Positions 1 to 64,000 of a DNA stretch of 64,000 nt are shown piece after piece. A model generated the notes under the pieces. That model saw nothing but the letters and a program-made list of their open reading frames with translations. It searched no databases and had not been told where the DNA came from. The number at the start of each line of letters is the position of its first letter. The first letter of the stretch is position 1. This stretch comes from Desulfurobacteriaceae bacterium (GTDB taxonomy: Bacteria > Aquificota > Aquificia > Desulfurobacteriales > Desulfurobacteriaceae), in NCBI GenBank assembly GCA_027068415.1, contig JAMOTD010000009.1:124001-188000 (forward strand). The letters run 5' to 3'. Both the position numbers and the translations under genes were made by a program.

Positions 1-915
1 GCCGACGTTGACGGTGCTCACATCAGAACGCTTCTCTTAACCTTCTTCTTCAGGCAGTTCCCCGAGATAGTTGAGAGGGGGCACCTCTACATTGCCCAGC
101 CTCCCCTTTACAGGGTTAAGAAAGGTAAAAAAGAGATGTACATAAAGAGCGATTCAGAGCTTGAAAATGTTGTTTTAGAGTTTGCCCTTGATAGCGTGGA
201 GCTCCTATCCAAAGACGGCACTCCCCTGCCCTTAGAGGAGGCAAGGGAGACGGTTAAGGAGTTAAAGAAACTTATGGAAATTGTCTCAATCCTTTCAAGG
301 AAGAGGGACAGAGAGCTTATCAACCTTCTCCTTCAGGTCGGGGCAGACTACAAGGAGCTCTACGAGAGGGAGAAGGCGGAGAAGCTGATTGAAAGGTTAA
401 AGGAGAACCTCCCCGGGAGTTTAAAGGGAACCGAGTTTGAGCTCGTAGAGGATAAGGAGCACTGCACCTTCAGAATTGTTGCAAGAATTCCCTTTGAGAA
501 GTACCTGAAGAAAGAGGTTGTGGTTGACGAAGACCTCCTCATTTCAGACCTCTTTAAACAGGGAAGGGGAATAAAGAAAAGGCTCAGGGAGAAGATGGGA
601 GCTCCCCCCTACAGGGTCAAGACGAAGAAGGGAGAGGTTAAGGAGTTTGAAAGTGCCCAGGAGCTCTACTTCTACCTGATAGACACGGGCAAAGAGGGAA
701 TATACATTCAGAGGTACAAAGGACTCGGGGAGATGAACCCGGAGCAACTGTGGGAAACAACTATGAACCCCGAGAACAGAACTCTTTTAAAGGTTACCGT
801 TGAAGATGCGGTAAGGGCGGACGAGGTCTTTACAGTCTTAATGGGAGACAAGGTTGAGCCCCGAAGGGAGTTTATACAGAAGTTTGCAAAAGAGGTGAGG
901 AACCTTGACGTTTAA
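1..915 (+). CDS. gyrB: DNA gyrase subunit B, C-terminal part (5' end outside window)
   Basis: The reading frame is open from base 1 and ends with TAA at 913-915, giving the last 304 residues of GyrB. The first residues ([19 protein letters not shown]) are the Toprim metal-binding segment. The end carries the conserved gyrase B tail with [19 protein letters not shown] near residues 232-250, then [11 protein letters not shown]. Between them lies the usual variable and tower-like stretch rich in Lys and Glu. GyrB is the ATPase subunit of gyrase and pairs with GyrA to introduce negative supercoils. The ATPase domain lies upstream of the window. The next gene overlaps its end by 11 bp, suggesting translational coupling. 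Confidence 0.97.
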
Positions 916-1309
916 CCATCTCCTCTTTGTCTACGGAACCCTCATGTCGGGCTTCTCGGCCCACGCTTTCTTAATTGACGCCCAGTTTATCTCCCACGGA
1001 ATTCTCTACGGGGCGAGGCTCGTCCACCTTGAGGAGGGCTTCCCCGGAGCAATTGAAGGGGAGGGAGAGGTAATAGGGGAGGTTTACAGAGTTGACGAGC
1101 TGACCCTGAAGGCAATTGACTTCTACGAGGAGTTTAACGAGCTCTTTCCCGAGGAGAGCTTCTTTATAAGAAAACTGAGACCGGTAAGGTTAATACCGAT
1201 GAACGAGTGGGTTGAGGCGTGGGTTTACCTCCTCAACCCGAAACTCGCAGGGGAGTTTACCGAGGTCCCCTTCGGAAGCTGGAGGGAGTTCATAAAAAAA
1301 CTTCTTTAG
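905..1309 (+). CDS. Gamma-glutamylcyclotransferase-like (AIG2/GGCT fold) protein
   Basis: A 134-residue protein starting at TTG (905) inside the end of gyrB. It has the GGCT-family signature YGTLMSG at residues 10-16, which forms the substrate-binding loop. An acidic stretch, DFYEEF around residues 72-77, probably holds the catalytic Glu. Family members cyclise gamma-glutamyl amines or amino acids to 5-oxoproline; bacterial members are largely uncharacterised, so the substrate is unknown. The length is normal for the family. It overlaps gyrB by 11 bp and the convergent flavoprotein gene by 4 bp. The family call is firm; the reaction is inference. Confidence 0.8.
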
Positions 1310-1887
1310 CCTATTGAATCGTGGGGAACGACAACCTTACCGACCCACCTTGAGAGGATGTCACAGGCAACCGAAACTCCGCTCCCGGCGGCCGTTGCGA
1401 CCATAGTAATTTCACCGGCGGCATTTCCGCAGACAAAAACCCCTTCGGCCTTCGGCTTAAGGGCGATTTTCCCGGGGCGGGGAGATTTAGGGTGAGGGAC
1501 AACCTCAACGAGCTCCGTCTTTACGGGAAAAGAGTGAAAACCGGTTGCAAAGACGACAAGCTCAGCTTCAAACTCCCTTCCGTCGGAGAGAATTACTTTA
1601 AACCTCTCCCCCTCTTTAACAACCTCACAGACCTCCCCCTCAACAAGGTTAACATCCTCAAACTCCTCAACCTGAGCCCTTAAAAAGGAAAGGTACTCCT
1701 CGCCGGTAGTTCCCCTCTTTACGCCGGGAACGTTGTTCAGAACGGCCTTGAGGGCGTCCGACGAGCCCGAGTCAACAACTAAGAACTTCTTACCTTTGGC
1801 AAAGTCAAACCTCTTAGCCCCGTCTGCAAGGGTAAGGGCGCAGGAAAGTCCCGAAACTCCTCCTCCGATAACTGCAACCGCGTACAT
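1306..1887 (-). CDS. Small FAD-binding oxidoreductase, thioredoxin-reductase-like single domain
   Basis: A 193-residue protein with an N-terminal dinucleotide-binding motif GGGVSG at residues 8-13, an ATG motif ([10 protein letters not shown]) near residue 115, and a C-terminal FAD motif [20 protein letters not shown]. This is the FAD domain of the TrxB/pyridine-nucleotide-disulfide oxidoreductase family. No separate NADPH domain and no redox CxxC are visible, and the length is about 60% of a true thioredoxin reductase. It therefore cannot be assumed to reduce thioredoxin. It stands alone, convergent with the GGCT-like gene. A ribosome binding site lies just upstream (GGAGGTGG on the minus strand near 1890-1897). 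Confidence 0.7.
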
Positions 1888-1970
1888 TCTCCACCTCCTT
1901 CCTTTTTATAGTCAATTTAGCCGATTGTGAGATAATTTCACTCCCCGAAAAGCCTTTAAAAGGAGAGAAG

Positions 1971-2384
1971 ATGAAGGCCTACACCGAGTACCTCCTCTTC
2001 AACACCAAAAAGAGGAGAGAGCTCATAAGGATTACCGACAGGGTAAAGGAGGCAGTAAGAAAGTCGGGTGTTAAAGAGGGGCTGTGTCTGGTCTCTGCGA
2101 TGCACCTCACCGCTGCGGTAATTATTCAGGACGACGAGGAGGGACTTCACGAGGATATCTGGGAGTGGCTTGAGAGACTGGCACCCTTCCGCCCCGACTA
2201 CAAGCACCACAGAACCGGAGAGGATAACGGAGACGCCCACCTTAAAAACCTCCTGGTTCACCTTCAGGTAGTCCTTCCGATTACCGACGGAAAGCTTGAC
2301 TTAGGCCCCTGGCAGGAGATTTTCTACGCAGAGTTTGACGGTCAGAGGCCCAAGAGGGCGATTATCAAAATAATAGGAGAGTAG
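1971..2384 (+). CDS. YjbQ/UPF0047 family protein (secondary thiamine-phosphate synthase-like)
   Basis: A 137-residue protein matching the compact UPF0047/YjbQ fold. Conserved features are [17 protein letters not shown] (residues 44-60), the histidine-rich [15 protein letters not shown], and the C-terminal [18 protein letters not shown]. Family members have weak thiamine-phosphate synthase activity, but their physiological role is unsettled. A ribosome binding site AAGGAGAG precedes the ATG at 1971. It is followed one base later by hemH and probably shares its transcript. The family call is firm; the function is uncertain. Confidence 0.85.
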
Positions 2385-2385
2385 G

Positions 2386-3324
2386 TTGAAAGAGGCCGTT
2401 CTTTTAAGCTATATGGGAGCTCCCTCCACCTTAGAGGAGATAAAACCTTTCCTATACCGGCTCTTTTCAGACAGGGACTTAATAAACTTCGGAGTTCCCT
2501 CCTTCCTCCAGAAGCCCCTTGCCTACCTGATTGCTACCTTCAGAGCTCCCAAAGTAAAGCCCCAGTACGAGGCAATAGGAGGAGGAAGCCCTCTCGTTAG
2601 GTACTCACTGGAGCAGGGGGAACTCCTATCAAAAGCCCTCGGAATGCCCGTCTTCGTTGCTATGCTCTACTCCGAGCCCCTGATGGAGAAGGTTAGCCGG
2701 GAGATTTTAAGAAAAGGCTTTAAGAGGGTTTACCATCTGACCCTCTACCCTCAGTACTCAATTGCAACGGCGGAAGCGTGTCTGCGGGACGGAAGGAAGC
2801 ACTTGGGAAATCGGGTAGAACTCGGGGAAGTTAAGAGCTGGGCAAGAAATCCCAAATACATTGACTGGATTAAAAAGGGAATAAAGAAGGAGCTAAAAGG
2901 CTCAAACCCGGAGGAGACGGTTATCCTCTTTTCCGCCCACAGCCTTCCTAAGTACGTAGTAGAGGAAAAGGGAGACAGGTACCCCGAGGAGGTAAAGGCT
3001 ACGGTAGAGGCCGTAATGGAGGAGTTTAAGGGCTACCCCTACCGGATTTCCTACCAGAGCAAGGTGGGGCCGATTGAGTGGCTTGAGCCGAGCACAGAGG
3101 AGGAGCTAAGGCGAATTAAAGAAGAAGGCTTTAAGAGGGTTGTAGTCTTCCCCGTCAGCTTTGTCTCTGAGCACATTGAGACCCTCTACGAGCTTGACGT
3201 GGAGTACGGAGAGCTTGCGAAAGAGCTGGGACTTGACTTTAAAAGAGTTAAACTCAACCATACAGACCCCCTCCTTATAGGAGCTCTCAAAGAGGAGGTT
3301 GAAAAGTTAAGGGGGAGAAGATGA
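2386..3324 (+). CDS. hemH: Ferrochelatase
   Basis: A 312-residue ferrochelatase that inserts Fe2+ into a porphyrin at the end of heme synthesis. The catalytic His lies in LFSAHSLPK (His185) and the partner Glu in SEHIETLYELD (about Glu265). The N-terminal LLSYMGAPSTLEEI is the family's usual entry strand. The start is TTG at 2386, one base after the yjbQ stop, with a binding site in the end of yjbQ (GGAGAG). It overlaps the next gene by ATGA (3321-3324), so the two are translationally coupled. Whether the substrate is protoporphyrin or coproporphyrin cannot be decided from sequence alone. Confidence 0.95.
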   Translation: MKEAVLLSYMGAPSTLEEIKPFLYRLFSDRDLINFGVPSFLQKPLAYLIATFRAPKVKPQYEAIGGGSPLVRYSLEQGELLSKALGMPVFVAMLYSEPLMEKVSREILRKGFKRVYHLTLYPQYSIATAEACLRDGRKHLGNRVELGEVKSWARNPKYIDWIKKGIKKELKGSNPEETVILFSAHSLPKYVVEEKGDRYPEEVKATVEAVMEEFKGYPYRISYQSKVGPIEWLEPSTEEELRRIKEEGFKRVVVFPVSFVSEHIETLYELDVEYGELAKELGLDFKRVKLNHTDPLLIGALKEEVEKLRGRR

Positions 3325-4682
3325 AGGTTGCCGTAATAGGCGGAGGAATTTCCGGCCTCTCAACCGCCTTCTACCTCAAAAGGGGCGGAGCGGAAGTAAG
3401 GGTTTTTGAGAGGGAGAAAAGGGTCGGCGGAAAGATGAGAACTGTTTACGAGGAGAGCTACACCGTTGAAACGGGGCCCAACGGCTTCTTAGACGGTAAG
3501 CCCTACACCCTGAACCTTGTAAAGGCGTTAAATTTAACCGAAGCCCTCTACCCCAGCTCCGACAAAGCGAGAAAGAGGTTCATATACGCTAAAGGAAGAC
3601 TGGCAAGGCTCCCGGAAGACCCCGTTTCCTTTATCCTATCATCTCTCCTCTCCCCCAAGGGGAAGTTAAGGCTGGTAGGGGAGCTCTTCGTTCCCCCCAA
3701 AAGAGGGGAGGAGGACGAGACCCTTGCCCAGTTTGCAAGGAGGAGGCTGGGAGAGGAAGCCCTGAACAGGCTCCTTGACCCGATGGTTGCGGGGATTTTT
3801 GCCGGCGACCCCGAAAGAATGAGTTTAAAGGCCGCCTTTCCGGCAATTTACAGGCTTGAAAAGGAGTACGGAGGTCTGATTAAGGGGCTAATAGCCAAAA
3901 TGAAAGAGGCAAAGAAGAGAGGAGGAAAAGCCTCTGGGCCGGCAGGGCCGGGAGGAAAGCTCACATCCTTCAAAAGGGGAGTAAGCCAGCTGATTGAGGC
4001 CCTTGAGGAGAGCCTGAAGGGAGAAATAGAGACGGGAGTTAACCCTCAGGTTGAAAAAAGAGGGAAGAGGTGGGTCGTCAGAACCGAAAAGGGGGAAGAG
4101 GAGTTTGATGCCCTCGTTATGGCAACCCCCTCCTACGCCGCTTCGGAGATTTTAAAAGAGGTTGACCGGGAGCTCTCAGACCTCCTATCCCGGATTGAGT
4201 ACTCCCCCATATCGGTTGTCGCCCTCGGCTTTACAAAAGAAGGTCTCGGCCACGACCTTGACGGCTTCGGCTTCTTAGTTCCTAAGGAAGAAGGAAGAGA
4301 GATTTTAGGGGCACTTTGGGATAGCTCGGTTTTCCCAAACAGAGCTCCACAGGGTAAAGCCCTAATCAGGGTCATGATCGGAGGAGCCCGACAGCCGGGG
4401 CTCGCCCTTAAAAGCCCTAAAGAGCTTGTCAGGATAGCCGTTAAGGAGCTCATAGAGATAATGAAGATAAGGAGAGCTCCAGAGTACATAAGGGTCTTCA
4501 GACACGAAAGGGGAATACCCCACTACACCCTCGGCCACGCAGAGAGGGTTGAGAGGATTTTCAAGAGGGGAAGGGAGCTCGGAAATCTCTACTTTTGCAA
4601 CAACGCCTACACGGGCGTAGGAGTAAACGACTGCACAAAGGCGGCTCAGGAAACCGCAGAGGAGATTTTAAAAAACGGTTAA
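3321..4682 (+). CDS. hemY: Protoporphyrinogen/coproporphyrinogen oxidase, HemY type (FAD)
   Basis: A 453-residue flavoprotein with an N-terminal FAD motif GGGISG at residues 7-12 followed by the FEREKRVGGKMRT region. The C-terminal motif YTGVGVNDCTKAA is typical of HemY/PPO. It oxidises protoporphyrinogen or coproporphyrinogen IX by six electrons. Classical HemY uses O2, which is awkward if this lineage is anaerobic, so an alternative electron acceptor is likely (inference). It overlaps hemH by 4 bp and is followed 12 bp later by purB. The length is normal for the family. The symbol could equally be cgoX if the coproporphyrin-dependent route is used. Confidence 0.88.
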   Translation: MKVAVIGGGISGLSTAFYLKRGGAEVRVFEREKRVGGKMRTVYEESYTVETGPNGFLDGKPYTLNLVKALNLTEALYPSSDKARKRFIYAKGRLARLPEDPVSFILSSLLSPKGKLRLVGELFVPPKRGEEDETLAQFARRRLGEEALNRLLDPMVAGIFAGDPERMSLKAAFPAIYRLEKEYGGLIKGLIAKMKEAKKRGGKASGPAGPGGKLTSFKRGVSQLIEALEESLKGEIETGVNPQVEKRGKRWVVRTEKGEEEFDALVMATPSYAASEILKEVDRELSDLLSRIEYSPISVVALGFTKEGLGHDLDGFGFLVPKEEGREILGALWDSSVFPNRAPQGKALIRVMIGGARQPGLALKSPKELVRIAVKELIEIMKIRRAPEYIRVFRHERGIPHYTLGHAERVERIFKRGRELGNLYFCNNAYTGVGVNDCTKAAQETAEEILKNG

Positions 4683-4694
4683 AAGGGAGGTAAG

Positions 4695-6020
4695 ATGATA
4701 GCCCGCTACACCCTGCCGGAGATGGGAAAAATTTGGGACGAGCAGAACAAACTTAGGAACTGGCTGAAGGTTGAGGTTACGGCGGCCGAGAGCTGGGCGG
4801 AATTGGGGAAAATCCCCAAGGAGGCCGTTGAGAAGATTAAGGAGAAAGTGAAACCCTACCTTGAGGGGGAGAAAGAGTTTGACACAAAGAGGATTGCAGA
4901 GATTGAAGAGATTACGAACCACGATGTTATAGCCTTTTTAACCTACATAAAGGAGATAGTGGGGGACGAAGCAAAGTACCTCCACTTCGGAATGACCTCG
5001 TCAGACATGCTTGATACCGCCTTTGCCCTTCAGATTAAGCAGGCGGGGGAGCTCCTGCTTAAAGACGTTGAAAAAGTAATGGAGGCCATAAAGAAGAGGG
5101 CCTTTGAGCACAAAAATACCGTAATGATTGGAAGAACCCACGGAATCCACGCCGAGCCCATAACCTTCGGCCTGAAGCTGGCAATCTGGTACGACGAGAT
5201 GAGGAGGAACTACGAAAGGTTAAAGGCTGCAGTTAAGAGGGCGGCGGTAGGGAAGATTTCGGGAGCAGTTGGAACTTTTGCAAACATTGACCCGAGAGTT
5301 GAAGAGATGACCTGCAAGAGGCTCGGAATAGATTACGCAAAGGCCTCAAACCAGGTAGTTCAGAGGGATAGACACGCAGAGTTTCTAAACGCCCTCGCCC
5401 TAACCGCCTCATCAATTGAGAAGTTTGCAACCGAAATCAGACACCTTCAGAGGACCGAGGTAAGGGAGGTTGAGGAGCCCTTCAGGAAGGGGCAGAAGGG
5501 GAGCTCCGCAATGCCCCACAAGAGAAACCCGATACTCTCAGAGAGGCTCTGCGGCCTTGCAAGGGTGGTAAGGAGCGCCTCAATAGTCGGAATGGAGAAT
5601 ATTCCCCTCTGGCACGAGAGGGACATCTCCCACTCATCAACCGAGAGAACCGTCTTCCCCGACGCCTGCATAGCCCTTGACTACATGCTCCAGAAATTCG
5701 CAAACCTGATGGAGAACCTCGTAGTTTACCCCGAGAACATGCTCAAGAACCTCAACCTCTTAAAGGGGCTCATCTTCTCCCAGAGGGTTCTTCTTACCCT
5801 CATTGAAAAGGGCGGCCTAACGAGGGAAGAGGCCTACGCAATAGTTCAGGAAAACGCAATGAGGGTCTGGAACGAGGGAGTAGAGTTTAAGGAGCTCCTC
5901 AAGAAAGACGAAAGGGTTAGAAAGGTTCTGACAGAGGAGGAGATAGAGGAAATCTTTGACCTCTCATACCACACAAAACACGTTGACTACATCTTCAAGA
6001 GAGTCTTCGGAGAGGCCTAA
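4695..6020 (+). CDS. purB: Adenylosuccinate lyase
   Basis: A 441-residue member of the fumarase/aspartase superfamily. The signature GSSAMPHKRNP lies at residues 269-279 and the catalytic GRTHGIHAEP around His149. It catalyses two steps of purine synthesis: SAICAR to AICAR plus fumarate, and adenylosuccinate to AMP plus fumarate. The ATG at 4695 is preceded by GGGAGG (4684-4689). The gene follows hemY closely and probably ends the operon, since a perfect 9-bp hairpin surrounds its stop codon. Confidence 0.97.
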   Translation: MIARYTLPEMGKIWDEQNKLRNWLKVEVTAAESWAELGKIPKEAVEKIKEKVKPYLEGEKEFDTKRIAEIEEITNHDVIAFLTYIKEIVGDEAKYLHFGMTSSDMLDTAFALQIKQAGELLLKDVEKVMEAIKKRAFEHKNTVMIGRTHGIHAEPITFGLKLAIWYDEMRRNYERLKAAVKRAAVGKISGAVGTFANIDPRVEEMTCKRLGIDYAKASNQVVQRDRHAEFLNALALTASSIEKFATEIRHLQRTEVREVEEPFRKGQKGSSAMPHKRNPILSERLCGLARVVRSASIVGMENIPLWHERDISHSSTERTVFPDACIALDYMLQKFANLMENLVVYPENMLKNLNLLKGLIFSQRVLLTLIEKGGLTREEAYAIVQENAMRVWNEGVEFKELLKKDERVRKVLTEEEIEEIFDLSYHTKHVDYIFKRVFGEA

Positions 6021-6034
6021 AGAGGCCTCTCCTT
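6009..6034 (+). terminator. Hairpin centred on the purB stop codon
   Basis: GGAGAGGCC (6009-6017) pairs perfectly with GGCCTCTCC (6024-6032). The loop TAAAGA carries the purB stop codon. Only two T residues follow, so it is a weak intrinsic terminator or a 3'-end-stabilising hairpin. Confidence 0.6.
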
Positions 6035-6135
6035 CATAAGAATTCAAAAGATTAATGCTTTTTAAGACAAAAAGAGAAATTTTTCCTTAAAATAATGGAG
6101 ATAATTAAAACCAACAATACGGAGGGGATGAAGAA

Positions 6136-6792
6136 ATGAAGTTTAAGGTTAAACTTGAATCTGAGTCTCCGATTGTCCTCCCAATCCACTACAACCACAT
6201 TCTCAAAGGTTTCATCTTTTCAAACCTCATAAAAGAGGAAGTTCCCTTTACTTTCTCCAACCTCTTCGGCCTGAAGAGAATCAACAATAAAAAGATAATC
6301 TTCCAAAACGGCTGCCACTTCTACGTCTCTACCTTAAAGGAGGAACTTAACAAAGGGCTTAAGGGAACTATCCTAAACTTGGGAAAAAATGCCGTAAGGA
6401 TTTCCGAAATAACTCCCTTAGAAGAAGCAGTAAAAGAGCCCCCTATAACGGTAAAAACCCTCTCTCCGATCACCGTATTTATAAGGGAAGAAAACGGAAA
6501 AACCAAATACTTCTCTCCTTCGTCGGAGGAGTTCTATAGACTCATTGAAGAGAATATAAATGAAAAGGCAAAACACTTTTTCAATAGAGAACTCTCCTTC
6601 GTAAAGGTAAAACCCTCAGAAGGAAGCGTATTTAAGAAGGCAGTTATCCAGTACAGGAACCGTTTCATAGTTGAGGCGTGGAAAGGAATTTTTGAGATTG
6701 AGGGGGAAAGGGAGGCAATAGAGGCGGCCCTTAAGCTGGGGCTTGGCTATAAAAACAGCCAAGGTTTCGGAATGGTAGCACTGGCTCAGTAA
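6136..6792 (+). CDS. cas6: CRISPR-associated endoribonuclease Cas6
   Basis: A 218-residue RAMP-fold protein. The N-terminus has the candidate catalytic His positions of Cas6 (LPIHYNHILKGFIF, His18 and His21). The C-terminus ends in the glycine-rich loop GLGYKNSQGFGMV. Cas6 cuts pre-crRNA inside the repeat and leaves an 8-nt 5' handle; the array at 29895 has a repeat ending ATTGCGAC, which fits. The binding site GGAGGGG (6121-6127) is 8 nt before the ATG. The gene is more AT-rich than its neighbours and lies 10 kb from the csm genes and 23 kb from the array. It overlaps the convergent rsmA by 7 bp. Confidence 0.9.
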   Translation: MKFKVKLESESPIVLPIHYNHILKGFIFSNLIKEEVPFTFSNLFGLKRINNKKIIFQNGCHFYVSTLKEELNKGLKGTILNLGKNAVRISEITPLEEAVKEPPITVKTLSPITVFIREENGKTKYFSPSSEEFYRLIEENINEKAKHFFNRELSFVKVKPSEGSVFKKAVIQYRNRFIVEAWKGIFEIEGEREAIEAALKLGLGYKNSQGFGMVALAQ

Positions 6793-7529
6793 AGGGCCTT
6801 AAAGAGCTCCAAAAAGAGGTGCGGGGGTATCTCTTCAGCTCTCTTTTCCTCTATACTACTAAAAGGGGGCGGGAGCTCCTTAACCTTTAGGTTCTTTTTC
6901 AGCTTCTTTCTCCTCATTGAGAAAGCCTTCTTTAAAAACTCCTCAAAGGAAAGGAGCTCCCTCTCCTCCATATCAAAACCGGTGGGCTCCATCTCAAAGA
7001 CAGCGGACATTACTTTGGGGGGAGGAGTAAAAGCTCCCGGAGGAACTCTAAAGAGCTTCTTTATCCTGAAAAAGTTCTGAAGGAGGGCCGGAAGGTAGCC
7101 GTACTCCTTGCCAGAGGTTGCAGTTAGCCTGTCGGCAACCTCGTCCTGAACCATGAAAATCCCCTTCTTCATTGCTTTCCTGTGGTCAAGAATGTTCCTT
7201 ATAATCCTCGTTGAAACGTTGTAAGGCAGGTTGCCGAAGAACTTTAGACTCGTTCCTAAAGAGGAGAAGTCAAAAGTAGTGGCGTCGGCGTTAAAAACTT
7301 TCACCCTATCGCCGAACCTTTTCTTCAGGTACTCCGCCCACTCCGGGTCAATCTCAACAAGGTAGAGCTCTGCAGGGTTCCTCTTTAAAATCTCCTCGGT
7401 TAGAGCTCCTCCTCCGGGCCCGATTTCAACAACCCTGTCTTCGGGGCCTATCTCTCCGGCGCCAACTATCCTCTTTATAACGCTCTTATCCTTTAGAAAG
7501 TGCTGACCCAAATGTTTCTTCAGCCTCAA
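6786..7529 (-). CDS. rsmA: 16S rRNA (adenine1518/1519-N6)-dimethyltransferase
   Basis: A 247-residue KsgA/RsmA enzyme that dimethylates two adjacent adenines near the 3' end of 16S rRNA. The SAM motif EIGPGGGALTEEIL begins at residue 35, and the catalytic motif NLPYNVS is at 100-106. The N-terminal KKHLGQHFLKD is diagnostic. The start is TTG at 7529 behind a strong GGAGGTGAG binding site. It is divergent from groES; TTGACC on the minus strand (7576-7571) is a possible -35 box back to back with the groES one. The gene overlaps the end of cas6. Confidence 0.95.
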   Translation of the reverse strand: MRLKKHLGQHFLKDKSVIKRIVGAGEIGPEDRVVEIGPGGGALTEEILKRNPAELYLVEIDPEWAEYLKKRFGDRVKVFNADATTFDFSSLGTSLKFFGNLPYNVSTRIIRNILDHRKAMKKGIFMVQDEVADRLTATSGKEYGYLPALLQNFFRIKKLFRVPPGAFTPPPKVMSAVFEMEPTGFDMEERELLSFEEFLKKAFSMRRKKLKKNLKVKELPPPFSSIEEKRAEEIPPHLFLELFKALY

Positions 7530-7582
7530 ATCTCACCTCCCCGAGAAAAGTTAAAAACCCACCTTTAGAGGGTCAATACCCC

Positions 7583-7610
7583 TTGACATCGGCCCCTAAC
7601 TTCATAACTT
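7583..7610 (+). promoter_or_regulatory. Candidate sigma-70-type promoter of groESL
   Basis: A perfect -35 box TTGACA (7583-7588) is followed 16 bp later by TAACTT (7605-7610), a weak -10. The CIRCE operator begins 13 bp further on, placing the operator around the transcription start, as expected for HrcA repression. The -10 assignment is uncertain; TATAGA at 7611 is an alternative but too far for normal spacing. Confidence 0.5.
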
Positions 7611-7622
7611 TATAGACAGCAA

Positions 7623-7649
7623 TTAGCACTCACCTTGAGTGAGTGCTAA
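7623..7649. promoter_or_regulatory. CIRCE operator (HrcA binding site)
   Basis: A perfect inverted repeat TTAGCACTC (7623-7631), 9-bp spacer, GAGTGCTAA (7641-7649), identical to the CIRCE consensus. It lies 24 bp upstream of groES. Established knowledge: HrcA binds CIRCE and represses groESL until heat stress removes active HrcA. No hrcA gene is in the window. Confidence 0.97.
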
Positions 7650-7673
7650 AAACCAGAATAAGGAGGGTGAGGG

Positions 7674-7964
7674 ATGAAGTTAAAGCCGCTCTACGATAGG
7701 GTAGTGGTTAAGAAAGTAGAGATGGAGCAGAAGACGGCAGGAGGAATTATCCTTCCCGATACTGCAAAGGAGGAGTCCCAAATCGGAGAGGTTATCGCAG
7801 TAGGTGAAGGAAGACTTCTTGAGAACGGAGAAATCAGGCCCCTTAAGGTTAAGGAAGGGGATAAAGTTCTCTTCAGCAAGTACGCAGGAAACGAGGTTAA
7901 GATTGACGGCGAGGAGCTCCTTGTAATCAGGGAAGAAGACATCCTCGCCATCGTTGAGGAGTAA
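7674..7964 (+). CDS. groES: Co-chaperonin GroES
   Basis: A 96-residue GroES. It contains the N-terminal [12 protein letters not shown], the mobile loop [14 protein letters not shown] around residues 19-32, and C-terminal [26 protein letters not shown]. It forms the heptameric lid of GroEL. GGAGGGTGAGGG precedes the ATG. It forms an operon with groEL 27 bp downstream, under CIRCE control. Confidence 0.98.
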
Positions 7965-7991
7965 TCAAAAAACTAATTAAGGAGGTGAGGG

Positions 7992-9638
7992 ATGGCTGGA
8001 AAAGAGATTGTATTCGGCAACGAGGCAAGGCAGAAGATAAAAGCAGGTGTGGATAAACTTGCAAACGCCGTTAAGGCTACAATGGGTCCCGGTGGAAGGA
8101 ACGTTGTTCTTGAGAGGAAGTTTGGCTCTCCGGTAGTTACCAAGGACGGCGTTACCGTTGCCAAGGAGATTGAGCTTACCGACCCCGTGGAGAACCTCGG
8201 AGCTCAGCTCGTTAAGGAGGTTGCTCAGAAGACTGCTGACAAGGCAGGTGACGGAACAACCACCGCTACTGTTCTTGCTCAGGCAATCTACGGAGACGGC
8301 CTCAAGTTCATTACCGCAGGAGACAATGCAATTGAGGTTAAGAGGGGAATTGACGAGGCCGTTAAGGTAATCGTTGACGAAATCAAGAAGATTGCCAAGC
8401 CCGTAGAGACTAAGGAGCAGATTGCTCAGGTAGCTACAATTTCTGCAAACTACGACAGGGAAATCGGCGAGCTCATCGCCGAAGCTATGGACAAAGTAGG
8501 AAAAGAGGGTGTTATCACCGTTGAAGAGGCTAAGGGCCTTGAGACCACCCTTGAAGTGGTTGAAGGTATGCAGTTTGACAGGGGTTACCTCTCTCCTTAC
8601 TTCGTAACCGACCCCGAGAAGATGGAGTGCGTTCTTGAGAACCCCTACATCCTGATTTACGGTAAGAAAATCAACAACATCAGGGAGCTCCTGCCCGTCC
8701 TTGAGCAGGTAGCAAGGGAAGGAAGGCCTCTCCTCATCATTGCCGAAGACGTTGAGGGCGAAGCTCTTGCAACCCTCGTAGTAAACAAGCTCAGGGGTAC
8801 TCTCCAGGTTTGTGCAGTTAAGGCTCCCGGCTTCGGCGAAAGAAGGAAGGCTATGCTCCAAGACATTGCCATCCTTACAGGCGGAACGGCAATCCTTGAG
8901 GACCTCGGCATCAAGCTTGAGAACGTTACACTTGACATGCTCGGCCAGGCCGACAAGGTCGTCGTTGACAAGGAGCACACAACAATCATCGGCGGTAAAG
9001 GTAAGCCAGAAGAGATTGAGGCAAGAATTAAGCAGATTAAGGCTGAGCTTGAAAAGGCCACCTCTGAGTACGATAAAGAGAAGCTCCAGGAGAGGCTTGC
9101 TAAACTCGCAGGCGGCGTAGCAATTATCAAGGTAGGTGCAGCTACCGAGGCCGAGCTCAAGGAGAAGAAGGCAAGGGTTGAGGACGCCCTCCACGCTACA
9201 AGGGCTGCAGTTGAGGAAGGTATCGTTCCCGGAGGCGGAACTGCACTCCTTGCGGCTGCAATGAAGCTTGACGAGCTTGCAAAAGAGCTTGACGAGAAAG
9301 GCGAAGTTGATAAGAGGCACGGAGTTGAGATTGTCAAGAAGGCCGTTGAAGCTCCCTTAAGGCAGATTGCCGACAACGCTGGATATGCCGGACAGGTTGT
9401 AGTTGAGAAGGTTAAGGAGCTCATCAAAGAGAAGGGCGTTGAGTGGGGCTTCAATGCAAGGAAGGGTGAGTTTGAAAACCTCGTTGAGGCTGGAGTAATT
9501 GACCCTGCCAAGGTAGAGAGGATTGCACTTCAAAACGCTGCATCTGCAGCAGGCCTCCTTCTCACAACTGAAGCTACTGTAACCGAGATTCCCGAGAAGG
9601 AGGAGAAAACTCCCGGTGCCGGAATGCCCGAGTTCTAA
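7992..9638 (+). CDS. groEL: Chaperonin GroEL
   Basis: A 548-residue 60-kDa chaperonin. The nucleotide-binding segments [24 protein letters not shown] and [13 protein letters not shown] are all present near the N-terminus, and the signature [16 protein letters not shown] near residue 400. The C-terminus ends GAGMPEF rather than in repeated GGM, as in several deep-branching bacteria. Codon use is unusually regular, consistent with high expression. A strong intrinsic terminator follows. Confidence 0.98.
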
Positions 9639-9665
9639 GAGCTGACTCTCCTAAGCAACTAATCG

Positions 9666-9689
9666 GGGCGCCTTCGGGCGCCCTTTTTT
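9666..9689 (+). terminator. Intrinsic terminator of groESL
   Basis: GGGCGCC (9666-9672), tetraloop TTCG, GGCGCCC (9677-9683), followed by six T residues (9684-9689). This is a textbook Rho-independent terminator. Confidence 0.95.
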
Positions 9690-9723
9690 ATTTTGAGTTA
9701 AAATGAAAGTAAGGAGGAGTAAG

Positions 9724-9861
9724 ATGGAAACTCCTAATGACCCAATTTTTAAGTTCTTTTATTACTTGGGCTTTATCTACATCATCGGGGCGTTCTTAGC
9801 TGGAAGCTATATAACTTACGACTGGTTTAAGAGTAGAGGAAAGAAAGATGACGATAATTGA
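9724..9861 (+). CDS. Small single-pass membrane protein (45 aa) overlapping the H+-ATPase gene
   Basis: Starts at ATG 9724 behind a strong AAGGAGGAG site (9711-9719) and ends at TGA 9859-9861. The 45-residue product begins METPNDPIFKFFYYLGFIY, has one hydrophobic stretch at about residues 10-33 (YLGFIYIIGAFLAGSYIT), and ends in a charged tail KSRGKKDDDN. Its last 14 bp overlap the start of the P-type ATPase gene in another frame, so the two are probably translationally coupled. No family is recognised. By position it could be an accessory subunit or regulator of the pump, in the way KdpF is for KdpFABC; that is inference. Confidence 0.65.
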   Translation: METPNDPIFKFFYYLGFIYIIGAFLAGSYITYDWFKSRGKKDDDN

Positions 9862-12499
9862 CGAGTATAAGAACAAATCCATTGAAGAGGTTGTAAAAGA
9901 ACTTGATACCAACTTAGAAACCGGGTTAACAGAAGAAGAAGTAGAGGAAAGACTTAGGAAATACGGATTTAATGAAATTCCCGAAAAGGAAGAACCGCTC
10001 TGGTACAGAATATTTAGAAGATTCTGGGGACCAATTCCCTGGATGATTGAAATCGCAGCAGTTCTATCCGCCTTAGTAAAAAAGTGGGAGGATTTTGTAA
10101 TAATAGTTGTCCTCTTGTTTGTTAATGCAATAGTTGACTTTTGGCAGGAACACAAAGCAATATCTGCCTTAAAAGTTCTTAAACAAAAGTTAGCAAGAAA
10201 GACTATTGTCCTTAGAAACGGAAAGTGGATTGAAATAGACGTTAAATACTTAGTTCCCGGAGACGTAATTAAGTTAAAAATTGGGGATATCGTTCCTGCA
10301 GACGTAAAGCTGGTCGGAGAAGGTTTTATTCTCCTTGACCAATCTGCTTTAACCGGAGAGTCTCTGCCGGTAGCTAAGAAGAAAGGGGACACAGCCTATG
10401 CCAATTCAATAGTAAAGAAGGGAGAAACCATAGCCGTTGTAGTTGCAACGGGGCTTAATACCTACTTCGGAAGAACAGTTCAACTTGTAGCAAAGGCAGA
10501 AAGAGAGCAAAGGTCCCACTTTCAAGAAATGGTAATAAAAGTCGGCAACTTCCTGATAATAATCGCCCTAATAGTTGTGGCAGTAATGGTAATAATTGAA
10601 CTGATGAGGGGAGCAAACAAAGTAGAGCTCCTTCGGTTTTCCCTCGTTCTAACAGTAGCATCAATCCCCGTGGCCCTTCCGGCTGTCCTTACCGTAACAA
10701 TGGCAGTAGGAGCTCTTAAATTAGCAAAAAAACAGGTAATCGTAAGTAGGTTAGCGGCAATTGAGGAGCTTGCCGGAGTTGACGTCCTCTGCAGCGATAA
10801 AACGGGAACTTTAACGAAAAATAAGATGACAGTATCTCAACCATTCACTTTAGGAAGCTACAAACTGGAAACCTTAATGCTCTACGCAGCACTTGCATCT
10901 AAAGAGGAAAACAGGGACCCTATTGAGATACCGATATTTGAGTGGCTAAGGGAAAAAGGACTATACAGCAGGTTAAAAGAGTGCAGACAGCTCTCATTTG
11001 TTCCGTTTGACCCTGTAAGGAAGAGGACCGAAGCAGAAGTTGAGTGTGATGGAGAGAGGATAATAATAACTAAGGGAGCTCCCCAAGTAATAGCAGAGCT
11101 CTCAGATTTGAGTAAAGAAGAAAAAGAGAAATACTTTAATAAAGTTGAGGAGTTTGCAGAAAACGGCTTTAGAACAATAGCAGTTGCCTTTAAAAGGCCG
11201 GAGGAGAAAAGATTTCACGTAGTTGGTTTAATACCCCTCTTTGACCCTCCAAGGGAAGACTCAAAAGAAGCAGTAGAAAAGGCCAAGGAGCTCGGCGTAG
11301 AAGTCAAAATGGTAACCGGAGATAACGTAGCGATAGCAAAGTACATAGCTAAACTCCTGGGAATAGGTGAAAAAATCCTAAGTGCAAGAGAGCTAAGAGG
11401 GGAAGAGGAAAGCTTCAAGGAGTACCTAATTCTTGCTCAAGTAATCGCAAAAGCAATTATAGAAGTTGAAGGAAAGAGCGAAGAGGAAGCAGAAGAAAAA
11501 GCCAAAAGGGTTGTAGAGCTTGTTAAAAAAGAACTAAAGAACATTCCCTTTCCAAAAGGAGCAGTAAGGAGGCACGAATCCGAAATAATAAAACTGATTG
11601 AAGAGGCAAACGGTTTTGCAGAAGTATTTCCGGAGGATAAGTATTTCATAGTTGATAAACTCCAAAAAGCCGGCCACATAGTCGGAATGACAGGAGACGG
11701 CGTAAACGACGCTCCCGCACTAAGGAAGGCAGACTGCGGAATTGCCGTTCACAATGCAACAGACGCTGCGAGAGCCGCCGCAGACTTAGTTCTCCTAAAA
11801 CCGGGACTTAAAGTAATAGTTGACGGTTTCCGGGTTGCAAGGCAGATATTTGGAAGAATGCAGGCCTACACCATCTACAGAATTGCGGAAACAATCAGAG
11901 TTATAGGCTTTATGGGACTTTCAATCATTTTCTTCCAGATATATCCTGTTACTGCCATTATGATTATTATCTTGGCACTTCTAAACGACATACCGATTTT
12001 AGCTATAGCCTACGATAGAGTAAAAACATCTAAAAAGCCGGTTAGATGGGATATGTATGAGATAAACGTAATGTCATTCTACCTCGGAGTAGCCGGAGTT
12101 GTTTCCTCTTTTATTCTTCTATTCCTGCTTTTAAAGTATTGGAAGTTACCTATGGAAGTAATTCAGACCATAATATTTTTAAAACTTGCAGTTAAAGGCC
12201 ACGGAACTCTCTATAACGCAAGAATTATGGACCATCTCTGGAAAAAGCCCTGGCCTTCACCAATTCTTTGGGCTTCAACTTACTCCACAAGAGTAATCGG
12301 AACGCTAATCGGAGTTTATGGATTCGGCCTACTAACCCCGGTTGGTTGGGGATGGGCGCTTTTTATCTGGGGATATGCCCTAACATGGCTTTTAATCAAT
12401 GACTACATAAAACTCTTCGTGTGGAGAATGTACAAAGAGAAAAAATTTATGTTTGCACCCGGCCACTTTAAAATTCTGAGAAAGGTCTTCTCGGCCTAA
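9848..12499 (+). CDS. Plasma-membrane-type H+-transporting P-type ATPase (P3A)
   Basis: An 883-residue P-type ATPase. The phosphorylation motif DKTGTLTKN starts at Asp317, TGES is at 169-172, the ion-path motif PVALP at 274-278, and the hinge GDGVNDAP is near residue 620. The order of segments and the N-terminal FWGPIPWMIEIAA match the fungal/plant Pma1 H+-ATPase class and its archaeal and bacterial homologues. The expected role is ATP-driven proton export at the membrane. A charged insertion (about residues 525-590) precedes the hinge region. The gene is visibly more AT-rich than its neighbours and has few GGAGCTCC words, suggesting transfer (inference). The start overlaps the small membrane-protein gene. 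Confidence 0.9.
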   Translation: MTIIDEYKNKSIEEVVKELDTNLETGLTEEEVEERLRKYGFNEIPEKEEPLWYRIFRRFWGPIPWMIEIAAVLSALVKKWEDFVIIVVLLFVNAIVDFWQEHKAISALKVLKQKLARKTIVLRNGKWIEIDVKYLVPGDVIKLKIGDIVPADVKLVGEGFILLDQSALTGESLPVAKKKGDTAYANSIVKKGETIAVVVATGLNTYFGRTVQLVAKAEREQRSHFQEMVIKVGNFLIIIALIVVAVMVIIELMRGANKVELLRFSLVLTVASIPVALPAVLTVTMAVGALKLAKKQVIVSRLAAIEELAGVDVLCSDKTGTLTKNKMTVSQPFTLGSYKLETLMLYAALASKEENRDPIEIPIFEWLREKGLYSRLKECRQLSFVPFDPVRKRTEAEVECDGERIIITKGAPQVIAELSDLSKEEKEKYFNKVEEFAENGFRTIAVAFKRPEEKRFHVVGLIPLFDPPREDSKEAVEKAKELGVEVKMVTGDNVAIAKYIAKLLGIGEKILSARELRGEEESFKEYLILAQVIAKAIIEVEGKSEEEAEEKAKRVVELVKKELKNIPFPKGAVRRHESEIIKLIEEANGFAEVFPEDKYFIVDKLQKAGHIVGMTGDGVNDAPALRKADCGIAVHNATDAARAAADLVLLKPGLKVIVDGFRVARQIFGRMQAYTIYRIAETIRVIGFMGLSIIFFQIYPVTAIMIIILALLNDIPILAIAYDRVKTSKKPVRWDMYEINVMSFYLGVAGVVSSFILLFLLLKYWKLPMEVIQTIIFLKLAVKGHGTLYNARIMDHLWKKPWPSPILWASTYSTRVIGTLIGVYGFGLLTPVGWGWALFIWGYALTWLLINDYIKLFVWRMYKEKKFMFAPGHFKILRKVFSA

Positions 12500-12534
12500 A
12501 CTGCCTTACAGGTACCCTTTTCCAGTTTAAGGGC

Positions 12535-12540
12535 TATAAT
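12535..12540 (+). promoter_or_regulatory. Candidate -10 box upstream of dnaX
   Basis: A perfect TATAAT lies 37 bp before the dnaX ATG in a 77-bp intergenic gap. No good -35 is seen at 16-18 bp (TTACAG at 12506 is too far), so the assignment is tentative. The dnaX binding site is itself formed by a GGAGCTCC word at 12568-12575. Confidence 0.4.
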
Positions 12541-12576
12541 AAAAGCTCTAAATCACTTTATTCCGGATGGAGCTCC

Positions 12577-13953
12577 ATGGGCTACAAGGCAATCCCGAGA
12601 AAGTACCGCCCCCAGAAATTTAGCGAGGTAATAGGTCAGGAGTTTATTACAGAAACTCTGAAGAATGCGGTTAAGAGCTCCCGGCTCTCCCACGCCTACA
12701 TTTTCGCCGGCCCGAGGGGAGTAGGAAAGACCACAACCGCAAGGATAGTTGCAAAGGCCGTCAACTGTGAGAACCCGATTGACGGAGAGCCCTGTAATCA
12801 GTGCTCCCAGTGTATTGAGATAACTAAAGGTTCCCACCCCGACGTAATTGAGGTTGACGCAGCGAGCAACAGGGGAATTGACCAGATAAGGGAGCTCCGC
12901 GAATCGGTCCACTACCTGCCGGCAAGGGGGAAGAAAAAGGTTTACATAATTGACGAGTTTCACATGCTCACAAAGGAGGCCTTCAACGCCCTCTTAAAAA
13001 CCCTTGAGGAGCCCCCCGAGCACGCTCTCTTCATCTTAGCAACAACGGAGATTGACAAGATACCCGCAACAATCCTCTCAAGGTGTCAGAAGTTCATCTT
13101 CAGGCGGATTCCGGAGGAGCTCTTAGTTAAAACCTTAGCCAAAATCTGCCGGAATGAAGGGGTTGAGTACGAGGAGGAGGCCCTAAGGTTAATAGCCCTC
13201 TCAAGTGAGGGGTGCGTTAGGGACGCCGAGAGCCTCCTTGAGCAGGCAATAGCATTGGGAGGCGGCAAGGTTGAAACGGCGAAAGTCTCAGAGTTCCTCG
13301 GGATTTTAACAGGAAGGCAGGTTAGGGAGCTCCTGCGCCTTGGGTTTGAAGGGAAAAAAGAGGAACTCTTTAAAAAGCTTAGGAAACTTGAAGAAGAGGG
13401 CTACAACCCCGTCTTCGTCGTTAAACAGCTCCTTGAAGTAATTGAGAAAGAGTTTTTAAACCCCGCAGAGCTCTCGGAAGAAGAGGCGGTTGCCGCATTT
13501 AAAATCCTCTCAGAGGGCTATAGGGAAATCTCAAGACACCCCTACCCCTACACGGCTCTCCTCTTCTACCTTCACAAGCTCTCATACTTTAAAGAGGTTA
13601 AGAGGTTAACGGAGCTCCTAAAAGGCAACCTAAAGGTAGAGATTCCCCGAGAAACGGCAGAAAAAAAAACCGAAAACGGAACCCTTGAGGCCTTCGTAGA
13701 GAGGATTGTTGAGGAGGGAGAAGAGGTAAGGGTAATTCCGATAAGCTCCCTCGCCTACAGGATTCTCAAGGAGAGAGAAGAAGAGCTCAGAAGGAAGTTC
13801 GGAAAGAGGGTTAAAATAGAGGAGCCCCGACAGGAGGAGAGGAGAAAAGAGCCCTCTGAGAGCTCCAAACTGCTCATAAAGAAAATCGCCAAAGAGCTTG
13901 AGGCCAAAGTCCTTTTCGTAAAGGTTAAGGAAAATGAGAGTACTGATAGTTGA
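12577..13953 (+). CDS. dnaX: DNA polymerase III subunit gamma/tau
   Basis: A 458-residue clamp-loader ATPase. The Walker A GPRGVGKTT lies at residues 45-53. Zinc ligands Cys64, Cys73, Cys76 and Cys79 follow, then the Walker B region IDEFHMLTKEAFNALLKTLEE near residue 124 and the SRC sensor motif (SRCQKF). It loads the sliding clamp during replication. The protein is short and looks gamma-like, with a brief charged tail instead of the long tau extension. The first ATG after the GGAG site is used. The next gene overlaps by 20 bp. Confidence 0.95.
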   Translation: MGYKAIPRKYRPQKFSEVIGQEFITETLKNAVKSSRLSHAYIFAGPRGVGKTTTARIVAKAVNCENPIDGEPCNQCSQCIEITKGSHPDVIEVDAASNRGIDQIRELRESVHYLPARGKKKVYIIDEFHMLTKEAFNALLKTLEEPPEHALFILATTEIDKIPATILSRCQKFIFRRIPEELLVKTLAKICRNEGVEYEEEALRLIALSSEGCVRDAESLLEQAIALGGGKVETAKVSEFLGILTGRQVRELLRLGFEGKKEELFKKLRKLEEEGYNPVFVVKQLLEVIEKEFLNPAELSEEEAVAAFKILSEGYREISRHPYPYTALLFYLHKLSYFKEVKRLTELLKGNLKVEIPRETAEKKTENGTLEAFVERIVEEGEEVRVIPISSLAYRILKEREEELRRKFGKRVKIEEPRQEERRKEPSESSKLLIKKIAKELEAKVLFVKVKENESTDS

Positions 13954-14494
13954 CGACGAAAGAACCATAAGGGAAACCCTGAAGGAGATTTTGGAAGAGG
14001 AAGGGTACGAGGTATTTACCGAGGAGGTCGGAAGCAGGGTTTTGGAAAGGGTTATGGAGCTCCGGCCCGACCTTATAATCCTTGACCTCTTCCTGCCGGG
14101 CATCTCGGGAATGGAGGTTTTAAGGCGGTTAAACGAAGAGGGGTTGACCGAGAGGATTCCGGTGGTTATAGTTTCGGGGCACGGAACGGTTGAGACGGCA
14201 GTTAAGGCAATGAAGTTAAAGGCCTACGACTTCATAGAAAAGCCCATAAAATACGATAAGTTCCTGAGTGCAGTTGAGGGAGCCCTCAAGAAAAGGGTAG
14301 AGAGGGAGGAGATAAAAGGCATCGTTAAACTGGCACAGCTCCCCCTGAGGAAGGCAAAGGATGAGTTTGAGAAAGCCTACATAACGGAAGTCCTTAAGCG
14401 CTTTAACGGAGACCTCAAAAAAGCCGCCGCCTTTATGGAGATAGACATCTCAAACCTCTACAGAAAGCTCAACAAGTATGGCCTCAATCAGTGA
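13934..14494 (+). CDS. Response regulator, receiver plus Fis-type HTH
   Basis: A 186-residue regulator. The receiver domain (1-120) has the acidic pair Asp7-Asp8, phospho-acceptor Asp51 (LIILDLFLPG), a conserved VSGHG, and Lys in FIEKP. The C-terminal part (about 140-186) is a Fis/NtrC-type helix-turn-helix (RFNGDLKKAAAFMEIDISNLYRKL, seen here in two segments). The sigma-54 AAA+ domain normally between them is absent, giving the layout of ActR/RegA/PrrA redox regulators. No histidine kinase is nearby. The 20-bp overlap with dnaX and 17-bp overlap with the next gene suggest one transcript. Confidence 0.87.
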   Translation: MRVLIVDDERTIRETLKEILEEEGYEVFTEEVGSRVLERVMELRPDLIILDLFLPGISGMEVLRRLNEEGLTERIPVVIVSGHGTVETAVKAMKLKAYDFIEKPIKYDKFLSAVEGALKKRVEREEIKGIVKLAQLPLRKAKDEFEKAYITEVLKRFNGDLKKAAAFMEIDISNLYRKLNKYGLNQ

Positions 14495-15113
14495 AGTTAT
14501 AGAGGTTGCAAACCTTCTCGGACTCGTTGCCTTTGCCGTTTCGGGAGTTTTTAAAGGAATAAACGCAAAGCTTGACCTCTTGGGAGTATGCGTCCTCGGT
14601 TTTTTAACGGCCTTGGGAGGTGGAATCGTCAGGGACTTACTGGTTAACAGGGTTCCTAAGGCCCTTACCGGGAGCTCCGACATAACAACTACTGCCTTCG
14701 GAATAGCCTTTGCCCTTCTAACCTACAAGCTCCTCAGAAGGGACTTAAGCGGAGCAAAACCGGTTAAAGTAGTTGACGCAGTAGGCCTTTCGGCCTTCTC
14801 GGTTAACGGCTTCCTTACGGGAGCTCAGGCGGGAATAAACGACTTCGGAGTAGTTTTACTGGGAGTAATAACAGGAAACGGCGGAGGGCTCATAAGCGAC
14901 CTGCTGACCGGAAAGATTCCTTCCGTTTTGAAGGAGGACTTCTACGCTTCTTGCTCCCTTATCGGCGGAATCGTTTTCCTATTAACCTACGGAAGACTTC
15001 CGCCGGAGCTCTCAACAGGCCTTACTTTTTTCTCTATACTGATACTCAGGCTGGTAGCAATAACAAAAAGTTGGAGGTTGCCCCGCTTTGGACTTTATGA
15101 AGGAAGAGATTGA
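14478..15113 (+). CDS. TRIC cation channel family (YadS/YicG-like) membrane protein
   Basis: A 211-residue, mostly hydrophobic protein with an internal two-fold repeat. Each half carries the family's glycine-rich helix: LTALGGGIVRDLL in the first half, ITGNGGGLISDLL in the second. About seven membrane helices are expected. Prokaryotic TRIC proteins form trimeric K+-permeable channels. The ATG lies inside the end of the response-regulator gene. The hydrophobic pattern and both motif copies make the family call firm; the physiological role is unknown. Confidence 0.87.
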   Translation: MASISEVIEVANLLGLVAFAVSGVFKGINAKLDLLGVCVLGFLTALGGGIVRDLLVNRVPKALTGSSDITTTAFGIAFALLTYKLLRRDLSGAKPVKVVDAVGLSAFSVNGFLTGAQAGINDFGVVLLGVITGNGGGLISDLLTGKIPSVLKEDFYASCSLIGGIVFLLTYGRLPPELSTGLTFFSILILRLVAITKSWRLPRFGLYEGRD

Positions 15114-16224
15114 AAGGCTAAAGGAGAAGAACCTATACAGGGAGCTCCGTGAGATTGAAACTCCTCAGGGCAAGAGAGTTATTGTAGGCGGGAGGGAGCT
15201 CCTGAACTTCTCATCAAACGACTACCTCGGACTTGCAAAGGAGTTTGACTGTGAATGCCTGAAGAGGTGGGGAGCCGGGAGCGGAGCCTCAAGGCTCGTC
15301 TGCGGTAGCTTCACAGTCCACAGGGAGCTTGAGAGAAGACTTGCCGAGCTAAAGAAAACCGAGGACTCCCTACTCTTCTCAACGGGCTACATGGCAAACC
15401 TCGGGGTAATCTCAACTCTTGCGGGAAAAGGAGACCTGATTCTCTCAGATGAGCTCAACCACGCTTCAATAATTGACGGAATAAGGCTTTCAAGGGTAGA
15501 AAAGGTGGTTTACCCCCACCGAAGCTGGGAGTTTGTGGAGGAGTACCTCAGGAAAAACAGGGAAAAGTACCGCCGTTGCTTCATAATAACAGATTCAGTC
15601 TTCAGTATGGACGGAGACATTGCACCTCTTGACAGGCTTTTTGAGATTAAGGAGAAGTACGACGCAATCCTCGTGATAGACGACGCCCACGCAACGGGGG
15701 TAGTGGGGTGGAGCTCCCTTGAGCTCTTTAAAATTGAGCCCGACGAAAAAACGGTAATAGTAGGAACGCTGGGAAAGGCTTTAGGGACTTTCGGGGCATT
15801 TGTCTGCGGGAGCAGAGCCTTGAGGGAGTACCTAATAAACAGGTGCAGGAGCTTCATCTTTACAACGGCCCTGCCGCCCTTTATAGCCTGCCAGACCTTA
15901 AAAAACATTGAGAAAGTGCCCGAGAGAATGGAAAAGCTCTGCAGGTTAATTGAGCTCTTCAGAGACCTAACGGGAATAGAGAGCCGCTCTGCAGTCTTCC
16001 CCTACATAGTCGGAAGCGAAAGGGAGGCCGTGGAGCTCTCAAACTACCTCTTTGAAAAGGGCTTCTTTGTCCCCGCAATAAGGCCCCCGACCGTTAAAGA
16101 GAGCAGATTAAGGATAACAATAACCGCCGAGCATTCAGAGGAGGAGCTTAAAGGACTATGGAAAACGATAAAGAATTTTAAAAAAAGGGCGGGAGAGCCG
16201 CCCCGAGGGGGATGCCAGAGCTGA
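15088..16224 (+). CDS. bioF: 8-amino-7-oxononanoate synthase (BioF-like alpha-oxoamine synthase)
   Basis: A 378-residue PLP enzyme. The Schiff-base Lys is Lys230 in VGTLGKALGTFGAF, the PLP-contact motif DDAHATG is near 198-204, and the substrate region FSSNDYLGL is near 41-49. The expected reaction condenses pimeloyl-ACP with alanine at the start of biotin ring assembly. 2-Amino-3-ketobutyrate ligase (Kbl) is the main alternative, since the families overlap. The start is taken as TTG 15088, with GGAGG 10 nt upstream; ATG 15097 is possible. The last residues (GEPPRGGCQS) extend past the fold because the coding end lies inside a large hairpin. Confidence 0.83.
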   Translation: MDFMKEEIERLKEKNLYRELREIETPQGKRVIVGGRELLNFSSNDYLGLAKEFDCECLKRWGAGSGASRLVCGSFTVHRELERRLAELKKTEDSLLFSTGYMANLGVISTLAGKGDLILSDELNHASIIDGIRLSRVEKVVYPHRSWEFVEEYLRKNREKYRRCFIITDSVFSMDGDIAPLDRLFEIKEKYDAILVIDDAHATGVVGWSSLELFKIEPDEKTVIVGTLGKALGTFGAFVCGSRALREYLINRCRSFIFTTALPPFIACQTLKNIEKVPERMEKLCRLIELFRDLTGIESRSAVFPYIVGSEREAVELSNYLFEKGFFVPAIRPPTVKESRLRITITAEHSEEELKGLWKTIKNFKKRAGEPPRGGCQS

Positions 16225-16266
16225 AATCCGGTACGGACTCCGGCTCTTCCCTCTCTCCCGCCCTTT
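16184..16266. terminator. Large hairpin over the bioF stop codon, probably bidirectional terminator
   Basis: AAAGGGCGGGAGAG (16184-16197) is perfectly complementary to CTCTCCCGCCCTTT (16253-16266). The 55-nt loop holds the bioF stop codon and GC-rich substructure. A runs precede it and T-rich sequence follows, so it could stop transcription from both bioF and the converging csm operon. Confidence 0.6.
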
Positions 16267-16451
16267 CAAGATTTTAACCGCCGGAAAAAGACAAATCTTT
16301 GACCTGAATCAACATAGAATAGAAAACCCTTTACTTGAAAGAGCTAACGCTATTAAGCCTAAAGCTCAAAGGAGGAAAGGTTCCGAAAGGGAAACAAAGT
16401 ATAACCGATAAGTGAAAGAGAGACAGTCTTAATCCCAAAACCTAAGAAAAC
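16267..16451. other. Intergenic region between bioF and csm5
   Basis: About 185 bp, AT-rich, between convergent genes. No open frame of useful length and no RNA gene is recognised. A short imperfect inverted element, GTTCC-GAAA-GGGAAAC, lies near 16380-16395. Confidence 0.5.
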
Positions 16452-17642
16452 TCAAAACTCCACAGAGCAGAATCCCAAGGGAATTTTTCCGGAGTTATCA
16501 ACTAAGAACTTTCTGGTTTTGGGGAAAATTGAGCTCCGGCCTTTTCCAAGTTTCAACTTGTTTACCACTTTGGCAAAGAACTCCTCTTCCCCTTTTCTTA
16601 AAAGGGCCGGCATAACCGTGGTAAAGAGAAAACCCTCGTGTTTACCCAGCCTGATTAGGTGCCCTTCCCCGGTAAGCTCAAGGCCGCTCTCTTCCAGACA
16701 GCTTTTAAGGGTTTTGTCAACTTCAACTGAGAGTTTTTCAGCTTTCGACCAGGCCTTTAAAAGGTTTTTAAGGGCTTCCTCCCCTGAAAAGGTAAAGAGT
16801 TCTAAAACCTTAGTGCTCCTATAGCCGCCAAAATTGTTAAAGAGCCTTTTCCCTTCCTCTCTAAACTTTCTAAACTGCTCCGCCCTAAAAAGGAAGCTCA
16901 CGGTAAATTCGCTTCCCGGCCGGACGACCTCAGAGCAAATGGAACGCCTGTCTTCTATTAGGTCTGAACACCTCCTTAGTTCAAAACTTTCCTGCACTCT
17001 GGGAAGCTTAAAAAGTCTAACCTCTTTAACTTCCAGAACCTCTTCAGGCTCGCAGAAAGAGCTGTCGGAGAAGGAGATGAACTTTAAAAGGTCACCGTAG
17101 GAGCTCCCGCCAAAAGGTCTGAAAACTCTGTCCTCAAGAAAGGTATTAATCTCGCTTAAAACTTTCTTAAGAGGTTTCCTGTGTGTAGGCTTTGGGTTAA
17201 TAAGCCTCTCCTCCAGCACCCTCTTAAAAGAGGAAAAGAGCTTGTTATCTTTTTCAAGGGCATATAGGAGAAGAGCTCTCCTCAGGCTTCCCTTAAGCTC
17301 GCTTCCGGGAAGGTAAACCTTTCCCGAGAGCTTTATGAACTCTTCAATTTGTTTTTTAGAACAAGAAATGGGAGCAGAGTAGAGAATGGCCCCTTCTGGA
17401 AGTTCAAAACCTTTAGTTTCAAGAAAAGATTTAATGTCAGTTAGGGTTTTAAGCTCTCTTTTCTTAAGAACTTCTTTAAATTCTGCCATAAGTCCCTTTT
17501 CAATTAAAAAGTCAATCAAGTAGTCCCAGTCGTAGCGGAAAAAGCGGCCGTTCTCCAGAACTAAGTCTATCTGGTGGAGGTTGTTGCCGCTGCCTATGTG
17601 AACCGGCGTTAGAACTTTTATGGTTAAGGTCTTCCTAAACAT
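16452..17642 (-). CDS. csm5: CRISPR type III-A RAMP protein Csm5
   Basis: A 396-residue RAMP protein. The N-terminal LTPVHIGSGNNLHQID and the later YLPGSELKGSLRRALL (about residues 109-124) are the Csm5 signatures. Csm5 caps the 3' end of the crRNA in the Csm complex and recruits trimming nucleases. It is last in the csm operon, and its start overlaps csm4 by 8 bp. The downstream hairpin at 16184-16266 may terminate the transcript. Confidence 0.93.
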   Translation of the reverse strand: MFRKTLTIKVLTPVHIGSGNNLHQIDLVLENGRFFRYDWDYLIDFLIEKGLMAEFKEVLKKRELKTLTDIKSFLETKGFELPEGAILYSAPISCSKKQIEEFIKLSGKVYLPGSELKGSLRRALLLYALEKDNKLFSSFKRVLEERLINPKPTHRKPLKKVLSEINTFLEDRVFRPFGGSSYGDLLKFISFSDSSFCEPEEVLEVKEVRLFKLPRVQESFELRRCSDLIEDRRSICSEVVRPGSEFTVSFLFRAEQFRKFREEGKRLFNNFGGYRSTKVLELFTFSGEEALKNLLKAWSKAEKLSVEVDKTLKSCLEESGLELTGEGHLIRLGKHEGFLFTTVMPALLRKGEEEFFAKVVNKLKLGKGRSSIFPKTRKFLVDNSGKIPLGFCSVEF

Positions 17643-18663
17643 CTTTTTCCTCTTCTATCCTCAAGGGAAATTCAAGAAGGTAGTGATAGCGAGGGTCTTC
17701 TCCTCCCTGAGAGTAGAGCTTCCCCGCTGTTTTAAAACCCTCTTTCCTAACTAAAACGCTTCCCTCAAGAAGGGTGAAAACCTTGTCCTTCCAGAGTTTA
17801 CTGGCCAGCCCTTCGTTAACCAGGTAGGGGCTGTCGTAAGCCCCCGTAAAGGGCTTTGCGTCGTAGTAGCTGTCTGAGTAATTTAAGGCTCTGGTAGGCA
17901 GTAGCGGAGAAAGGGTCAAAAACCTGCCGGGCTGCCCGGGGGGCAGGAAGTGGTCTGAGAACTCTCCGTCCACTTTATAGTCTAAAAACTCAAAAGAGCC
18001 AAAGCCTATACTCCTGTTGCCTCCTATGCCCCAGTCCTCTAAAAGCCTAACGGCTGGAAGGAGCAAATTTTTAAAGAGTTCCTCTTCACGGGTAGCCACC
18101 AGGAAGTAAAGCTTTAGCTCTCTCTCTTCAGGGCTACCTCCAAATCTGCAATAGTAGGATTCCTCAAAGTAAAACTCTCCTCCCAGAGTAGTGGAGCCTG
18201 CAAGCCTATCAATTTTAGCGTGGGGCAGAGAGTCCAGGTTAAAAAAGGCTGAAGCCGGGTTTTCTTTTCCTCTAAACTCTTCTGCCAGGGCCGCTTCGTC
18301 TTTTATTTCACCTTTAAGAACTTTTTCTACCACATCTCTACGCAAAAACTTCGTTTTTTTAAACTTCTTTACGAAAGAGCGAAACTCGCTGTCGCTTTCG
18401 GAGCTCCGTTTTTTTATTTTTTTAGGCTTCAAAAGGGGACGGAAGAGGTATTCCTCTTCCCCTACGACAGGCATGAGGGAAGAGAGAAAAAGAGAGCCGC
18501 TCTTTACTTCATCTAAAAACTCCTTTAACTTTTCTTCTCCATTCAAGTACCTTAAGGCCCAGCAGAGAGCCCCAAAAACGGTATAAGAGGGCAAAGTTGA
18601 GGTATAGTAGCCGAAAGGTCTAAGGTATACCTTAAAAACCTTATAGGAATCGTTTCCAGCCAT
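17635..18663 (-). CDS. csm4: CRISPR type III-A RAMP protein Csm4
   Basis: A 342-residue RAMP protein. It has LPSYTVFGALCWAL (about residues 23-36), the standard Csm4 start, and a glycine-rich WGIGGNRSIGFGSFEF segment in the second half. Csm4 holds the 5' handle of the crRNA and contacts Cas10. A Lys-rich insertion (KPKKIKKRSSESDSEF, about residues 78-93) is unusual. It shares TAATG with csm3 and overlaps csm5 by 8 bp. Confidence 0.93.
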   Translation of the reverse strand: MAGNDSYKVFKVYLRPFGYYTSTLPSYTVFGALCWALRYLNGEEKLKEFLDEVKSGSLFLSSLMPVVGEEEYLFRPLLKPKKIKKRSSESDSEFRSFVKKFKKTKFLRRDVVEKVLKGEIKDEAALAEEFRGKENPASAFFNLDSLPHAKIDRLAGSTTLGGEFYFEESYYCRFGGSPEERELKLYFLVATREEELFKNLLLPAVRLLEDWGIGGNRSIGFGSFEFLDYKVDGEFSDHFLPPGQPGRFLTLSPLLPTRALNYSDSYYDAKPFTGAYDSPYLVNEGLASKLWKDKVFTLLEGSVLVRKEGFKTAGKLYSQGGEDPRYHYLLEFPLRIEEEKDV

Positions 18664-19538
18664 TAAACACCAGCCCCCTGATTACCTCTTAGAATTTGCT
18701 TTAGGTTGTGGTAAGCCTCGTCAAAACTTTTCCACGGGGACCTGGTAACTCCTTCACTCCTGTAAGAGTCAACGCTTCTCCACTCAACCTTCACGCGCTC
18801 CAGCTTCACCCTTCCAGAGCCCCTTGAGCCGCCGCCTCCCAGGTAGTCGTCCTCAAGAAGGTTAAAGGCCTCCTCAAGGAGCTTTAAAAGCTCGACGTCG
18901 CTTTCGTCAAAAACCCTGATAACTATCTTGCCTTCAAACTCCGTTCCTACAGGAACTCTCTCATAAGGTCTGGGATTAGCCTTACTGGTTATTCTGTCTA
19001 TCTTGTTTTCGTACTTAACCTCAGTCTCTACCTCTTCACCAACGGGGTAGGCGTCAAAAAACCTTCCTCTTACCGGAAAGAGACCCTCTTCAACGAAGAC
19101 TTTAACTTCGTCTTCCTTAACGGGAGACATGCCGAAGAGCTTTCTAAGCTTCTTTATCTCCTCCAGGTTTGGAATGTCGTCTTTCCACACTAACTTGTTT
19201 TCTTTATTATCTTTATCTTCTACTTTCTCTAAAAGCTGCCTTTCTACGGTTTCGCCATCTTTAACCTGAAAGTCTCCGTAGGCAATTTCTAAAAGAGCTC
19301 TCAATTTTCCCTTTAAGGAAGAGCCGGGAATGTAGGGCTGACCTCCGATTACCTTTAACTTTTTTTCGTCAAAAGCCGAAGTTATGTCCATGGGAGAAAT
19401 GTCTTCGGGAAGCTTAATTACGGGGTTATCAAGACCACCTATCTCAAAGTGTTCTTTACTTCCCCCGATATGAAGGCCAGACTCAACTTTAAGCCTATAG
19501 GAAATCACCAAGTTTCCCTTAAACTCTTTAACGGCCAT
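18663..19538 (-). CDS. csm3: CRISPR type III-A backbone RAMP Csm3
   Basis: A 291-residue protein counted from ATG 19538, chosen because GGAGGGG lies just before it; an upstream TTG at 19553 is less likely. Motifs are GLHIGGSKEHFEIGGLDNPV (residues 21-40) and PYIPGSSLKGKLRALLE (68-84). Asp37 is at the position of the catalytic Asp that cuts target RNA at 6-nt intervals. About 22 extra residues (PEDISPMDITSAFDEKKLKV) lie between these motifs. It forms the helical backbone of the Csm complex. Confidence 0.94.
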   Translation of the reverse strand: MAVKEFKGNLVISYRLKVESGLHIGGSKEHFEIGGLDNPVIKLPEDISPMDITSAFDEKKLKVIGGQPYIPGSSLKGKLRALLEIAYGDFQVKDGETVERQLLEKVEDKDNKENKLVWKDDIPNLEEIKKLRKLFGMSPVKEDEVKVFVEEGLFPVRGRFFDAYPVGEEVETEVKYENKIDRITSKANPRPYERVPVGTEFEGKIVIRVFDESDVELLKLLEEAFNLLEDDYLGGGGSRGSGRVKLERVKVEWRSVDSYRSEGVTRSPWKSFDEAYHNLKQILRGNQGAGV

Positions 19539-19549
19539 AACCCCTCCTC

Positions 19550-20317
19550 TCAATCTTTCGGGTTAAAATACTTATGATAAGCAACCAAAGAATTCATAAA
19601 CTCAATAAACTTCCTAAGCTCACTTAAACACTCATTTAATGGCTTCCCCTCTTGTTTAACTTTTTCAAGCTCGTCTTCAGCTCTATTAAGGAAAGCAACT
19701 AATATCTTAAGAAAAGGTTTGGGAATTAAATTTCTAGCTTCACTGTAATAAATCAATGGATACATCCGTAAGATACTTTTCAAAATATCTTGTAATTTAT
19801 CAGGGTTCGTTCCCTTTAAATGTTTTATGTCAGTTTCTATTTTCTTAATCAGATTAAAAAACTTCCTAAGCTGAGTAGCTTTCAATGAACTTCTCAAATC
19901 GTACGATAGTCTATAGACATAAAAACCCGGCCTATACAGTTCTTCATTGCTAAGTAATGAAAAAAATTTATATCTATTTTCTTGCCTCAGCAAGAAAAGG
20001 CAAGAAAGTATCAAACAGTTTTCTTTGAATTTCCTGAGATTTTTCTTTAAATCCTCTACTTTCTTCCTTGAATTCTCCAGTACTTTCTTATTTTCAAACT
20101 TCTCCCTTGTCAAATTTGGCAAAGAGCCAATACAATCACCCGCCTTCGCTTTAATTGACTCAGTAATTTCCCTATATCTTTGGTAAAGTTCCTCTTTATT
20201 AGAGGAATTCAGAGCTTTATCCAAGATTTCAAGAAGTAAATCTAAATCGTTACTTAACTCCTCTAAAAAGTCCTTTCCAAAAGCTAAAATACGATTACAC
20301 AGCTTTGACATTGGCAT
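19550..20317 (-). CDS. csm2: CRISPR type III-A small subunit Csm2, N-terminally extended
   Basis: A 255-residue, almost entirely helical, Lys/Glu-rich protein between csm1 and csm3. The C-terminal half carries Csm2 hallmarks: a helix ending RMYPLIYYSEARNLIPKPF and the terminal FIEFMNSLVAYHKYF. Usual Csm2 is about 120-170 residues; here roughly 100 extra N-terminal residues look like a coiled coil. It is the most AT-rich gene of the operon and contains no GAGCTC word. Csm2 forms the inner filament along the crRNA-target duplex. Identity rests on position and C-terminal motifs. Confidence 0.8.
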   Translation of the reverse strand: MPMSKLCNRILAFGKDFLEELSNDLDLLLEILDKALNSSNKEELYQRYREITESIKAKAGDCIGSLPNLTREKFENKKVLENSRKKVEDLKKNLRKFKENCLILSCLFLLRQENRYKFFSLLSNEELYRPGFYVYRLSYDLRSSLKATQLRKFFNLIKKIETDIKHLKGTNPDKLQDILKSILRMYPLIYYSEARNLIPKPFLKILVAFLNRAEDELEKVKQEGKPLNECLSELRKFIEFMNSLVAYHKYFNPKD

Positions 20318-20318
20318 T

Positions 20319-22022
20319 TTACCCTCCCCTGGTAGCCATTAGAACGTAGTTACAAAAAACTTTAAAACCGCCCTTTTCAGGGTAGCTCTCCACAATCTTT
20401 ACTATGCGATTCTTTAACTCTTCGTCTTTCAGGTTCCTTGCTATAAAGTAATAGGCAAAAGGGTAAAACTTGAAGGCCTTTTCCCCTCGGTGGTAGACTT
20501 TATAGAGTTGAAGGAGTTTGTAGAAGAAACCTCTGGGAATGACCTTATCCTCAACAAAGTTAACCCACCTGTTGGCCTCTTCTACCACCTCTTTCAACCT
20601 GTCCCACTTTAGCGTCTCTCCAAAGAGGTAAATAGAGTTTTTATCTGGAGCTCTCTTAGCAAGACTCTCTGCCTCTTTAACCCAATCTGCAGCAATTCTA
20701 ACTGTGAACTTCGGCCTTGAAATTACCAGCCCTGCCGAAAGGGTAAACTTTTCTACCTTCTCTAAAACATTTCCAAGCTCTTCTTCACCTCTATTACTGA
20801 ATGAATTCTTCAGCTTTTCCAAAAGGTCACGCTTAAAATCATCAAACTTTTTGTTTATCTTAAGAGCAAAATCTATTAGAACGTTCCACGGGGCAATTGC
20901 AAAAAGGTCATCCCCTCCGGCGTAGAGAATGTAAATTTTTGTTCCCTCTATCAACCTTACTTCCAACTTCTTCTCTATATCGTCGTCTTCATTTGGAGCA
21001 AAATTTTTGGCTATTTCAGCAACTTTGTCTTTAAAGAAAGAGTTAAGTTTTTCGCTTACGAACTTTCGTAGCCCAAAGTCTTTAATTTCTGAAAAGAAAA
21101 GTCCCAAGTTATCAACGTCCATCAAAAGGTAGCCAAGTTTCTTATCTCCCTTTGCGTAAAGGGCTATTATTTCAAAAGGAGCTATGTCTCCCTTCTCTAT
21201 ATCTTCATCTTTAAGCTCAGAAATAAGCTCATCACTGACCTTTCCTTTAAGGGAAGAGAGGTCTTTATCGTCAGTTAAACTTTTAGCCATCAGCGGCACA
21301 ACAACGCCTTTTAGCCTTTCATCGGGAGCACAGTCTCTCTTTTCAACTAAAGAGTAATCATCAAGTAACTCAGGCAATTTTAGTTTAACGCTGTCTGAAT
21401 TCTTTCTAACACAGAAATTGTTTTTGGGAAGCAGCCTTCCTAAGTTTCCTAAGGCCTTACAAAAGTCACACCTATCATCTTCTTCATTTTGCGGGTCGTA
21501 GAAAAAGAGCCTGCAGACGGGGCAGAGAACTCTCTTTGGCTTCTCTATTAAGTAGCCATCTTCTTCATCCTCAAAAAGGGAGAGAAACTTTCTCCTCTTA
21601 CTCTCCTCAAGGTTTTCGGCTAACTCCTCAGGAGTTTTATGGGGAAGGGTAAAGGCCACTCCTAAAGAACCTTTCAAGTAGTTTTTAAGGAACTTCTCCA
21701 GCTTCTTTTTAAAGTTTTCTAACTCATCTTTAAGCTTCTTAAGTTGCTGAGTCTTACTGGAAGGTAAAGAGAACTGAACTTCCAGGCTGCCGCCACCGTC
21801 AAGGATTTCGGGCCGAACTACACCCTCAAAAACCTCGTTAAATATCTCTTTAATCGAAAGGGCTACGGCCTTAGTTAGAGCTTCAAGATAAAAACTTCTT
21901 GCCCTGAGGGTTTTTGCTACGCCGCTACGGCCGTAAACCCTGAAGACGAAATCTTGAATACCACTTATATCAATTTTCAAATAGTAGGAAATCTCTTTTT
22001 CTTCTTTCACAGAGTTAAACAT
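20319..22022 (-). CDS. csm1: CRISPR type III-A Cas10/Csm1, without HD domain
   Basis: A 567-residue Cas10. The ATG at 22022 is chosen because GGAGGGG sits 9 nt upstream. The first palm begins at once (KIDISGIQDFVFRVYGRSG, residues 16-34). A zinc finger has Cys167, Cys170, Cys185 and Cys188. The second palm has MDVDNLGLFF (301-310) and the cyclase motif GGDD at 369-372. The GGDD site makes cyclic oligoadenylates on target binding. The N-terminal HD DNase domain is missing; typical Csm1 is 750-850 residues. No Csm6/Csx1-type effector is in the window. Confidence 0.93.
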   Translation of the reverse strand: MFNSVKEEKEISYYLKIDISGIQDFVFRVYGRSGVAKTLRARSFYLEALTKAVALSIKEIFNEVFEGVVRPEILDGGGSLEVQFSLPSSKTQQLKKLKDELENFKKKLEKFLKNYLKGSLGVAFTLPHKTPEELAENLEESKRRKFLSLFEDEEDGYLIEKPKRVLCPVCRLFFYDPQNEEDDRCDFCKALGNLGRLLPKNNFCVRKNSDSVKLKLPELLDDYSLVEKRDCAPDERLKGVVVPLMAKSLTDDKDLSSLKGKVSDELISELKDEDIEKGDIAPFEIIALYAKGDKKLGYLLMDVDNLGLFFSEIKDFGLRKFVSEKLNSFFKDKVAEIAKNFAPNEDDDIEKKLEVRLIEGTKIYILYAGGDDLFAIAPWNVLIDFALKINKKFDDFKRDLLEKLKNSFSNRGEEELGNVLEKVEKFTLSAGLVISRPKFTVRIAADWVKEAESLAKRAPDKNSIYLFGETLKWDRLKEVVEEANRWVNFVEDKVIPRGFFYKLLQLYKVYHRGEKAFKFYPFAYYFIARNLKDEELKNRIVKIVESYPEKGGFKVFCNYVLMATRGG

Positions 22023-22049
22023 GAACGCCAACCCCTCCTTCCTTATGCA

Positions 22050-22058
22050 ATTATAACA
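22050..22058 (-). promoter_or_regulatory. Extended -10 promoter of the csm operon
   Basis: On the minus strand TGTTATAAT is a perfect extended -10 (TG-N-TATAAT), about 28 nt before the csm1 ATG and just after the aclA terminator. No clear -35 is seen, which extended -10 promoters tolerate. Confidence 0.55.
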
Positions 22059-22062
22059 AAAT

Positions 22063-22086
22063 AAAAAAGGGGGCCGAAGCCCCCTT
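22063..22086 (-). terminator. Intrinsic terminator of the acl transcript
   Basis: On the minus strand AAGGGGGC, tetraloop TTCG, GCCCCCTT, then a U-rich run. It lies between aclA and the csm promoter and separates the two transcripts. Confidence 0.92.
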
Positions 22087-22108
22087 CTGCGACAAAATCG
22101 TAAAAGTT

Positions 22109-23959
22109 TTAAGCTTCTTCGGGCCTCTTGACGTCGTAGAGGATGTCGTCCCACGGGTGCCTGTAGAGGGGCATAGCAAGGCGCTTCTCGTCAAGGATGT
22201 GGCCGATAAACCCGATTGAGCGACCCAAGACGAAGAAGGCGTTGAATGCACCGGCTTCAATGAGCTCGTCAATCTCGGCCTCGGAGAAACCGAGACTCCT
22301 GAACATGTCAACAAGGAGAACGCCGATTGTTCCGTCAACGTTGAGGATAAGGTTCTCTTTCTTGGCGGTAGTAACCTTTTCAACCTCAAGGGCGTAATCA
22401 AGGAGCTCGGTAGAGGGGAAGTTCTCTTTAGCGTAGTTCTTGAGGAGCTCCACCCTCTTATCGGGGTTCTTGGTTGACTTAATCCTGTGGCCGATACCGG
22501 GAATCGGCTTCTTCTTAACCTTCTTCATGTACTCAACGAACTCAAATGGGTCTATTCCCTTCTCTTTGGCCATCTTAAAGTACTTGGCAGCTCCGTCAAT
22601 TGCACCGCCGAACCTGGGGCCGATTGTTAGAAGACCGGTAACGAGGGAGGAAATCAGGTCTTTTCCGGCCCTTGCGGTAACTTTCGCATTGTGGGCACCG
22701 GAAACGGCAGGTCCGTGGTCTGCAACGATTTTGATTACCATGTCAATAAAGTCGGAAGCCCACTTGGGGAACTTCCTCTTAAACCAGAGGAGGCCGATAA
22801 CGTCGGCAATTGAGTAGCCCTTCTCAACAACTTCGGAAATCGGAACGCCGCAGTAGGTAGCCTCTTCGCCGCGGTCGTCGGAGATTGTACAGATAAAGTG
22901 GGTAGGACGCCTTACTTTGCCGGCCTTCCTTGCCTTATCGTAGTCCTCAGGAATGGGCGGAACTTCGGGCTCCTCAATCTCTCCGATTTCGCCCTTGGCC
23001 TTAAGGTCTTCGTAAACGCTTCTGATGAGCTCGGGAATGTCGTTGAAGGAGTCGGGAACGAGAGCTCCGGCCTCCCTGAGAGCCCTGTTCTTGGCGTCGG
23101 CAGTTTCCCTGTCTGCACCGGCCTTAGCACCGGCGTGGCCGAACTGAACCTCGCCGCCGAAGTGCTTTGCAATTGTTCCGATACACCAGGCGATTAAGGG
23201 CTTAGTAATGAGCCCCTTCTCAAGGGCTTCAACAACCCTGTACTCAAGCTCTCCTCCTACCTCACCCAGCATAATCATGTACTTAACTGCCGGGTTCTTC
23301 TGGAACCTTAAGAGGTGGTCAAGGAAGTCTGAGCCGGGGAACCTGTCCCCTCCGATAGCTATACCTTCAACGATACCGTCGGCATTGCGGGCAATTATGT
23401 TTGAGAGCTCGTTAAAGAGACCACCGGAGCGGGTTACGAGTCCGCAGGAGCCGGGACGGTGGAGCTTAGACTTGACGATGTTCTCAAGAGTTCCGCCTGC
23501 GTTTCCGATTCTGAAAGCTCCTGCAGCAATACCGCCGACAGTAGCGGGCCCGATTATCCACTTGCCCTCCTGCTTAGCCCTTGCGGCCATGTCGCGGGCA
23601 AGCCTTTCGGGAATACCCTCGGCAGTAATTGCAATTGTCCTGATTGTAGGAATGTTAAGGGCCTCCCTCGTAACATCGTAAGCGGTCCTGAAGGAAGCGA
23701 AGTTAACGAGAACGTCGGCCTCGGGGTGAGCTTCTGCCGCCTCTGTAGTTGAGCGGTAGATGGGAATCATAATCTCTTCAGTGCCGTAGAAGAACTTGTC
23801 AAACTTCCTGCTCTGGGTGGGAGCGACGATTGCAACTATTGAAGGTGAGCGGCCTACCAAGTAGTCGTAGTCAAGCATACGCTGAATAGCGTTCCTGTTG
23901 AGGTTCCAGAATATTGCCTTTGTGTCCCTGTCAAAGAGTATGTATTCAGGCCTTGCCAT
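22109..23959 (-). CDS. aclA: ATP-citrate lyase, large (alpha) subunit
   Basis: A 616-residue subunit. The N-terminal half is succinyl-CoA-synthetase-alpha-like, with the phosphohistidine His275 in VQFGHAGAKAG. The C-terminal half (from about residue 340) is citrate-synthase-like, with GPAVSGAHNAKVTARAGKD and GIGHRIKSTKNPDKR. With AclB it cleaves citrate with ATP and CoA to acetyl-CoA and oxaloacetate, the key step of the reductive TCA cycle. The length matches the Chlorobium-type large subunit. It lies 18 bp after aclB and is followed by a strong terminator. Confidence 0.97.
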   Translation of the reverse strand: MARPEYILFDRDTKAIFWNLNRNAIQRMLDYDYLVGRSPSIVAIVAPTQSRKFDKFFYGTEEIMIPIYRSTTEAAEAHPEADVLVNFASFRTAYDVTREALNIPTIRTIAITAEGIPERLARDMAARAKQEGKWIIGPATVGGIAAGAFRIGNAGGTLENIVKSKLHRPGSCGLVTRSGGLFNELSNIIARNADGIVEGIAIGGDRFPGSDFLDHLLRFQKNPAVKYMIMLGEVGGELEYRVVEALEKGLITKPLIAWCIGTIAKHFGGEVQFGHAGAKAGADRETADAKNRALREAGALVPDSFNDIPELIRSVYEDLKAKGEIGEIEEPEVPPIPEDYDKARKAGKVRRPTHFICTISDDRGEEATYCGVPISEVVEKGYSIADVIGLLWFKRKFPKWASDFIDMVIKIVADHGPAVSGAHNAKVTARAGKDLISSLVTGLLTIGPRFGGAIDGAAKYFKMAKEKGIDPFEFVEYMKKVKKKPIPGIGHRIKSTKNPDKRVELLKNYAKENFPSTELLDYALEVEKVTTAKKENLILNVDGTIGVLLVDMFRSLGFSEAEIDELIEAGAFNAFFVLGRSIGFIGHILDEKRLAMPLYRHPWDDILYDVKRPEEA

Positions 23960-23977
23960 TTTTCCCTCCTCTCTTCC

Positions 23978-25279
23978 TTATGGGTTCTCTGTAAGGGCTT
24001 TCTTAACGATTTCGGTCATGTGGGTTTCGGGTCCGTAAACCTCTATCGTAAGGCCGAGCTCTTCGGCTGCCTTTTTAATCTTTGCAAGACCGATTTCGTA
24101 GTTCGGTCCACCGCGGCGGACGTAAATCTTAACGCCGACCTCCTTCATCTTGTCTGCGTACTCCTTGAAGGCGTCAATGATTCCGTCAAAGGTCTTTGCA
24201 ACGTCTGTGAAGTTGGCAATAGCACCGCCGATAATAAGGATTTTCGGCCTGCCCTGAGGGTCTTTCTTGCGGGTCATAAGGTCAAGAACTGTCTTAACGT
24301 ACTCCCTGGTCTCGGCCCTTGAGGGGTTTCCGGAGTACTCGCCGTAGTTTGCAAGCTCCTTAACGTAGCCGAGGTCTGCAACTGTGTCGGCGTAAACTAC
24401 CGAAGCACCACCACCGGCTACGAGAGTCCAGATGCGGCCTTCGGGGTTGAGGATTGTTAGCTTAAGGGAAGCACCGGACTTTTCGTCCATCTCCTTAATG
24501 TACTTCTCCTCGGGGGAGAGCTCCCCACCAAATCCGGCCGGAAACTCAAGCTCGCCCCACTTCCTTCCGACGAGGAACTGGGCGGTGTCGTCAACTCTTC
24601 CGACGAAGTCAAGGGGATAGACCTTGTTCCCGACCATAACGAGGGGGTTAATCTCAAGGTAGGCAAAGTGCATATCCCTGAAGAACTTGTAGAGGCGCTT
24701 AACGAAGTCTGCGTACTTCTCCTTGTCCTTAATCTCTGGGGGAACGTTCTCCTCAATCAGCCTGTCAATCTCCTCTTCGGTTGCAAGGGGAGGAATCACA
24801 ACTTCCCTTACCTTGTCCCAGTTTTCCTCAACGTCAATTCCGCCGAAGGCGGACATGTAGATGTGGTCGCCGTCGTATCCGAGGGTCATTGCAACGTAGT
24901 ACTCGTCCTCTGGAGCGTGGGGAACGCAGGGCTCAATGAGGAAGTGGGTAAGCTTACCCTTCTTGCCCTTAATCTCAACTTCTTCCTGCATCTTCTCCCT
25001 AATCCACTGCTTGACGGTCTCGTAGTCAACGTCGCAGGGCTTTTCCTTCTTAAAGAGAATTAGCCCCAACTTACCTCTCTTACCGAAGAGCATGTCGGGC
25101 TTTGCAACGAGGGGAGTTTCAAGGAGCCAAGGGTACTGCTCGGGGAGTTTGTCAAGGTCGGTCTCCGGAGTAACGAGGATAGACTTAAAGTCGTACTCAA
25201 ACTCCGGAGCAAAGTACTCGTTCCAGTGCTCGGCAAGAATCCTCTTGCCGTCGTACTCCCTAATTCCTCTCTGAGCCAT
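23978..25279 (-). CDS. aclB: ATP-citrate lyase, small (beta) subunit
   Basis: A 433-residue subunit with an ATP-grasp/succinyl-CoA-synthetase-beta-like fold. The N-terminal REYDGKRILAEHW, a lysine-rich KPDMLFGKRGKLG, and the C-terminal GPNYEIGLAKIKKAAEELG match the beta subunit of ATP-citrate lyase. The glycine-rich VAGGGASVVYADTVADLG lies near residue 287. It provides nucleotide and citrate binding for AclA. The start is ATG 25279 with GGAGG on the minus strand just upstream. Phased TGTAAAA repeats lie 68-106 bp upstream. Confidence 0.96.
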   Translation of the reverse strand: MAQRGIREYDGKRILAEHWNEYFAPEFEYDFKSILVTPETDLDKLPEQYPWLLETPLVAKPDMLFGKRGKLGLILFKKEKPCDVDYETVKQWIREKMQEEVEIKGKKGKLTHFLIEPCVPHAPEDEYYVAMTLGYDGDHIYMSAFGGIDVEENWDKVREVVIPPLATEEEIDRLIEENVPPEIKDKEKYADFVKRLYKFFRDMHFAYLEINPLVMVGNKVYPLDFVGRVDDTAQFLVGRKWGELEFPAGFGGELSPEEKYIKEMDEKSGASLKLTILNPEGRIWTLVAGGGASVVYADTVADLGYVKELANYGEYSGNPSRAETREYVKTVLDLMTRKKDPQGRPKILIIGGAIANFTDVAKTFDGIIDAFKEYADKMKEVGVKIYVRRGGPNYEIGLAKIKKAAEELGLTIEVYGPETHMTEIVKKALTENP

Positions 25280-25319
25280 CTATTTCCTCCTTTTTAAGTG
25301 CTTTATGTGCTTTCATATG

Positions 25320-25343
25320 AAAAAGGGGGGCGAACCTGCCCCC
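25320..25343 (-). terminator. Intrinsic terminator of icd
   Basis: On the minus strand GGGGGC, 6-nt loop, GCCCCC, then five U residues. It lies between the icd stop and the aclB start, so aclBA may have its own promoter or depend on read-through. Confidence 0.82.
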
Positions 25344-25346
25344 TAA

Positions 25347-25385
25347 TTTTACAACTTTTTTACATCATTTTTACAAATTTTACAG
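25347..25385. repeat. Four TTTTACA/TGTAAAA repeats upstream of aclB
   Basis: TTTTACA units on the plus strand have ACA at 25351, 25362, 25373 and 25382, so the first three are exactly 11 bp apart. The block starts 68 bp before aclB and overlaps the icd stop. The same motif with the same 11-bp spacing occurs upstream of acn (29655-29687) in the opposite orientation relative to its gene. It is a candidate regulator-binding array or phased A-tract element. Confidence 0.5.
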
Positions 25386-27587
25386 ATTATCTATTATCTC
25401 GTTAAAGGTCTTTGAAGGCCTCATTGCAGCAGTAGCCTTCTCGTCGTCGGGGTGGTAGTAGCCGCCGATGTCCTTAGGTGAGCCCTCAGTAGCAGCGATT
25501 TCAGAGAGAATCTTCTCCTCGTTCTCAATGAGCTTTGCCGCTACGGGCTCAAAGATTTTCGCAAGCTCGGCGTCTTCGGTCTGAGCCGCAAGCTCCTCAG
25601 CCCAGTAGCGGGCAAGCCAGTAGTGGCTTCCGCGGGTGTCAAGCTGGCCGACCTTACGCTTGGGAGTCTTGTCGGTGTCAAGGTAGCGCTCAACGGCCTT
25701 TGAGAGTGTATCGGCCATAACGAGAATCTTCCTGTTCTCGCTTCCGGCTTGCTTGTAGGCAAGTTTTAATGCCTCAACGAAGGCAAGGAACTCACCGAGG
25801 CTGTCCCACCTGAGGTGGCCTTCCTTAACGAACTGCTGAACGTGCTTTGGAGCTGAACCGCCTGCACCGGTTTCAAAGAGTCCGCCTCCTGCAATAAGGG
25901 GAACGATTGAGAGGGCCCTTGCGGAGGTTCCGACCTCAATAATCGGGAAGAGGTCGGTCAAGTAGTCTCTGAGAACGTTTCCGGTAACAGAGATAGTGTC
26001 AAGTCCCTTCCTGAAGCGCTCCAAAGTGAACTTCATCGCCTCCCTCGGAGGCTTGATGTAGTACTCAACGCCCTCAAGGTCGTACTTGTTGAGCTCCTCC
26101 TTAACCTTCTCAATGAGCTCTCTGTCATGGGCCCTTAAAGAGTCAAGCCAGAAGACAATTGGAAGGCCGGTCTCTTTAGCCCTGTTCACCGCAAGCTTAA
26201 CCCAGTCGCGAATTGCGATGTCCTTTGTGTGGCAGCTACGGTAGATGTCCCCTTCCTCTACCTCGTGCTCCATTAAAACGTTTCCTTCCTCGTCAACAAT
26301 CCTGATTTTTCCGTCGACAGGGGGGAAGAAGGTTTTGTCGTGGGAGCCGTACTCCTCGGCCTTCATTGCCATAAGGCCAACATTCTGAACGGTTCCCACT
26401 TTTGTCGGGTCAAACTGGCCGCGAACTTTAATGTCCTCAACGATTTCGGAGTACATAGTGGCATAACAGCGGTCGGGAACGGTAATCACGCAGTCGTCGG
26501 TCTCACCGCTCGGTCCCCAACCCTGAAGGCCGTTCTTGATAACGGCGGGAATTGAGGCGTCAATGATTACGTCGTTTGGCCTGTGGAGGTTCGTAATTCC
26601 CCTATCTGAGTCAACCATGTAGAGGCGGGGCTGCTCTCTGTAAATCTCCTCAAGAGTCTTCTTAATCTCCTCTTGCTTCTCAGGAGGAAGTTTTGAGAGC
26701 TTGTTTTCAAGGTCAATGAGTCCTTTGTTCGGGTCAAACCCGATTTCCTCAAGCTCTTTGCCGTGCTTCTCAAAGAGCTTCCTGTAGTAAACCCTGATTG
26801 CGTCTCCGAAGATTACAGGGTCTGAAACCTTCATCATTGTAGCCTTAACGTGGAGGGAGAAAAGGATGTCCTTATCATTGGCGTCGTTGATTACCTCTTC
26901 AAAGAACTCCCTTAACTTCTTGCGGCTCATGTAAGTTCCGTCAATAACGTCGCCCATTCCGACTTCAATCTCTTTGAGAACCTGAACGTTTCCGTCCTTG
27001 TCAACAAACTCGTAGCGGATTTTCCCGTCCTTCTTAATCGTTACGGACTTCTCGTGCTCGTAGAAGTCGCCGCTCTTCATGTGGGCAACGTAGGACTCGG
27101 ACTTGGGAGAAACTTCCCTCATCTTGTGAGGGTGCTTCTTGGCGTAGTTCTTAACGGGCGGGGCGATGCGCCTGTCGGAGTTACCCTGCCTGAGAACCGG
27201 GTTAACTACTGAACCGACGCATTTGTCGTACTTGGCCTTGATTTCTTTCTCTTCTTCGGTTTGGGGGTTTTCGGGGTAGTCGGGAAGGTTGTAGCCTTGG
27301 GATTGGAGCTCCTTAATAGCCTCAATAAGCTGAGGAAGGGAAGCAGAGATGTTGGGAAGCTTAACGATGTTTGCCTCGGGCTTCCAGACGAGCTCACCGA
27401 GGTAGGCAAGGTCGTCGGGCTGGTAGCCGAACTGGGCGAGAATCCTCCCGGCAAGGGAGATGTCCCTCTGTTCAAGCTCCACCCCTGCGTGCTTAACGAA
27501 GTTCTTCATAATCGGGTAGAGGGAATAGGTTGCAAGGGCCGGAGCCTCGTCAACTTTTGTCCAGATAATAGTCGGCTTTTTTGCCAT
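25380..27587 (-). CDS. icd: Isocitrate dehydrogenase (NADP+), monomeric type
   Basis: A 735-residue monomeric IDH, about twice the size of the dimeric enzyme. Recognisable segments are [21 protein letters not shown], seen in part as [14 protein letters not shown], followed by [37 protein letters not shown], and [20 protein letters not shown]. In the reductive TCA cycle it runs as 2-oxoglutarate carboxylation to isocitrate. It lies between acn and aclB on the same strand, and a hairpin with a U run follows its stop. Some chemolithotrophs use a two-enzyme route instead; this gene implies the direct one (inference). Confidence 0.96.
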
Positions 27588-27621
27588 ATCCTCCTCCTAA
27601 GAGATTTGTTTTCTTAAGGAA

Positions 27622-27638
27622 GGGGGCGCAGAGCCCCC
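27622..27638 (-). terminator. Hairpin between acn and icd
   Basis: GGGGGC (27622-27627), 5-nt loop, GCCCCC (27633-27638). The sequence after it on the minus strand (TTCCTTAAG) is only weakly U-rich, so partial termination or mRNA processing is as likely as full termination. Confidence 0.55.
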
Positions 27639-27644
27639 TGATAA

Positions 27645-29600
27645 TTACTGGTTATTCTTCTTCTCAAACTTCTGCTTAACGTAGGCAAGAACGCCGCCTG
27701 CCTTGATGATTTCAACCTGCCTCTTGTTGAGGCCGTGCTTTGTAGGAATTGAGATTCCTTTAGTCCTGTTGATTACGGTAATGATGTTGTCCTCGCCGGG
27801 AGCAAAGTTTGAAAGGTCAATCTCAAGCCAGTCTCCCTGGTCAATCTTGTCGTAGTCCTCCTTGTTAACGAAAACGAGGGGGAGAATACCGAAGTTAATC
27901 AGGTTTGCGTGGTGAATACGGGCAAAGGACTTTGCAATTACGGCTTTAATTCCGAGGTACATGGGACCGATTGCGGCGTGCTCACGGGAGGAGCCCTGCC
28001 CGTAGTTCTCACCGCCTACGATAAATCCACCGCCCTTTTCTTTCGCCCTCTGAGCAAAAGTCTCGTCAACGACAGAGTAGACGTACTCAGAGATTGCAGG
28101 AATGTTGGAGCGGAGCGGAAGGATTTTCGCACCGCCAGGGATAATGTGGTCGGTAGTAATGTTGTCGCCGACCTTAAGGAGAACTTCACCCTCAAGCTTG
28201 TCTCCGAGGGGCTCCTTGTAGCCGACGTAGTTGATTGTCGGACCCTTCCAGATTTCAACTTCGTCAGGGTCGGCGGCAGGAGCGTAAATCATAGAGTCGT
28301 CAATCTCAAACTTCTCGGGGAGGAAGACCTTAATTTCCTCAAGTCCGAGGTCTCTGGGGTCGGTGATTACTCCCTTCATTGCAGTTGCGGCCGCAGTTTC
28401 GGGGGAGGCGAGGTAAACTTCGGCGTCCTTTGTTCCTGAGCGGCCGTAGAAGTTCCTGTTGAAGGTCCTGACGGAAACTCCTCCGGAAGGCGGAGCAAAT
28501 CCCATTCCGATACACGGGCCGCAGGCGTTCTCAAGAATCCTAAAGCCGGCCCTTAAGAAGACATCGTAGTAGCCTTCCTTATCCATCATTCTGAGAACCT
28601 GCTTTGAGCCGGGAGAGATTGCGGCGGAAACCATCGGGTGAACCATCTTACCGGTTCTCTTAAACATCTCTCCTACGGTCTTAAGGTCGCGGTAGGAGGA
28701 GTTTGTACAGGAGCCGATTGCGACCTGATGAACCCTTAAACCCTCAACTTCCTTAACCTTCTTAACGTTGTCGGGCATGTGGGGGCAGGCAATTAAGGGC
28801 TCAAGCTCGGAAAGGTCAATGTCTATAACCTCGTCGTAGGTTGCATCGGGATCTGCCTGCAGGGGCCTCCACTGGGCTTCTCTCCCCTGCGCCTTCATAA
28901 AGAGGTAAGTCTGCTCGTCACTGGGGAAGATTGAGGTTGTAGCTCCGAGCTCCGCACCCATGTTTGTAATGGTAGCCCTCTCGGGAACGGTAAGGTACTT
29001 AACTCCTTCACCGCCGTACTCAAATACCCTTCCGAGGCCTCCTTTAACTGTTAGCCTGCGAAGGAGCTCAAGGATAATGTCTTTAGCAGAGACGAAAGGC
29101 CTGAGCTTACCGTAGAGATTAACCCTTACAACTTTTGGCATTGTGAGGTAGAAGGGCTCTCCGGCCATTGCAAGAGCTACGTCCATTCCGCCGGCACCGA
29201 TTGCAAGCATCCCGATACCGCCGGCAGTGGGAGTGTGGGAGTCGGAACCAAGAAGCGTTTTACCGGGAACGGCAAACCTTTCAAGGTGGACCTGGTGGCA
29301 GATACCGTTTCCGGCCTTGCTGAAATAAACTCCGAACTTTGCGGCGGCAGTTTGAAGGAAAAGGTGGTCGTTTGCGTTCTCGGGGCCGCCTGCCTGAAGG
29401 GTGTTGTGGTCTACGTAGGAAACCGAAAGCTCGGTTTGAACCTTGGGCAGACCCATGGCCTCAAAGTGAAGGTAGGCCATAGTTCCGGTAGCGTCCTGAG
29501 TAAGGGTCTGGTCAATCCTGATGGCAATGGGCTTTCCGGGGGTCATGTCCCCTTCTACAAGGTGGGTCTTGATAATCTTCTGGACGATGTTCAGTCCCAT
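27645..29600 (-). CDS. acn: Aconitate hydratase
   Basis: A 651-residue aconitase with a [4Fe-4S] cluster. The cluster cysteines lie in GSCTNSSYRD and in NACGPCIGMGF. The N-terminal half has SYVDHNTLQ and GSDSHTPTAGGIG, and the swivel domain has GENYGQGSSREHAAIGP. It interconverts citrate and isocitrate. The short form matches the mitochondrial/AcnA-like bacterial group rather than AcnB. It is first in the minus-strand rTCA block, with a plausible promoter and phased repeats upstream. Confidence 0.95.
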   Translation of the reverse strand: MGLNIVQKIIKTHLVEGDMTPGKPIAIRIDQTLTQDATGTMAYLHFEAMGLPKVQTELSVSYVDHNTLQAGGPENANDHLFLQTAAAKFGVYFSKAGNGICHQVHLERFAVPGKTLLGSDSHTPTAGGIGMLAIGAGGMDVALAMAGEPFYLTMPKVVRVNLYGKLRPFVSAKDIILELLRRLTVKGGLGRVFEYGGEGVKYLTVPERATITNMGAELGATTSIFPSDEQTYLFMKAQGREAQWRPLQADPDATYDEVIDIDLSELEPLIACPHMPDNVKKVKEVEGLRVHQVAIGSCTNSSYRDLKTVGEMFKRTGKMVHPMVSAAISPGSKQVLRMMDKEGYYDVFLRAGFRILENACGPCIGMGFAPPSGGVSVRTFNRNFYGRSGTKDAEVYLASPETAAATAMKGVITDPRDLGLEEIKVFLPEKFEIDDSMIYAPAADPDEVEIWKGPTINYVGYKEPLGDKLEGEVLLKVGDNITTDHIIPGGAKILPLRSNIPAISEYVYSVVDETFAQRAKEKGGGFIVGGENYGQGSSREHAAIGPMYLGIKAVIAKSFARIHHANLINFGILPLVFVNKEDYDKIDQGDWLEIDLSNFAPGEDNIITVINRTKGISIPTKHGLNKRQVEIIKAGGVLAYVKQKFEKKNNQ

Positions 29601-29641
29601 TTCTCCTCCTTGTTGAAAAGAGCTTTTAGGTTTCCCAAGCT

Positions 29642-29670
29642 ATCTTACTTGGTTGTAAAAATTATGTAAA
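29642..29670 (-). promoter_or_regulatory. Candidate promoter of acn
   Basis: On the minus strand TTTACA (29670-29665), 17-bp spacer, TAAGAT (29647-29642). The -35 box is part of the phased repeat array. The start codon is about 40 bp downstream. Confidence 0.5.
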
Positions 29671-29687
29671 AATTTTGTAAAAATTTC
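29655..29687. repeat. Three 11-bp tandem GTAAAAATTNN repeats upstream of acn
   Basis: GTAAAAATT begins at 29655, 29666 and 29677, exactly one helical turn apart. The block is 55-87 bp before the acn start, close to the 68-106 bp seen for the similar block upstream of aclB. Confidence 0.6.
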
Positions 29688-29894
29688 AAGCGGAGGGAGG
29701 AGGGGAGCTCCCCTTGAAAAACCGAGAAAAAAGAAATAGAATTGACCAAAAGGTCTTTCACAGGAGAATAGGAAATTAGGGGTTTCTAACAATTGTCTAC
29801 CTCAGGGCTATTGACTCACAAGGCCTTAAGTCGTTTATTACGATTTAACCTAAAAGTAATACCCTTGATTTACAAGGGTTTTAGAAAAGGTGCG
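29688..29894 (+). promoter_or_regulatory. CRISPR leader region
   Basis: About 200 bp without a gene, AT-rich, immediately upstream of the first repeat. It holds a 14-bp palindrome AGGGGAGCTCCCCT (29701-29714), GACC-AAAA-GGTC (29744-29755), a TTGACT box (29811) with weak TTTATT 17 bp on, and a stem ACCCTTG-ATTTA-CAAGGGT (29861-29879) ending 15 bp before repeat 1. The leader assignment follows from repeat polarity and the decayed repeat at the opposite end. Confidence 0.6.
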
Positions 29895-30144
29895 GTTGAA
29901 AGGCCCGAAAAAATGAGCGGGATTGCGACACGAAACACTTATCCTGGCCCCCATTTCAGATTTATATGTTGAAAGGCCCGAAAAAATGAGCGGGATTGCG
30001 ACTTCATCTTCTGATAAAGATGGGAAGTACTTAGCTAAGTTGAAAGGCCCGAAAAAATGAGCGGGATTGCGACGAGATCCTGTCTCCTTGTAAACTTTCT
30101 TGATTTCTTGTTGAAAGGCCCGAAAAAATGAGCGGGATTGCGAC
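29895..30144 (+). CRISPR. CRISPR array: 4 identical 35-bp repeats, 3 spacers
   Basis: Repeats at 29895-29929, 29968-30002, 30039-30073 and 30110-30144 are identical. They start GTTGAAAGGCCCG and end GCGGGATTGCGAC. Spacers are 38, 36 and 36 nt (29930-29967, 30003-30038, 30074-30109). The last 8 nt, ATTGCGAC, resemble the 5' handle of type III and I-B crRNAs, so the transcript runs on the plus strand. Cas6 (6136) is the likely processing enzyme and the csm complex (16452-22022) the effector. The array is very short. By eye no spacer matches the window. Confidence 0.97.
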
Positions 30145-30255
30145 TTAGGGCTGTGGAAATATCCGAGTGAACGGAACCACGGCCGGCTTTTAATTTCCGC
30201 TTAAAACGGCTCTCTACCTCTTTGAAATGCCCGGAAAATTAAGCAGGACTTTCGG
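30145..30255 (+). repeat. Decayed CRISPR repeat downstream of the array
   Basis: Bases 30221-30255 (TTTGAAATGCCCGGAAAA onwards) align without gaps to the 35-bp repeat at about two thirds of positions. It is separated from repeat 4 by 76 bp, about the size of two spacers. A fainter match, TGTGGAAATATCCGAG near 30152, may be a second remnant. This marks the leader-distal, ageing end of the array. Confidence 0.6.
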
Positions 30256-30373
30256 CAATTCTCCTCTCCTTTTGGCTTTAGTAAACTAAACATTGATTCA
30301 TAGTTTAGGAACTCTCCCAAAAGGGAAAAAGTACCTATTTTTAGGGGGAAACTAAAAGAAGGAGAGGGTGGAA
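30256..30373 (+). promoter_or_regulatory. Structured leader of rtcB
   Basis: Three complementary pairs occur in 90 bp. CCTTTTGG (30268-30275) pairs with CCAAAAGG (30317-30324). Nested inside, TAAACTA (30282-30288) pairs with TAGTTTA (30301-30307). TTTTAG (30339-30344) pairs with CTAAAA (30352-30357) just before the ribosome binding site. They could be operators or RNA structure. Confidence 0.45.
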
Positions 30374-31555
30374 ATGGCCGTTGAGCCGACGGTTATTGAA
30401 GGGAGAGTTCCGATTTACGTTTACGCCAAAGAGATTGAGCCAGAAGTAAGGGCGCAGATTGAGAGGCTAAAAGATTTACCCTTTTTCAGGGATAAGATTG
30501 TAATAATGCCCGACTGCCACGCCGGTAAGGGGTGCGTAATAGGATTTACCGGCTACTTTGACGAGGTCGTAATTCCAAACATAGTAGGGGTTGATATAGG
30601 GTGCGGAGTCTATACTTACCCCCTCGGAATAAAAGTTGACAGGAAAAACCCGCAGGCAGACATCAACCTACCCAAATTTGACGCCTTCGTTAAGGGAAAT
30701 ATCCCTACGGGGCTCACTTCACGAAGTAAGAAGAACGCCAAGAAGCTACCGCTAACAAAAGAGGATAAGGAGCTCCTATCAGAAATCCGCTCAATCCTCA
30801 TTAACACATACAAGATTGACCTAAACGAGCCCCTTTTACAGGTAGGAACTTTGGGCAGCGGAAATCACTTCTTGGAGTTAGGGATTGACGAAGAGGGGGA
30901 GCTCCACCTGACAGTCCACACAGGCTCAAGGAACTTAGGGCTAAAGGTTTGCAACCACTTCCAGAGAAAGGCAAAGGAGTACACGAAGAGAGTTATGCCC
31001 GACCTTCCGGCAGACCTTTCTTTCCTGCCCCTAAATAAGGGAGGAAGGGAGTACTTGAGGGCAATGAGGCTTGCCCAGAGGTACGCAGACCTAAACAGGA
31101 GAACGATTTTAAAGATTATCGTTGAGGAGTTCTTCAGGCAGGAGTTTAAGGAGAAAAAGCTTATAAAAAGCGTTCACAACTACATAGACCTTGATAGGGA
31201 CATGTGCGTAAGGAAGGGGGCAATTTCGGCACACAAAGGGGAGAAAGTAGTAATTCCCTTTAACCTGACTACCGGACTGATTATAGGAAGGGGGAAAGGA
31301 GTAAGGGAGCTTAACCTCTCTGCTCCTCACGGTGCAGGAAGGAAGTTGAGCAGGAGAAGGGCAAAAGAACTCTTTTCTGTTTCTGACTTTAGAAGAGCCG
31401 TTGAGGAGGCCGGAGTTTACTCCTCAACCGTTTCAAAGGAGACCCTTGACGAAGCTCCCTTTGCCTACAAAGACCCTAACGAGATTTTGGAGTTCCTGCC
31501 TAAAACCGTTGAGATTGAGAAGTTCGTAAAACCGATTTACAACCTGAAAGGCTAA
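30374..31555 (+). CDS. rtcB: RtcB family RNA-splicing ligase
   Basis: A 393-residue RtcB counted from ATG 30374 (GGAG 9 nt upstream; a GTG at 30368 is in frame). Key motifs are MPDCHAGKGCVIGFTG, GVDIGCGV with the metal-binding Cys, GTLGSGNHFLEL, a metal-site histidine in VHTGSRNLG, and GAISAHKGE. The guanylylation region APHGAGRKLSR carries the His that receives GMP. It joins 2',3'-cyclic phosphate or 3'-phosphate RNA ends to 5'-OH ends. It is shorter than E. coli RtcB, like one bacterial subgroup. It lies next to the CRISPR array, but no functional link is shown. Confidence 0.94.
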   Translation: MAVEPTVIEGRVPIYVYAKEIEPEVRAQIERLKDLPFFRDKIVIMPDCHAGKGCVIGFTGYFDEVVIPNIVGVDIGCGVYTYPLGIKVDRKNPQADINLPKFDAFVKGNIPTGLTSRSKKNAKKLPLTKEDKELLSEIRSILINTYKIDLNEPLLQVGTLGSGNHFLELGIDEEGELHLTVHTGSRNLGLKVCNHFQRKAKEYTKRVMPDLPADLSFLPLNKGGREYLRAMRLAQRYADLNRRTILKIIVEEFFRQEFKEKKLIKSVHNYIDLDRDMCVRKGAISAHKGEKVVIPFNLTTGLIIGRGKGVRELNLSAPHGAGRKLSRRRAKELFSVSDFRRAVEEAGVYSSTVSKETLDEAPFAYKDPNEILEFLPKTVEIEKFVKPIYNLKG

Positions 31556-31578
31556 AGGAGGGGCGGCTACCCCTCCTT
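31555..31578. terminator. Shared hairpin between rtcB and the NIT-domain gene
   Basis: AAGGAGGGG (31555-31563), loop CGGCTA, CCCCTCCTT (31570-31578). The stop codons of both convergent genes fall in or at the edge of the hairpin. T runs are short in both directions. Confidence 0.6.
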
Positions 31579-32577
31579 AACCCTGAGAGAGACAAAGGAT
31601 ACGGCAAGAATAACTGCAATCGCAATAAAGGAGAGGATAAGAACGCCGTTAAGCCTCTTTTTAGCCTCTTTCTTTATCTCTTCAATTCTGTTAATTAGGT
31701 CTTTGGCTATAAAGCTCTCAACCCTGTGCATAAGGTCAATTTTCTTCGTAATCGTTGAGAACCACTGATTGGGGTCAATGTTGAGAGCTCCCTCGGTAAA
31801 GGGAGAGGAGAGGGCGAGCCTTTCGTAGTTGAGAACTTGAAGCGAGGGCTCAGAAGAGACTACAGTCTTCCTGTAGTACTCCCTTACCCTGTCGGGTGCG
31901 GCCAGTGAGAAAGCCTTTAAGAAGGCCTTCTGCTGTGCCATCAGGTCAACGAACCTTGTAAAGAGCTGGGGAGACGTAAACCTTTTATTGGCAAAGGCGA
32001 TAGAAAGAACGGCCCTTTCAAGGCCTGCTTTTTCCTTTGCGTACATAAAGTCGGCGTAAGCAAGGAGCTCCTTAGCAACTCCGGCGTCATTTGCGTACCT
32101 CGCAAGGAGAGCTACAGAGTCTATAAGGTCGTTATTGAGCTGGGTATAGTACCTGATTGCCTCCCGAAGAGGAATCTGCAGGGAGTCAACCTTTACCCTT
32201 ACCTGGCTTATGTCGTTTAGCTTATTAAGAATAACAGAGAGGAAAACTTCCTGAGCCTTGGAGGGAAGAGCGGAGACGTACTCTTTTGTCAGGTACTTCT
32301 CAAGCTCCTTAATTTTCTCGTCAGTAAGCCTCCTCTGCTCCTGAAGTTCCTCCCTAAAAGCCTTACCGCCGCTTCCAAGGAAGCCGGCAGTTCTTCCTCT
32401 TTCCTTCTGAAATTCGTGGACGAGCTCTGAGATTTTTGTTGAGAGGACAACACTCCTCTCAAGGGATTGAGATACCTTAAGGGATTGACGAGCTTCTCCT
32501 ACGAGAAAGTAGGAAAGGACGAGGATTGCCACAAGGGAAACGAGTGAAAGAGTTAAAAACTTTAGCTTAAGGTTCAC
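31567..32577 (-). CDS. NIT-domain membrane sensor protein without output domain
   Basis: A 336-residue protein from GTG 32577. A membrane helix at about 8-28 (LTLSLVSLVAILVLSYFLV) is followed by an all-helical periplasmic region of about 275 residues, a second helix at about 310-330 (GVLILSFIAIAVILAVSF), and a 6-residue tail. The start of the sensor, with SELVHEFQKERGRTAGFLGSG (split as QKERGRTAGFLGSGG), is the hallmark of the NIT nitrate/nitrite-sensing domain. In known proteins this domain precedes HAMP plus a kinase, cyclase or chemoreceptor module; here translation stops after the second helix. The ribosome binding site lies in a 17-bp stem. Confidence 0.75.
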   Translation of the reverse strand: MNLKLKFLTLSLVSLVAILVLSYFLVGEARQSLKVSQSLERSVVLSTKISELVHEFQKERGRTAGFLGSGGKAFREELQEQRRLTDEKIKELEKYLTKEYVSALPSKAQEVFLSVILNKLNDISQVRVKVDSLQIPLREAIRYYTQLNNDLIDSVALLARYANDAGVAKELLAYADFMYAKEKAGLERAVLSIAFANKRFTSPQLFTRFVDLMAQQKAFLKAFSLAAPDRVREYYRKTVVSSEPSLQVLNYERLALSSPFTEGALNIDPNQWFSTITKKIDLMHRVESFIAKDLINRIEEIKKEAKKRLNGVLILSFIAIAVILAVSFVSLRVKEG

Positions 32578-32643
32578 TCCTAACCTCCTGGTAAATTTGA
32601 TTTGGACTGTAATTTTAATTGATTTAGAGGTCAGGAGTGAACC
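32571..32643 (-). promoter_or_regulatory. Stem-loop that would occlude the NIT gene ribosome binding site
   Basis: GGTTCACTCCTAACCTC (32571-32587) is complementary to GAGGTCAGGAGTGAACC (32627-32643) except at one position. In the minus-strand RNA that position becomes a G-U wobble, so all 17 positions pair around a 39-nt loop. The downstream arm contains both the GAGGUUAGGAG binding site and the GUG start codon. This is the geometry of a translational switch or RNA thermometer. Confidence 0.65.
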
Positions 32644-32650
32644 CGTAAGT

Positions 32651-33724
32651 TTAAGCTACCGGGTAAGCGAACTCCGGCCTCTCCTCAACAAGCTTAATGT
32701 CGGTTGCCTCTTTGGGAAGGGGAACAACCTTTACCCTCTCAACCCACCTCTCGGGAAGGTGGATAACCCTTCCGCCTATCCTGATTGTTGCGGGAGCAAC
32801 CCTTGCCTTATACTTGATTCTGACGCCCCAAACCTTTCTGCCAAATTTATTCTCAAACTCGCCGGGGCCTTCAATCTCAATGTCTTTAGCGCTTCCAGGG
32901 AAGTAGATTCTCTTGGCGTAGTGCCTGTTCCTCCCCTTGTGGAAGTAAACAAGCCAGAGGACTTTACCCTCCTTGTACTTGGCCTCGGTGGGAATGTACT
33001 TCTCTGCCTTTTCCTCCTCCTCCAGAAGCCTCTGGACGTACTGCTCTAAGGTCTCGTCCTCTCTAACCTCGTTCTCAGTCCAGACCTCAAACTCAACTTT
33101 CCAACCCTTAACCTCTGCAATTATGTTTGCCAGCTTAACGTTCCTCTTCTCTTCCTTCTCAACGAGCTCGTCAATTTTGTCTAAGGTGTCGGCGAACCTT
33201 TCCCTAAAGTCGGGAAGCTTTGTAATTGCAACAATCAGGTCTCCCTGTTTCTTGAGCCTCTCAAGGGTTTCTTCACTGTCGGCAAGGACCATTGCCTTCC
33301 TGATTTCGCAGAAGTTCCTGCGGAGCTCCTCAAGAATTTCAGGAGAGAGCTTCAGGTCAACAACGCTCTCAAGGATTTCCTTCATTACCTTTTCAGGAAT
33401 CTCCTTGAGCCTTTCCTCAATTGTAAGGTTGTCACTTCCCCAGGGCCTGTACTCCTTGTCCCAGCCCTTGTACTTGGTGATGTAGTTTGCAAGCCTTACG
33501 GTTACCCTGTTCTCCTCACAGGCAACTTCCCTGAGCTCCTCAACCATTGAACCGAACTTCTTCTTCCAGAAGGGGGAGTAGGTTAGGGTACACAGGTAGT
33601 CCGAGCGCTTTTTGAGGTCTGTGAGCTGTTCGGAAGTTTCAACCTCAAGCATTTCGTCTCTGATGATGCAGTTGATACGCCTGATGTCTTCGGGTCCTTC
33701 AACCCTTCCGTAGATTACTGCCAT
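32651..33724 (-). CDS. Unrecognised protein with internal 79-residue duplication
   Basis: A 357-residue protein from ATG 33724, preceded by GGAGGGAG; an in-frame GTG at 33736 is less likely. Residues 17-95 and 137-215 align without gaps. Twenty-five identities include C-x-IR-x-x-M, L-x-x-LKK-x-x-D, V-x-LAN-x-I and KGW. Each unit is probably a helical domain of four to five helices. The rest (about 225-357) looks beta-rich, with KVLWLVYFHKGRNRHYAKRI and GGRVIHLPERW. No signal peptide or membrane helix is seen, and no family is recognised. It lies between a DUF505 gene and the NIT sensor, all on one strand. Confidence 0.75.
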   Translation of the reverse strand: MAVIYGRVEGPEDIRRINCIIRDEMLEVETSEQLTDLKKRSDYLCTLTYSPFWKKKFGSMVEELREVACEENRVTVRLANYITKYKGWDKEYRPWGSDNLTIEERLKEIPEKVMKEILESVVDLKLSPEILEELRRNFCEIRKAMVLADSEETLERLKKQGDLIVAITKLPDFRERFADTLDKIDELVEKEEKRNVKLANIIAEVKGWKVEFEVWTENEVREDETLEQYVQRLLEEEEKAEKYIPTEAKYKEGKVLWLVYFHKGRNRHYAKRIYFPGSAKDIEIEGPGEFENKFGRKVWGVRIKYKARVAPATIRIGGRVIHLPERWVERVKVVPLPKEATDIKLVEERPEFAYPVA

Positions 33725-33771
33725 CTCTCCCTCCACTAAATTTGGTTTACCCCCTCGTTATTCTTTGAGAA

Positions 33772-33793
33772 GGGAGGGGCTATAACCCCTCCC
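33772..33793 (-). terminator. Hairpin between the DUF505 gene and the duplicated-domain gene
   Basis: GGGAGGGG (33772-33779), 6-nt loop, CCCCTCCC (33786-33793). On the minus strand the following bases are TTCTCAAAG, a weak U tract. It could reduce expression of the second gene or stabilise the first message. Confidence 0.5.
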
Positions 33794-33809
33794 AATAGTA
33801 GTTATAGTC

Positions 33810-35753
33810 TTAATTGAGCTTTTCAAGGGCTTCAAGGATTAAGAGACCCGCCTCGTTGATGGAGCTCTTACCTACGAGGTTTGAAGCCCTGAGGATAACC
33901 ATCTCCTCCTCAAAGGTGTCGGGGTCAAGGCCCGAGAGCTTAATGGCTTCCTTGATGTTCTTGGGAAGAACCCTGACCTTCTGCTCCTTAACGTAGAGGG
34001 TTCCCACCTTCCTCAAGGCCTCAAGAACCCTTACTGCAAGGGGAGTAATCGGGTTGGCAAGGCCTTCGGGAGTTCCCGAAAGTGCCCTCTTAATAAGCTT
34101 TCCGGCCTCTGTAAGGATTATGGCCTCGTTCTGGAGGATATCTATGTAGCCCCTCGCCTCAAGTTTGTTGAGGGCGTACTCAACCTCTTCCCTCCAGGTC
34201 TCGTCAAAGGCCTCGTAAACGTCCTTGACGAAGAAGCCCTTTTCGGGAAGTTTGTGGAGAACTTGAAGCTCAAAGCGAGTAATGTGGGGAAGCCTCCTAA
34301 TCTCGTAGGCCATCTGGGCGTACATCTTACCTGCTTCCGTAGCCTCACCTCCGCCGATTAAGTAGGCGGCAACACCCTTGTTGTACCAGTCAACGTTGGG
34401 AGCAGCAAACTCTTTGTTCGTAATTGTGATTGCCTTAACGGCAACTGCAGGAATTTCTCTAAATCCGCGGGTCTTCATGTCTTCAAGAACTTTCTTACCG
34501 TAGTCGGTAAGGTAGTGAACCTTCTTGCCCTCGTAGTTTTCAGAGCGAATAAGGTTAAAGGACTCAAGGGTGTAGAGGGATTCCTGAACGATGTCGTACA
34601 TCTTCTTGTACCACTCGTTGCCCTTCTCGTAGAAGGATTTAAAGAGCTCCTCTACAGTCTTAACCTCGCTGAACTTCTTCTTAATTTCCTCCTTCTTCTG
34701 GTAGCCGAGGTCCTGGTAGAGCCTCCTTCCGTAATGCTCAAGGAGGTGTTTGTACTCTTTCAAAGGCTTGTAGAAGAGGTAGTGGACGAGCTCGTCAACT
34801 GTGGGAAGGGTTGAGGGGTCCTGCTCGTGGTGCTTCCAGACCTCCTCAATTCCTCTCAGGAGCTCTGCGTCTAAAATCTCAACGTTGATTGACTTAACCG
34901 GCTTAAAGCTCCTCTCCTTCCAAATCCTGTAAGCCTCAAGGAGGTGCTCACCTGCCGGCAAGGGATTGCCCTTGTCGTCAATAAGGGCAAGGGCGAAGAG
35001 AACCTCTTTCTCCTCATCACTTATTGCTTCAAAGCCTTCGTAAACTGCCCTCTCAAGACTGTCCATAATGTCTTCAGAGATAACGGTTTCAAGTGTCGGA
35101 GCGATTGTTTCACAGGCGGCCTTAATCTCCCTGCCTAAGGCAGTTAAAGCGTAAACGTCGGAGTTGGGAACGGAGAAGGCCAGAAGCCTCATTGCTCCCA
35201 TTAAAATGGGGAATCTTCCGCCTGCCGGAAGCATTGAGGACTCTGCCGGACCTGCGGGCATCTCCTTAATGTACTGATAGAGCTCCCTGTCAATTATGAG
35301 CCTCGGGTGTGCGTTCCTGAAGACCTCGTAAACGTCCTTTGCGTATTGGTTTATCGCCTTGAAAGTCCCCTTCTTCTCAATCTTCCTCTCCTCAATAAAG
35401 CCCCTCTTTGCGAGCTGCTCCTCCGTTAAGGGGCCGGGAATGTCATCGTTCTCAATGGCGGTCTCAATCATCATAAGGACTTCAGAGCCCAACCACCTGA
35501 AGTTATCATCCCACTTGCTCGGGTGGGGAATGAGCCCCTTCTCAACCATTTCGTCAATGATGTTTGCAAGGACTCTGCCCCAGTATGTTAACGAGTACTC
35601 TAAGGGACGAACGAGCCTCAAGAGGTTCATCCTCTCAAGCTCTAAGTAGGGGGGCTCTTCACTCTTAACGAAGAGCCGGCAGGTCGGAGCCTGATTCCTC
35701 TCCTCCTCCCTTACCCTGAGGAGCGCAAGGGCGTGCTCTTTTCTAATTACCAT
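33810..35753 (-). CDS. DUF505 family protein
   Basis: A 647-residue soluble protein that reads like the DUF505 family known from archaea and Aquificota; function unknown. It starts MVIRKEHALALLRVREEERN. Repeated segments resemble winged-helix units: LTALGREIKAACE, LTDYGKKVLEDMK, LTEAGKLIKRALSG and INEAGLLILEALE, each a 'xxTxxGxxxxxx' wing ending. Such repetition suggests a scaffold of several HTH-like domains, possibly nucleic-acid binding (inference). It is the first gene of a minus-strand group with the duplicated-domain protein and the NIT sensor. An 11-7-11 palindrome lies 103-131 bp upstream. Confidence 0.75.
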   Translation of the reverse strand: MVIRKEHALALLRVREEERNQAPTCRLFVKSEEPPYLELERMNLLRLVRPLEYSLTYWGRVLANIIDEMVEKGLIPHPSKWDDNFRWLGSEVLMMIETAIENDDIPGPLTEEQLAKRGFIEERKIEKKGTFKAINQYAKDVYEVFRNAHPRLIIDRELYQYIKEMPAGPAESSMLPAGGRFPILMGAMRLLAFSVPNSDVYALTALGREIKAACETIAPTLETVISEDIMDSLERAVYEGFEAISDEEKEVLFALALIDDKGNPLPAGEHLLEAYRIWKERSFKPVKSINVEILDAELLRGIEEVWKHHEQDPSTLPTVDELVHYLFYKPLKEYKHLLEHYGRRLYQDLGYQKKEEIKKKFSEVKTVEELFKSFYEKGNEWYKKMYDIVQESLYTLESFNLIRSENYEGKKVHYLTDYGKKVLEDMKTRGFREIPAVAVKAITITNKEFAAPNVDWYNKGVAAYLIGGGEATEAGKMYAQMAYEIRRLPHITRFELQVLHKLPEKGFFVKDVYEAFDETWREEVEYALNKLEARGYIDILQNEAIILTEAGKLIKRALSGTPEGLANPITPLAVRVLEALRKVGTLYVKEQKVRVLPKNIKEAIKLSGLDPDTFEEEMVILRASNLVGKSSINEAGLLILEALEKLN

Positions 35754-35787
35754 GTTCTCTCCCTCCTTTTCTTTATTTCTGCGAGTT

Positions 35788-35816
35788 AAATTATGTCAAA
35801 TAAAATTTTAAGTCAA
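35788..35816 (-). promoter_or_regulatory. Candidate promoter region of the DUF505 gene
   Basis: On the minus strand TTGACT (35816-35811) is followed 17 bp later by TAATTT (35793-35788). A second, perfect -35 box TTGACA lies at 35799-35794 but has a poor -10. Overlapping promoters are possible. Confidence 0.4.
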
Positions 35817-35855
35817 CTACAGTAAACCTGAAATCCAATTAACAGCATACTTCCT

Positions 35856-35884
35856 ATAACTATTAAACCACAATTAATAGTTAT
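35856..35884. promoter_or_regulatory. 11-bp palindromic operator candidate, DUF505/mutL intergenic region
   Basis: ATAACTATTAA (35856-35866), 7-bp spacer ACCACAA, TTAATAGTTAT (35874-35884): perfect 11-bp arms. It sits in a 228-bp divergent gap. It is 40 bp upstream of the DUF505 -35 boxes and 98 bp upstream of the mutL ATG. No T run follows, so it resembles a dimeric regulator site more than a terminator. Confidence 0.6.
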
Positions 35885-35981
35885 TTAAAATCACAACAAC
35901 CATGTAAGGCCGTAGCACTAAAAAATCGGCCGGAATAATTTCAAGGGCAAACACACGTAGCCTAAAAAGGGAATCATTTAG

Positions 35982-37409
35982 ATGATAAGGAAGTTACCTC
36001 AGGAGGTTGTAAGGAGAATAGCCTCGGGACAGATTGCAGAGAGCCCGAGGGCTGTTTTGAAGGAGCTCCTTGAGAACGCCCTTGACGCCGGCGCGAGGAA
36101 GATTGAGGTAAAGATTGAGAGCCCCTTTAACTTCAAGGTAATTGATAACGGCGAGGGAATAGGTTATAGGGAGCTCCCCCTGACCGTTGAGCGTTTTGCA
36201 ACGAGCAAGATAAGGGAGTTTGAAGACCTAAAGAGCCTGAAGACCTACGGCTTCAGAGGGGAAGCCCTCCACGCAATTGCAGAGCTCTCGCACCTGACGA
36301 TTAAGAGCAGGAAGAGGGGGGAGGAGGTCGGAGGAGTTCTGAAGGTCGTCGGAGGGGAAATCAGGGAGCACAGGCCCTTCCCCTTTAAGGAGGGAACGGC
36401 AGTAGAGGTTAGGGAACTCTTTTTCAACGCCCCGGTAAGGAGAAGGGCGACTTCAAGGAGCGAGAAGGGGCTTATGGTAAGACTTGCAAAGGTTTACGCA
36501 ATGTGCCACCCGGAAGTTGAGTTTACAATCGGCTCCGAGCGCTTTTTTAGGAGCTCCCTCCCCGAAAGAATTTACAGGTTAACGGGAATTCGGCTTCAGA
36601 GGGTCTCTTCAAACAGGATTGAGCTCTTTTTTAGTAGGGAAGAAAGAGGAGTGAAGCAGGTTTTCGTAAACAGGCGGCCTGTCTCCCTTCCCGAGGTTGA
36701 GAAGCTCCTTGAGGAGAAGAGATTAAAGTCTTACGTCCTCTTCATAGAGGTTGAGCCGCAGCTGGTTGACTTCAACCTTACGCCCTCAAAGGAGAGGGTT
36801 CTGATTGAGGATAGGAGCGTTATAAGGGACGTTGAGGAGCTCTTAAAGGAGGAGTTTTCACTGCCGAGGCTGATAACGGCCAGGGAGAGCTCCCGAATTA
36901 CGTACTGCACCCCCTTAAAGCTCATCGGCTCCGACGGAACCGTAATAGTGGCCCACGACGGTGAAAACTACTACTTCTTTGACCAACACCTTATCCACGA
37001 GAGGGTTAACTACGAAAGGCTATTAAAAGCGCTCAAAAGGAGAGAGATTCCCCTCTCAGAAGTCCACCCGCCCCTTGAGCTTCCTGAAGAGTTAAAGGAA
37101 AAAGCAGAGAGGCTGGGGGCCCTTTTCTTTGAGGAGGGAGAGAGGATAGTTATCTACAAAATCCCGGAGATTTTAAAACCTGAGGACTTTAAACTACTTG
37201 AAAGCAAAGGAGTTGAGTCTGTTGCCGAGATTGCCTGCAAAAGGGCGATTAAGGCCGGCTACAGAGTAAAGGACTGGATGGAGGTTGAGGAGCTCTTTAA
37301 CGAGTACCTTGAGTGTGAGAACAGGGAGAGCTGCCCCCACGGAAGACCGATTTACTATAAAATCCCAAAGAGGAGGATTTACAACCAGCTCGGAAGGAAG
37401 TTAAGGTGA
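35982..37409 (+). CDS. mutL: DNA mismatch repair protein MutL (endonuclease type)
   Basis: A 475-residue MutL, about 100-150 residues shorter than usual. The N-terminal GHKL ATPase has LLENALDAGA, IDNGEGIGY and YGFRGEALHAI. The linker is very short. The C-terminal domain keeps the nicking-endonuclease signatures: DQHLIHERVNYE (the DQHAxxExxxxE motif with Leu for Ala), ACKRAIKAGYR, and CPHGRPIYY. It therefore probably nicks the strand to be repaired, as in bacteria lacking MutH. No mutS is in the window. The next gene overlaps by GTGA. Confidence 0.94.
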   Translation: MIRKLPQEVVRRIASGQIAESPRAVLKELLENALDAGARKIEVKIESPFNFKVIDNGEGIGYRELPLTVERFATSKIREFEDLKSLKTYGFRGEALHAIAELSHLTIKSRKRGEEVGGVLKVVGGEIREHRPFPFKEGTAVEVRELFFNAPVRRRATSRSEKGLMVRLAKVYAMCHPEVEFTIGSERFFRSSLPERIYRLTGIRLQRVSSNRIELFFSREERGVKQVFVNRRPVSLPEVEKLLEEKRLKSYVLFIEVEPQLVDFNLTPSKERVLIEDRSVIRDVEELLKEEFSLPRLITARESSRITYCTPLKLIGSDGTVIVAHDGENYYFFDQHLIHERVNYERLLKALKRREIPLSEVHPPLELPEELKEKAERLGALFFEEGERIVIYKIPEILKPEDFKLLESKGVESVAEIACKRAIKAGYRVKDWMEVEELFNEYLECENRESCPHGRPIYYKIPKRRIYNQLGRKLR

Positions 37410-38599
37410 AAGGGGAGGAGATAAAGAGGGAAGTTTTAGCCGGGCTTACGACCTTCTTCACAATGTCCTACATCCTGGTGGTAAACCCGGCAATCCTCTC
37501 GGCGGCAGGAATGCCGAAGGAGGGAGTCCTCTTTGCAACGGCAGTCTCCTCGGCCCTTGCAACCTTCCTGATGGGGGTTTACGCGGGGCTCCCCTTTGCC
37601 CTCGCCCCGGGAATGGGACTAAACGCCTACTTTGCCTATACCGTCTGCGGTCAGATGGGAGTAAGCTGGAAAACGGCCTTAGCGGCGGTTTTTATTGAAG
37701 GTATTCTCTTCCTCATAGGAGCCCTCTTCGGGGCAAGGAGGGCGATTTTAAGGGCAATCCCGAAAAACATGGCCTACGGAATCTCGGGAGGAATAGGCCT
37801 CTTTATTGCCCTGATTGGCCTAAAGAACGCCCACATAGTTGAGGGCTCAAAGGCAACCCTCTTAAAGCTGGGGGAGATAACCTCACCTGAGGCGGTAATA
37901 ACCCTCATAACCCTTTTTCTAATTACTCTGCTCGTAAAGAGGAAAATTCCCGGAAGTCTGCTAATTGGGATAGTTTTTGCTACGCTCTTAGGAACTCTCT
38001 TTGGAAAGGTCAGCCCTCCCGGGGAGCTCTTCGGACTTCCCCAGCCGACGGCCGCCCTTAAGCTGGACTTCCACCAAATCCTTTCCCTCTCAATCGTTCC
38101 GGTGGTCTTAACATTTCTGTTGGTTGATGTCTTTGATACAGTCGGAACCCTCTCGGCGCTCTGCACGAGGCTGGGGATACCCTTAAGCGACCCGAGGGTA
38201 GGAAGGGCACTTACCTGCGACGCGGTGGGAACAACAGCTGGAGCTCTCCTGGGGACTTCAACGATAACCACCTACGTTGAGAGCGCTTCGGGAGTTGCGG
38301 CAGGAGGGAGAACGGGGCTTACGGCAATGACCGTAGCCCTCCTCTTTGTCGCCTCGCTCTTCCTCTACCCGCTGATTAACGTAATACCGGCCTTTGCAAC
38401 CTCTCCCGCCCTGATTTACGTAGGCTTCTTCATGGCACAGAGCTTAAAGAAGATTGAGTGGGAAAACTTTACAGAGGCCTTCCCGGCTTTTATAACTTTT
38501 ATCGGAATTCCCTTCACCTTCAGCATATCCGACGGGATTTTGATGGGGTTCGGCCTTTACGGAGCCTTGAAGCTAACGGAGAAACTCCTCAATGAGTAA
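37406..38599 (+). CDS. NCS2/AzgA family purine permease
   Basis: A 397-residue integral membrane protein with about 12 hydrophobic segments. AzgA-type motifs are present: LTTFFTMSYILVVNPAIL near the N-terminus, APGMGLNAYFAYTVC, and LVDVFDTVGTL in the second half, followed by GTSTITTYVESASGVAAGGRTG. Family members import adenine, guanine or hypoxanthine with protons. The start is GTG overlapping the mutL stop, indicating coupling. Substrate choice is inference. Confidence 0.9.
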   Translation: MKGEEIKREVLAGLTTFFTMSYILVVNPAILSAAGMPKEGVLFATAVSSALATFLMGVYAGLPFALAPGMGLNAYFAYTVCGQMGVSWKTALAAVFIEGILFLIGALFGARRAILRAIPKNMAYGISGGIGLFIALIGLKNAHIVEGSKATLLKLGEITSPEAVITLITLFLITLLVKRKIPGSLLIGIVFATLLGTLFGKVSPPGELFGLPQPTAALKLDFHQILSLSIVPVVLTFLLVDVFDTVGTLSALCTRLGIPLSDPRVGRALTCDAVGTTAGALLGTSTITTYVESASGVAAGGRTGLTAMTVALLFVASLFLYPLINVIPAFATSPALIYVGFFMAQSLKKIEWENFTEAFPAFITFIGIPFTFSISDGILMGFGLYGALKLTEKLLNE

Positions 38600-38602
38600 G
38601 AG

Positions 38603-38650
38603 CTTTCCTATATTTTCGTGATAAAGAAATTACAATCGTAGGAAAGGAGG
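38603..38650 (+). promoter_or_regulatory. Possible stem near the htpX ribosome binding site
   Basis: CTTTCCTA (38603-38610) is complementary to TAGGAAAG (38639-38646), which abuts the GGAGG site (38646-38650) of htpX. The 8-bp stem with a 28-nt loop could limit ribosome access until melted by heat. It is a modest pairing. Confidence 0.3.
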
Positions 38651-38656
38651 AGATTT

Positions 38657-39562
38657 ATGTGGAACAGCCTTAAAACGGCGATACTCTTAGGCTTTCTGAC
38701 CGGCCTTCTACTGCTCTTCGGAAAGCTCTTGGGCGGAAATGCCGGAATGGTCGTAGCCCTCTTTATGGCTGCAATTATGAACTTTGCAAGCTGGTTCTTC
38801 TCGGACAAAATCGTCCTCTCAATGTACGGAGTAAAACTCCTGAGCGAGGAGGAGGCCCCCTGGCTCCACGCAACCGTTGAGAAACTGGCAAAGAACGCCG
38901 GAATTCCCAAACCGAAAGTGGGAATAGCTCCCATGGACGTTCCCAACGCTTTTGCAACCGGAAGGAACCCCGAGCACGGGGTTGTCGTGGTGACCCCCAA
39001 GATTGTGGAGCTCCTAAACGAGGACGAGCTTGAGGGAGTTTTAGCCCACGAGATTTCCCACATTAAGAACAGAGATACGCTCATTCAGGCGGTTGCCGCA
39101 ACAATAGCAGGCGCAATAACGATGCTTGCAAACATGGCCCAGTGGTTCCTCTTTTTCGGAGGGAGCAGAGACGAAGAGGAAGGGGGCGGCTGGCTTGAGA
39201 TGATAGGGCTGATTTTGATGGTAATTTTCGCTCCCATTGCCGCCGCAATAATCCAGATGGCAATCTCAAGGGCAAGGGAGTACAAGGCAGACGAGACCGG
39301 AGGAATCATCTCCGGTAAGCCCGAAGCCCTTGCAAGCGCTCTAAAAAAGCTTGAGGAGTACTCAAGGAGAATTCCCCCGGAGCTGGTAAAGCAGGAGGTC
39401 AACCCGGCAACGAGCCACCTCTTTATAGTCAACCCCCTCAAAGGGGACTTCCTTGCCGAGCTCTTCTCTACACACCCCCCTACGGAAAAGAGGATTGCAA
39501 GGCTCCTTGAGCTTGCGAGAAAACTCTTTGGTAGAATTAGACAAACCTTCTGGAGATATTAA
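38657..39562 (+). CDS. htpX: Membrane zinc protease HtpX
   Basis: A 301-residue M48 protease. Two N-terminal membrane helices (residues 8-47) are followed by the zinc site HEISH at 131-135. Two more hydrophobic segments follow (about 142-158 and 178-198), then the third ligand region [13 protein letters not shown]. HtpX degrades damaged membrane proteins in stress. The binding site AAAGGAGG is 6 nt before the ATG. The length and helix order are typical. Neighbours are unrelated housekeeping genes. Confidence 0.95.
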
Positions 39563-39567
39563 GCCAG

Positions 39568-40902
39568 TTGCCCCGAAAAGAGGACTGGAGGCTCTTCCGC
39601 TCTTTCATTGAAGGCTGCGCAAAGACCAACATAAAGCACAGGTTTGACATCTCGTCAATTTCGGTCTTCTTCGGCCGGTGGATACCCTTTGCCTTTGCCG
39701 TGGGTATAACCACCGGCGCCGTTGCCTCTTTAATGGATGTTCTCATAATTGAGCTAAACAGACTCCTGATAAAGAACCCCCCCGTCCTCGTCCTCTATCC
39801 CATTCTGGTTGCCGCAATAACCGGCTTTGCCCTTTCGGTAGAGCCTGCAATAGGAGGGCCGGGAATAGGGTACGCAATTCTCCACTTGAAGACAAAGATT
39901 TACATTCCCGTCAAAACGGTTCTTCTGAAGTTAATTACTTCAACTTTTGCCCTCTCCGGAGGCTTCATAGCCGGAAGGGAGGGACCCTCGTTCTTCATCG
40001 GAGTTGCAATTGGGGAGTGGTTGGGGAAGGCCTACGGCCTGGGGAAGAGGTACAAGAGCCTTCTCGGACTAATCGGGGGCGGTGCGTTCACCGGAGCTCT
40101 CCTTAAAGCTCCCTTGGGTAGCGCCATATTTGCAATGGAGCTTGAGGAGATGTACAACCTTGACTACCGCCCCTTCGTCCCCATGATTATCGCCTCAATA
40201 ATCAGCTATTTAACGTTCTCCTTCTTTAGAGGTGAGAGCGCCTTTATTCACCTGGTTAAAGAGCCCGTTTGGGACTTAAAGACGATTCCCTACATCGTCG
40301 TAATGGGGCTCACTATTAGCCTCGTAATCTACGCCTACACATTTATCTTCCACACCTGCAACTGCTCAAGCAAGTTCTTTGACGCAAAAGTAAGGCCGGT
40401 GGTAGGGACGGCCCTGGCAGTTCCGATTTTACTTGCTCTCTACCTGATAACGAAGGATACGGACTTCCTCTCCGCCCCCGCCCACATGGGAGTTGTCTCA
40501 AAGCTGGCTCAATCCCTTTTCCCGGTAGGGGTTGACCTCTTTATAATTGTTGCCGTAATTTTTACAACGAGCCTTACCTTAGCCTTCGGAATTCCGGGTG
40601 GACTCGTTCTCCCCAACCTCTTAATCGGAGCGGCCGTAGGGAACGTCTTCGGCCACATGTTCCCGGAGCAGGTAGTTACCTTCACCCTTGCCGGAATGGG
40701 AGCGGCACTGGCAGCAGGAGCAAAAACTCCCCTGGCGGCAATCGTGATGATTACCGAGATGACCCACGCAGACGTTGTAATCCCGATGACCGCCGCAATA
40801 ATAACGAGCTACACGACCAGCTTCGGCTTCAGCCTCTACTTGGGTCAGGAAATCAGATTAAAGCCGATGTCGGGAAAGGTGGAAGAGGAGAATGAAGATT
40901 AA
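39568..40902 (+). CDS. ClC family chloride channel/antiporter
   Basis: A 444-residue membrane protein with the ClC selectivity motifs. GGPGIG (residues 96-101) replaces GSGIP, GREGP is at 136-140 with gating Glu138, and FGIPGGLVLP lies in the second half. No C-terminal CBS domains are present. The Glu at the gate is kept, so Cl-/H+ exchange is possible. The start is TTG at 39568, 5 bp after htpX. It overlaps coaBC by 11 bp. Confidence 0.9.
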   Translation: MPRKEDWRLFRSFIEGCAKTNIKHRFDISSISVFFGRWIPFAFAVGITTGAVASLMDVLIIELNRLLIKNPPVLVLYPILVAAITGFALSVEPAIGGPGIGYAILHLKTKIYIPVKTVLLKLITSTFALSGGFIAGREGPSFFIGVAIGEWLGKAYGLGKRYKSLLGLIGGGAFTGALLKAPLGSAIFAMELEEMYNLDYRPFVPMIIASIISYLTFSFFRGESAFIHLVKEPVWDLKTIPYIVVMGLTISLVIYAYTFIFHTCNCSSKFFDAKVRPVVGTALAVPILLALYLITKDTDFLSAPAHMGVVSKLAQSLFPVGVDLFIIVAVIFTTSLTLAFGIPGGLVLPNLLIGAAVGNVFGHMFPEQVVTFTLAGMGAALAAGAKTPLAAIVMITEMTHADVVIPMTAAIITSYTTSFGFSLYLGQEIRLKPMSGKVEEENED

Positions 40903-42091
40903 GGGAAAGAAAGTAGTTTTGGGAATAACGGGGAGCATCGCCGCCTACAAGGGCGTTGAGGTTTTGAGGGAGCTCCAGAAGAGGGGAGCAGAGGTAAAGG
41001 TTGCAATAACCGAGGCGGGAAAAGAGTTCATAGGAAAGCTGACCCTTGAAGCCCTTACCGGCCAACCCGTTTACGACAGGGTAATACCCGAAAGCGGTCA
41101 GGAAATAAGGCATACCTCCCTCGCCCGGTGGGGAGACCTTCTTTTAATAGCCCCCGCAACGGCAAACACGATTGCAAAGATATCCTGCGGAATAGCCGAT
41201 ACGCCGGTAAGCGAAGTTGCCCTGTGCTTTGGTAAGGGAATTATTGCCCCGGCAATGAACGACAGGATGTACGAGAACCCGATAACTCAGGAGAACTTAG
41301 AGAAGCTAAAGAGGTTGGGTTGGGAAGTTGTTGAGCCGGGAAGCGGATACCTCGCCTGCGGAGACACGGGAAAGGGAAGGCTTGCAGAGGTTAAGGACAT
41401 AGTTGAGGCGGCAGAGTACTGGTTCTACCCCAAACTTCTAAAGGGCAAAAAGGTTGTAATAACCGCCGGAGCCACAAGGGAGTACATAGACCCGGTAAGG
41501 TTTATCTCAAACCCCTCAAGCGGGAAGATGGGCTACGCCCTTGCAAAGGTCGCCGCAGGTATGGGAGCAGAGGTTGTTTTAATCAGCGGTAAGACCTGCC
41601 TTGAGCCCCCCTACAGGGTTAGAAGAATTGAGGTTGAAACTGTTGAGGAGATGAAAGAGGCGGCCTTAAAGGAGTTTGAAAGTGCCAACGTTTACATCTC
41701 GGCGGCGGCAATCGGGGACTACACGCCGGTTGAAAGGAGCTCCCAAAAAATTAAGAAGGGCGAAGGGGAGCTGGTTATAAGGTTGAAGAGGACGCCGGAC
41801 GTTTTAAAGCTAATCGGCCAGAAAAAGAGGGAAGGACAGGTAGTTGTCGGCTTTGCCGCAGAGACCGAAAACCTCTTAGAGAACGCCAAAAAGAAGTTAG
41901 AGAAGAAAAACTTGGATTTAATAGTTGCAAACTCGGTTAAAGAGGGGGTCTTCGGGAGCTCCCAGACGCGGGTCTTTATAGTCGGGAAAAGCGGAGAGGT
42001 TTTAGAGACCAGCGGGAGCAAGGAAGAAGTTGCAGAGGAGATTTTAAAGAAAGTAGCAGAGGTATTAAAGGGGGCAGAGAGCCCCCGGTAG
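40892..42091 (+). CDS. coaBC: Phosphopantothenoylcysteine decarboxylase / phosphopantothenate-cysteine ligase
   Basis: A 399-residue bifunctional enzyme of coenzyme A synthesis. The N-terminal flavin-dependent CoaC domain starts LGITGSIAAYKGVEVL, with the catalytic His74 in EIRHTSLARWGD, PAMNDRMYENP, and an active-site Cys in GYLACGDTGKGRL. The C-terminal CoaB domain has ITAGATREYIDPVRFISN and GYALAKVAA. It couples cysteine to phosphopantothenate and decarboxylates the product. The last codons form a GC-rich hairpin that also serves the convergent metG. Confidence 0.96.
   Translation: MKIKGKKVVLGITGSIAAYKGVEVLRELQKRGAEVKVAITEAGKEFIGKLTLEALTGQPVYDRVIPESGQEIRHTSLARWGDLLLIAPATANTIAKISCGIADTPVSEVALCFGKGIIAPAMNDRMYENPITQENLEKLKRLGWEVVEPGSGYLACGDTGKGRLAEVKDIVEAAEYWFYPKLLKGKKVVITAGATREYIDPVRFISNPSSGKMGYALAKVAAGMGAEVVLISGKTCLEPPYRVRRIEVETVEEMKEAALKEFESANVYISAAAIGDYTPVERSSQKIKKGEGELVIRLKRTPDVLKLIGQKKREGQVVVGFAAETENLLENAKKKLEKKNLDLIVANSVKEGVFGSSQTRVFIVGKSGEVLETSGSKEEVAEEILKKVAEVLKGAESPR
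42064..42086 (-). terminator. Terminator of metG embedded in the coaBC coding end
   Basis: On the minus strand GGGGGC, loop TCTCT, GCCCCC, then TTTAATA. It lies 8 bp past the metG stop and entirely inside the last codons of coaBC. Confidence 0.75.
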
Positions 42092-42093
42092 AG

Positions 42094-43671
42094 TTATCCC
42101 TTCTTGGTCTTTGCAAGTCGGACTTCTCCGGTCTCTTTGTCGTACTCAATTCTCGGGAAGAGAATTCCGCCCTTCTCAACCTCTTTACCGGGCTGCATTC
42201 CGCCCCACTCTTCAAACTCAGAGAGCCTGAGCTCCTTGGCCTTTTTTTTAAGTTTTAAGAGCTCTGCCATTTTCTGGGCAGAGGAGGGCACGTAGGGGTA
42301 GAGGAAGGCGGTAATGAACCGGAGAGACTCAACCATGTTGTAGAGGACAGTATCAAGCTCGTCGCTTTTGCCCTCTTTGTTTAAGCTCCAGGGAGCTCTC
42401 CTGTCTATGTAGTAGTTGACAAAGCCCACAAACTGCCAGATTTCTTCCAAGGCCTTTGTTAGCTCGGCCTTAGGAATCATCTCGGTAATTGCTTTTAAGG
42501 TTGCGGCGGCCTTCTTCTTAATTTTCTCGTCAAGCTCGTTAAAGTCGCCCTTGGGCTCAGGAATAACGCTCTTTCTGTACTTTTTGAGCATTGAAAGGGT
42601 TCTGTTAAAGAGGTTTCCTAAGTCGTTTGCAAGCTCACCGTTAATTCTGGCAACCAACTTCTCGTAGGAAAAGTCCCCGTCAAGGCCGAAGGAGACTTCT
42701 CTGAAGAGGAAGAACCTGACCTGGTCAACGCCGAACTTCTCAACGAGCTCAAATGGGTCAATAACGTTCCCCTTGCTCTTGCTCATCTTCTCGCCCTCAA
42801 CAGTCCACCAGCCGTGGGCGAAGACCCTCTTGGGAACGGGAAGGCCGGCAGACATGAGGAAGGCAGGCCAGTAGACTGCGTGGAAGCGTAGAATGTCCTT
42901 ACCTACAAGGTGTAAGTCGGCAGGCCAGTAACGGCTGAGCCTTTCGGCGTCGTCAGGGTAGCCTACGGCGGTAAGGTAGTTTGTTAAGGCGTCAAACCAG
43001 ACGTAGATAACGTGCTTCGGGTTAATCGGAACGGGAATTCCCCAGGTAAAGCTCGTCCTTGAGATTGAGAGGTCTTTTAAGCCCTGCTTGACAAAGTTTA
43101 TTACCTCGTTTCTCCTGAACTCAGGGGCGATAAAGTCGGGGTTCTTCTCGTAGAGTTCAAGGAGTTTATCCTGATACTTGCTGAGCCTGAAGAAGTAGCT
43201 CTCCTCCTTAACCCTTACTACTTCCCTCTTACACATGGGGCACAGGCGCCCGTCTATTAAGTCCTTTTCGGTGTAGTAAGTCTCACAGGGAATACAGTAC
43301 CACCCCTCGTACTCCCCAAGGTAGATGTCCCCGTTCTCGTAGCACTTCATAAAGATGTGCTGGACGGCCTTAACGTGCTCGGGGTCGGTAGTCCTGATGA
43401 AGTGGTCGTAGGAGATGTTTAGTTTTTTCCAGAGCTCCTTAAAGACGGGAACGAGTGAGTCAACGAACTCCTTGGGGCTCATTCCCCTCTTTTCGGCCGC
43501 CTGCTGAATCTTCTGGCCGTGCTCGTCGGTTCCGGTTAAGAAGAAGACGTCCCTTCCGAGGAAGCGGTTAAAACGGGCTATAACGTCGGCTGCTGTAGTT
43601 GTGTAGGCGTGGCCCAAGTGGGGCTTATCGTTAACGTAGTAAATTGGCGTTGTAACATAGAACTTCTCCAT
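42094..43671 (-). CDS. metG: Methionyl-tRNA synthetase
   Basis: A 525-residue class I synthetase. HLGH is at residues 18-21 and KMSKSKGN near residue 297. A zinc knuckle has two Cys pairs (CIPC and CPMC, 22 residues apart). An anticodon-binding helical domain follows. The C-terminal dimerisation/tRNA-binding Trbp111 domain is absent, as in several thermophiles that encode it separately. It charges initiator and elongator tRNA-Met. The coaBC and metG stop codons are 2 bp apart. Confidence 0.97.
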   Translation of the reverse strand: MEKFYVTTPIYYVNDKPHLGHAYTTTAADVIARFNRFLGRDVFFLTGTDEHGQKIQQAAEKRGMSPKEFVDSLVPVFKELWKKLNISYDHFIRTTDPEHVKAVQHIFMKCYENGDIYLGEYEGWYCIPCETYYTEKDLIDGRLCPMCKREVVRVKEESYFFRLSKYQDKLLELYEKNPDFIAPEFRRNEVINFVKQGLKDLSISRTSFTWGIPVPINPKHVIYVWFDALTNYLTAVGYPDDAERLSRYWPADLHLVGKDILRFHAVYWPAFLMSAGLPVPKRVFAHGWWTVEGEKMSKSKGNVIDPFELVEKFGVDQVRFFLFREVSFGLDGDFSYEKLVARINGELANDLGNLFNRTLSMLKKYRKSVIPEPKGDFNELDEKIKKKAAATLKAITEMIPKAELTKALEEIWQFVGFVNYYIDRRAPWSLNKEGKSDELDTVLYNMVESLRFITAFLYPYVPSSAQKMAELLKLKKKAKELRLSEFEEWGGMQPGKEVEKGGILFPRIEYDKETGEVRLAKTKKG

Positions 43672-43680
43672 CTTCCCTCC

Positions 43681-44499
43681 TTAAACGGGAACGTTAAACT
43701 CCCTTAAGACCTCGTTGAGGGAGGTCTTCTTGTCGGTTGACTCCTTCCTCTTTCCGATAATGAGGGCGCAGGGGATGTGGTACTCACCTGCGGGGAACTT
43801 CTTGACCCTCGTTCCGGGAATTACGACGCTCCTTGCCGGAACCCTTCCCCTGTACTCAACGGGCTCGTCGCCGGTAACGTCAATGATTTTGGTTGAGGCG
43901 GTAATTACGACTCCCGCACCTAAAACGGCCTCCTCCTCAATAACTGCCCCTTCAACTATTATGCACCTTGAGCCGATAAAGCAGTTATCCTCAATAATTA
44001 CGGGAGTAGCGTTGGGGGGTTCAAGGACTCCTCCGATTCCGACTCCTCCGGAAAGGTGAACGTTCTTCCCGATTTGGGCGCAGGAGCCTACGGTTGCCCA
44101 GGTGTCAACCATAGTTCCGGAGCCAACGTAGGCACCGATGTTAACGTAGGAGGGCATGAGAATTGCACCGGGCTCAATGTAGGAGCCGTAGCGGGCGGTA
44201 GCAGGGGGAACTACTCTTACTCCCAACTTCTCCCAGCCCTTTTTAAGGGGGATTTTGTCGTAGTACTCAAAGGGGCCGACCTCCATTACCTTCATCTCAG
44301 AAATGGGGAAGAAGAGGAGAATTGCCTTCTTTACCCAGTCGTTTACCTTCCAGTTCCCGACGCTGATTCTCTCGGCAACCCTGAGCTTACCTTTGTCTAT
44401 AAGGTCAACCGTCTCCCTCACTGCCTCTTTGTACTTTTCGTCCTTAAGGAGCTCCCTGTTCTCCCAGGCTTCCTCAATCATTCGCTTTAACTCTTCCAT
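43681..44499 (-). CDS. dapD: Tetrahydrodipicolinate N-succinyltransferase
   Basis: A 272-residue left-handed beta-helix acyltransferase; ATG 44499 is chosen because GGGAGGT lies just before it, although an in-frame TTG at 44514 exists. Hexapeptide repeats run through GAILMPSYVNIGAYVG, GTMVDTWATVGSCAQIG and GVGIGGVLEPPNATPVIIED. The set matches DapD of lysine/diaminopimelate synthesis (succinylase branch). N-acetyl variants exist, but the repeat order favours DapD. It lies 11 bp after xth. Confidence 0.9.
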   Translation of the reverse strand: MEELKRMIEEAWENRELLKDEKYKEAVRETVDLIDKGKLRVAERISVGNWKVNDWVKKAILLFFPISEMKVMEVGPFEYYDKIPLKKGWEKLGVRVVPPATARYGSYIEPGAILMPSYVNIGAYVGSGTMVDTWATVGSCAQIGKNVHLSGGVGIGGVLEPPNATPVIIEDNCFIGSRCIIVEGAVIEEEAVLGAGVVITASTKIIDVTGDEPVEYRGRVPARSVVIPGTRVKKFPAGEYHIPCALIIGKRKESTDKKTSLNEVLREFNVPV

Positions 44500-44510
44500 T
44501 TCTACCTCCC

Positions 44511-45290
44511 TCAAATTCTAAATGTTGCATAGACAGGAGCGTGATCTGAAGGTAGGATTTTACCCTTCTTTCTCCTCACTTCAACGTCAACTTCACACTC
44601 AAGGGCCTTATCAAGGAGGGGTTTCGTAACGAAGATGTAGTCTATCCTCAAGCCCTGATTTCTGCTGAAGGCTCCCGTTTCAATGTCCCACCAGGTATAG
44701 CGGCACTCGTCGGGGTGGAGCTCCCTGAAGAGGTCGTAGAGGCCGAAAGTTAGGAACTCCGAGAGGGCCTCCCTCTCATCCTCCATAAAGCCTATTCTAC
44801 CCTTCCAGATTTCGGGGTCGTAAACGTCAAGCTCGGTAAGGGCAACGTTAAAGTCTCCCATAACGATTAAGGGCTCGTCGGGAGAGAAGTTCTCCTCAAG
44901 GAAAAGTTTAAGCTTGGTCAGGAAGTAAATCTTGTAGGCGTGCCTCTCTGTTCCCTTCTCCCCGCCTCGGGGAACGTAAACGTTAACTACGGAAAAGCCG
45001 GAGAACTTAGCGGTTATCAGCCTCTTCTCGTCGTCTTCGCCGTCGGGCCACCCTTTTAAAACCTCAAGGGGCTCGGCCTTTGAGCAGATTGAAACACCGT
45101 TGTAGGCCTTCTGGGAGTGAACAGAACAGGTATAGCCGGCCTCCTTAAAGGGGGAGTGGGGGTAGAGGGAGGGCTCCACTTTCACTTCCTGAAAGCCGGC
45201 ACAGTCAATTCCCATCCCCTTAAGCCAGCCTATAACCAGCTCTCTCCTTACCCTGATTGAGTTGACGTTCCAGGTGGCAACCCTCAGCAT
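44511..45290 (-). CDS. xth: Exodeoxyribonuclease III (AP endonuclease)
   Basis: A 259-residue endonuclease/exonuclease/phosphatase-fold protein. Motifs are ATWNVNSIRVR (5-15), a metal-binding Glu in GFQEVKVE, the MGDFNVALTELDVYDP segment, and the C-terminal LPSDHAPVYATF with the catalytic Asp-His pair. It cuts DNA at abasic sites and trims 3' blocks in base excision repair. It lies 3 bp after the ExbB-like gene. Confidence 0.95.
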   Translation of the reverse strand: MLRVATWNVNSIRVRRELVIGWLKGMGIDCAGFQEVKVEPSLYPHSPFKEAGYTCSVHSQKAYNGVSICSKAEPLEVLKGWPDGEDDEKRLITAKFSGFSVVNVYVPRGGEKGTERHAYKIYFLTKLKLFLEENFSPDEPLIVMGDFNVALTELDVYDPEIWKGRIGFMEDEREALSEFLTFGLYDLFRELHPDECRYTWWDIETGAFSRNQGLRIDYIFVTKPLLDKALECEVDVEVRRKKGKILPSDHAPVYATFRI

Positions 45291-45293
45291 TAC

Positions 45294-45917
45294 CTATCGC
45301 TTAAGGCCCTTAAAGTTATTGGCTATGAGAATTCCGGCGCTCTCAAGCTCCGTTGCGATTTTATCAAGCTTCTTCTGGAAGGCGTTGTACATGAGAATTG
45401 CGGGAATGGCCACGATAAGGCCGAAAATGGTAGTTAGAAGCGCCTGAGCAATTCCTGCCGAGAGCTCCTGAGGGTTCCCGATTGCGCCGCTGCCAACGGT
45501 TAAAACCCCGAAGATTTTCACCATTCCTATAACAGTTCCCAAAAGTCCCAAGAGGGGAGAGATTGCGGCAATGGTCGCAAGGAGGGTCAGCCCCCTCTCA
45601 AGCTCGTTTAACTTCCTCTTTGCGCTTACCTCAAAGGCACTAACAAAGTTCTCCCTCGTGGCAACCCCCATATTCTTTATTGCCTCATAGACAACGTCGG
45701 TAAGGAAGCTCTTCCTCTTCTTACACAGCTCCACCGCGTCGGGAATGTTCCCCTGACTGAGGAATTCAACGAGGAGCCCCAAATCCTCCTTTGGAATCAG
45801 CTTTCCCAACCTTAAAATCAGCAGTTTTTCTATTATTATCGCCACGGAGATTACGGAGAGCAGGAGGATTATGTAGCCGATAACTCCTGCCTTCTGGAGG
45901 ATTTCTAATCCTTCCAT
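45294..45917 (-). CDS. MotA/TolQ/ExbB-type proton channel protein
   Basis: A 207-residue protein with three membrane helices (about 12-32, 112-135 and 155-178). The second half has the family core TLLATIAAISPLLGLLGTVIGMVKIFG and GIAQALLTTIFGLIVAIPAIL (both shown in the protein as long hydrophobic runs). ExbB/TolQ with ExbD/TolR converts proton flow into envelope work. No ExbD/TolR partner is next to it in the window, which is unusual. It overlaps trmI by 13 bp. Confidence 0.88.
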   Translation of the reverse strand: MEGLEILQKAGVIGYIILLLSVISVAIIIEKLLILRLGKLIPKEDLGLLVEFLSQGNIPDAVELCKKRKSFLTDVVYEAIKNMGVATRENFVSAFEVSAKRKLNELERGLTLLATIAAISPLLGLLGTVIGMVKIFGVLTVGSGAIGNPQELSAGIAQALLTTIFGLIVAIPAILMYNAFQKKLDKIATELESAGILIANNFKGLKR

Positions 45918-46708
45918 TCTACTTTCACCCCTCCAGGTATTTTTCTTGCAAAAATCAGGTAGGCCGTGTGGGCAGGCATTCTGTCCTCAGGCCTAAACCT
46001 CTCGGGGACGGTCTTATACTTACGCAGGAGTATCTCACAAACTTCAACATCCATAAAGGGAAGAGTTTTTAGTTTCCTTAAAGTTTCTATAACTTGATTT
46101 GCCGTCGGAACGAGAATTCCGAGAAATCTTCCCGTTTTAAGGGCTTCGTAGGCCTTGTCAAGGTAGAGCCAGGGCTCCCTAACGTCAAGGAAGAGGGCGT
46201 CGGCGTCGGTCTCGTCAAAACCCTCGGCAATGTCCCTGTGCTTTACCTCAACCCTTCCCTCAAGCCCCAACTTCCTCAGGTTTGATAGGGCATTCCTTAT
46301 AAACTCCTCCCTCTTCTCGTAGCTTATAACCTTTCCACTCTTACCTACCGCTTGAGCAAAGACTGCCGTCAGAGCTCCGCTCCCTATTCCGCTCTCAACA
46401 ACCTTATCACCGGGCTTAACGTCAAGCCTGAGGAGTATGTAAGCCGCATCTTTTGGGTAAACTATCTGGGTAAGGCGGTTGAGCTTGTACATTATAAATT
46501 CGTAGAGGGAGCAGGGAAGGAGAAGGTACTCAAAACCCTTATGGGTTTTAACAGTTGAGCCGTAGGGCAGGCCTACAAGCTGCGAGAGCTCAATCTTCCC
46601 CTTTTCGGTGTTAAACTCTCCCTTGGTCAGTGAAAGGTTCAGAAAGTACTTCTTTCCCTTTTCCGGGTCAAACAAAATTACGGTGTCGCTCTCCTTTACT
46701 CTATCCAT
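45905..46708 (-). CDS. trmI: tRNA (adenine58-N1)-methyltransferase TrmI
   Basis: A 267-residue class I methyltransferase. A small N-terminal beta domain is followed by the SAM motif VVESGIGSGALTAVFAQAVG near residue 105 and the DVREPW motif near 175, which is typical of TrmI. It methylates A58 in the T loop, which raises tRNA stability and is important in thermophiles. It overlaps its neighbours by 13 bp (ExbB-like) and 8 bp (transglycosylase). Confidence 0.92.
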   Translation of the reverse strand: MDRVKESDTVILFDPEKGKKYFLNLSLTKGEFNTEKGKIELSQLVGLPYGSTVKTHKGFEYLLLPCSLYEFIMYKLNRLTQIVYPKDAAYILLRLDVKPGDKVVESGIGSGALTAVFAQAVGKSGKVISYEKREEFIRNALSNLRKLGLEGRVEVKHRDIAEGFDETDADALFLDVREPWLYLDKAYEALKTGRFLGILVPTANQVIETLRKLKTLPFMDVEVCEILLRKYKTVPERFRPEDRMPAHTAYLIFARKIPGGVKVEWKD

Positions 46709-47756
46709 TTGTATTGACTTCTCCTCTTTCTGCCTTGACTATTATTAAGGCCTCTCCCCTGTAAACGACGTTCCTCCTTAAGCCGTTTACCTTCTTTATA
46801 AAGGAGGGAGAGACGCCGAAAGTCTTCGCAATTCTGGTGATTTTCTCTGCCCTTCTCGGAGAGTAGAGGTAGATTTTGCTCTCCCTTGAGTAGCGAAGGA
46901 GGGTAAAGTTGCCGATAGCCCTCTGGGGAATGTAAACAAAGTAGCCTGCCGGAACTACTTTCCTCCTAAACTGCCTGTTAAAGAGGTAGAGCTTTTTAAA
47001 GGGAACCCTCAACTTCCTTGAAATCCTGTAAAGGCTCGTCCTTGAGGCAACTTTTATCTTTAAGAACCTCTCCTTTGAAGGCTTTTTAAGGAGCCCCTTC
47101 TCGTGGACGAGTGAGAGAACCGCGTAGAACTTCGGGACGTAGTTGAGGGTTTCGTCGGGTAGCTTCGTTAAGTCCCAGAACTCGTCAGCCCCGAGCCTTT
47201 TGAGCCTCTTCTCTATTCTTCCCGGGCCGGCGTTATAGGCGGCAATTGCCAGGTCCCACCTTTTGAAGCGGCCGTGGAGCTCCTTCAGGTACTTTGCGGC
47301 AGCTCTCGTTGACTTTTCAATGTCAAACCGCTCGTCAATGTACCTGTTCACCTTTAGGCCGAGCCTCCTTGCAGTTCCCGGCATAAGCTGCCACAGGCCT
47401 GCAGCGCCGGCCTTTGAAACGGCCCAGGGCTCACCGTTGCTCTCAACTATGGCAAGGAGAGCAAGGTCGGGAGGAAGCCCCTCCTCCCTCAAGATTTTCA
47501 CAACGAGGGGGTAGTAGAGCTTAAAGTTGTCAACCTGAGAAATCAGCTTCAGCCTGTTCCACCTGTTGCGGTAGTAGGCCCTCCAGAACTGAAAAGAGGG
47601 CTTATCCCAAGGAATATCAAGGAAAGAGGGGCATTCCCTCTTCCCCGAAAAACAGCTTAAAAGCCCCGCCGATTCGCTTATGACGGAGCTCCTTAAATCC
47701 TCCCCGTAAGAAGAAGTAAAGGAGAAAAGGAGAAAGAGGGGGAGGAGTTTACGCAT
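46701..47756 (-). CDS. Lytic transglycosylase with LysM-like domains (MltD type)
   Basis: A 351-residue secreted protein. A signal peptide (residues 1-18, [18 protein letters not shown]) precedes an SLT domain with catalytic Glu in [20 protein letters not shown], followed by [16 protein letters not shown] and [12 protein letters not shown]. Two LysM-like units end the protein (around 230-275 and 290-340). It cleaves peptidoglycan non-hydrolytically in the envelope. It overlaps trmI and yebC by 8 bp each. Confidence 0.9.
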
Positions 47757-48492
47757 TATTCATAACCTCTTCGGGCATGTCAAAGTTAGAGTAAACCTCC
47801 TGAACGTCGTCAAGCTCTTCCAGGGCCATGAGGAGCTTAAGGACTTTCTGAGCGGTCTCTCCCTCAACCCTTGTGGTAGTGGTGGGAATAAGGTCAAGTT
47901 TTGCCTCTTCAACCTCAATTCCGGCGTCAATGAGGCCCTTCCTGACCGCCTCAAGCTCGGTAGGCTCGGTATAGACTACGAACTTACCGTCCTCGTTAAC
48001 AACGTCCTCGGCTCCGGCCTCAATGGCGGCCATCATTACTGTCTCCTCGTCAAACTTGTCTGCCGGAACCGTAATTACTCCCTTCCTTTCAAAGAGGTAA
48101 GAGACGCACCCGGAAGTTCCTAAGTTCCCCCCGTGTTTTGAAAAGACGTGCCTTACCTCCGAAGCAGTCCTGTTCCTGTTGTCGGTCAGACACTTAACGA
48201 TTATTGCAACTCCTCCTGGTCCGTAGCCCTCGTAGGTTACCTCCTCGTAAGTCTCTCCTTTGAGCTCCCCAGTTCCCCTCTTTATGGCCCTCTCAATGTT
48301 CTCCTTGGGCATGTTGAACTTACGGGCCTTCTCTATTGCGGCCCTGAGGCGGGGGTTCTTCTCCGGGTCTCCTCCCCCTTCCCTTGCTGCAACGGTGATT
48401 TCACGGGCGAGTTTGGTGTATATTTTTCCCCTTTTTGCGTCCTGAGCGGCTTTCCTGTGGCGTATGTTTGCCCATTTTGAGTGACCTGCCAT
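47749..48492 (-). CDS. yebC: YebC/PmpR family DNA-binding protein
   Basis: A 247-residue protein starting [18 protein letters not shown], the invariant YebC N-terminus, with [21 protein letters not shown] and [16 protein letters not shown]. YebC proteins act as transcription regulators or, in recent work, as ribosome-associated factors easing translation of proline runs. The length is normal. It lies in a minus-strand run, overlapping the transglycosylase gene by 8 bp. Confidence 0.95.
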
Positions 48493-48526
48493 CTTCCAAC
48501 CTCCCTAAAGCTTTCAGCCAGAAAAT

Positions 48527-48934
48527 TTAGGGCTCAATCCCGGTAAATACCAGTTTGCCGTGCTTTACGCCCTTAAGGGTTAAGAGCTTATCTGCAAGCT
48601 CCTTTATCTCCTTAACTTTACCCTTAACGGCTATAACTTCAAGACAGTGGTTGTGGTCTATGTGGATGTGCATCGTAGAGATTATGTTGTCAAGGTAGCC
48701 GTGCTCAATGTCGGTGATTTTCTCCGAGAGCTCCTTTTGGTAGTGGTCGTAAACGAGGGTTATCGTCCCGAAGGCAAAGTTGTCTTCCTTCAGGCTCTCC
48801 TCTATTAGGGCGGCCCTTATGAGGTCCCTTATTGCCTCGGAGCGGTTTACGTATCCCCTCTTTTCAATCAGCTCCTCAAACCTTTTAAAGAGCTTCTCGT
48901 CTATTGAAACTGCAACTCTGACTAACCTTCCCAC
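48527..48934 (-). CDS. nikR: Nickel-responsive regulator NikR
   Basis: A 135-residue ribbon-helix-helix regulator. The N-terminal strand RVAVSIDEKLFKRFEELI and helices give the RHH dimer. The ACT-like domain carries the nickel ligands His78, His89, His91 and Cys97 (MHIHIDHNHCLEV), matching the E. coli His76/His87/His89/Cys95 set. It represses nickel uptake or use genes when Ni2+ is plentiful. Two nickel hydrogenases lie 4-15 kb away and are plausible targets or beneficiaries. It overlaps the TatD fusion by 13 bp. Confidence 0.95.
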   Translation of the reverse strand: MGRLVRVAVSIDEKLFKRFEELIEKRGYVNRSEAIRDLIRAALIEESLKEDNFAFGTITLVYDHYQKELSEKITDIEHGYLDNIISTMHIHIDHNHCLEVIAVKGKVKEIKELADKLLTLKGVKHGKLVFTGIEP

Positions 48935-50328
48935 TTTTTAAACCTCTTAAATGGTCTTATCCTGTAAGGGACTCCGAGCTCCCTTGCAAGCTCCTCAAAG
49001 GCTTTTCTGTTAAAGCCAGGGTAGTCAACGGCCGTAATTTGAACTTTGAAGCCCTTACTTTTAGCGTCCTTTATAAATTTTATTAGACTCTCCCAACTCC
49101 CCTTACCGAAGGAGGGGTTTACAACCCTGTAGTACTCCTCGGGAGTTCCCGCATTAACGCTTACGCTGAAGGAATCAACGAGGCCTTTGAGCTCCTCAAG
49201 AAGGTCCTCCCTGCCGGTTATGAGGTAGGCAAGGCCGCAGGTATCAACCCTTACGGGCGTGTCTTTGGAGAACTTCTTAATCCACTGAGCAACTTTCTTG
49301 AGCTCCTCAAACCTCTCAAAGGGCTCCCCGTAGCCGCAGAAGACGATTTCGTCGTAAACCTTGGGGTTCTTAATCCTGTACATGTACTCCTCAGCTATCG
49401 GCTCCCTCTTAAGGTTTAGGTTGTATCCGAGGACATAATCCTCGCTTCCCCTAAAGCAGAACTTACAGGAGCAGGGACACCTGGTAGTTAGGTTAATGTA
49501 GAGCCTGCCGGCAACCGGATAGACGAGCCTCTCCTTTTCCTCTTCGGGAGTTAAGGGAAGGTTAAAGAGGCGCTTGGCGTTTACGGTTGTTATCCGGTCT
49601 ACGTCTGTAAAGGAGAGGCCGAGGTAGTCGGCAATGGCCTTTGCCGTGTAGGCAACGTAGGTGGGTTTATTCCTCCTGCCCCTTACCGGCTGAGGGGCAA
49701 GGTAGGGGGAGTCGGTCTCAACGAGAAGCCTTGAGGAGGGAACGTACTTTAAGGTTTCCCTTAAGGCTTCGTTCTTCGGGTAGGTAACGGGGCCGGCGTA
49801 TGAGACGTAGAGCCCCTCGTCAAGGGCTGCCTCAAGGAGCTCCCTCTCACCGCTGAAGCAGTGAATTACTCCCCTTACTTCCCCCTTAAATTCACTCCTT
49901 ATAAACTCGGCCATCTCCCTGGCGGCGCTCCTCGTGTGGATTATCACGGGGAGGCCCAGCTCCTTGGCCGCCTCTACCTGCATCGCAAAAACTTCGTACT
50001 GCTTCTCCTTGGGGGAAAAGTTCCTGTAAAAGTCAAGCCCCATCTCCCCGAGGGCTACAACTCTCGCAGAGCTCTTTGCAACCTCAAGGAGCCTCTCGTA
50101 GTCCTTTTCAGAGTAGTTTCTCGCCTCGTGGGGGTGAATCCCGACAGAGGCGTAGATGTTCTTACCTGAAGAGGCAACTTCAATGGCCTTTTTGCTATCT
50201 TCAAGGTCGCAGCCGACGGTAATAACGGCGTCTAACTTCTCCTCACACTCCTTTATAACCTCTTCTCTGTCGGCGTCAAACTGGGGAAAGTGGAGGTGTG
50301 CGTGGGTGTCTATCAACTCTTCCTCCAC
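48922..50328 (-). CDS. TatD family hydrolase fused to a radical SAM domain
   Basis: A 468-residue two-domain protein. Residues 1-258 are a TatD metallohydrolase: DTHAHLHF, GIHPHEA, GEMGLDFYRN, IIHTRSA, GVIHCFSG and ETDSPYLAP. Residues 270-468 are a radical SAM domain with the cluster motif Cys284-x3-Cys288-x2-Cys291 and CGYGEPFERFEEL (the GGE-like SAM motif). Radical SAM genes beside tatD are known; here the two are one polypeptide with no frameshift. Substrates are unknown. It overlaps nikR by 13 bp and the SPOR gene by 16 bp. Confidence 0.92.
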   Translation of the reverse strand: MEEELIDTHAHLHFPQFDADREEVIKECEEKLDAVITVGCDLEDSKKAIEVASSGKNIYASVGIHPHEARNYSEKDYERLLEVAKSSARVVALGEMGLDFYRNFSPKEKQYEVFAMQVEAAKELGLPVIIHTRSAAREMAEFIRSEFKGEVRGVIHCFSGERELLEAALDEGLYVSYAGPVTYPKNEALRETLKYVPSSRLLVETDSPYLAPQPVRGRRNKPTYVAYTAKAIADYLGLSFTDVDRITTVNAKRLFNLPLTPEEEKERLVYPVAGRLYINLTTRCPCSCKFCFRGSEDYVLGYNLNLKREPIAEEYMYRIKNPKVYDEIVFCGYGEPFERFEELKKVAQWIKKFSKDTPVRVDTCGLAYLITGREDLLEELKGLVDSFSVSVNAGTPEEYYRVVNPSFGKGSWESLIKFIKDAKSKGFKVQITAVDYPGFNRKAFEELARELGVPYRIRPFKRFKKWEG

Positions 50329-50960
50329 CTGATTATTGCTTTGTAGCCCAAATTTAGGAGTTCCTTCCTTACGGCCTCGGCCTCCTGCCAGCTCTTAAAG
50401 TAGCCGACAACTACCCTCGCGTAGCCCTTGAAGAACTCTGTCTTTGCGTCAAAGCCTTTGGCTTTAAGCTCGTTTGCAAGCTTAACGGCATTTGCCTTGT
50501 TCTTAAAGACTCCGAGCTGGAGGAAGTAGAGCTTTCCGCTCTCGCTCTTCTTAGAGAGTTCCTCTTTAACCTCTTCTTCCTTAGGCTGAGGGACTTGCTC
50601 TTCCTTCTTTGCCGCCTTTACAAACTCTTTGAAAGGGTTTTCTTCCTTCTCCGGAGCCGAACTAACAGCGGGCGAGTTTACCTCCTGAGAGCTTGACTGA
50701 GAGTTTGAAGAAACCGGTTTAGTCTCCTGTGCTTGGGGCTGGCCGATTACCTTCTCTTCAATCTGCGGCTGGGGTCTTGAGACGGGAGCTATCCGGGCAA
50801 GAGTCTTTACAATCTGTTTTTTCTCCATCTCACACTTTGTCCTCTCCTCCTTAATTCCCGCCTGCTTACCCACAAAGTAGCCCACGGCGTAGGAAAAGGC
50901 AAAGATAACCACAACTGCCGCAGAGACTACGGCCATCAACCTCCTATCCCTCTCCATCAC
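50313..50960 (-). CDS. SPOR-domain cell-envelope protein
   Basis: A 215-residue protein. One membrane helix at about 9-30 anchors it, followed by a low-complexity linker rich in Pro, Gln, Ser and Glu (60-140). A C-terminal SPOR domain follows (about 142-213: YFLQLGVFKNKANAVKLANEL, then RVVVGYFKSWQEAEAV). SPOR domains bind denuded septal peptidoglycan, so a role in division is likely. The start is GTG 50960 or ATG 50957, overlapping the argS stop. Confidence 0.88.
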   Translation of the reverse strand: MMERDRRLMAVVSAAVVVIFAFSYAVGYFVGKQAGIKEERTKCEMEKKQIVKTLARIAPVSRPQPQIEEKVIGQPQAQETKPVSSNSQSSSQEVNSPAVSSAPEKEENPFKEFVKAAKKEEQVPQPKEEEVKEELSKKSESGKLYFLQLGVFKNKANAVKLANELKAKGFDAKTEFFKGYARVVVGYFKSWQEAEAVRKELLNLGYKAIIRWRKS

Positions 50961-52597
50961 ATCCTCCGGGGCGCGCTTACGTTCAGTATTCCAAGACCCA
51001 CTTCAAGGGTCCTCCTTACTCCCTCAACGAGGTAGAGTCTGGCCTCAGTCAGCTCCCTCTCATCCCTATTTACTACTCTATGTTTGTTGTAGAACCTGTG
51101 GAGGGAAGAGGCAAGCTCAATGAGGTAATAGGTTAGTCTGTGGGGCTCTCTCTTCCTGGCAACGGCCTGAAGCTCGTACCTTAAAAGGTAGCAGTTTGAA
51201 ATCAGCTCCCTCTCCTCGGGAGAGCTTAAAAGGTTAAGGTTTTCGGGCGAGGGCCTGAAGCCCTCCTCTCTCGCCTTATCAAGAACGCTACACAGCCTTG
51301 CGTGGGCGTACTGGACGTAGTAAACGGGGTTCTCGCTCTTTTGAGAGAGGGCAAGGTCTATGTCAAAGTCAAGGGGGGTATCGTGGCGCTTTAGGAGGAA
51401 GAAGAAGCGGACGGCGTCAACCCCGACCTCCTCCATGAGCCACCTTAAGGGGATAAAGTCCCCCTTCCTCTTAGACATCTTTAACTCCTGACCGCCCTTA
51501 AAGAGTTTAACAAGCTGAATTAAAATCACCTCAAGCCAGTCGGGGCTCTTGCCAAGGGCCTCAATTGCCGCCTTAACCCTCGGTATGTAGCCGTGGTGGT
51601 CGGCTCCCCAGATGTCTATTGCCCTGTCATATCCTCTCTTAATCTTATCCCAGTGGTAGGCGATGTCGGATGCAAAGTAGGTATACTCGCCGTTTGAGCG
51701 CCTTACTACCCTGTCTTTATCGTCGCCGAAAAGGGTCGTTTTGAGCCAGAGAGCTCCCTCCTTCTCGTAGATTAACCCCTTTTCCTTTAGGAGTTTTAAA
51801 ACCTCCTCAACCTTTCCCCTCTCGTAGAGGCTCTTTTCACTGAACCAGCTGTCAAACTCAACCCTGAGCTTTTTAAGGTCTTCCTGTATTTCCTTCAAAA
51901 GGAGCTCCTTCCCGAACTCGGCCGCAACCTTAACTGCCTCATCTTCCGGAAGTTCAGGGAGTTCGGGCTTTACTTTAAGGAGCTCCCTTGCAACCTCAAC
52001 TATGTAATCTCCCCTGTAAGCATCCTCGGGGAACTCAACCTCTTTACCTGCAAGCTCTTTAGCCCTTAAGTAGATTGAGAGGCCGAGGAGGTAAATCTGC
52101 CTTCCGGCGTCGTTAATGTAGAACTCCCTCTCCACCCTGTAACCGGTTAACTTCATAACCCTTGAGAGAACGTCTCCCACAACGGCTCCCCTTCCGTGAC
52201 CTACGTGTAAGGGGCCGGTCGGGTTTGCAGAGACGTACTCAAGGAGGACCCTCTTACCCCTGCCCACATCACAGATGTAGAACTTCTCCTCAACAACCTC
52301 CCTTAAAATCCTTGAAAAGAGCTCCTGACTGAAGGTGAAGTTGATAAAACCTCCTCCCGCAACCTCAACCTTCTCAAACTCGGGGAAGGCAGAGAGCTTC
52401 CTTACCAGCTCCTGAGCAATTGTCCCGGGACTTTGCCTTACGACCTTGGCAAGGAGAAAGGCAACGTTTGTGGCCAGGTCGCCGAACTCCTTCTTCTTAG
52501 GCTTCTCAAACGAAGCCCTTTCAAGGACTTCTACTCCGTCGTCTCCGTAAACTTCGGAAATCACTTCGGCTACTTTCTCCTTAACCAGCTCCTTCAT
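50957..52597 (-). CDS. argS: Arginyl-tRNA synthetase
   Basis: A 546-residue class I synthetase. The N-terminal Add1 domain is followed by VSANPTGPLHVGHGRGAVVG with the HIGH-like HVGH, then KMSKRKGDF as the KMSKS-like motif, and a C-terminal anticodon domain with VQYAHARLCSVLDKA. It charges tRNA-Arg. The length is typical. It is divergent from hypF with only 57 bp between the starts. Confidence 0.97.
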   Translation of the reverse strand: MKELVKEKVAEVISEVYGDDGVEVLERASFEKPKKKEFGDLATNVAFLLAKVVRQSPGTIAQELVRKLSAFPEFEKVEVAGGGFINFTFSQELFSRILREVVEEKFYICDVGRGKRVLLEYVSANPTGPLHVGHGRGAVVGDVLSRVMKLTGYRVEREFYINDAGRQIYLLGLSIYLRAKELAGKEVEFPEDAYRGDYIVEVARELLKVKPELPELPEDEAVKVAAEFGKELLLKEIQEDLKKLRVEFDSWFSEKSLYERGKVEEVLKLLKEKGLIYEKEGALWLKTTLFGDDKDRVVRRSNGEYTYFASDIAYHWDKIKRGYDRAIDIWGADHHGYIPRVKAAIEALGKSPDWLEVILIQLVKLFKGGQELKMSKRKGDFIPLRWLMEEVGVDAVRFFFLLKRHDTPLDFDIDLALSQKSENPVYYVQYAHARLCSVLDKAREEGFRPSPENLNLLSSPEERELISNCYLLRYELQAVARKREPHRLTYYLIELASSLHRFYNKHRVVNRDERELTEARLYLVEGVRRTLEVGLGILNVSAPRRM

Positions 52598-52654
52598 AAC
52601 TTAAACTCCGTGTGTTTTGAATTTCAGCCAAATTATAAAGGAAGGGGAAAGCCG

Positions 52655-54901
52655 ATGCGCCTTAGAGTAAACATAACGGGAGTCGTTCAGGGAGTAGGCT
52701 TCAGACCCTTCGTCTACAGGTTAGCAAGGGAGCTGGGCTTAAAGGGGTTTGTCCTCAACAACGAGCTGGGAGTCAGCATTGAGGCAGAGGGGGAAAAGGA
52801 GAAGCTGATTGAGTTGTTAAGGAGGCTTCAGGAGGAAAAGCCCCCGGCCGCGGCAATCTACAGCATAACATCACAGTTCCTTGAGGAGGCAGGCTACAAA
52901 GAGTTTGAAATAAGAAAGAGTGAAAGGAGCGGAGAAGTAAAGGTCTCCGTCCTTCCAGACCTTGCAACGTGCCGGGACTGTCTGAGGGAGCTCTTTGACG
53001 AAAACGACAGGCGCTACCTCTACCCCTTCATAAACTGTACAAACTGCGGCCCCAGATTCACGATTATCCTCTCCCTTCCATACGACAGGGAAAATACGAC
53101 GATGAGAGAGTTCAAGATGTGCCCCGAGTGCAGAAGGGAGTACGAGGACCCTACAGACCGCCGCTTCCACGCCCAGCCCAACGCCTGCCCGGTCTGTGGC
53201 CCCCACGTCTGGCTGGTTGACGAGAGGGGAGAGAGGGTCGCAGAGAGGGATGGAGCCCTGGAGCTCCTTGCCCGGTGGATAAGAGAGGGAAAAATAGTAG
53301 CGGTTAAGGGATTAGGAGGCTTCCACTTAGTATGCGATGCAACAAACGGCGAGGCGGTAAGGGAGCTCCGCCTGAGAAAGAGGCGGGAGGAAAAGCCCTT
53401 TGCCGTAATGTTCAAAGACCTTGAGCAGGTTAAAGAGTTTGCCGAGGTTAGCCCCCTTGAAGAGGTAGCCCTTACAAGGGTTGAAGCTCCGATAGTAATT
53501 CTGAAGAGCAAAGGAAAGCTACCGAGGGAAATTTCACCGGACACGGAGACCGTCGGCGCCTTCCTCCCCTACACTCCCCTACACCACATCCTCTTGAGGA
53601 GAGTGGAAAGACCGATAGTTGCAACCAGCTGCAACATTACCGACGAGCCGATAATGAAGGATAACCGGGAGGTTGAAAAGGAGCTGGGGAGACTGATTGA
53701 CGGAGCTCTCCTACACAACAGAGAGATTGCAAGGAGGTGCGACGACTCAGTAGTAAGAATAATAGGGGGGAAAATCGTTCCCCTCAGGCGCTCAAGGGGT
53801 TATGCTCCTTTGCCGGTTCTACTTCCCTTTCCTCTAAAGGGCCCGGTTTTAGCCCTGGGCCCCCACATGAAGAACACGGTAGCTCTGGGGAAGGAGAACA
53901 GGGTGTACCTCTCCCAGCACGTCGGAGATGTTGACAACTTAAAGGCCGAGGAATTCCTGAAGGAGACGGTCAAGGACCTCATAAACCTCCTTGAGATTGA
54001 GCCGGAAGTGGTTGTGTGCGACTACCACCCGGGCTACTTCACAACGAAATGGGGTAAGGAAGAGTTCGCAGAGAAGCTGATTCAGATTTACCACCACCAC
54101 GCCCACGCAATCTCGGTTATGGCAGAAAACGGCGTAGAGGTGGGGGAAAAGGTCATAGCCCTGACCTACGACGGAACCGGCTACGGTAAGGACGGAACAA
54201 TCTGGGGCGGAGAGATTTTAACCGCTTCGTATACCGAGTTTGAGAGGGAGCTCTCTCTCCTGCCCTTCCCCCTTCCCGGAGGGGAAAAGGCCGTTAAGGA
54301 GCCCTACAGAGTTGCAGTTTCACTCTTAAAGCTCTCAGGTATTGAGCCCGAGAAAGTTTTAGGAAAGAGGCGTGAGGTTGAGTTTGTCTCTCAAATGGTT
54401 GATAAAGGTATCAACTGCCCGATAACCTCAAGTATGGGTAGGCTCTTTGACGGAGTTTCGGCAATTTTGGGACTTAAAGAGAGGGTTTCATATCAGGCTC
54501 AGGGGGCGGTAGTTCTTGAGGAGGCAGCATTAAAGAGCTCAACTGCTAAAAGCCTTCCCCTGTCAATAGAGGGAGACAGGTTTGACTGGAGGGAGGCTAT
54601 AAGGGAAATCGTAAGGCTAAAGGAGGGTGGAATTCCGGTAGAGGAGATTGCGAGGCGGTTCCACAACTGGGTCGTAGAGCTCTCGGTAATGGGAGCGGAA
54701 TTCGTTAGGGAGAAAAAGGGAATTGAAACCCTTGCCCTCTCTGGCGGAGTCTTTCAGAATAGACTACTGACCGAAACTCTCACAAAGACACTTGAGGAGA
54801 GGGGATTTAAAATCCTGACCCATCAGGTTGTTCCCCCCAACGACGGAGGAATATCTTTAGGTCAGGCCGTTTACGGAGGTCTGGTTGAGAAAGGTAGTTA
54901 A
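52655..54901 (+). CDS. hypF: Carbamoyltransferase HypF
   Basis: A 748-residue HypF from ATG 52655; the frame is open further upstream, but that part overlaps argS and lacks homology. Domains in order: acylphosphatase (1-90, GVVQGVGFRPFVYR), two C4 zinc fingers (CRDC, CTNC, CPEC, CPVC; about 107-185), a YrdC-like domain (ALLRRVERPIVATSCN region), and a Kae1-like domain with HHAHAISV and LSGGVFQN. It uses carbamoyl phosphate and ATP to make the thiocarbamate that becomes the CN ligand of NiFe hydrogenases. It starts the hydrogenase island and overlaps the next gene by 17 bp. Confidence 0.96.
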   Translation: MRLRVNITGVVQGVGFRPFVYRLARELGLKGFVLNNELGVSIEAEGEKEKLIELLRRLQEEKPPAAAIYSITSQFLEEAGYKEFEIRKSERSGEVKVSVLPDLATCRDCLRELFDENDRRYLYPFINCTNCGPRFTIILSLPYDRENTTMREFKMCPECRREYEDPTDRRFHAQPNACPVCGPHVWLVDERGERVAERDGALELLARWIREGKIVAVKGLGGFHLVCDATNGEAVRELRLRKRREEKPFAVMFKDLEQVKEFAEVSPLEEVALTRVEAPIVILKSKGKLPREISPDTETVGAFLPYTPLHHILLRRVERPIVATSCNITDEPIMKDNREVEKELGRLIDGALLHNREIARRCDDSVVRIIGGKIVPLRRSRGYAPLPVLLPFPLKGPVLALGPHMKNTVALGKENRVYLSQHVGDVDNLKAEEFLKETVKDLINLLEIEPEVVVCDYHPGYFTTKWGKEEFAEKLIQIYHHHAHAISVMAENGVEVGEKVIALTYDGTGYGKDGTIWGGEILTASYTEFERELSLLPFPLPGGEKAVKEPYRVAVSLLKLSGIEPEKVLGKRREVEFVSQMVDKGINCPITSSMGRLFDGVSAILGLKERVSYQAQGAVVLEEAALKSSTAKSLPLSIEGDRFDWREAIREIVRLKEGGIPVEEIARRFHNWVVELSVMGAEFVREKKGIETLALSGGVFQNRLLTETLTKTLEERGFKILTHQVVPPNDGGISLGQAVYGGLVEKGS

Positions 54902-56057
54902 GATTGAAGGAATTCCCCTGACCGAGGGCTACTCGGGGCTCCACCTTGAGGTTGAGAGTGGAATAATAAAGAAAGGGGTCTACTTTGCCCTCGTCCCGGT
55001 AAGGGGATTTGAGACCCTGCTACTGGGGAAAGATGCAAAAGTAGCCCCCGTAATAACCAGCAGGATTTGCGGCCTCTGTCAGATTACCCACTCAATAGCC
55101 TCAGCAAGGGCCATTGAAAAGGCCTGCGGAATTGAGGTTCCTCCCGAAGCCCAAGAGCTCAGGGAGGTTTTAGGGCTTACAGTCAGGGTCTACAACAACC
55201 TCCTCCACCAGATTGTCGTCTCCGAAGACCTCTTCCCGGATAAGATTTCCCAGCTTGACTTCATAAGGAAAGTCCAGCGGGTTAGGAAGTTTACGGGCGA
55301 AATCCTTGAGAGCATAGGAGGAGAGATTATCCACTCTCCAAACATCGTAGTGGGAGGAATTTCTGAGCCCGTTGAGGAGTTTGTCAGGGAGAGAATCCTC
55401 TCACAGATAGACAGCGTAATGGAAAAGCTTGAAACCTCCTTCGCTGAGTTTAAAGAGGCACTAAACGGCATGTGGAAGAGGGAGGGCCTGCCGGAAGACT
55501 TAGGAAAACACGAAACCAGCTTCTTTGCAACCGACAGGTTCTACGCCGGAGAGGTGGACTTTAATGATTTTTCATTCATAACCCCTCAGGAGTTCATGCC
55601 CGAGGACTTAAAGAGCAAAGTATCAAACCTCTTCCCCCTCTACAGGGGTAAGCCCGTTGAGACAGGCCCGAGGGCGAGAAAGGTTCTCTTTGAGGGGTAC
55701 AAGCCAAAGGGAGGAGTGAAGGAGCTCCACATCTTAAGAGGTCAGGAGAACCTTGACGCCCTTAAGAGAATAAAAGAGATATTAGAAAGGGGAAGGTTTA
55801 ACGGGGAACTCTGGAACAAACGGGCTCCTGTCGGGGACGGAGAGACCTTAGGAGTGGGCGTTCACGAAGCACCGAGGGGAACAAACGTTCACGCCGTTAA
55901 AGTAGATAAATCCGGAAAAATAGTATATTATAAAATTATAGTTCCTACGGAGTTAAACTTTTCCGCCGTAAGCAGTGCCCTTGAAGGTGAGAGGGCGGCC
56001 TGGGCCGAGTTTATAGTGAGGGCTTACGACCCCTGTATAGTCTGTGCCGCCCACTAA
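54885..56057 (+). CDS. F420-reducing-type NiFe hydrogenase large subunit (FrhA-like), no C-terminal extension
   Basis: A 390-residue large subunit starting at TTG inside the end of hypF. The N-terminal nickel motif is RICGLC (Cys62, Cys65) and the C-terminal motif DPCIVCAAH (Cys384, Cys387, His390). The protein stops exactly at that His, so the tail that maturation proteases normally remove is missing. Gene order large - small/ferredoxin - FrhB-like matches group 3a FrhAGB of methanogens, although F420 use in this bacterium is unproven. A cytosolic enzyme is likely, as no signal or membrane helix is seen. Confidence 0.88.
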   Translation: MRKVVKIEGIPLTEGYSGLHLEVESGIIKKGVYFALVPVRGFETLLLGKDAKVAPVITSRICGLCQITHSIASARAIEKACGIEVPPEAQELREVLGLTVRVYNNLLHQIVVSEDLFPDKISQLDFIRKVQRVRKFTGEILESIGGEIIHSPNIVVGGISEPVEEFVRERILSQIDSVMEKLETSFAEFKEALNGMWKREGLPEDLGKHETSFFATDRFYAGEVDFNDFSFITPQEFMPEDLKSKVSNLFPLYRGKPVETGPRARKVLFEGYKPKGGVKELHILRGQENLDALKRIKEILERGRFNGELWNKRAPVGDGETLGVGVHEAPRGTNVHAVKVDKSGKIVYYKIIVPTELNFSAVSSALEGERAAWAEFIVRAYDPCIVCAAH

Positions 56058-56076
56058 AGCGTCGGAGAACAACTAA

Positions 56077-56814
56077 ATGTTTTTCAGGGACAAGCTAATA
56101 AACGAAGAAGAGCCGAAGCTGAAAATCGGGTTCTTACACTTCTCAAGCTGCTCCGGGTGTCAGGTTGCCTTCCTTGACATGTTTGAGGAGGCAGTTGAAA
56201 TCCTTGACACCGTTGAGCTCGTTTACTCAAATATGCTGACCCGCCAGAGGGAAATTCCCTTCCTTGACGTAGCCTTCGTTGAAGGTGCCCTTTGTCTTGA
56301 AGACTCTCACCACATCGGTCTGATTAAGGAGCTTGCAGAAAAGAGCAAACTTATAGTGGCCATAGGAGGGTGTGCCTCTTTCGGAGGAGTAAGGAGGCTT
56401 TCCTGCGGAAACCAACTTCCCCAGCCTCAGCACCAATCCTTCGTTCCGATAACCGAGATAGAGCTCCTGAAGGGGAAAATAAAGTACGCAATCCCCGGCT
56501 GCCCTCCAAATCCATCGCTCCTTTACAGCTTCCTTCTTGCACTTCTTGAGCTTAACGACGACTTCCTCCAGCCTTTTGAGTTCATGGCTTCATCAAAAGA
56601 CGCCTCAGGATTTGACGTGATAGCCGAAGTGGTAAACAAGGGCTTCTGTGTAGGGTGTGGAACTTGTGCAACTGCCTGCCCCACAAGGGCGATATCATAC
56701 AACGAGAATTGCGGGAAGCCTACTTTTAACCCGTCAATGTGCGTCCACTGCGGTTCGTGCCTTGCGGCATGCCCGCAGAGCTTTAAACCATACCCGCAAC
56801 CGGTTTACAGTTAA
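56077..56814 (+). CDS. F420-reducing-type NiFe hydrogenase small subunit with ferredoxin domain (FrhG-like)
   Basis: A 245-residue subunit. The N-terminal NiFe small-subunit domain has the proximal-cluster Cys pair FSSCSGCQ (Cys25, Cys28), GGCASFGGVRRL, and PGCPPNPS. The C-terminal part has two [4Fe-4S] motifs, CVGCGTCATACP and CVHCGSCLAACP. This is the FrhG layout, with no Tat signal, so the enzyme is cytosolic. It passes electrons from the NiFe site to the FrhB-like flavoprotein downstream. It lies 19 bp after the large subunit. Confidence 0.92.
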   Translation: MFFRDKLINEEEPKLKIGFLHFSSCSGCQVAFLDMFEEAVEILDTVELVYSNMLTRQREIPFLDVAFVEGALCLEDSHHIGLIKELAEKSKLIVAIGGCASFGGVRRLSCGNQLPQPQHQSFVPITEIELLKGKIKYAIPGCPPNPSLLYSFLLALLELNDDFLQPFEFMASSKDASGFDVIAEVVNKGFCVGCGTCATACPTRAISYNENCGKPTFNPSMCVHCGSCLAACPQSFKPYPQPVYS

Positions 56815-56825
56815 AGGAGTAAAAG

Positions 56826-57728
56826 TTGCTCAGCTTAAACGAGAGGTTTCTCTTAGGAAGTTATAAGAAAGTTTTTTTAGCAAAGAGCTCCGGTAAAAAC
56901 CCGATAAAGGTTTTCTTTAAACTTATGCTAAAAAAGGGATTAATTGACGGCATCCTAACCTGTGGAGAGGAAGAGGGCCGACCCGTCCCATCCCTCTTTC
57001 TCAAGGCCGAAGAAGTAAAAATTTCCCTTTTAAACAGGTGCTTTGGCGTTAACACTCTTTTAAAAAGGGCCGTCCAAAAGTACAGGCTCAGCAAGCTTGC
57101 CGTACTTGCTCCGTCCTGTATGTTTGACGGCCTAAACAAAACCCAGTACTTCGGAATAGGGTGCAACTGGACGAAAACGGCAGTAGCCTTGAAAGTAGGG
57201 CTCCTGTGTATGGGAGCGCTAACTGAAACTGCACAAATTGCCGAGATAACCCACATAACGGGAAAGAGGAAGAGGGTAAAGAGGGTCTTCTTCGGCAGTG
57301 GAGCTCTCTACTACGAAACCGACGACGGGGAAAGCGTAGAAGTTCCGCCTCGCGTCCACCACAGCTACACCCTTACCGCCTGCCGCTACTGTCTCAACAT
57401 GAGTGCAAAGGGAACGGACATCACATTCGTTCCCAAAGAGAACCCTGAAGAGGGGCTCTTTATAGTCAGAAGTGAGAGGGGGTGGTACACCCTTGCTCAG
57501 GTTCAAAAGCTCGCTCCAGGAGAGCTTAAACTGAAAGCAGCTCCGAAAGAGGAGGTTGAGAGTATAATTTCCTGTTTAAGGGAAAAAACCCTTCTTAACA
57601 TAAACGACATACTTGAGAGGATAGAGCTGGGGCTTCCCGTCCCCAAGTGGAGCGACAACAAGCTGAGGAAGTTCTACAGAGCTTGGAACAGCGTTGAAGA
57701 TACAAATCTTGAAGAGGAGGTGTTCTAA
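56826..57728 (+). CDS. FrhB-like flavin/iron-sulfur subunit
   Basis: A 300-residue protein from TTG 56826 behind AAAGGAG. It resembles the FrhB/FdhB family: APSCMFDGLNKTQYFG, GLLCMGALTETAQI, YTLTACRYCLNMSAKGTDI and the GWYTLAQV segment. Family members bind FAD and a [4Fe-4S] cluster and move electrons to F420, ferredoxin or other acceptors. The classical N-terminal ferredoxin-like Cys run is reduced. The true acceptor here is unknown. The stop overlaps the arsR start (TAATG). Confidence 0.83.
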   Translation: MLSLNERFLLGSYKKVFLAKSSGKNPIKVFFKLMLKKGLIDGILTCGEEEGRPVPSLFLKAEEVKISLLNRCFGVNTLLKRAVQKYRLSKLAVLAPSCMFDGLNKTQYFGIGCNWTKTAVALKVGLLCMGALTETAQIAEITHITGKRKRVKRVFFGSGALYYETDDGESVEVPPRVHHSYTLTACRYCLNMSAKGTDITFVPKENPEEGLFIVRSERGWYTLAQVQKLAPGELKLKAAPKEEVESIISCLREKTLLNINDILERIELGLPVPKWSDNKLRKFYRAWNSVEDTNLEEEVF

Positions 57729-58015
57729 TGGTTACTTACGAGGGAGTTTCAGAAAGGGAGCTTCTTGAAAAAGCAGAGCTCCTAAAAGTCCTCGGCCACC
57801 CCGAGAGATTGGCAATAGTTCTCCTTACCCTCTACAGGGAAATGTGCGTTAAAGATTTAGTTGAAGCACTGGGGATTTCACAGCCAAAGGTCTCCCAGCA
57901 CGTAGGACTTATGAAAGAGGTAGGTCTCTTAACTTTCAGGAAGGAAGGGACAAGAGTCCTCTACAGGGTAAATAACGAGGTTATAAAGGAGATTGTGGAA
58001 CTCCTTTTTCGCTAA
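57728..58015 (+). CDS. ArsR family winged-helix regulator
   Basis: A 95-residue winged-helix protein: LKVLGHPERLAIVLLTL, the recognition helix LGISQPKVSQHVGLMKEVGL, and the wing TFRKEGTRVLYRVN. Only one Cys (EMCVKDL) replaces the ELCVCDL metal site, so classical As/Cd sensing is doubtful. It is translationally coupled to the frhB-like gene and lies immediately upstream of the hyaA promoter region, which carries two palindromes. Autoregulation and control of hyaABC are plausible (inference). Confidence 0.88.
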   Translation: MVTYEGVSERELLEKAELLKVLGHPERLAIVLLTLYREMCVKDLVEALGISQPKVSQHVGLMKEVGLLTFRKEGTRVLYRVNNEVIKEIVELLFR

Positions 58016-58109
58016 ACCGACCACCCCGAGAAGAGTACACAACTACCAAAAAACAACCCTAACGGGGAAGGAGGGGACAATTACCCAAATCCGACATCCG
58101 TAGTCGCTC

Positions 58110-58133
58110 TAATATAAAAAATTCCTTATATTA
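58110..58133. promoter_or_regulatory. Palindromic operator candidate 1, hyaA upstream region
   Basis: TAATATAA (58110-58117), 8-bp spacer, TTATATTA (58126-58133), perfect arms. An AT-rich palindrome of this size suits an ArsR-family dimer; NikR is an alternative. It lies 54 bp upstream of the -35 box. Confidence 0.5.
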
Positions 58134-58153
58134 TCCAATTCGTTAAGCTTTGT

Positions 58154-58179
58154 CTAAATTTCTAAAAATAGAAAATTAG
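58154..58179. promoter_or_regulatory. Palindromic operator candidate 2, adjacent to the hyaA promoter
   Basis: CTAAATTTCTA (58154-58164), spacer AAAA, TAGAAAATTAG (58169-58179), 11-bp arms with one mismatch. It ends 7 bp before the -35 box, a typical activator position. A related half-site, TTAGAAATAG, occurs near 58221, close to the predicted transcription start. Confidence 0.5.
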
Positions 58180-58186
58180 CATACTC

Positions 58187-58215
58187 TTGACTCCCAATCT
58201 AAACTGCTCTAAAAT
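58187..58215 (+). promoter_or_regulatory. Promoter of the hyaABC hydrogenase operon
   Basis: TTGACT (58187-58192), 17-bp spacer, TAAAAT (58210-58215). This is the best-matching sigma-70-type promoter in the window. The ATG is 42 bp past the -10 box, with GAGGAGGG (58246-58253) as binding site. Confidence 0.75.
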
Positions 58216-58257
58216 GGCTTATTAGAAATAGAGAACCCACTTCACGAGGAGGGCACC

Positions 58258-59337
58258 ATGAATAGAAGTCTTTTCCTGGGGGGAATTCCCAAAACAGTCT
58301 CCCGTAGAGGGTTCCTGAGAGCCTGTGCAATAGCTACTGCCGCAATGGGTTTGCCCATGGAGATGGTTCCGAAGGTGGCCCAGGCCGCCTCAGATCCTAA
58401 AAGGCCCAGCGTCGTATGGCTTCATTTTCAGGAGTGTACAGGCTGCTCAGAGTCCCTCTTAAGAGCTTCCCACCCGGACTTAGCAAGCCTTATTCTTAAC
58501 TTGATTTCTCTTGATTATCACGAAACTCTTTCTGCAGCAGCCGGAAAGCAGGCAGAGGAGAACCTTGAAAAGGCTATTGAAAGGGGCAACTACGTTTTAG
58601 TAGTTGAAGGCGGAATTCCCCTCAAAGACGGTGGAGTTTACTGCAAGATTGGTGGGAAAACTGCCGTTGAAATCCTCAAAAGGGCTGCAGAAAAGGCCGC
58701 CGCAATCATCGCAATCGGAACTTGTGCCGCTTACGGCGGAGTTCAGGCTGCAAAGCCCAATCCCACAGGAGCAGTAGGAGTTTCGGAAGTTATCAAGGAT
58801 AAACCGATTATTAACGTACCCGGCTGTCCCCCCAACCCCCACAACTTCCTCTCAACTGTACTCTACTACCTTACCTTTAAGAAGCTTCCGCCGACAGACA
58901 AGTTCGGTAGGCCCCTCTTTGCGTACGGAAGGAAAGTTCACGACCACTGCGAAAGGAGACCCCACTTCGACGAGGGAAGGTTTGCAGAGAGGTTCGGAGA
59001 CGTCGGCCACAGGCTCGGCTTCTGTCTTTACAAAGTCGGCTGTAAGGGGCCTGAGACCTACTCCAACTGTCCTGTAATCAGGTTCAACGACGTTGAAGTA
59101 TGGCCCGTCTCCGTCGGAAACGGATGCTACGGCTGTACCGAGCCAAACTTCTGGGATACGATGACTCCTTTCCACAAGAGGCTGCCTAACGTTAAGATAC
59201 CCGGCGGTAAGGGTATTCAGGCAAGCGCGACCGAAATCGGTAAGGCCGCCCTCGGAGTTACTGCGGCAGCAGTTGCTATCCATGCCGGCGTAGGAATCGC
59301 AAAGAGGCTTGCAACTGGCTCAAAGTCTGAGGAGTAA
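58258..59337 (+). CDS. hyaA: Periplasmic [NiFe] hydrogenase small subunit (Tat-exported)
   Basis: A 359-residue subunit. A Tat signal has SRRGFLRAC at 15-23 and likely cleavage after AQA (43). The proximal cluster motif is ECTGCSES (Cys60, Cys63), followed by GTCAAYGGVQ and PGCPPNPH. The distal and medial cluster region has DHCERRPHF, FCLYKVGCKG and GNGCYGCTEP. The proximal motif is CTGC rather than the CTCC of O2-tolerant enzymes, so it is probably O2-sensitive. A C-terminal hydrophobic stretch (about 325-348) anchors it to the membrane and cytochrome b. Confidence 0.96.
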   Translation: MNRSLFLGGIPKTVSRRGFLRACAIATAAMGLPMEMVPKVAQAASDPKRPSVVWLHFQECTGCSESLLRASHPDLASLILNLISLDYHETLSAAAGKQAEENLEKAIERGNYVLVVEGGIPLKDGGVYCKIGGKTAVEILKRAAEKAAAIIAIGTCAAYGGVQAAKPNPTGAVGVSEVIKDKPIINVPGCPPNPHNFLSTVLYYLTFKKLPPTDKFGRPLFAYGRKVHDHCERRPHFDEGRFAERFGDVGHRLGFCLYKVGCKGPETYSNCPVIRFNDVEVWPVSVGNGCYGCTEPNFWDTMTPFHKRLPNVKIPGGKGIQASATEIGKAALGVTAAAVAIHAGVGIAKRLATGSKSEE

Positions 59338-59370
59338 TTGAATAAAAACCCGAAAATGGGGAGGTAAAAG

Positions 59371-61116
59371 ATGGCAAACAGAGTAGTAGTTGACCCGATT
59401 ACGAGGATTGAGGGTCACTTAAGGATAGAGGTAGTTCCCGAGAACGGCTTTATTAAAGAGGCTTACTCCTCCAGCCAGATGTGGAGGGGAATTGAGGTAA
59501 TCCTTCAGGGTAGGGACCCCGACGACGCCTGGATGTTTGCCCAGAGGATTTGCGGGGTTTGTACAACTGTTCACGCAATAGCTTCTGTAAGGTCTGTTGA
59601 GAATGCTCTCCAGCTTGAAATTCCCTACAATGCTCAGATGGTAAGGAACATAATCATTGCAGCCCACGCACTCCACGACCACATTGTCCACTTCTACCAC
59701 CTTTCAGCCCTTGACTGGGTTGACGTAGTTTCAGCCTTAAGGGCAGACCCCCATAAGGCTGCAAGGATTGCTGAGAGCTACCAGAACTGGAAGCTAAACG
59801 GAGCTCCCATCTTTAAGGCAGTTCAGGATAAACTCAAGAAGTTCGTTGAGAGCGGGCAGCTCGGTCCCTTCGCAAACGGATACTGGGGCCACCCTGCAAT
59901 GAAACTGCCTCCCGAGGTTAACCTCATTGCAGTAACCCACTACCTCCAAGCCCTTGACTACCAGAGGAAGGCTGACCAGGCAATTGCAATCCTCGGAGGT
60001 AAAAACCCCCACATCCAGAACCTTGCAGTAGGCGGCGTTTCAACTGCAATCAACCCCGACAACGAAGCCACCCTTAACATGGAGAGGCTCTACTACATTA
60101 AGCAGCTCCTTGAAGAGGTAAGGGACTTCGTCCACAACTGCTACGTTCCCGACGTTATCGCAATTGCTGCCTTCTACAAGGAGTGGCTCAACTACGGAAG
60201 AGGCGTTGATAACTACCTTGCAGTTCCCGACCTACCTCAGGATACCAAGGGTGAAACCTTTGACATCTACGGCGGAACAATTATCGGCGGGGACCTTTCA
60301 ACGGTTAAGCCGATTAAGAGCTTTAACGACAGGTACTTCATTGACAACGTCGTTGAGAACATTACCCACTCGTGGTACAAGGGTGATTGGACAAGGCATC
60401 CCTGGGACGAAGAGACGGTTCCCAACTACACCGGAATGCCCGGCGGATACGTTGACCCCAGTGGCAAGTACTCATGGACAAAGGCTCCAAGGTTTAAGCA
60501 GGGAGACGGCTACATTCCGATGCAGGTTGGTCCCCTTGCTCAAGTTCTCGTCAGCTACGCCCTCGGCCACGAGCTCACCAAGAAGTACGTTGACAATGCT
60601 CTTGAGCAGCTTAAGAGCATCCTATCACTGCTGGGAGAGAGCACAGACGGAGTTGACATCAACGCCCTTCAGTCAACTCCCGGAAGGCACCTTGCAAGAG
60701 CACTCAGGGCTCAAGTCCTCTCTGACCTTGCCCTCAAGCAGTGGGAGCAGCTCGTTGATAACGTCGGTCGCGGAGACCTTGAAATCTACAACCCGCCCAG
60801 CTATCCCAAGGGAGAAGTTAAGGGCTGCGGATTCCACGAGGCTCCAAGGGGAACGCTCTCTCACTGGATTGTTATTGAGAACGGAAAGATTAAGAACTAC
60901 CAGGCTGTTGTTCCTTCAACTTGGAACTCTTCACCGATGGACGATAAAGGACAGCACGGCCCATACGAGGCTTCACTAATCGGCAATCCACTTGCAGACC
61001 CGGAGAAACCTCTTGAGGTTCTCAGGACTGTTCACTCCTTTGACCCGTGCATCGCATGTGCCGTTCACATGGTCGACCCTGAAGGAAACGAGATTACAAG
61101 GGTTAAAGTTCTTTAA
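59371..61116 (+). CDS. hyaB: Periplasmic [NiFe] hydrogenase large subunit
   Basis: A 581-residue group 1 uptake hydrogenase subunit. The nickel ligands are in RICGVC (Cys61, Cys64) and DPCIACAVH (558-566). A 15-residue extension after His566 is removed on maturation, for which hyaD downstream is the likely protease. The N-terminus VVVDPITRIEGHLRIE is canonical. Co-export with the Tat-tagged small subunit is expected. H2 is oxidised here and electrons pass to cytochrome b. Confidence 0.97.
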   Translation: MANRVVVDPITRIEGHLRIEVVPENGFIKEAYSSSQMWRGIEVILQGRDPDDAWMFAQRICGVCTTVHAIASVRSVENALQLEIPYNAQMVRNIIIAAHALHDHIVHFYHLSALDWVDVVSALRADPHKAARIAESYQNWKLNGAPIFKAVQDKLKKFVESGQLGPFANGYWGHPAMKLPPEVNLIAVTHYLQALDYQRKADQAIAILGGKNPHIQNLAVGGVSTAINPDNEATLNMERLYYIKQLLEEVRDFVHNCYVPDVIAIAAFYKEWLNYGRGVDNYLAVPDLPQDTKGETFDIYGGTIIGGDLSTVKPIKSFNDRYFIDNVVENITHSWYKGDWTRHPWDEETVPNYTGMPGGYVDPSGKYSWTKAPRFKQGDGYIPMQVGPLAQVLVSYALGHELTKKYVDNALEQLKSILSLLGESTDGVDINALQSTPGRHLARALRAQVLSDLALKQWEQLVDNVGRGDLEIYNPPSYPKGEVKGCGFHEAPRGTLSHWIVIENGKIKNYQAVVPSTWNSSPMDDKGQHGPYEASLIGNPLADPEKPLEVLRTVHSFDPCIACAVHMVDPEGNEITRVKVL

Positions 61117-61121
61117 ATTAG

Positions 61122-61141
61122 GGGAGGGGAGCTCCCCTCCC
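61122..61141 (+). terminator. 20-bp perfect palindrome between hyaB and hyaC
   Basis: GGGAGGGGAG followed directly by CTCCCCTCCC, centred on GGAGCTCC. No T run follows and the operon continues, so it is probably an intercistronic stabilising or attenuating hairpin that lets hyaAB exceed hyaC. Confidence 0.5.
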
Positions 61142-61167
61142 TCCCAAAGACAATGAGGAGGGAAGAA

Positions 61168-61815
61168 ATGGCAGCTTACGAGAAGAAGTACGTCTGGAGC
61201 GTTCTCCTGAGGCTCTTCCACTGGACGTTCGCTCCTTCAATATTCATTCTCATAGTTACAGGGCTCTACATCCACTGGCCCTGGACAAATACTTGGCTTG
61301 AGGGAAGCCACCAGTTTACGATGGCGGTAATGCGCTGGATACACTTTATAGCCGGAATGCTCTTCACCTGTGCAGTTTTGGCAAGGCTCTACCTGTGGTT
61401 CTTTGGGAATAAGTACGAGAAGGTCTGGGACTTCCTCCCCATTACCGGGAGGAACGTTAAGAATCTTATATCAACCCTCCTTTACTACGCCTACCTTACG
61501 GACCACCACGAGGAAAGGCTCGGCCACAACGCCTTAGCAGGAACGGCCTACTTCTTCACAATTTTCCTTGCAGTTCTCCAATTTATCTCCGGCCTCTACC
61601 TCCTCTACCCCGAGAACGGCTTTTTCGTCTCCCTCGGAAGTGCCCTCTTCGGAACTCAGCAGGAGGCGAGGTTTATCCACTACATCCTCAACTGGTACTT
61701 CGCGTGGTTTGCCCTCGTCCACATCTACATCGTGGTCTGGAACGACATTAAGAATCCGGAAGGCCTTATCTCCTCAATATTTGACGGGTATAAATTCCAC
61801 AAGAAAGAGAGCTAA
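61168..61815 (+). CDS. hyaC: Ni/Fe-hydrogenase b-type cytochrome subunit
   Basis: A 215-residue membrane protein from ATG 61168 (GAGGAGGG just upstream; an earlier in-frame ATG at 61153 overlaps that site). Four hydrophobic helices carry heme-ligand His residues, for example in RLFHWTFAPSIF and RWIHFIAGMLF. FIHYILNWYFAWFALVHIYIV near the end (shown here as WYFAWFALVHIYIVVWND) is typical of HyaC. It takes electrons from the small subunit to the quinone pool. Confidence 0.94.
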   Translation: MAAYEKKYVWSVLLRLFHWTFAPSIFILIVTGLYIHWPWTNTWLEGSHQFTMAVMRWIHFIAGMLFTCAVLARLYLWFFGNKYEKVWDFLPITGRNVKNLISTLLYYAYLTDHHEERLGHNALAGTAYFFTIFLAVLQFISGLYLLYPENGFFVSLGSALFGTQQEARFIHYILNWYFAWFALVHIYIVVWNDIKNPEGLISSIFDGYKFHKKES

Positions 61816-61843
61816 GCCCAAACTCTCGGCAAGTAAAATCGGA

Positions 61844-61870
61844 GGGGGAGCTCGTCTCCCCCTTTATTAA
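61844..61870 (+). terminator. Terminator-like hairpin between hyaC and hyaD
   Basis: GGGGGAG (61844-61850), loop CTCGT, CTCCCCC (61856-61862), then TTTATTAA. It may attenuate expression of the maturation genes relative to hyaABC. Confidence 0.7.
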
Positions 61871-61884
61871 TTTCAGGAGGAAAA

Positions 61885-62418
61885 ATGGAAAAAATCGGTT
61901 TTATGGGAGTAGGAAATATACTCTTAAAAGACGAAGGCTTCGGAGTAAAACTCCTTTACGTGATGAAAGCTAAGTACGACTTTCCGGAAAACGTTGTCCT
62001 AATTGACGGAGGAACGGCAGGAATTTTCCTCTCCCCCGAAATAGATTACCTTGACAAACTCCTCATAGTTGACGTAGTTAAAGCAAACGGAGAGCCGGGA
62101 GAGGTGAAAATCTACGAAAAGGAGGACTTCTTCATAGACAGACTCCCTCTGAAGCTCTCCCCCCACCAGCTGGGGCTTCAGGAGGTTTTGCTCCTAAACG
62201 AGCTGAAGGGCACCTGCCCCAAAGAGGTTAAACTAATCGGGATAATTCCAAAGTCGGTTGAAACGGGAACGGGCTTAACTCCCGAGCTTGAAGTGAAGAT
62301 TCCCGAGGTTGAAAAGATAGTAGTTGAAGTGCTGAAAAGTTGGGGAGCTCCCCCCAAACCGAAAGAGAAACCCGAAAATCCCGAAATCTGGTGGGAAGAA
62401 AGAGTAAAGGAGGTCTAA
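61885..62418 (+). CDS. hyaD: Hydrogenase maturation endopeptidase
   Basis: A 177-residue HyaD/HupD protease. It has GVGNILLKDEGFG near the N-terminus (the nickel-binding Glu/Asp), IDGGTAG, and the conserved SPHQLGLQE with the nickel-binding His. It removes the C-terminal peptide of HyaB after Ni insertion. A Pro/Glu-rich tail of about 20 residues is extra. The FrhA-like subunit in the window has no tail and would not need it. It abuts hypC. Confidence 0.94.
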   Translation: MEKIGFMGVGNILLKDEGFGVKLLYVMKAKYDFPENVVLIDGGTAGIFLSPEIDYLDKLLIVDVVKANGEPGEVKIYEKEDFFIDRLPLKLSPHQLGLQEVLLLNELKGTCPKEVKLIGIIPKSVETGTGLTPELEVKIPEVEKIVVEVLKSWGAPPKPKEKPENPEIWWEERVKEV

Positions 62419-62658
62419 ATGTGCGTAGGAGTTCCTATGAAGGTCGTTGAAATCAACTATCCGATGGCCGTTGCAGAGGCTAAAGGAGTGAAAAGAACTA
62501 TAAGCCTAATGCTCCTTCCCGAAGGAGAGGTAAAGGAGGGAGACTACGTTATGGTCCACGTGGGAAACGCAATTGAGAAGATAGACGAGAAAGAGGCTCA
62601 GGAGATATGGAAAGCCCTTGACGAGGTCCTTCAAGCCCTGGAAGAGGGGGATGGGTAA
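62419..62658 (+). CDS. hypC: Hydrogenase assembly chaperone HypC
   Basis: A 79-residue HypC/HybG. The N-terminal MCVGVPMKVVEI holds the essential Cys2, followed by GDYVMVHVGNAIEKID. It works with HypD to build and deliver the Fe(CN)2CO unit to the large subunit. It starts directly after the hyaD stop and ends directly before hypA. Confidence 0.96.
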   Translation: MCVGVPMKVVEINYPMAVAEAKGVKRTISLMLLPEGEVKEGDYVMVHVGNAIEKIDEKEAQEIWKALDEVLQALEEGDG

Positions 62659-63009
62659 ATGCACGAAACCTCAATTGCAATGGGGCTTTTAAACTCCCTT
62701 GAAGAGCTCGCCCGAAAGGAAGGGGCAAAGAGGGTTTTAAAGGTAAAAGTAAAAATCGGGAAGCTCTCGGGGATTGTTATAGATTCTTTCGTTTTCGCCT
62801 TTAACGCCCTAAAGGAACAGAGCCCCCGCCTTAAAGATGCAGAACTGATAGTAGAGGAGGTACCGATAACCTACAGGTGTAAGGAGTGCGGCCACCGGTT
62901 TCAGACCGAGAGCGTCTTCTTCCCCGAGTGCCCCAAGTGCGGCTCGGCAAACCTTGAACTGATAAGGGGAGAAGAGCTTGAAGTAGTCAACGCAGAGTTA
63001 GAGGTGTGA
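62659..63009 (+). CDS. hypA: Hydrogenase nickel-insertion protein HypA
   Basis: A 116-residue HypA. The N-terminal MHE provides the nickel ligands. A zinc-binding region has CKEC and CPKC pairs (about residues 73-95). It delivers nickel to the large subunit together with HypB. It abuts hypC, and the methyltransferase gene starts 1 bp after its stop. Confidence 0.96.
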   Translation: MHETSIAMGLLNSLEELARKEGAKRVLKVKVKIGKLSGIVIDSFVFAFNALKEQSPRLKDAELIVEEVPITYRCKECGHRFQTESVFFPECPKCGSANLELIRGEELEVVNAELEV

Positions 63010-63010
63010 G

Positions 63011-63703
63011 ATGGTGGTAAAGGAGATATTTAACAGCAGTTTCGCAACCTACTATGAAAAGGTAATCAACAGGCTCTCAAGCCCCCTCTACGTTAACAGG
63101 TGGAGGAGAGCTCTCGTAAGGGGAGCTTTAACCTTCTGCAAAGACCCGAAAGTGGCCGTTGACTGCTGCTCGGGGGCGGGAAACGTGGGAGCTCTCTTCT
63201 TAAAGGAAAGACCCGACTGTAAACTGATAAACTGCGACATAAGTAAAAGGCTCCTTCAAATGGCAAAGGAGAGCTTCGGTAAAAGGGCATACTACATCCG
63301 TTCTGACAACCGTTTTTTCCCCCTAAAGGGGAAAAGCTTAGACCTTCTCTTTTCCTCCTTCTGCGTCAGAAACTCCCCACAGATTGAGCTTACGGTGAGG
63401 GAAGCCAAAAGGTGCTTAAGAGGGAAAGGCGTCTGGGCAATCCTTGACTTCTTTAAAGTAAAGGAGAAGAGCCTCTGCACCCTAACAAACGAAACCCTTT
63501 TTAAATCCTTCATGGGACTGAATAAACTGGTTTCAAAGGAAAACAAAAGGGCAATTGAGTACCTTTTTGAGTCAATTGAGAGATTTATGACGGTAGCCGA
63601 GTTTAAGGAGCTCCTTGAAAAAGAGGGTTTTGAGGTTGCAGAGGTTAAAAACTTTATGGGCGGAATAGCGTCAACGGTAATAGCCATAAAGAGGGAGGTT
63701 TAA
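63011..63703 (+). CDS. Class I SAM-dependent methyltransferase (UbiE/MenG-like) within the hyp operon
   Basis: A 230-residue methyltransferase. It opens with FNSSFATYYEKVINRLSSPLY, similar to UbiE starts. The SAM motif is VDCCSGAGNVGALF (about 49-62), then INCDISKRLLQMAKESFG and LDLLFSSFCVRN. It ends GGIASTVIAIK, as UbiE/MenG proteins do. A quinone C-methyltransferase is the leading guess; a protein or cofactor methyltransferase acting in hydrogenase maturation is the alternative. It sits between hypA (1 bp) and hypB (1 bp), an unusual place for such a gene. Confidence 0.75.
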   Translation: MVVKEIFNSSFATYYEKVINRLSSPLYVNRWRRALVRGALTFCKDPKVAVDCCSGAGNVGALFLKERPDCKLINCDISKRLLQMAKESFGKRAYYIRSDNRFFPLKGKSLDLLFSSFCVRNSPQIELTVREAKRCLRGKGVWAILDFFKVKEKSLCTLTNETLFKSFMGLNKLVSKENKRAIEYLFESIERFMTVAEFKELLEKEGFEVAEVKNFMGGIASTVIAIKREV

Positions 63704-63704
63704 G

Positions 63705-64000
63705 ATGTGTGATGTATGCGGTTGCGGTCAACCGGAGAACCTTTTTAAAGTCTCCGACGACACGGCTAAGAAGAACGTTGAAATTAAGAAAAGTCTTTTA
63801 AGTAAGAACGAGCAAGTAGCCCGCCACAACAAGGAGCACTGGGACAGGGACGGGGTTCTGGTAATCAACCTCATCAGCTCTCCCGGCTCGGGTAAGACAA
63901 CCCTCCTTGAAAGGACGATAGAGCTCCTTAAGAAGGAGCTCAAAATCGGAGTCCTTGAGGGAGACATAGAGACCGAGAGGGATGCAGAGAGGGTAAGGAG
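63705..64000 (+). CDS. hypB: Hydrogenase nickel-incorporation GTPase HypB (3' end outside window)
   Basis: The first 98 residues of HypB. The N-terminal CDVCGC is the high-affinity nickel motif (CxxCxC type). A linker leads to the P-loop SSPGSGKTTLLER near residue 66 and EGDIETERDAERV, which is the HypB switch region. It uses GTP hydrolysis to drive nickel transfer with HypA. The frame is still open at base 64000. hypD and hypE are probably beyond the window. Confidence 0.95.
   Translation, partial: MCDVCGCGQPENLFKVSDDTAKKNVEIKKSLLSKNEQVARHNKEHWDRDGVLVINLISSPGSGKTTLLERTIELLKKELKIGVLEGDIETERDAERVR

Follow-up and report, generated by a model that had tools for sequence, protein, structure and literature searches.

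How can a gene be translated when its start codon and most of its Shine-Dalgarno sequence are folded into one arm of a long hairpin? The question arises for a gene encoding a NIT-domain protein in the window, the whole 64,000-nucleotide stretch of DNA that we analysed. Genes were called with a simple ORF script and starts were placed by their Shine-Dalgarno sequences, which gave the following arrangement around the hairpin.

33810-35753, minus strand: DUF505 gene, the first of the upstream pair
32651-33736, minus strand: UP361, the upstream gene, 361 aa, belonging to no Pfam or NCBIfam family
31567-32577, minus strand: NIT-only membrane protein, 336 aa, with PF08376 at residues 51-294 (E 1e-62)
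31555-31578, no strand assigned: hairpin AAGGAGGGG/CCCCTCCTT where the convergent NIT and rtcB genes end, overlapping both, read from the sequence

The NIT domain is flanked by hydrophobic segments at both ends of the protein, and searches of the 336 residues against Pfam and NCBIfam families found no output domain; the gene product is presumed to be a nitrate/nitrite sensor. The hairpin at 31555-31578 is a probable two-way terminator for NIT and rtcB. Longer NIT proteins (open frames of at least 660 aa) are present in G019 and G002, and UP361 has relatives with 54-91% identity in contigs labelled Aquificota, Campylobacterota and Bacteroidota.

The hairpin preceding the NIT gene, as delimited by a stem scan, consists of these parts.

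32626-32644, minus strand: 5´ arm, GGGTTCACTCCTGACCTCT, missing from RNA begun in the loop
32589-32625, minus strand: loop, 37 nt, A/T-rich
32570-32588, minus strand: 3´ arm, GGAGGTTAGGAGTGAACCT, carrying the GTG start and the greater part of the Shine-Dalgarno
32584-32589, minus strand: Shine-Dalgarno AGGAGG
32575-32577, minus strand: GTG start codon of the NIT gene, pairing with CAC in the 5´ arm

A sequence-only reading of this DNA had described two arms that pair at all 17 positions in RNA. We found them as an inverted repeat (32571-32587 and 32627-32643, 94% complementary in DNA, 39 nt spacing) whose sole DNA mismatch becomes G-U in the minus-strand RNA, as that reading had stated, and with wobbles counted the stem extends to 19 pairs (32626-32644 with 32570-32588). 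The reading was correct in placing the GTG start in the 3´ arm but not the whole Shine-Dalgarno, most of which lies there. It also rightly located the hairpin in the gap outside coding sequence, the 5´ arm starting 6 nt past the stop codon of the upstream gene. Folding of the minus-strand RNA gave -37.9 kcal/mol at 37 °C (z = -6.7), matched by 0 of 200 shuffles, and the predicted energy is still approximately -12 kcal/mol at 75 °C, consistent with the earlier view that the stem is too stable to open spontaneously. An outer 7-bp helix (UAGCUUA/UAAGCUA, 32563-32569 with 32652-32658) is also predicted, involving the end of UP361 and NIT codons 3-5.

The stem scan, which covered 1.571 of 1.595 Mb (98% of the genome), yielded 407 ungapped stems of at least 13 pairs with loops of 12-90 nt; the NIT hairpin is the longest and the only one of 19 pairs. 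Stems of at least 13 pairs that overlap a start were detected at just 8 of approximately 1,590 genes, the NIT stem again being the longest, and we rejected a chance stem on this count. Three other candidate explanations were discarded as well: a dispersed repeat (no second full copy of the arms is found across the genome), an intrinsic terminator of the upstream gene (the loop is 37 nt and the 3´ arm is followed by TAAGCTAAAG, with no T run), and membership of a known RNA family (the only Rfam matches were weak ones to generic miRNA hairpins, well short of threshold).

The host belongs to the Desulfurobacteriaceae, hot-vent Aquificota in which the named relatives are Thermovibrio and Desulfurobacteriaceae genomes, and we compared the locus among members of this family. 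A NIT orthologue precedes a convergent rtcB in 12 genomes, ten times behind DUF505-UP361 and twice (G018, G017) behind DUF505 alone. The rtcB of G021 (L009 2508-3224) matches in three pieces of uneven identity and is therefore broken, frameshifted or badly assembled, and a NIT relative in G007 (L019 1501-2358) has an in-frame TAA and another gene context. Covariation in related genomes had been suggested as a check, and pairing over the start codon was indeed conserved in 8 of the 12 orthologues (G000, G020, G006, G005, G004, G002, G003 and G016), with stems of 13-19 pairs that are not attributable to chance, since only about 8 in 1,590 genes have one. The arms are largely or wholly unlike between clades: TTCACTCCTGACCT in G000, CTTGCTCCTGCCTC in G020, CCGGTTCGCCCGT in G016, and, across the five members of genus g2, CCCACGGCTCTCCT with minor differences. 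In G016 a shorter stem sits further downstream, beginning at the ATG and not above it. As a single genus accounts for five of the eight stems, they amount to about three independent cases.

Covariation was assessed in a gapless alignment of seven start-anchored orthologues (5 distinct rows), the arms being joined by an artificial A spacer. Paired bases filled 98.6% of the alignment cells, compared to 45-52% after sliding by 1-3 columns, a control biased in favour of the observed register because the 5´-arm register had been picked by pairing. Double-sided changes were present in 8 of 14 pairs, and the covariation score was reached by 0 of 500 shuffles. Among the stem orthologues, the internal non-Watson-Crick pairs were 8 G-U and 0 A-C, though both were scored alike, and therefore the pairing acts in this RNA strand and not in DNA, which agrees with the function at the RNA level that the earlier reading favoured. 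Arms and loop vary between clades except for the Shine-Dalgarno, the start and the -10 element described below. Together, these sequence comparisons strongly support an RNA-level stem, under selection for pairing, that sequesters the ribosome binding site; the outcome named earlier as refuting it, homologous intergenic regions that share no pairing, did not occur.

The same data bear on whether the inverted repeat might instead be a DNA operator, bound by a repressor that acts on the NIT promoter. The repeats do flank the -10 box, but the arm sequence differs even between G000 and G020, which belong to the same genus, and every departure from Watson-Crick pairing is a G-U, an asymmetry between strands that a DNA element would not display. 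On these two grounds we rejected an operator, and consider it very improbable.

The loop contains a candidate promoter, with these features.

32612-32617, minus strand: -10 element TAAAAT(T), in the loop, 40 nt before the start codon, score 8.7
32603-32607, minus strand: predicted transcription start, around 32605, placed from the -10 element alone

Scores come from a 12-position -10 matrix learned from 283 divergent genes of the same genome, where TANAAT peaks at -40 to -31 (0.247 per divergent gene versus 0.029 in operon-internal genes). The loop element exceeds 97.8% of operon-internal genes. In all eight stem orthologues the best matrix match falls in the loop, as TAAAAT, TATAGT or TACAAT at -41 to -34, the customary spacing from the start codon in this genome, and the summed loop score is 59.7, compared to 10.1 ± 8.2 in local dinucleotide shuffles (0 of 500); with five of these boxes from one genus, there are about three or four independent cases. 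The -35 box, judged by eye, is weak or absent. Because the promoter is in the loop, RNA begun there never contains the 5´ arm: a start 6-7 nt past the -10 would leave, in 8 of 8, a leader of 22-29 nt without the 5´ strand (approximately 28 nt for the NIT transcript in the window, again as predicted from the -10).

Folding models suggest that the two kinds of RNA would differ in how free the start codon is. At 75 °C, the start codon of the full-length RNA is predicted to be unpaired 0.2-0.8% of the time in six genomes and 15-20% in G020 and G016, compared to 24-78% in RNA started in the loop. The sequence-only reading had named coupling, heat, a ligand or a protein as what translation would require, and so missed the loop promoter, the simplest release. 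Heat is an unlikely one. Melting at high growth temperature, as in an RNA thermometer, would suit thermophilic hosts, and a start-codon hairpin resembles thermometers in outline, but at 85 °C the start codon is predicted to be just 0.4-2% unpaired in six of the eight orthologues (at least 98% paired over 75-85 °C), with -6 to -11 kcal/mol remaining, while the growth optimum of T. ammonificans, a named relative, is 75 °C (PMC3570795). Folding models at 60-95 °C predicted no melting in the physiological range; we rejected a thermometer, for which we see hardly any chance.

In the four orthologues that have no start-codon stem (G019, G021, G018 and G017), the gap separating NIT from the upstream gene holds a GC hairpin with a T-rich stretch behind it, and there is a -10-like box at -34 to -47; the T run is short in the terminator-like hairpin of G021. 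Thus, in a division that rests on 12 related genomes, eight orthologues have the stem without a terminator and four a terminator-like hairpin without the stem, with none having both and none neither, and a -10-like box is present in all 12. No terminator was seen by sequence between UP361 and NIT in the stem-bearing loci, and where UP361 precedes other genes in these bacteria, its stop codon usually has a GC hairpin behind it. Mapping the stem onto the NIT tree needs three changes, and therefore the stem was gained or lost more than once. We also considered an element belonging to the end of the upstream message, which would stabilise the 3´ end of the DUF505-UP361 transcript or provide it with an RNase III site. 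A long duplex directly after the upstream stop is what such an element would look like, but it leaves unexplained that the 3´ arm invariably coincides with the start codon and that a long loop holds a -10 box, and we give it very little credence.

We consider it probable that the hairpin is a translational insulator built around the NIT gene's own loop promoter. Polymerase reading on from DUF505-UP361 would make RNA with both arms, which would fold and block the ribosome at the NIT start, and RNA begun at the loop promoter, lacking the 5´ arm, would be translated. NIT output would then track its own promoter and ignore upstream read-through. Terminator and stem would be answers to one problem, NIT expression independent of that read-through: the terminator would halt the RNA, and the stem would permit the RNA but block its translation, with the loop-promoter RNA escaping. 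All that we say about promoters, transcripts and translation, including the NIT transcript start and the silencing of read-through RNA, is inferred from sequence and folding models.

The main rival is translational coupling, since the stem begins 5-16 nt past the first base of the UP361 stop. The NIT start would stay closed until ribosomes completing UP361 perturbed the foot of the stem, which would make NIT output depend on UP361. That distance, seen in 8 of 8 stem orthologues, is close to where the footprint of a terminating ribosome ends, and gene order is conserved. Yet the bases that pair with the first position of the start codon are 13 to 28 nt beyond the beginning of the stop codon, and elongating ribosomes do not open the 5´ arm, since it never lies within the upstream coding sequence; moreover, a loop promoter would be superfluous, and a terminator-like hairpin takes the place of the stem in some orthologues. 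In translational coupling by an intercistronic hairpin, the start of the downstream gene is paired in the polycistronic RNA, and the NIT start is likewise paired; unlike in such hairpins, the NIT 5´ arm falls outside the upstream coding region, in no case within the translated upstream frame, and a promoter occupies the loop. We regard coupling as unlikely.

Less likely again is a regulated switch, in which a protein, small RNA or ligand opens the read-through hairpin, for example under nitrate. The presumed nitrate/nitrite sensor encoded by the gene and a predicted stability too great for opening alone would fit a switch, but Rfam returned no family at threshold, and the arms and loop differ between clades (bar the Shine-Dalgarno, start and -10), so no conserved binding site is visible. 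With nothing in Rfam above threshold and loops differing between clades, the hairpin does not look like a riboswitch, and no link of the hairpin to nitrate was found.

Insulation by RNA folding, our preferred reading, has precedents. Fold-back inhibition of the transposase is known for IS10 and IS50. IS200 counters impinging transcripts with two stems, one terminating and one occluding the ribosome binding site (PMC3196728). The NIT gene would resemble these elements in being protected from impinging transcription; however, IS200 uses both stems, whereas the NIT species use a terminator or a start-codon stem as alternatives, and no mobile element was seen at the NIT locus. In phage T4, the Shine-Dalgarno and/or the start of genes e (lysozyme), soc, 49 and I-TevI is masked by folding of long transcripts that come from upstream; gene e has a promoter in the region of the 5´ strand, short transcripts without that strand are translated, and a 100-fold effect was reported for long versus unstructured transcripts (PMC3014915). 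The predicted NIT arrangement is alike, with a start paired in the long RNA and a promoter placed to omit the 5´ arm. In contrast to T4, which uses the device for timing with the phage late sigma, NIT is a chromosomal gene of thermophiles with an ordinary-looking -10, and its stem, unlike that of gene e, is swapped for a terminator in relatives. Our literature search found no report of the NIT leader hairpin and no papers on bacterial silent long isoforms. On the best reading, fold-back silencing known from phages and mobile elements here serves a chromosomal gene in hot-vent bacteria.

We also looked at wider use, testing for duplexes between the region upstream of the expected transcription start and the ribosome binding site. 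With two genomes pooled and a cut-off of z = -3, of the 118 co-directional genes that have a promoter of their own 13 went beyond it, compared to 9 of the 264 divergent ones (p 0.0045 by Fisher test and 0.036 by rank test, this being one of several comparisons made); the second genome alone (800 kb of G019) gave no significant rank test (p 0.28), although its strong tail leaned in the same direction. This modest excess at other internal promoters hints at wider use. In the sucC leader (C15 of this genome, minus strand, 14217-15387, L169; also L171, L174, L184 and L185), the Shine-Dalgarno forms part of an 8-10 bp stem that encloses a strongly conserved TGTAAAAATTTTGTTAAAATG block, with arms GGCGGGAGGC/GCCTCCTGCC in G000, GGCGGGAGG/CCTCCCGCC in G019 and GCAGGGAG/CTCCCTGC in G011/G012. 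Such pairing of the Shine-Dalgarno, spanning a conserved TAAAAT, is seen in G000, G019, G020, G011 and G012 but not in most others, and the 5´ arm in G000 falls within the end of the upstream coding sequence; the leader is possibly a second fold-back with compensatory change. Similar arrangements were noted, also in this genome, at a hisD-like gene (C15, minus strand, 86816-88142), where AACCCTGCT and AGCAGGGTT, the latter directly before the ATG, enclose TATAAT, and at an HspR/MerR-like gene (C9, plus strand, 104430-104802), where CCACTCCTT and AAGGAGTGG pair over the Shine-Dalgarno around a long loop that may hold a promoter. A 2-oxoacid-oxidoreductase-like candidate (C15, 37775-39398) was dropped, as the stem was not repeated in the three other orthologues whose start was located by a sequence pattern. 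We treat sucC and the genome-wide excess as leads, not findings. That the Desulfurobacteriaceae repeatedly use fold-backs wrapped round internal promoters in place of terminators, gaining and losing them just as readily, is a tentative idea that we doubt more than we believe; if true, it would give neighbouring genes in compact genomes a cell-wide means of translational independence.

For other genomes, the NIT locus offers a search rule, a start-codon stem with a -10 box in its loop. If our reading is right, a real transcript can be silent by virtue of its start site, which would bear on RNA-seq and operon maps of compact genomes. A bacterial chromosome would then separate neighbouring genes by RNA folding instead of transcription termination, and folding and termination would replace each other between close relatives.
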